NCBI GenBank assembly: GCA_005888335.1
Contig: VAWY01000157.1
Coordinates: forward strand, 1-11,871
Origin: Actinomycetota bacterium
GTDB taxonomy: Bacteria; Actinomycetota; Thermoleophilia; Solirubrobacterales; Solirubrobacteraceae
DNA length: 11,871 nt
Reading direction: 5' to 3'
Shown here: one piece after another, positions 1 to 11,871 of the stretch
Layout: every line of letters begins with the position of its first letter
Position numbering within the stretch: the first letter of the stretch is position 1
Notes under the pieces: generated by a model
Told to the model about the DNA's origin: nothing
Seen by the model: only the letters and a program-made list of their open reading frames with translations
Databases searched by the model: none
Translations under genes and position numbers: made by a program

Positions 1-2
1 CC

Positions 3-185
3 TCTAGTGACCTCAAAAACGTGAACCCGCTGCTCGTCAACCCGCCGGGTGGCGACTTCCACGAGACCCCGGGCTCGCCTACTATCAATGCAGGCGACAA
101 TGGTGCACTCGTGCCGGTGCGTTCAGTAGATGTAGACGGGAATCGTGTCGGCGCCGTGGACATCGGCGCATACGAGCACCCATAG
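3..185 (+). CDS. C-terminal end of a parallel beta-helix surface protein (5' partial)
   Basis: The frame is open from the window edge to TAG at 183-185 and gives 60 residues. It contains the run SPTINAGDNG and ends in DVDGNRVGAVDIGAYEH, close to the C-terminus. The pairing 'SPxINAGD... DxDGN.R...VDIGAYE' is the usual last turn of right-handed parallel beta-helix proteins, often annotated as choice-of-anchor Q or polymorphic outer-membrane-like repeats. Such proteins are secreted or surface-attached. The gene starts outside the window, so signal peptide and length cannot be judged. A hairpin follows about 30 bp after the stop. The family-type call is fairly secure; the specific role is unknown. 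Confidence 0.8.
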   Translation, partial: SSDLKNVNPLLVNPPGGDFHETPGSPTINAGDNGALVPVRSVDVDGNRVGAVDIGAYEHP

Positions 186-214
186 AAGGGGAGTCCGGCC
201 CTCGGAGTCGCGCC

Positions 215-231
215 CGCCTCGCCGCGAGGCG
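215..231 (+). terminator. Hairpin after the beta-helix gene, possible terminator
   Basis: CGCCTCG (215-221) and CGAGGCG (225-231) are perfect 7-bp arms around a 3-nt loop, 29 bp beyond the stop codon at 185. The following bases are ATCCTTTGG, a weak T-rich tail. Rho-independent termination is plausible but not certain. The rest of 186-372 holds no convincing gene. Confidence 0.45.
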
Positions 232-372
232 ATCCTTTGGACGGAGGATGCGGCTGCAACCGAGCGTGAGGGTGGCACGCCCAAGCCGTAGCGCTATGGC
301 GCGACTCACGTCACCAGCGGCCGCCGTACGACGACCGGCGCGCCGACGTACCGCTCTGACCGCGGCCGGGGG

Positions 373-1011
373 TCATCGCGTGAACGTGAGGTGCGTGACG
401 CCGCTGGGCGTCGAGACCGCCTCGATGGCGTAGTCCGCCTCGAGCGCTTCGAGGCCGTCCCACAGCCGCACCCCGCGGCCGAGCACGATCGGTACCTGGA
501 CCAGGTGGATGTGGTCGACGAGGCCCGCCGCGATGAAGTCGCGCGCAATGGTCGGCCCACCGCCGATGCGCACGTCCTGCCCGCCTGCCGCCTCGCGGGC
601 GACGTCAAGCGCCTCGGCCGGTGAGGCGTCGAGGAAGTGGAAGGTGGTGCCGCCCTCCATCTCGATCGGGGGACCCGGCCGATGGGTGAGCACGAACGTC
701 GGCGTGTGGAAGGGCGGGTTGGGGCCCCACCACCCTCTCCAGTCGGCGTCGTCCTGCCAGCCCGGCGGACCGAACTTCCCCGCACCCATGATCTCGGCGC
801 CGATCCCGGGCTCGTGCTGCTGGGCGAGTGCATCGTCGGTGCCCGCGCTGCCCCCGGCACCACCCACTATCGGCGCACCGAAGCGCGTGGCGAACATCCA
901 CTCGGCCAGCCGTCGTCCGGCATGCCCCATGGGCGCGTCCGCGCTCTGGCCCTCACCGGTGGCGAAGCCGTCCAGCGAGATGGAGAGGTTGTGAATCCGT
1001 GTGCGTGTCAT
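373..1011 (-). CDS. RibD C-terminal / dihydrofolate-reductase-fold oxidoreductase
   Basis: 212 residues, cytoplasmic. Features typical of the RibD_C/DHFR-like family (PF01872 type) are: N-terminal strand with SISLDGFATG (residues 10-19), MGAGKFGPP (75-83) at the place of the family's MGRxT loop, TFVLTHRP (105-112), GGTTFHFLD (120-128), and near the C-terminus IGGGPTIARDF (149-159) followed by QVPIVLGRGVRLW (172-184). The last segment is the NAD(P)H-binding and closing strand of the family. The usual length is 180-215 aa, so it looks complete. The ATG at 1011 is chosen because GGAGG lies 7 nt upstream (1019-1023) and because it overlaps the preceding GST gene as ATGA. These proteins are generally annotated as deaminase/reductases without a known substrate; a true folate role is unlikely. 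Confidence 0.88.
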   Translation of the reverse strand: MTRTRIHNLSISLDGFATGEGQSADAPMGHAGRRLAEWMFATRFGAPIVGGAGGSAGTDDALAQQHEPGIGAEIMGAGKFGPPGWQDDADWRGWWGPNPPFHTPTFVLTHRPGPPIEMEGGTTFHFLDASPAEALDVAREAAGGQDVRIGGGPTIARDFIAAGLVDHIHLVQVPIVLGRGVRLWDGLEALEADYAIEAVSTPSGVTHLTFTR

Positions 1012-1712
1012 ATGCCTGCCTCCGGGTCGGATGTCTGATCGTGTTGACCGCGGCCACGACACCCAGCTTGCGAATGACCGGCGTTGATCGCCCATTGGGC
1101 GGCGAAAGCGCGTTCGTATGCGGGCCGCGCTTCGCCGCGGGCAACATAGGCAGCCAGTTTCGGGAACTCGTCCAGAAGGCCCGAAGGTCGAAGCCTGAGC
1201 AGCACCGACACCGTCATGAGGTCGCCCGCGCTGAAGGCCCCATCGAGCCAGTCGGCATCGCCCAAGCGGGCAGAAAGTTGGACCAGTCGATCGCGAATGC
1301 GGTCTTTGACCAGAGGCAGGCGCTCTTCGGCCCATGGCTTGTCGCCCTCCGCGAACCTGGCGGTCACGAGTTCGAGGATCGGCGGCTCCACGGTGTTGAG
1401 CGCGGCGAACATCCAGGTGATTGCCCGCGCCCGCGCATTGGCATCGTCCGGGAACAGTCCCGCATGGTGGTCGGCGATGTGGAAGACGATCGCGCCTGTC
1501 TCAAACAAGGCAAGATCGCCTTCCTCATAGGTCGGAATCAGACCGAAAGGATGAAGGCGCAGATGCGCGGGTTCCTTCTTCGCTCGGAACGAGACAAGGC
1601 GAACCTCGTAGGGCTGGCCCACCTCTTCAAGCGCCCATCGAACGCGCGTGTCGCGCGCCAGGCCCTTGCCGCCATCGGCCGACCGCTCAAAGGAGGTGAT
1701 GACGATGGTCAT
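1008..1712 (-). CDS. Glutathione S-transferase family protein
   Basis: 234 residues. The N-terminal thioredoxin-like half contains HPFGLIPTYEEG (54-65) with the family's cis-proline at P60 and the FETGAIVFHIAD segment (70-81), where E71-T72 replaces the usual E-S glutathione gamma-glutamyl contact. The helical C-terminal half has SAGDLMTVSVLLR (161-173), a variant of the N-capping S/TxxD motif, then DEFPKLAAYVAR (181-192), the usual end of the domain. The last ~25 residues (from about 210) are low-complexity and may be a readthrough tail. The ATG at 1712 overlaps the stop of a 39-codon frame, and its own stop overlaps the start of the reductase gene, so it sits in a translationally coupled chain. 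Actinobacteria often lack glutathione, so the physiological thiol is uncertain. Confidence 0.88.
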   Translation of the reverse strand: MTIVITSFERSADGGKGLARDTRVRWALEEVGQPYEVRLVSFRAKKEPAHLRLHPFGLIPTYEEGDLALFETGAIVFHIADHHAGLFPDDANARARAITWMFAALNTVEPPILELVTARFAEGDKPWAEERLPLVKDRIRDRLVQLSARLGDADWLDGAFSAGDLMTVSVLLRLRPSGLLDEFPKLAAYVARGEARPAYERAFAAQWAINAGHSQAGCRGRGQHDQTSDPEAGI

Positions 1713-1828
1713 CGTGAGGAGCCCCTCGGGTTCGCCTCCGTGGCGTCATCCCCGTCGGTCACGAACTCGTCCGGCTGCTCGGCGGCACCGGCGAGGGGCA
1801 GGAACAGACAGGCCGCTCCTTTGCGCAT
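1709..1828 (-). CDS. Small ORF (39 aa) coupled to the GST gene
   Basis: A 39-codon frame beginning MRKGAACLFLPLAGAAEQ and rich in D/E afterwards. GAGGAG (1837-1842) stands 8 nt before the ATG, a good ribosome-binding site. The TGA stop (1709-1711) overlaps the GST start as ATGA. An in-frame ATG at 1861 would give 50 aa. No family is recognised; the hydrophobic first half is too short for a confident membrane helix or signal peptide. It could be a short leader that feeds ribosomes to the GST gene, or the decayed end of a lost gene. The spacing argues for it, the length and lack of homology against. Confidence 0.35.
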   Translation of the reverse strand: MRKGAACLFLPLAGAAEQPDEFVTDGDDATEANPRGSSR

Positions 1829-2241
1829 CGGACGATCTCCTCGTCTCGCGGTCAGGGTCATGTACACACGGACTCGGCCCACTTCGGAAACTCATCGCTG
1901 GCCGCCGGAAAGTCGATGCGCGCGGAACCGGGAACGCGTGGCGAGCTCGCGCCCGCTTCTGCTTTGGACGAAACCCAGCGCTCTCGGGTCGCACTGATTC
2001 GGCGCGACGAGCACAGCGCTGCTTCGCGCGAGGAGCGGCGCGCTGCGTCGATCCGCGGTGCGTCAATCGTTGCGGTCGGGCTTCAGAGTCGGAGCCCGCG
2101 GTCGCCGGAATCATCGCCGGCCGAGCGCGCATGGATCAATGTCTTTCAGCTCCGACATGGAGTAGCAGCGACGACCGAAGCGAATGTGATCTACGCGCAC
2201 GCGGAACAGGTGACCAGCTCGAAGTGCGTGCCCGCGAGTGG
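1829..2241. other. 413-bp stretch without a convincing gene
   Basis: This lies between the coupled GST chain and the six-TM protein gene. Long frames cross it on both strands but are Arg/Ser-rich and show no domain. It should contain the promoter of the GST chain; no clear -10/-35 pair could be picked. One minus-strand frame ends DEFPKWAESVCT at 1858, which faintly recalls the DEFPKLAAYV of the neighbouring GST, possibly by chance. Confidence 0.4.
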
Positions 2242-2937
2242 TCAAATCACCTCGCCGGAGTCTCGTGGTTTGCGTGTGCCTGTTACCACCACACCGACGA
2301 CGAAGACCAAGAAGAGAAGCTGAGCGGCCGCGCCGACAGCGCCTTCAAAGTCGCTCTCAAAGCCGGCATACCCGACAGCTACCCCACTGGCCATGTAGAA
2401 CAAGCCGCCGCCGACGGCGGCCCAACCCAGCCACCGGGCGGTGATTCCGGTACGGGCGATCGCCAGACCGAAGAGCACGACCGAGAGTCCGAGCAGCAAA
2501 CGGAAGTAGCTGTTGAGCCCCCACTCGGCCCAGCGCACGGTTGAAGCATCGGCAAACCTGACGGCCTTCTGAGGCCCCGACGTCTTGGCCCAGGCATCCA
2601 CCGCCTGCTTGAGGGCCACACCGTCGATCGCCTGCAAGGCCGCCCAGATGGCGACCGTGGCGATCGTGGACCCGAGCGCACAAACGGCCAGCAGAGGAAC
2701 GTCGCCGCGCGAGTGCAGAACGCGATAGAGCGCCAGGAACCCGCCTAACACGATCAGCACTCCCACGAACTGGACGAGGTGGACTGCGGTCCAGGAACCG
2801 CTTTCAGCGTACTTGGCGAAGACGACTGGGAAGTTGTCCTCATGCCCTGACGGGTGAAAGTGCGTCGCGATGAGGTTTGTCACGAAGCCTCCAGCGAGGA
2901 GGGCCCCGGCAAGCCTGAAGACGGCGCGGTCGGTCAC
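2242..2937 (-). CDS. Six-TM integral membrane protein of unknown function
   Basis: 231 residues from a GTG start with GGGAG 9 nt upstream (2947-2951). A longer in-frame extension to 3036 is Arg-rich and unlike a start. Hydrophobic segments lie at about 5-25, 49-73, 81-104, 142-162, 168-192 and 199-220, so six TM helices are predicted. Between TM1 and TM2 is HFHPSGHEDNFP (26-37), an acidic/histidine loop I have seen in uncharacterised actinobacterial membrane proteins that sit beside small oxidoreductases. The C-terminus is short and basic. No catalytic motif is visible. A second six-TM protein at 3389-4009 has a similar plan with an Asp/His loop after TM1, so the two may be distant relatives. 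Confidence 0.75.
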   Translation of the reverse strand: MTDRAVFRLAGALLAGGFVTNLIATHFHPSGHEDNFPVVFAKYAESGSWTAVHLVQFVGVLIVLGGFLALYRVLHSRGDVPLLAVCALGSTIATVAIWAALQAIDGVALKQAVDAWAKTSGPQKAVRFADASTVRWAEWGLNSYFRLLLGLSVVLFGLAIARTGITARWLGWAAVGGGLFYMASGVAVGYAGFESDFEGAVGAAAQLLFLVFVVGVVVTGTRKPRDSGEVI

Positions 2938-3173
2938 GTTTCTGCGCTCCCAGTCAGGCGACAGCTCTCGGTGACCAGACGCTATCCGACGCTGCGACGT
3001 CGCGACGGCCGTTCCCGCAACCCGCGCGCGCGGCACGGACCTCCGTCGGCGCGTCGAGCCTTTCCCTTACTGCACGTCTACGCGAAGCGGCGCTACGGCA
3101 CCCGCTGCCGCGTCGCGCGATGACCGGGTCTGAGCGCCGCGGGTGTTGTGCGTGGCGCTCAGTAACTGGTGGG

Positions 3174-3290
3174 CTACAGGCGCAGGCCGGCGGTGGCGGG
3201 GAGCATCGGCGGGCGGCGGGCGTGGACGGCGTCGATGATCTCGGCGTTGTCGATGCCCTCCAGGTAGACCGAGGTGATGCAAGCAGTACC
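3174..3290 (-). pseudogene. C-terminal remnant of a tyrosine recombinase/integrase-like protein
   Basis: The minus strand reads GTACITSVYLEGIDNAEI then IDAVHARRPPMLPATAGLRL and a TAG stop at 3174-3176. The stretch 'TSVYLxGIDxxEII..VHARRxPM' matches my memory of the last ~35 residues of actinobacterial phage-type integrases, but I could not search it. No catalytic Tyr context or Arg-His-Arg region can be found upstream: the same frame loses similarity at once and meets a stop within about 25 codons. The gene is therefore truncated to its tail. It marks a former mobile element between two membrane-protein genes. Confidence 0.5.
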
Positions 3291-3388
3291 GCTACCACGG
3301 TGTCGCGAACGATCACGAAGCTCTCTCGCCGATGCCGGATACCCGGCTCAACGCGATGAACGGGACGCTCGGCGGCCCGCAAGATCAG

Positions 3389-4009
3389 TCAGGTCTGCGG
3401 ATGTTGGTGCGAGGGATCGCTCGCGGCGGTCGTCGTCCTCATCATCCACACGCCCAGCCATGCGACGGCAAGACCGAGGGGGATGCCGGTCGGCGACAGC
3501 AACGCACGAAACCCGACGATGCCGCCGATCACGATGGCGACACAGATGGCGGACGGGAACACGCGAGCCCGAAAGCTCGCGATGCCGATCAGGGCCCAGC
3601 CCACGGCGAAGAGCAGATAGCTGGAAATGGCGCCGATCGCGATCAGGGTCGAAGGATCTGTGTCGAGCACCGCGGGCGCCTCGTCAGCGAGCCACGGGAC
3701 CGCGAAGGTCTCGAACCACAGGTCACCGCCCAAGAGCATCGTGCCAACGATCGCAGTGACGACGGCGATCAGGCCAATCCTGCCCGGCGCCTTGTGTAGC
3801 CCCCACCCGTACGCGCCGACCAGGGCGAGCATGAGCACACAAAAGCCAACGAGGTAAACGACACCGCCAACCTGAAATACAGGATCAGTCGACGTGGCCA
3901 CGTGATCGTCGGGATCGAACGGCAACATCACAAGTTGCGCGACCACGATCAACACACCGGCTGCGAGTGCCATGGGCCCAGCAAGCCGCGAGAGCGGTGA
4001 ATCCAACAT
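3389..4009 (-). CDS. Six-TM integral membrane protein of unknown function
   Basis: 206 residues. Hydrophobic segments lie at about 9-29, 46-68, 76-98, 121-145, 151-170 and 175-192, giving six TM helices. A short loop LPFDPDDHVATSTDP (29-43) follows TM1, and LWFETFAVPWLADE (97-110) sits after TM3. The tail from 191 is polar and His/Thr-rich. The ATG at 4009 is preceded by AAAGGG (4014-4019) at a short 4-nt spacing; M13 is a less likely alternative. No transport or enzymatic motif is seen. The overall plan resembles the protein at 2242-2937. Confidence 0.78.
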   Translation of the reverse strand: MLDSPLSRLAGPMALAAGVLIVVAQLVMLPFDPDDHVATSTDPVFQVGGVVYLVGFCVLMLALVGAYGWGLHKAPGRIGLIAVVTAIVGTMLLGGDLWFETFAVPWLADEAPAVLDTDPSTLIAIGAISSYLLFAVGWALIGIASFRARVFPSAICVAIVIGGIVGFRALLSPTGIPLGLAVAWLGVWMMRTTTAASDPSHQHPQT

Positions 4010-4343
4010 GTATCCCTTTCAATGGAACCGCGCCGCACGTCGAGTGCAGGCCTTGCCGACCTAGGTAGATTGCCATCCCGCGCCCCAGTCCTGAACTCCA
4101 AACCTCAGGCGCGGAGGCTTGTCGATTTGCGTTGATGCTCCCAGTGCACGTGATTGTCGCTGCTGCCGACACGGCGACTGAGAGCGCCGTTCGGCCGCAT
4201 CTGCCGGGCGAACGTCGCTGCTCCTTATCGCGCCGCGCGAAGGAGCACTCAACTCCGTCGCGACGCTCGAGCGCCACGCGATCAGTGCTGGGTCTCGTCC
4301 GTTGCGACGCTCATTGGCAGCCGCGCCGAGGGGGTTATGAGAG
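4010..4343. other. 334-bp gap without a convincing gene
   Basis: This lies between the NTF2-like gene and the six-TM gene on the minus strand. Frames crossing it have no recognisable domain. It should contain the promoter for the six-TM gene and the end of the NTF2 transcript; I could not identify either. Confidence 0.4.
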
Positions 4344-4769
4344 TCACTCGCGTCCGGACATCTCGCGGACCGCCGCGTCGATGCCCTCACCGGCCGACTC
4401 GACGGGCTCGACGTACAGGCGAGCCCACGTGATGGACGCGTCCCGCACGCCCATGACGATGACGCCGGCCATGTCCAGGCGACTGCCGTCCTCGTGCGTG
4501 CCGTGCCAGCGCCATTCCGTCCATGCGGTATCGGCCTCGACCGCGCTGGCAACAAGTTCGGCCCGGAAATCCGGAATTCCGGAGAAGACTGCCGACCAGT
4601 TCTCACGGACCTGATCGCGCCCGCGGAACCTGCGATCTGGGTGGGCAGGCTGCTCGCTGTCGTAGTCCTCGGCGAACAAGGAGACGAACGACTCGATGTC
4701 GTGGGCGTTCATTGCCCCGGCGAGCGCGGCAGCCACGTCGAGCGGCGTATGCGTGTCATCGCCTGACAC
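4344..4769 (-). CDS. NTF2/SnoaL-like cone-fold protein
   Basis: 141 residues. It starts with a helix containing AAALAGAMNAHDIESFVSLF (13-32), then AEDYDSEQPAHPDRRFRG (33-50) and RDQVRENWSAVFSGIPDF (51-68). This is the classic SnoaL/NTF2 order of helix-D-helix, 'xxP....RGRDxVRxxW...FxxxPDF', followed by strands WTEWRWHGTHEDG (83-95) and MAGVIVMGVRDASITWARLY (100-119). The 'ITWARLYVEPV' ending is typical. The fold forms a hydrophobic pocket; members include polyketide cyclases, dehydratases and steroid isomerases, but most are uncharacterised. The chosen start is GTG with a weak upstream GGCGAG; M20 is too late for the fold. It probably acts on a small organic molecule in the cytoplasm. Confidence 0.85.
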   Translation of the reverse strand: MSGDDTHTPLDVAAALAGAMNAHDIESFVSLFAEDYDSEQPAHPDRRFRGRDQVRENWSAVFSGIPDFRAELVASAVEADTAWTEWRWHGTHEDGSRLDMAGVIVMGVRDASITWARLYVEPVESAGEGIDAAVREMSGRE

Positions 4770-4902
4770 GGATCCAGTCTCGCCGCTCGATCATCACGCG
4801 GCAAGCCCACGTCGGCCTCAACCGTCCCTGGATGCCACTGTTCATGGAGGCTGTATCGACGCCAGGCCCCGTTTGCGCGCCGCACGAATGCTTCGGTGAG
4901 AG

Positions 4903-5058
4903 CTACGGGTCGACGATGTGCCAGAGGGCGACGCGACGCCACGCGCGCTCCACGAACACGCTCGGGCCGATGACCTCGGTGTCGGCCTCATCGGTCGCGC
5001 AGTTGAGCGCCCACATACGGTGCGCAAGTGCCCAACCGTTCGCGTTGCCGCTCGCCAT
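4903..5058 (-). CDS. Orphan 51-aa frame, probable remnant of a larger gene
   Basis: The minus strand gives 51 residues from ATG (5058) to TAG (4903-4905), including LAHRMWALNC (11-20) and VFVERAWRRVALWHI (34-48). Composition, Trp content and codon choice look like real protein rather than an antisense shadow. There is no ribosome-binding site, and an in-frame stop lies within about 10 codons upstream. I do not recognise the family; the 'W.RVALWHI..P' ending recalls C-terminal strands of SnoaL-like folds, but this is a guess. It sits between the P-loop protein and the NTF2-like gene and may be the tail of a decayed gene. Confidence 0.4.
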   Translation of the reverse strand: MASGNANGWALAHRMWALNCATDEADTEVIGPSVFVERAWRRVALWHIVDP

Positions 5059-5122
5059 GCAACATCGGCGGGCGGCCGGCCGTCAGCGACTGTCGACGGC
5101 TGCGGGCCTGCATCGCTGCCCG

Positions 5123-5719
5123 TTAGGCCGGGAGGCGGGCCGCGTTGGTGACACGGGTCAGCCATTCGCGAGTCGCGGTCGGTGAACGCAGGCGTGCCAC
5201 CGCGAGATGCTGGTTTGCCGGCTCCGCGAGCATGCGCGGGTATTCCCGGCGCTGTCCTCGATGTGATTTCAGCGCCGTGAGCACGCCTCCTGCCGCGGCG
5301 AGCATCTGCTTGGGAAGTCCCGTCCTTCGGCCGGTCTGAGCGGCTTGCGCGCTGAGCGCTGAGGTGCGGGCGCGCGCGCGTTTGCCGAGCCGCCACAAGC
5401 TCACATGCATCCCGTAGTCGAGCCAGATGATCGTGTCCGCCCGAGGCCAGACGAGGTCGCGCACCGCGCGCTTGTTGCCATCCGTGACCCAGCACTCGCC
5501 TGCGATCGCCGCGCTCGTCCTCTCGCGCAGCACGGAGAGGGGCGCTGTACTGAAGTCGGGGCCGAAGTACAGCGAGTCCAGCTCGACATGGGGCACGTCG
5601 AGAGCGGCGGCAAGCTCGCGCGCGAGCGTGGTCTTGCCGGACCCGGTTCGCCCAAGTATCAGGATCCGGTTGGACCCTGTCAGGCTGTTCAGAGGATCGC
5701 GCTCTCGCTCGTCTGTCAT
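5123..5719 (-). CDS. P-loop NTPase, adenylate-kinase/topology-modulation (FlaR-like) type
   Basis: 198 residues. Walker A is GRTGSGKTT (23-31) after the strand RILIL. Then comes VPHVELDSLYFGPDFS (42-57), the nucleotide/substrate loop of this family, WVTDGNKRAVRDLVWPRAD (77-95), and the Walker B-like strand TIIWLDYGM (96-104). The C-terminal part is basic (RARART, HRGQRR) and ends with VARLRSPTATREWL (174-187), the usual 'RLRSPxExxxWL' finish of AAA-like 'DNA topology modulation protein' relatives. Such small kinases bind ATP and phosphorylate nucleotides or unknown substrates in the cytoplasm. Length fits the family. ATG 5719 lacks a strong Shine-Dalgarno. It is the first gene of the minus-strand block. 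Confidence 0.87.
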   Translation of the reverse strand: MTDERERDPLNSLTGSNRILILGRTGSGKTTLARELAAALDVPHVELDSLYFGPDFSTAPLSVLRERTSAAIAGECWVTDGNKRAVRDLVWPRADTIIWLDYGMHVSLWRLGKRARARTSALSAQAAQTGRRTGLPKQMLAAAGGVLTALKSHRGQRREYPRMLAEPANQHLAVARLRSPTATREWLTRVTNAARLPA

Positions 5720-5971
5720 GTCAGTCGGAACGCGGGAGCGCGCGCTTGAAACGTCCTGTGCGGCTTGGCCGTCCTCGGCAAAGCTACGCCACTACGAACG
5801 CGGGAGCCATCGGCGATTCGTCCATCGCGCGACGTGAATTTCCCGGTGTTGGATGCTCTCGAGGACGGAGCAGTCCATCTCGTAGGCCGCCGCGCTTGCG
5901 ACCTGTATGAGAACCGAGAGCGGCGACCGCTCCCGGAAGGAGGCGGAGCCGCCGGGCTGTTCGGCTACGTC

Positions 5972-6202
5972 GTGCCTCGGACGGTGAACGCCGATCGTAC
6001 GGCTTTCGTCCTCGCCATCATCGCGATCGTGTCGATCGTGGTGTTCTGGTCGGGAGTCACCCCGCTGTTTGCGGCGGCGGCGCTTGCCGCCATGGAACGC
6101 GGCGATGCGTCGCCGACGCGCCGGGTCCGCATCGCCGAGGCGCTTGCCGTCGTCGCGACCGTCGCCGCGCTGGTCGTCACGTTGGCTCAGAGCCACCTCT
6201 GA
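5972..6202 (+). CDS. Small two-TM membrane protein
   Basis: About 76 residues if it starts at GTG 5972. TM1 covers about residues 11-29 (FVLAIIAIVSIVVFW), then a small Ala-rich segment to AAAALAAMERGD, a basic loop TRRVRIAE (49-56), and TM2 (ALAVVATVAALVVTL, 57-71). The C-terminus is AQSHL. No family is recognised; such proteins are common in actinobacteria. The start is uncertain: AAGGAGG at 5937-5943 is too far from GTG 5972 and points to an in-frame CTG at 5957, while GTG 5984 is also possible. The open frame runs back to 5765 but that part has no membrane or domain character. A strong hairpin follows 22 bp after the stop. Confidence 0.55.
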   Translation: MPRTVNADRTAFVLAIIAIVSIVVFWSGVTPLFAAAALAAMERGDASPTRRVRIAEALAVVATVAALVVTLAQSHL

Positions 6203-6224
6203 GTTCGACGAGCCGGCCGGAAAG

Positions 6225-6257
6225 GGATCGAGCGTGCTTGCCGAGCACGCTCGATCC
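6225..6257 (+). terminator. 14-bp perfect hairpin after the small membrane protein gene
   Basis: GGATCGAGCGTGCT (6225-6238) pairs perfectly with AGCACGCTCGATCC (6244-6257) around a TGCCG loop. It begins 22 bp after the stop at 6202. The following CTAAAT is not a proper U-tract, so it may be a terminator common in high-GC actinobacteria (stem without U-run) or a symmetrical protein site. It would work on both strands. Confidence 0.65.
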
Positions 6258-6615
6258 TAAATCGGCCGCGCGTCAGCGGAGCGGACGCCGAGTGTTCCTC
6301 CGTGCGAATCCGGAAGCTCGGTACGTCTCCCGCGGAGACGTCGAGGAGGAGCGCTGCGCCGTTCGGGCGTCGGCTGTCCCCGAACACGCTTCCGCTTCGC
6401 GACATCCAGCACCGAGCGACGGTCAGAGCGTTTGTGCTTCCCATGCCAGGCGGAACTGCAGCGATGGATCTGCAGCTATTCCACGACGATGTCCTGTCCT
6501 GCGGTCGCATAGTCGACGTCAGGCAGGACAGCGATGCGAAACCGCGAAGGGCGCTTCCGCGCACAGGGCCCAGTTGTTGCATGGAGAGCGGCAGCGCTGT
6601 GGCGCTACAGCGCGG
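6258..6615. other. Gene-free gap with further inverted repeats
   Basis: No convincing gene is seen. The stretch holds an 8-bp palindrome with a 3-nt loop (6323-6330/6334-6341) and a 9-bp inverted repeat CTGTCCTGC/GCAGGACAG (6494-6502/6523-6531) with a 20-nt spacer. A third hairpin next to the AraC stop is listed separately. Minus-strand frames crossing it are antisense-like. Confidence 0.4.
6594..6613 (-). terminator. Hairpin 2 bp past the AraC gene stop
   Basis: GCGCTGT (6594-6600) and ACAGCGC (6607-6613) form a 7-bp stem with a 6-nt loop, two bases beyond the TGA at 6616-6618 on the minus strand. There is no U-run. It is a plausible terminator for the regulator gene. Confidence 0.4.
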
Positions 6616-7650
6616 TCAGACGGTTCCTGGGCCGGCGCGGAGACGATCCGCGTCGCGTCCGGGAGGAAGCCCGAACTGCCGCCGGTACTCGCGGCTGAAC
6701 TGCGACGTGCTGTCGTATCCCACCCGGTATCCCACGGTGGCGACGTCGTCCGCCCCGGTGAGCAGCAGCAGGCGCGACTTCTGCAGGCGGATCTGCTTCT
6801 GGAACTGGATCGGGCTCAGCGCGGTGATGGCGTGGAAGTTGCGGTGGAACGCGGACGTGCTCATGCCGCAGGCGCGAGCGAGGTCTTCGACGCGAAACGG
6901 CTTGTTGTAGTGCTCGGTGATCCAACGGACCGCGCGACTCACGTGCGTCAGGCTGCTGTCCGCCACTCCGATCTGCCGAACGCTCTCGCCCAGGGGACCG
7001 TTGATCAGCCGCCAGACGATCTCGCGCTCGATCATCGGCGCCAGGACGTCGCGGTCGCCTGGGCTGTCGAGCAGGCGCACCATGCGAACGACGGCGTCCA
7101 GGAGCTCGGGCGAGGCCTCGGCGACCCCGAGCCCCGGAGGCGCGGGCGCAGAGCGAGCGCGTCGCGGCGGCGGTGACGCCGGCGCCGCGTCTGCGTCCAG
7201 GACCAGCGACGCGATGGCCGACGGCCGCAAGACCAGCCCGAACCCCAGGGCCGGCTCGTCCGCGGCTGCGTGCGTGTAGTGCCCGGTGATCGGCAGGTCG
7301 ACCGATGCGACCAGGTACTGGCCGGGTCCGTAGTCGTACACGCGATCACCGATCGCCAGGCGCTTCTCACCCTGGGCGATGATCGCCATGACCGTCCCGG
7401 TGGTCGACGCCCGCGGCTCGCCCGGCCGGCCGGCGACCGAGAGGAGCGCGCCGTCGATCGCCGTCGTCTCGTCGGGCCGCGCATGTCGGGCGATCAGCGC
7501 CCGCAGCTCAGCGAGCAGGGCGCCGGTGCGCAGCGAGGCTCGGCGTGCGTCCTCAGCGATCGCACCCATGAGCACGAACATACACGTCGCGGGGCGGTAC
7601 CCAGCGGCCGCGGAGCCGGCCTGTTCCGGCGATTGAGCAGGATTGTGCAT
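6616..7650 (-). CDS. AraC-family transcriptional regulator with AraC_N domain
   Basis: 344 residues from ATG 7650. The N-terminal cupin-like AraC_N domain (about 46-168) includes LLSVAGRPGEP, VMAIIAQGEKRLAIGD and YDYGPGQYLVASVDLPITG, the family pattern 'xQGxKRxxxGxxxxxYxxGxYLxxSvdLPvxg'. After an Ala/Pro linker, a double helix-turn-helix (about 239-332) carries VEDLARACGMSTSAFHRNF and VATVGYRVGYDSTSQFSREY, then RQFGLPPGRD. The C-terminus is short. No ribosome-binding site decides the start; ATGs at 7581 and 7569 would give 321 or 317 residues, nearer the family's usual ~300. It is divergent from a short-chain dehydrogenase, the classic arrangement in which the AraC protein activates the adjacent oxidoreductase gene in response to a small molecule. 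Confidence 0.9.
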   Translation of the reverse strand: MHNPAQSPEQAGSAAAGYRPATCMFVLMGAIAEDARRASLRTGALLAELRALIARHARPDETTAIDGALLSVAGRPGEPRASTTGTVMAIIAQGEKRLAIGDRVYDYGPGQYLVASVDLPITGHYTHAAADEPALGFGLVLRPSAIASLVLDADAAPASPPPRRARSAPAPPGLGVAEASPELLDAVVRMVRLLDSPGDRDVLAPMIEREIVWRLINGPLGESVRQIGVADSSLTHVSRAVRWITEHYNKPFRVEDLARACGMSTSAFHRNFHAITALSPIQFQKQIRLQKSRLLLLTGADDVATVGYRVGYDSTSQFSREYRRQFGLPPGRDADRLRAGPGTV

Positions 7651-7737
7651 CGACACGGCAGTTCTGTTCTCACGCTCCAGGCCGACCAGCTGATTCGCTC
7701 GCTGCGTGACGACCAACGAGCGATGGAGGACGAAGCA
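7651..7737. promoter_or_regulatory. Divergent AraC/SDR promoter region
   Basis: These 87 bp separate the two divergent starts and must hold both promoters and any AraC site. CGACCA occurs twice (7683-7688 and 7710-7715), 27 bp apart, on the side of the dehydrogenase gene; this could be a direct-repeat half-site, but the evidence is weak. GGAGG for the dehydrogenase is at 7725-7729. Confidence 0.4.
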
Positions 7738-8502
7738 ATGACCTCAGACAGTTCGGTTCAGAAGACTGTGCTTATCACCGGCTGCTCTTCGGGCTACGGC
7801 CTGGAGACTGCGCGCCACTTCCACTCGCAGGGCTGGAACGTCGTCGCCACCATGCGAACTCCGCGCGAAGACGTTCTGCCCCAGTCGGAACGGCTCCGCG
7901 TGCTCGCACTCGACGTGACGAAACCCGAGTCCATCGCGGCTGCGCTCGAGGCGGGCGGGCCCATCGACGTGCTTGTCAACAACGCGGGCGTCGGGGGCTT
8001 CGGCGTCTTCGAGTCCACGCCGATCGCCGCGGCGCGCGAGATATTCGAGACCAATACCTTCGGCGTGATGGCGATGACGCAAGCGGTGGTGCCCCAGCTC
8101 CGCGAGCGGCGGTCGGGCGTGGTGGTGAACGTGACCTCGAGCGTGACGTTGGCTCGAATGCCGTTGGTGGCCGTGTACACCGCGAGCAAGACCGCCATCG
8201 AAGGGTTCACCGCGTCGCTCGCGCTCGAGCTCGAGGAATTCAACGTGAGCGTGAAGCTGGTCGAGCCCGGCTACTGCCCGACGACACACTTCACAAGCAA
8301 CGGTCAGTCGCGTATGGAGGGCCTGATCCCCGACGCGTACGCGCCCTTCGCGCAGCGCGTCTTGGCTGACTTCGAGCAGCCGGCTGCTGTGACGCACGAG
8401 TCCGACGTGGCCGATGCGGTGTGGCGCGCCGCGAACGATGCGACCGGGCAGCTTCGATTCCCGGCGGGTCCCGACGCGGTCGCGCTGGCTCAGTCGCGAT
8501 AG
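7738..8502 (+). CDS. Short-chain dehydrogenase/reductase (classical SDR)
   Basis: 254 residues, cytoplasmic NAD(P)-dependent oxidoreductase. The cofactor loop is TGCSSGYG (14-21); LDVTKP (58-63) follows the third strand, with D59 contacting adenine; NNAG is at 81-84; catalytic S134/S135 in NVTSSVT; and Y147-x3-K151 in YTASK, with EPGYCPT (176-182) after it. ATMRTP (37-42) after the second strand, with a basic R40 and no acidic residue, favours NADP. The SSGYGLETA start and the 'TNTFGVMAMTQAVVPQLRE' run place it near the SDR group annotated as 'SDR family oxidoreductase' beside AraC regulators. GGAGG lies 8 nt before ATG 7738, so the upstream in-frame ATG 7723 is rejected. It ends only ~90 bp before the LuxR remnant. 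Substrate unknown. Confidence 0.93.
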   Translation: MTSDSSVQKTVLITGCSSGYGLETARHFHSQGWNVVATMRTPREDVLPQSERLRVLALDVTKPESIAAALEAGGPIDVLVNNAGVGGFGVFESTPIAAAREIFETNTFGVMAMTQAVVPQLRERRSGVVVNVTSSVTLARMPLVAVYTASKTAIEGFTASLALELEEFNVSVKLVEPGYCPTTHFTSNGQSRMEGLIPDAYAPFAQRVLADFEQPAAVTHESDVADAVWRAANDATGQLRFPAGPDAVALAQSR

Positions 8503-8591
8503 CCGACAACGGGCGCTCCGCCGAGCTCGACCCTGCCGGGGCGCGCGTCGACCCGCCCGCGAGCGCGCTCGAACATCGAGACTGCCTTTCC

Positions 8592-9029
8592 ATGCCAGGG
8601 AGCGCTCGACGTCCGAGCGTTGCCGCGGAGACGCTCTGCTGCCGGATGTCATCCAGAGCAGCGGTCTGCGAGCGCACTCCCCTATCGGTGCGCGAGCTCA
8701 TCGCCGCCGTCCGAACCGTCGCCGCGGGAGGCGTTCTGCTTTCGCCCGCCGTCACGAAACAGGTCATCAGGCAGTTCGCGAGCCGTCCGCGCGCACCGGT
8801 GCCAAGAGGTCTCGACGAGCTGACCTCGCGCGAGCAGGAGATCTTCCGACTGATCGCGCGTGGCCTCTCGAACGCCGAGATCGCGCAGGAGCTCGTCATC
8901 AGCGACTCCACCGTCAAGTCGCACATCACCCACGTCCTGCTGAAGCTCGCGTTGCGCGACCGGATGCAGCTCGTCGTGCTCGCCTACCAGACCGGTCTGG
9001 TCGAGACGGCGCGCAGCGGCCCTGCCTAA
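8592..9029 (+). CDS. 5'-truncated NarL/LuxR response regulator (output domain only)
   Basis: From ATG 8592 the frame gives 145 residues; the frame is open back to 8421 but overlaps the dehydrogenase. The part with homology begins at SVRELIAAVRTVAAGGVLLSP, the last receiver helix and linker of NarL-type regulators, then the LuxR helix-turn-helix LTSREQEIFRLIARGLSNAE and SDSTVKSHITHVLLKL, ending in VVLAYQTGLVE. The phospho-acceptor Asp and the other receiver residues are missing: only about 90 bp separate this gene from the dehydrogenase stop. No ribosome-binding site fits 8592 or the next ATG at 8646. It is probably a remnant, though a free DNA-binding domain could still act. No partner sensor kinase is next to it; the following Ser/Thr kinase is unrelated in type. 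Confidence 0.7.
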   Translation: MPGSARRPSVAAETLCCRMSSRAAVCERTPLSVRELIAAVRTVAAGGVLLSPAVTKQVIRQFASRPRAPVPRGLDELTSREQEIFRLIARGLSNAEIAQELVISDSTVKSHITHVLLKLALRDRMQLVVLAYQTGLVETARSGPA

Positions 9030-9037
9030 AGACGCCA

Positions 9038-9065
9038 CCGAGGCGACGGCCGCAGGTAGCCTCGG
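9038..9065 (+). terminator. Weak hairpin before the kinase gene
   Basis: CCGAGGC (9038-9044) and GCCTCGG (9059-9065) are perfect 7-bp arms with a 14-nt loop, 9 bp after the response-regulator stop and 25 bp before the kinase start. It may end the upstream transcript or lie in the leader of the kinase mRNA. Confidence 0.3.
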
Positions 9066-9089
9066 CACGAACGGAACCCCCGCGCGGTC

Positions 9090-10952
9090 ATGGACACGAG
9101 ACCCACAGCGGACGGGCACGACCGCGAGCGGGAGCGGCTCTCTGCGGCGCTGCCCGCCTACGACATCGGCGCCGTGCTGGGGCGCGGGGCGTTCGCGGTG
9201 GTCTACGCGGGGCGCCACCGCCATCTCGAGCGCGAGGTGGCGATCAAGCGACTCGCGCCCGAGCTGCTGCGCGAGACCGGCGGGCGCGACCGCTTCGGCG
9301 CGGAGGCGCGCGTGCTCGCCTCCCTCGACCATCCGCACATCGTCAGGGTGTACGACTACGTCGACCGCGAGGACCTCTGCGCCTTTGTCATGGAGCGCAT
9401 GCACGGCGGGACGCTCGGCGACCGCCTGCGATCCGGGCGCGTCTCGTACGCATGGGCCTGCGCGGTAATCCTGGCCGCGCTGCAGGGGCTCGAGCACGCG
9501 CATCGCAAGGGGGTCCTGCACCGCGACGTCAAGCCCGAGAACCTCCTGTTCGGCGCGGACGACGTGGTCAAGGTCGGCGACTTCGGGATCGCCAAGGTCG
9601 TCGGCGCGCAGGGCGCCCGACTCGCCGCGACCACGGCGGCGATCGGCACTCCGACGTACATGGCGCCCGAGCAGGTCAGCCGCTCGGCGGGCCCGCTGGG
9701 GCCGGCCACCGACGTCTGGGCGGCCGGTGCGGTGCTGTACGAGATGCTCGCCGGCGAGCCGCCGTTCGCGCTCGACGGCGACATCGGCGAGATCCTGCTC
9801 GAGCGCGTCGCGGCCGACCCGCGACCGCTGCGCGATCTGGCGCCGGACGTGCCGGAGGAGCTCGCCGCGGTCGTCATGCGGGCGCTGGCGCGCGATCCGG
9901 CGCGCCGCTACTCGAGCGCGGCGGCGTTCGCCGCCGCGCTCGAGCCGGCGGCACTGCGCGCCGCGGACGCCAGTGATCTGGCGGCGACCGGAATACGGAT
10001 CAGCGCGGCGCCGTCAGGTCCCGGCGCCGCGCAGCCGCCGACCGTCGTCGAGCCCTTCGAGCCCGGCCGCCGGCGGACGCCGCGGCGCGCGCTGCTGGGC
10101 ATCGCGGCCGCCGCCGCGGTCGCCGCCGGCCTCGCCGCGACGATGCTGGCCTCCTCGGGCGGCCAGAGGCCGGCGCCGTCGCGTGCACCCCGGCCGGGCG
10201 CGACGGAGGAGCTGCCGCGGCCGACCCCCTGCGCAGGCTGCTACAAGCCGAAGCCGACCACGTCGCCGTGGCAGATCCAGCTCGAAGGGCGCATCGACAC
10301 CACAGTGCAGGCGCGGTTCTTCGTCATCGATGGCTCCGAGGAGGGGGACACGGTCGGAGCGCTCAGGCGTCGAGGCGGCAAGGTCGCGTGCTATGTCAAC
10401 GCCGGCGCGTGGGAAGACTTCCGCACCGACAAGGACGCCTTCCCGCCGGAGGTGCTCGGCAAGAAGTACGAGGGATTCCCGAACGAGCGCTGGCTGGACA
10501 TCCGTCGGATCGATCTGCTCGCGCCGATCCTGCGCGCTCGCATCGACGACTGCAACGCGAAGGGCTTTGACGGCCTGGACCCCGACAACCTCGACGGATT
10601 CGAGAACAACACGGGCTTCCCGCTCACTGCGACTGATCAACTGCGCTTCAACATCTGGCTGGCAAATGAGGTGCACGCGCGCGGGCTGAGCATCGGGCTG
10701 AAGAACGACCCCGCCCAGGCGCGCGCGCTGGCCCAGTACTTCGACTGGGCCATCCCGGTGGAGTGCGTCGAGCAGCGGAACTGCGGTCAATACGCGCGGT
10801 TTGGCCGAGCCGGCAAGCCGCTCTTCGCGCTCGAGTACGGCCAGCCGACGCGCAGGGCATGCACGGAAGCCCAGCGCCGGAGGATGAGCGTGGTGTTCAA
10901 GACGTCAGCCCTGAACGCGCCGCGCAGGACGTGCGCCGACGTGGGTCGCTGA
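9090..10952 (+). CDS. Membrane Ser/Thr protein kinase fused to a GH114-type endo-alpha-1,4-polygalactosaminidase ectodomain
   Basis: 620 residues in one frame. The kinase domain (about 24-285) is complete: glycine loop GRGAFAVVYAG (31-41), K53 (AIKRL), helix-C E72, catalytic HRDVKPEN (144-151), DFG (164-166), APE (192-194), D208 in TDVWAAG; PknB-like. A Pro/Ala linker and RRRTPRR (327-333) precede one TM helix (about 334-353), so by the positive-inside rule the kinase is cytoplasmic and the rest exported. The ectodomain (about 394-600) follows the GH114 (PF03537) pattern: WQIQLEG, ARFFVIDG, VACYVNAGAWEDFR (432-445), GFDGLDPDNLDGFENNTGF (492-510) with acidic D494/D497/D499, RGLSIGLKND (531-540), VECVEQRNC (557-565), ALEYGQ. 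These acidic segments are the probable active site. Start ATG 9090 has no strong ribosome-binding site; the G-loop excludes a later one. CAGC (381-384) sits in the exported stalk. Function inferred: polysaccharide-sensing or -cleaving receptor kinase. Confidence 0.9.
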   Translation: MDTRPTADGHDRERERLSAALPAYDIGAVLGRGAFAVVYAGRHRHLEREVAIKRLAPELLRETGGRDRFGAEARVLASLDHPHIVRVYDYVDREDLCAFVMERMHGGTLGDRLRSGRVSYAWACAVILAALQGLEHAHRKGVLHRDVKPENLLFGADDVVKVGDFGIAKVVGAQGARLAATTAAIGTPTYMAPEQVSRSAGPLGPATDVWAAGAVLYEMLAGEPPFALDGDIGEILLERVAADPRPLRDLAPDVPEELAAVVMRALARDPARRYSSAAAFAAALEPAALRAADASDLAATGIRISAAPSGPGAAQPPTVVEPFEPGRRRTPRRALLGIAAAAAVAAGLAATMLASSGGQRPAPSRAPRPGATEELPRPTPCAGCYKPKPTTSPWQIQLEGRIDTTVQARFFVIDGSEEGDTVGALRRRGGKVACYVNAGAWEDFRTDKDAFPPEVLGKKYEGFPNERWLDIRRIDLLAPILRARIDDCNAKGFDGLDPDNLDGFENNTGFPLTATDQLRFNIWLANEVHARGLSIGLKNDPAQARALAQYFDWAIPVECVEQRNCGQYARFGRAGKPLFALEYGQPTRRACTEAQRRRMSVVFKTSALNAPRRTCADVGR

Positions 10953-10959
10953 CGCCCGT

Positions 10960-11007
10960 CGCCACCTCGCAGAAGTCGCGGTGAACGTCCAGCGCTATCG
11001 CTCTCAC
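10960..11007 (-). pseudogene. N-terminal remnant of an IS110-family transposase
   Basis: On the minus strand, GTG at 11007 opens VRAIALDVHRDFCEVA, which is the start of IS110-type DEDD transposases ('MRxIxLDVHRDFCEVA', first Asp of the RuvC-like site). AAGGAGG (11013-11019) lies 5 nt upstream, a strong and correctly placed ribosome-binding site. After these 16 codons the similarity stops and the frame runs into the 3' end of the kinase gene on the other strand. No Tnp20 serine-recombinase part exists in the window. It is a truncated insertion sequence that ends 7 bp from the kinase stop. Confidence 0.65.
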
Positions 11008-11273
11008 CTCATCCTCCTTGTCGTCGTCGGCTCGGGGAGAACCGGTGGGCAAACGACATCGACGGATCCGCGCTCGCAGCGCAACCGGGCAAGTCGCAGG
11101 GGCGGCCACCGAGAAACCTCGGGCTCGAAGCCCATCGTCCAAAACGGCCTGCCCAGCCTGCGTTCTCCCGAACGCCCCTCGTCCCAGTCGGCCGAACCTA
11201 AGCCCGCCGCCGGACATCACCGGGGCCTTCACCGAGCAGTTTCATGCCCCGAGATCCAGCATTGAGGAACTGA
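11008..11273. mobile_element. Probable IS110 left end (non-coding leader of the truncated element)
   Basis: This gene-free stretch lies between the IS110-type start codon and the point where flotillin similarity begins. Both neighbouring frames lose similarity at its edges, as expected if the element inserted in the flotillin gene and later lost its distal part. No terminal repeats are expected for IS110 members. The outer boundary is not resolved and could be anywhere near 11240-11280. Confidence 0.4.
11068..11176 (-). ncRNA. Candidate IS110 bridge-RNA region (structured leader of the transposase)
   Basis: Four perfect short stems crowd here: GCGCT/AGCGC (11070-11074/11078-11082), CCGAG/CTCGG (11109-11113/11118-11122), GGGCT/AGCCC (11121-11125/11129-11133) and CGTTC/GAACG (11161-11165/11170-11174). 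The second and third overlap and are alternatives. The stretch is upstream of the IS110-type start codon, where IS110-group elements encode the bridge RNA that pairs with donor and target DNA. Position and stems are seen; the RNA identity is inference, and the guide loops were not identified. Confidence 0.3.
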
Positions 11274-11588
11274 CGCTCGAGCTCCGCCGAGGCCGACGCC
11301 GGGGCGATCAACGCCCGTGCGCAGTCGCTGTCGGGCGAGAACCAGGAGCTCATCGCGGCCAACAAGCTCGTCGACATGCTGCCGGCGCTGGTCGAGGCGG
11401 CGGCCAAGAGCATCGAGGGCTCGCGGCTGACCGTGCTCAATGGCGCGCAGGGCGTCAACGAGGTCGCGACCGGGATGGCCGCGCAGGGGCTGTCGATCTA
11501 CGACGCGCTGCGCGGGACGTTCGTGCACCGCGAGCACGGGACGGCGAACGGCGCCGCGCCGGCCGAGGAGCAGCCGGCGAGCCAGTAG
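11274..11588 (+). pseudogene. C-terminal fragment of a flotillin/SPFH-family protein
   Basis: The frame after a stop at 11271-11273 runs 104 codons to TAG 11586-11588. It contains AEADAGAINARAQSLSGENQ, ELIAANKLVDMLPALVEAAA, then SRLTVLNGAQGVNEVATGMA and GLSIYDALRGTF: the end of the flotillin coiled-coil stalk followed by the conserved C-terminal oligomerisation segment 'ANKLVxMLPxLVxAAA...LxVLNGxxGVNxV..GxAAQGLSI'. The last ~20 residues are Ala/Glu/Gln-rich. The SPFH domain and membrane anchor are absent, so the gene is cut at its 5' side. An internal ATG at 11376 could give a 70-aa piece but lacks a ribosome-binding site. Flotillins scaffold membrane microdomains and often interact with signalling proteins. 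Confidence 0.7.
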
Positions 11589-11704
11589 GAGCGGTTGTGC
11601 TTCTCAGGGTCCGCGTGCCGAGCGTGCCCGTGGGAGCGACGCCTTGCCGCGGCGCGACCCCGCGTTGGCGCTGGCGGCTCCGGTCGCCTACGCTCGATCC
11701 GGCG

Positions 11705-11871
11705 ATGGTGCGCATCGGCCTGCTGGGCGGCTTCGCGGTCCAGTGCAACGGGACCGCGGTCCCGCAGGGCGCAGGGCGCCTGGCGCCTGCGCAAGGCGCG
11801 CAGCCTCGTCAAGCTTCTCGCGGTGGCGCCCGGTCACACGCTCCACCGCGAACGCGCGTGCGAAGTGCTTT
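11705..11871 (+). pseudogene. Start of an AfsR/SARP-type (BTAD) regulator, frameshifted, 3' partial
   Basis: ATG 11705 opens MVRIGLLGGFAVQCNGTAVP, the first strands of the OmpR-like winged helix found at the head of SARP/BTAD regulators. Similarity then moves to the +1 frame: GAWRLRKARSLVKLLAVAPG followed by HTLHRERACEVL to the window edge, the 'WRLRKAxxLVKLLALAPGHxLHRExxxxxLW' signature. The two halves join in frame if one copy of a 7-bp tandem repeat (GCAGGGC at 11764-11770 and 11771-11777) is removed. As written, the first frame reads into an unrelated Pro/Arg-rich frame. No clear ribosome-binding site is seen. The gene continues beyond the window, so full domain content is unknown. Confidence 0.75.

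Follow-up and report, generated by a model that had tools for sequence, protein, structure and literature searches.

The locus and its fused gene

The window analysed here, that is, the whole stretch of 11,871 nucleotides from contig VAWY01000157.1 of a bacterium of the family Solirubrobacteraceae, carries towards its end a gene in which a Ser/Thr protein kinase and a GH114-type glycosidase barrel are fused in one open reading frame. The features of the gene and of its product are as follows (coordinates are those of the window).

9090..10952, + strand: whole gene, 620 aa; kinase, transmembrane (TM) helix, stalk and GH114-type domain (ORF list and translation)
9159..9926, + strand: Ser/Thr kinase domain with intact catalytic motifs, residues 24-279 (Pfam PF00069, E 5.7e-53; motif positions)
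10089..10151, + strand: single TM helix, residues ~334-354, preceded by RRRTPRR (hydropathy peak at residue 335)
10152..10265, + strand: stalk, residues 355-392, Pro-rich, with Cys381-x-x-Cys384 (sequence)
10269..10916, + strand: GH114-type barrel, residues 394-609 (Pfam PF03537)
10476..10478, + strand: F463, aligned with the loop-tip Trp154 of Ega3; aromatic kept (alignment)
10584..10586, + strand: D499, aligned with the Ega3 nucleophile Asp189; kept (alignment)
10758..10760, + strand: V557, codon GTG, aligned with the Ega3 general acid/base Glu247; lost (alignment)

The kinase domain contains K53, E72, HRD (144-146), DFG (164-166) and APE (192-194). The Pfam match of the outer part to PF03537 (GH114) spans residues 394-609 with E 2.4e-67 and a score of 227 bits (cut-off 27), and since it covers profile positions 2-228 of 231, the GH114 domain is complete. 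The 19-residue stretch of peak hydrophobicity starts at residue 335, directly after RRRTPRR; the TM helix was called by hydropathy. Because RRRTPRR lies on the N-terminal side of this peak, the kinase is expected to face the cytoplasm and the GH114 domain the outside. With a complete kinase domain carrying its motifs, and a single TM helix between this domain and the outer one, the protein is built as a Hanks-type receptor kinase, and its outer domain has the GH114-type barrel fold. The match to the PASTA kinase model NF033483 is confined to residues 24-289 and, at 246.8 bits, misses the equivalog cut-off of 450 bits; no PASTA domain was found by Pfam in the 620-aa protein.

A preliminary description of this DNA had proposed a single frame with all kinase motifs, a two-domain receptor architecture and a GH114 assignment of the ectodomain. 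These proposals were borne out: every motif named there is present in the 620-aa frame at 9090-10952 (+), and PF00069 and PF03537 both match within this one ORF, the latter at the score given above.

Several gene fragments flank the fusion. Upstream, positions 8650-9028 encode a regulator fragment with a LuxR-type DNA-binding domain (GerE, E 1e-18), in which a receiver domain was not found and whose start looks cut off. Downstream, positions 11271-11588 resemble the C-terminus of flotillin (Pfam Flot, E 0.008, 16.7 bits, under the cut-off of 27), with no N-terminal part in frame. At 11704-11871, a regulator-like start continues, by eye, in another frame, which may reflect a sequence error or a broken gene.

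The GH114 active site

In the endo-alpha-1,4-galactosaminidase Ega3, Asp189 and Glu247 are described as the verified nucleophile and acid/base, and Trp154 as the residue at a loop tip (PMC12054363). A single offset of 24 between the Ega3 numbering and the PDB chain puts all three on the expected letters, and their counterparts in the alignment are D499, V557 and F463, respectively. Around V557 the alignment is gapless and is anchored by a Trp and two Cys residues present in both proteins. The nucleophile Asp is in place (D499), and Val takes the place of the acid/base Glu in a near-invariant column.

Conservation was counted in 125 HSPs from 119 other homologs, taken from the best 120 of 830 matches to the GH114 half. 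Column 557 is E in 124/125 and H in one, the H lying in a P0007 repeat with deviations at 5 of the 37 most conserved columns; column 499 is D in 124/125. Among 30 GH114 loci of one order (that of genome G056), both columns are invariant, with E at 557 and D at 499 in 30/30. A further 17 loci, 13 of them new and four repeating earlier places, all have E at 557, bringing the count to 43/43 distinct places.

At the 65 columns with at least 95% conservation, the kinase-GH114 protein departs three times (528, 557 and 578); three departures are also seen in 3/125 HSPs from the best 120 of 830 matches, and fewer in 116/125. In the 30 order-level loci, column 463 is Y in 18, W in nine and F in three, column 528 is A in 24 and V in six, and column 578, which is L in the kinase-GH114 protein, is V in all 30. 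F463, V528 and L578 were considered as signs of decay and rejected: the first two residues are ordinary for the order and the last change is mild, which leaves V557 as the change that hits catalysis. With the nucleophile kept and the general acid/base lost, a catalytic residue seems to be missing. A site preserved except for its acid/base is what would be expected of a domain selected for binding without cutting. It is also possible that V557 is a sequence error or a rare allele, since only one contig is available and the codon GTG at 10758-10760 is a single base from a Glu codon.

The last point belongs to an account in which the ectodomain is an active enzyme: either E558 serves as the acid/base or V557 is an error, and the barrel cuts a galactosamine polymer, either sensing it through catalysis or acting as a tethered hydrolase under the control of the kinase. 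We consider this unlikely. It would fit the retention of D499 and of nearly all conserved columns, the one-base distance between the Val and Glu codons and the presence of an acid at 558. Against it, column 558 is variable, being D, Q, S, E and other residues in the 125 HSPs from the best 120 of 830 matches and Q in 23, E in six and S in one of the 30 order-level loci. All six relatives with E558 keep E557 beside it, and 558 is therefore not the catalytic position in them. Adjacent residues at the end of a strand usually point in opposite directions, which also counts against E558. The check suggested in the preliminary description looks for E558 among the residues lining the barrel mouth; the acid/base position is instead V557, which E558 adjoins. 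Of its two modes of sensing an amino-sugar polymer, that by binding is favoured, while that by cutting, like the proposal of a membrane-tethered hydrolase run by the kinase half, is disfavoured because Val appears to replace the general acid/base Glu.

Relatives of the two halves and integrity of the fusion

We have searched for a second protein with both domains. Within the best 120 of 830 matches to the GH114 half, and within the best 120 of 1855 matches to the whole protein (7996 candidates scored), both Pfam domains occur only in P0001. In the class of G001 (149 genomes, at most eight candidates scored per genome), none of the listed matches spans both halves. The strongest kinase match listed there was 47%; the closest kinases did not turn up in this sample, and the lack of a second fusion is therefore not proof of absence. 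In the order of G056, GH114 is present in 56/232 genomes (63 matches), and at 43 distinct places read out of these 63 no kinase lies beside GH114; at 30 of these loci the sequence covered runs ~1.5 kb beyond the match, or less in a few cases. A control with the kinase query found 80/80 loci of the contig scan, which covered the best 80 of 579 relatives. Over all 190 loci, 53 contain GH114, 108 contain a kinase and none contains both. Plasmid records matched in 808 cases, none covering 80% of the query at a single site. Among the open-licence papers listed for GH114 with a kinase domain, none is by its listing about such a combination, and none was listed for Solirubrobacter with a kinase and an extracellular domain.

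Several candidate matches were rejected. A match in G113 spans 254-617, and the kinase was not found there; matches running from the kinase beyond residue 384 in G139, G105, G146 and G126 are all without GH114. The class of G255 was dropped as a centre (0/148). A separate record, P0121 (374 aa), is identical to the kinase-GH114 protein over ~240 residues; its remaining 139 residues, with two differences, correspond to the DNA of the locus starting at 10151, read in a different frame. It comes from a source without contigs and is either a variant form of this locus or an assembly product derived from it.

Joining of kinase and GH114 sequences from different DNA molecules by the assembler appears improbable to us. 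Such a chimera would be in line with the single contig, the absence of a second fusion from the 190 loci, the truncated look of the genes on both sides and a modest fall of GC3 from 0.94 in the kinase to 0.88 in the GH114 part. However, the join is in frame, falls after the TM helix and before the barrel, and connects complete modules; the P0001 cluster counts, by its listed size, 13 member sequences; and P0121 also joins kinase and GH114 DNA of this locus, across an internal deletion that goes with a change of frame. Still less credible is a decaying gene, whose frame is drifting and in which V557 is one hit among others. GH114 trees put the protein on a long end branch (1.29 and 1.17, the medians being 0.14 and 0.16), and the neighbouring genes look broken, as decay would have it; but the 620 codons are uninterrupted, GC3 stays at 0.82-1.00 per 40-codon step, the conserved columns are kept and branches of similar length occur in three order-level homologs.

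The kinase half has close relatives with other outer domains. Solirubrobacteraceae receptor kinases such as P0123 belong to the same clade and are 58-66% identical to the kinase-GH114 protein over ~370 residues of kinase, juxtamembrane and TM sequence, whereas their ectodomain is a different, unannotated one, predicted to be a clan GH-A-like barrel. This family (P0123 residues 366-759, P0239-P0358, model of P0247) has no Pfam or NCBIfam name, is a predicted TIM barrel and occurs on kinases and also in proteins without a kinase match. It was found on 38/118 kinase proteins tested, in protein lists only; 37 of these came from the best 120 of 1855 whole-protein matches, the other being P0257. A kinase link of this barrel in the sampled genomes was rejected, a kinase being nearby in 0/29 loci. 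Its position 157 is E in 92/93 rows (P0266-P0358); among 33 long kinases it is E in 22, D in ten and R in one. At position 307, 91/93 of the same rows have W, and of the 33 kinases 21 have E and eight D. A reading of these positions as an active site is suggestive only, and no activity is claimed. P0157 and P0162, kinases of the same large clade, have ectodomains that are neither GH114 nor the P0123-type barrel; that of P0162 looks by eye like a carbohydrate-binding beta-sandwich.

Stand-alone GH114 genes were also compared; in the GH114 trees the kinase-GH114 protein has no resolved place among its homologs. Many of the GH114 frames inspected begin, by eye, like lipoproteins or secreted proteins. 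A Cys pair resembling Cys381-x-x-Cys384 lies ahead of the barrel in L132 and in one stand-alone GH114 gene of L086. One gene of L086 also shares a comparable border, 'C-x-x-C-x-K-P ... PW', and reads 'TEECV' at the place of 'PVECV' in the kinase-GH114 protein. L086 (G132:C22:64095-66206) holds two adjacent GH114 genes of one genome with different N-terminal extensions.

A putative polysaccharide receptor and its counterparts

The reading that we favour, at slightly better than even odds (roughly 0.55), is a single-pass receptor Ser/Thr kinase whose GH114 barrel no longer cleaves a biofilm-type polysaccharide but senses it by binding. The GH114 module would probably derive from a secreted GH114 protein and replace the ectodomain of a Solirubrobacteraceae-type receptor kinase. 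The barrel cleft would hold a cationic, galactosamine-type chain (Pel- or GAG-like), on which the aromatic-tipped loop perhaps closes. Since cleavage would be blocked or very slow without an acid/base, the ligand would stay bound; binding may then alter the spacing or pairing of the stalks and bring two kinase domains together for trans-autophosphorylation and output in the cell. A cationic galactosamine polymer is the most likely type of ligand, judging by the clefts of GH114-related families, which are described as mostly negatively charged and suited to such polymers (PMC12054363). Pel loci are reported to occur in actinobacteria (PMC7112168), making it plausible that a polymer of this kind is present in the vicinity.

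A wider proposal, which we put forward tentatively and hold at somewhat less than even odds, is that in one actinobacterial lineage an exchangeable ectodomain slot of receptor kinases is filled by glycosidase-fold barrels. GH114 would have been captured there, disarmed by one Glu-to-Val change, and would now sense a Pel-/GAG-like polymer as an independently evolved bacterial kinase counterpart of plant CHRK1. For many bacterial receptor kinases no ligand is known, and an outer domain of known sugar specificity turns this question into a direct test of GAG/Pel binding. If the barrel is disarmed, it would be a clean case of an enzyme turned receptor, parallel to CHRK1 and RsgI6. The unannotated barrels to which the sister kinases draw attention may represent the same idea on a larger scale.

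The protein shares with the GH114 endo-alpha-1,4-galactosaminidases Ega3 and FsGH114 a homologous domain and fold, the nucleophile Asp and a similar loop-tip aromatic; it differs in having Val for the acid/base Glu and in its attached TM helix and kinase. Because that Glu is missing, we do not count it among the GH114 enzymes despite the homology; it is classed as a variant of bacterial receptor Ser/Thr kinases. Those described with PASTA or PknD-type propeller ectodomains are likewise single-pass Hanks-type kinases with an outer sensor (PMC6213207), but their outer part consists of PASTA repeats or a propeller in place of a glycosidase barrel. Tobacco CHRK1, a chitinase-related receptor-like kinase, also combines a receptor kinase with a glycosidase-type ectodomain, one said to be devoid of chitinase activity because a Glu is missing (PMC10573068); published statements are not uniform, another review giving the domain as predicted to be enzymatic (PMC5485988). 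CHRK1 is a plant protein with a GH18-type domain and no whole-protein homology, and thus a functional analogue only. The anti-sigma factor RsgI6 of Clostridium thermocellum is, like the kinase-GH114 protein, a bacterial transmembrane sensor with a polysaccharide-binding glycosidase domain, reported to have very low activity with binding retained (PMC4711584), but its domain is GH10, its ligands are xylan and cellulose, and its output is a sigma factor with no kinase. In this reading, the kinase-GH114 protein would work like CHRK1 and RsgI6 but belongs to neither.
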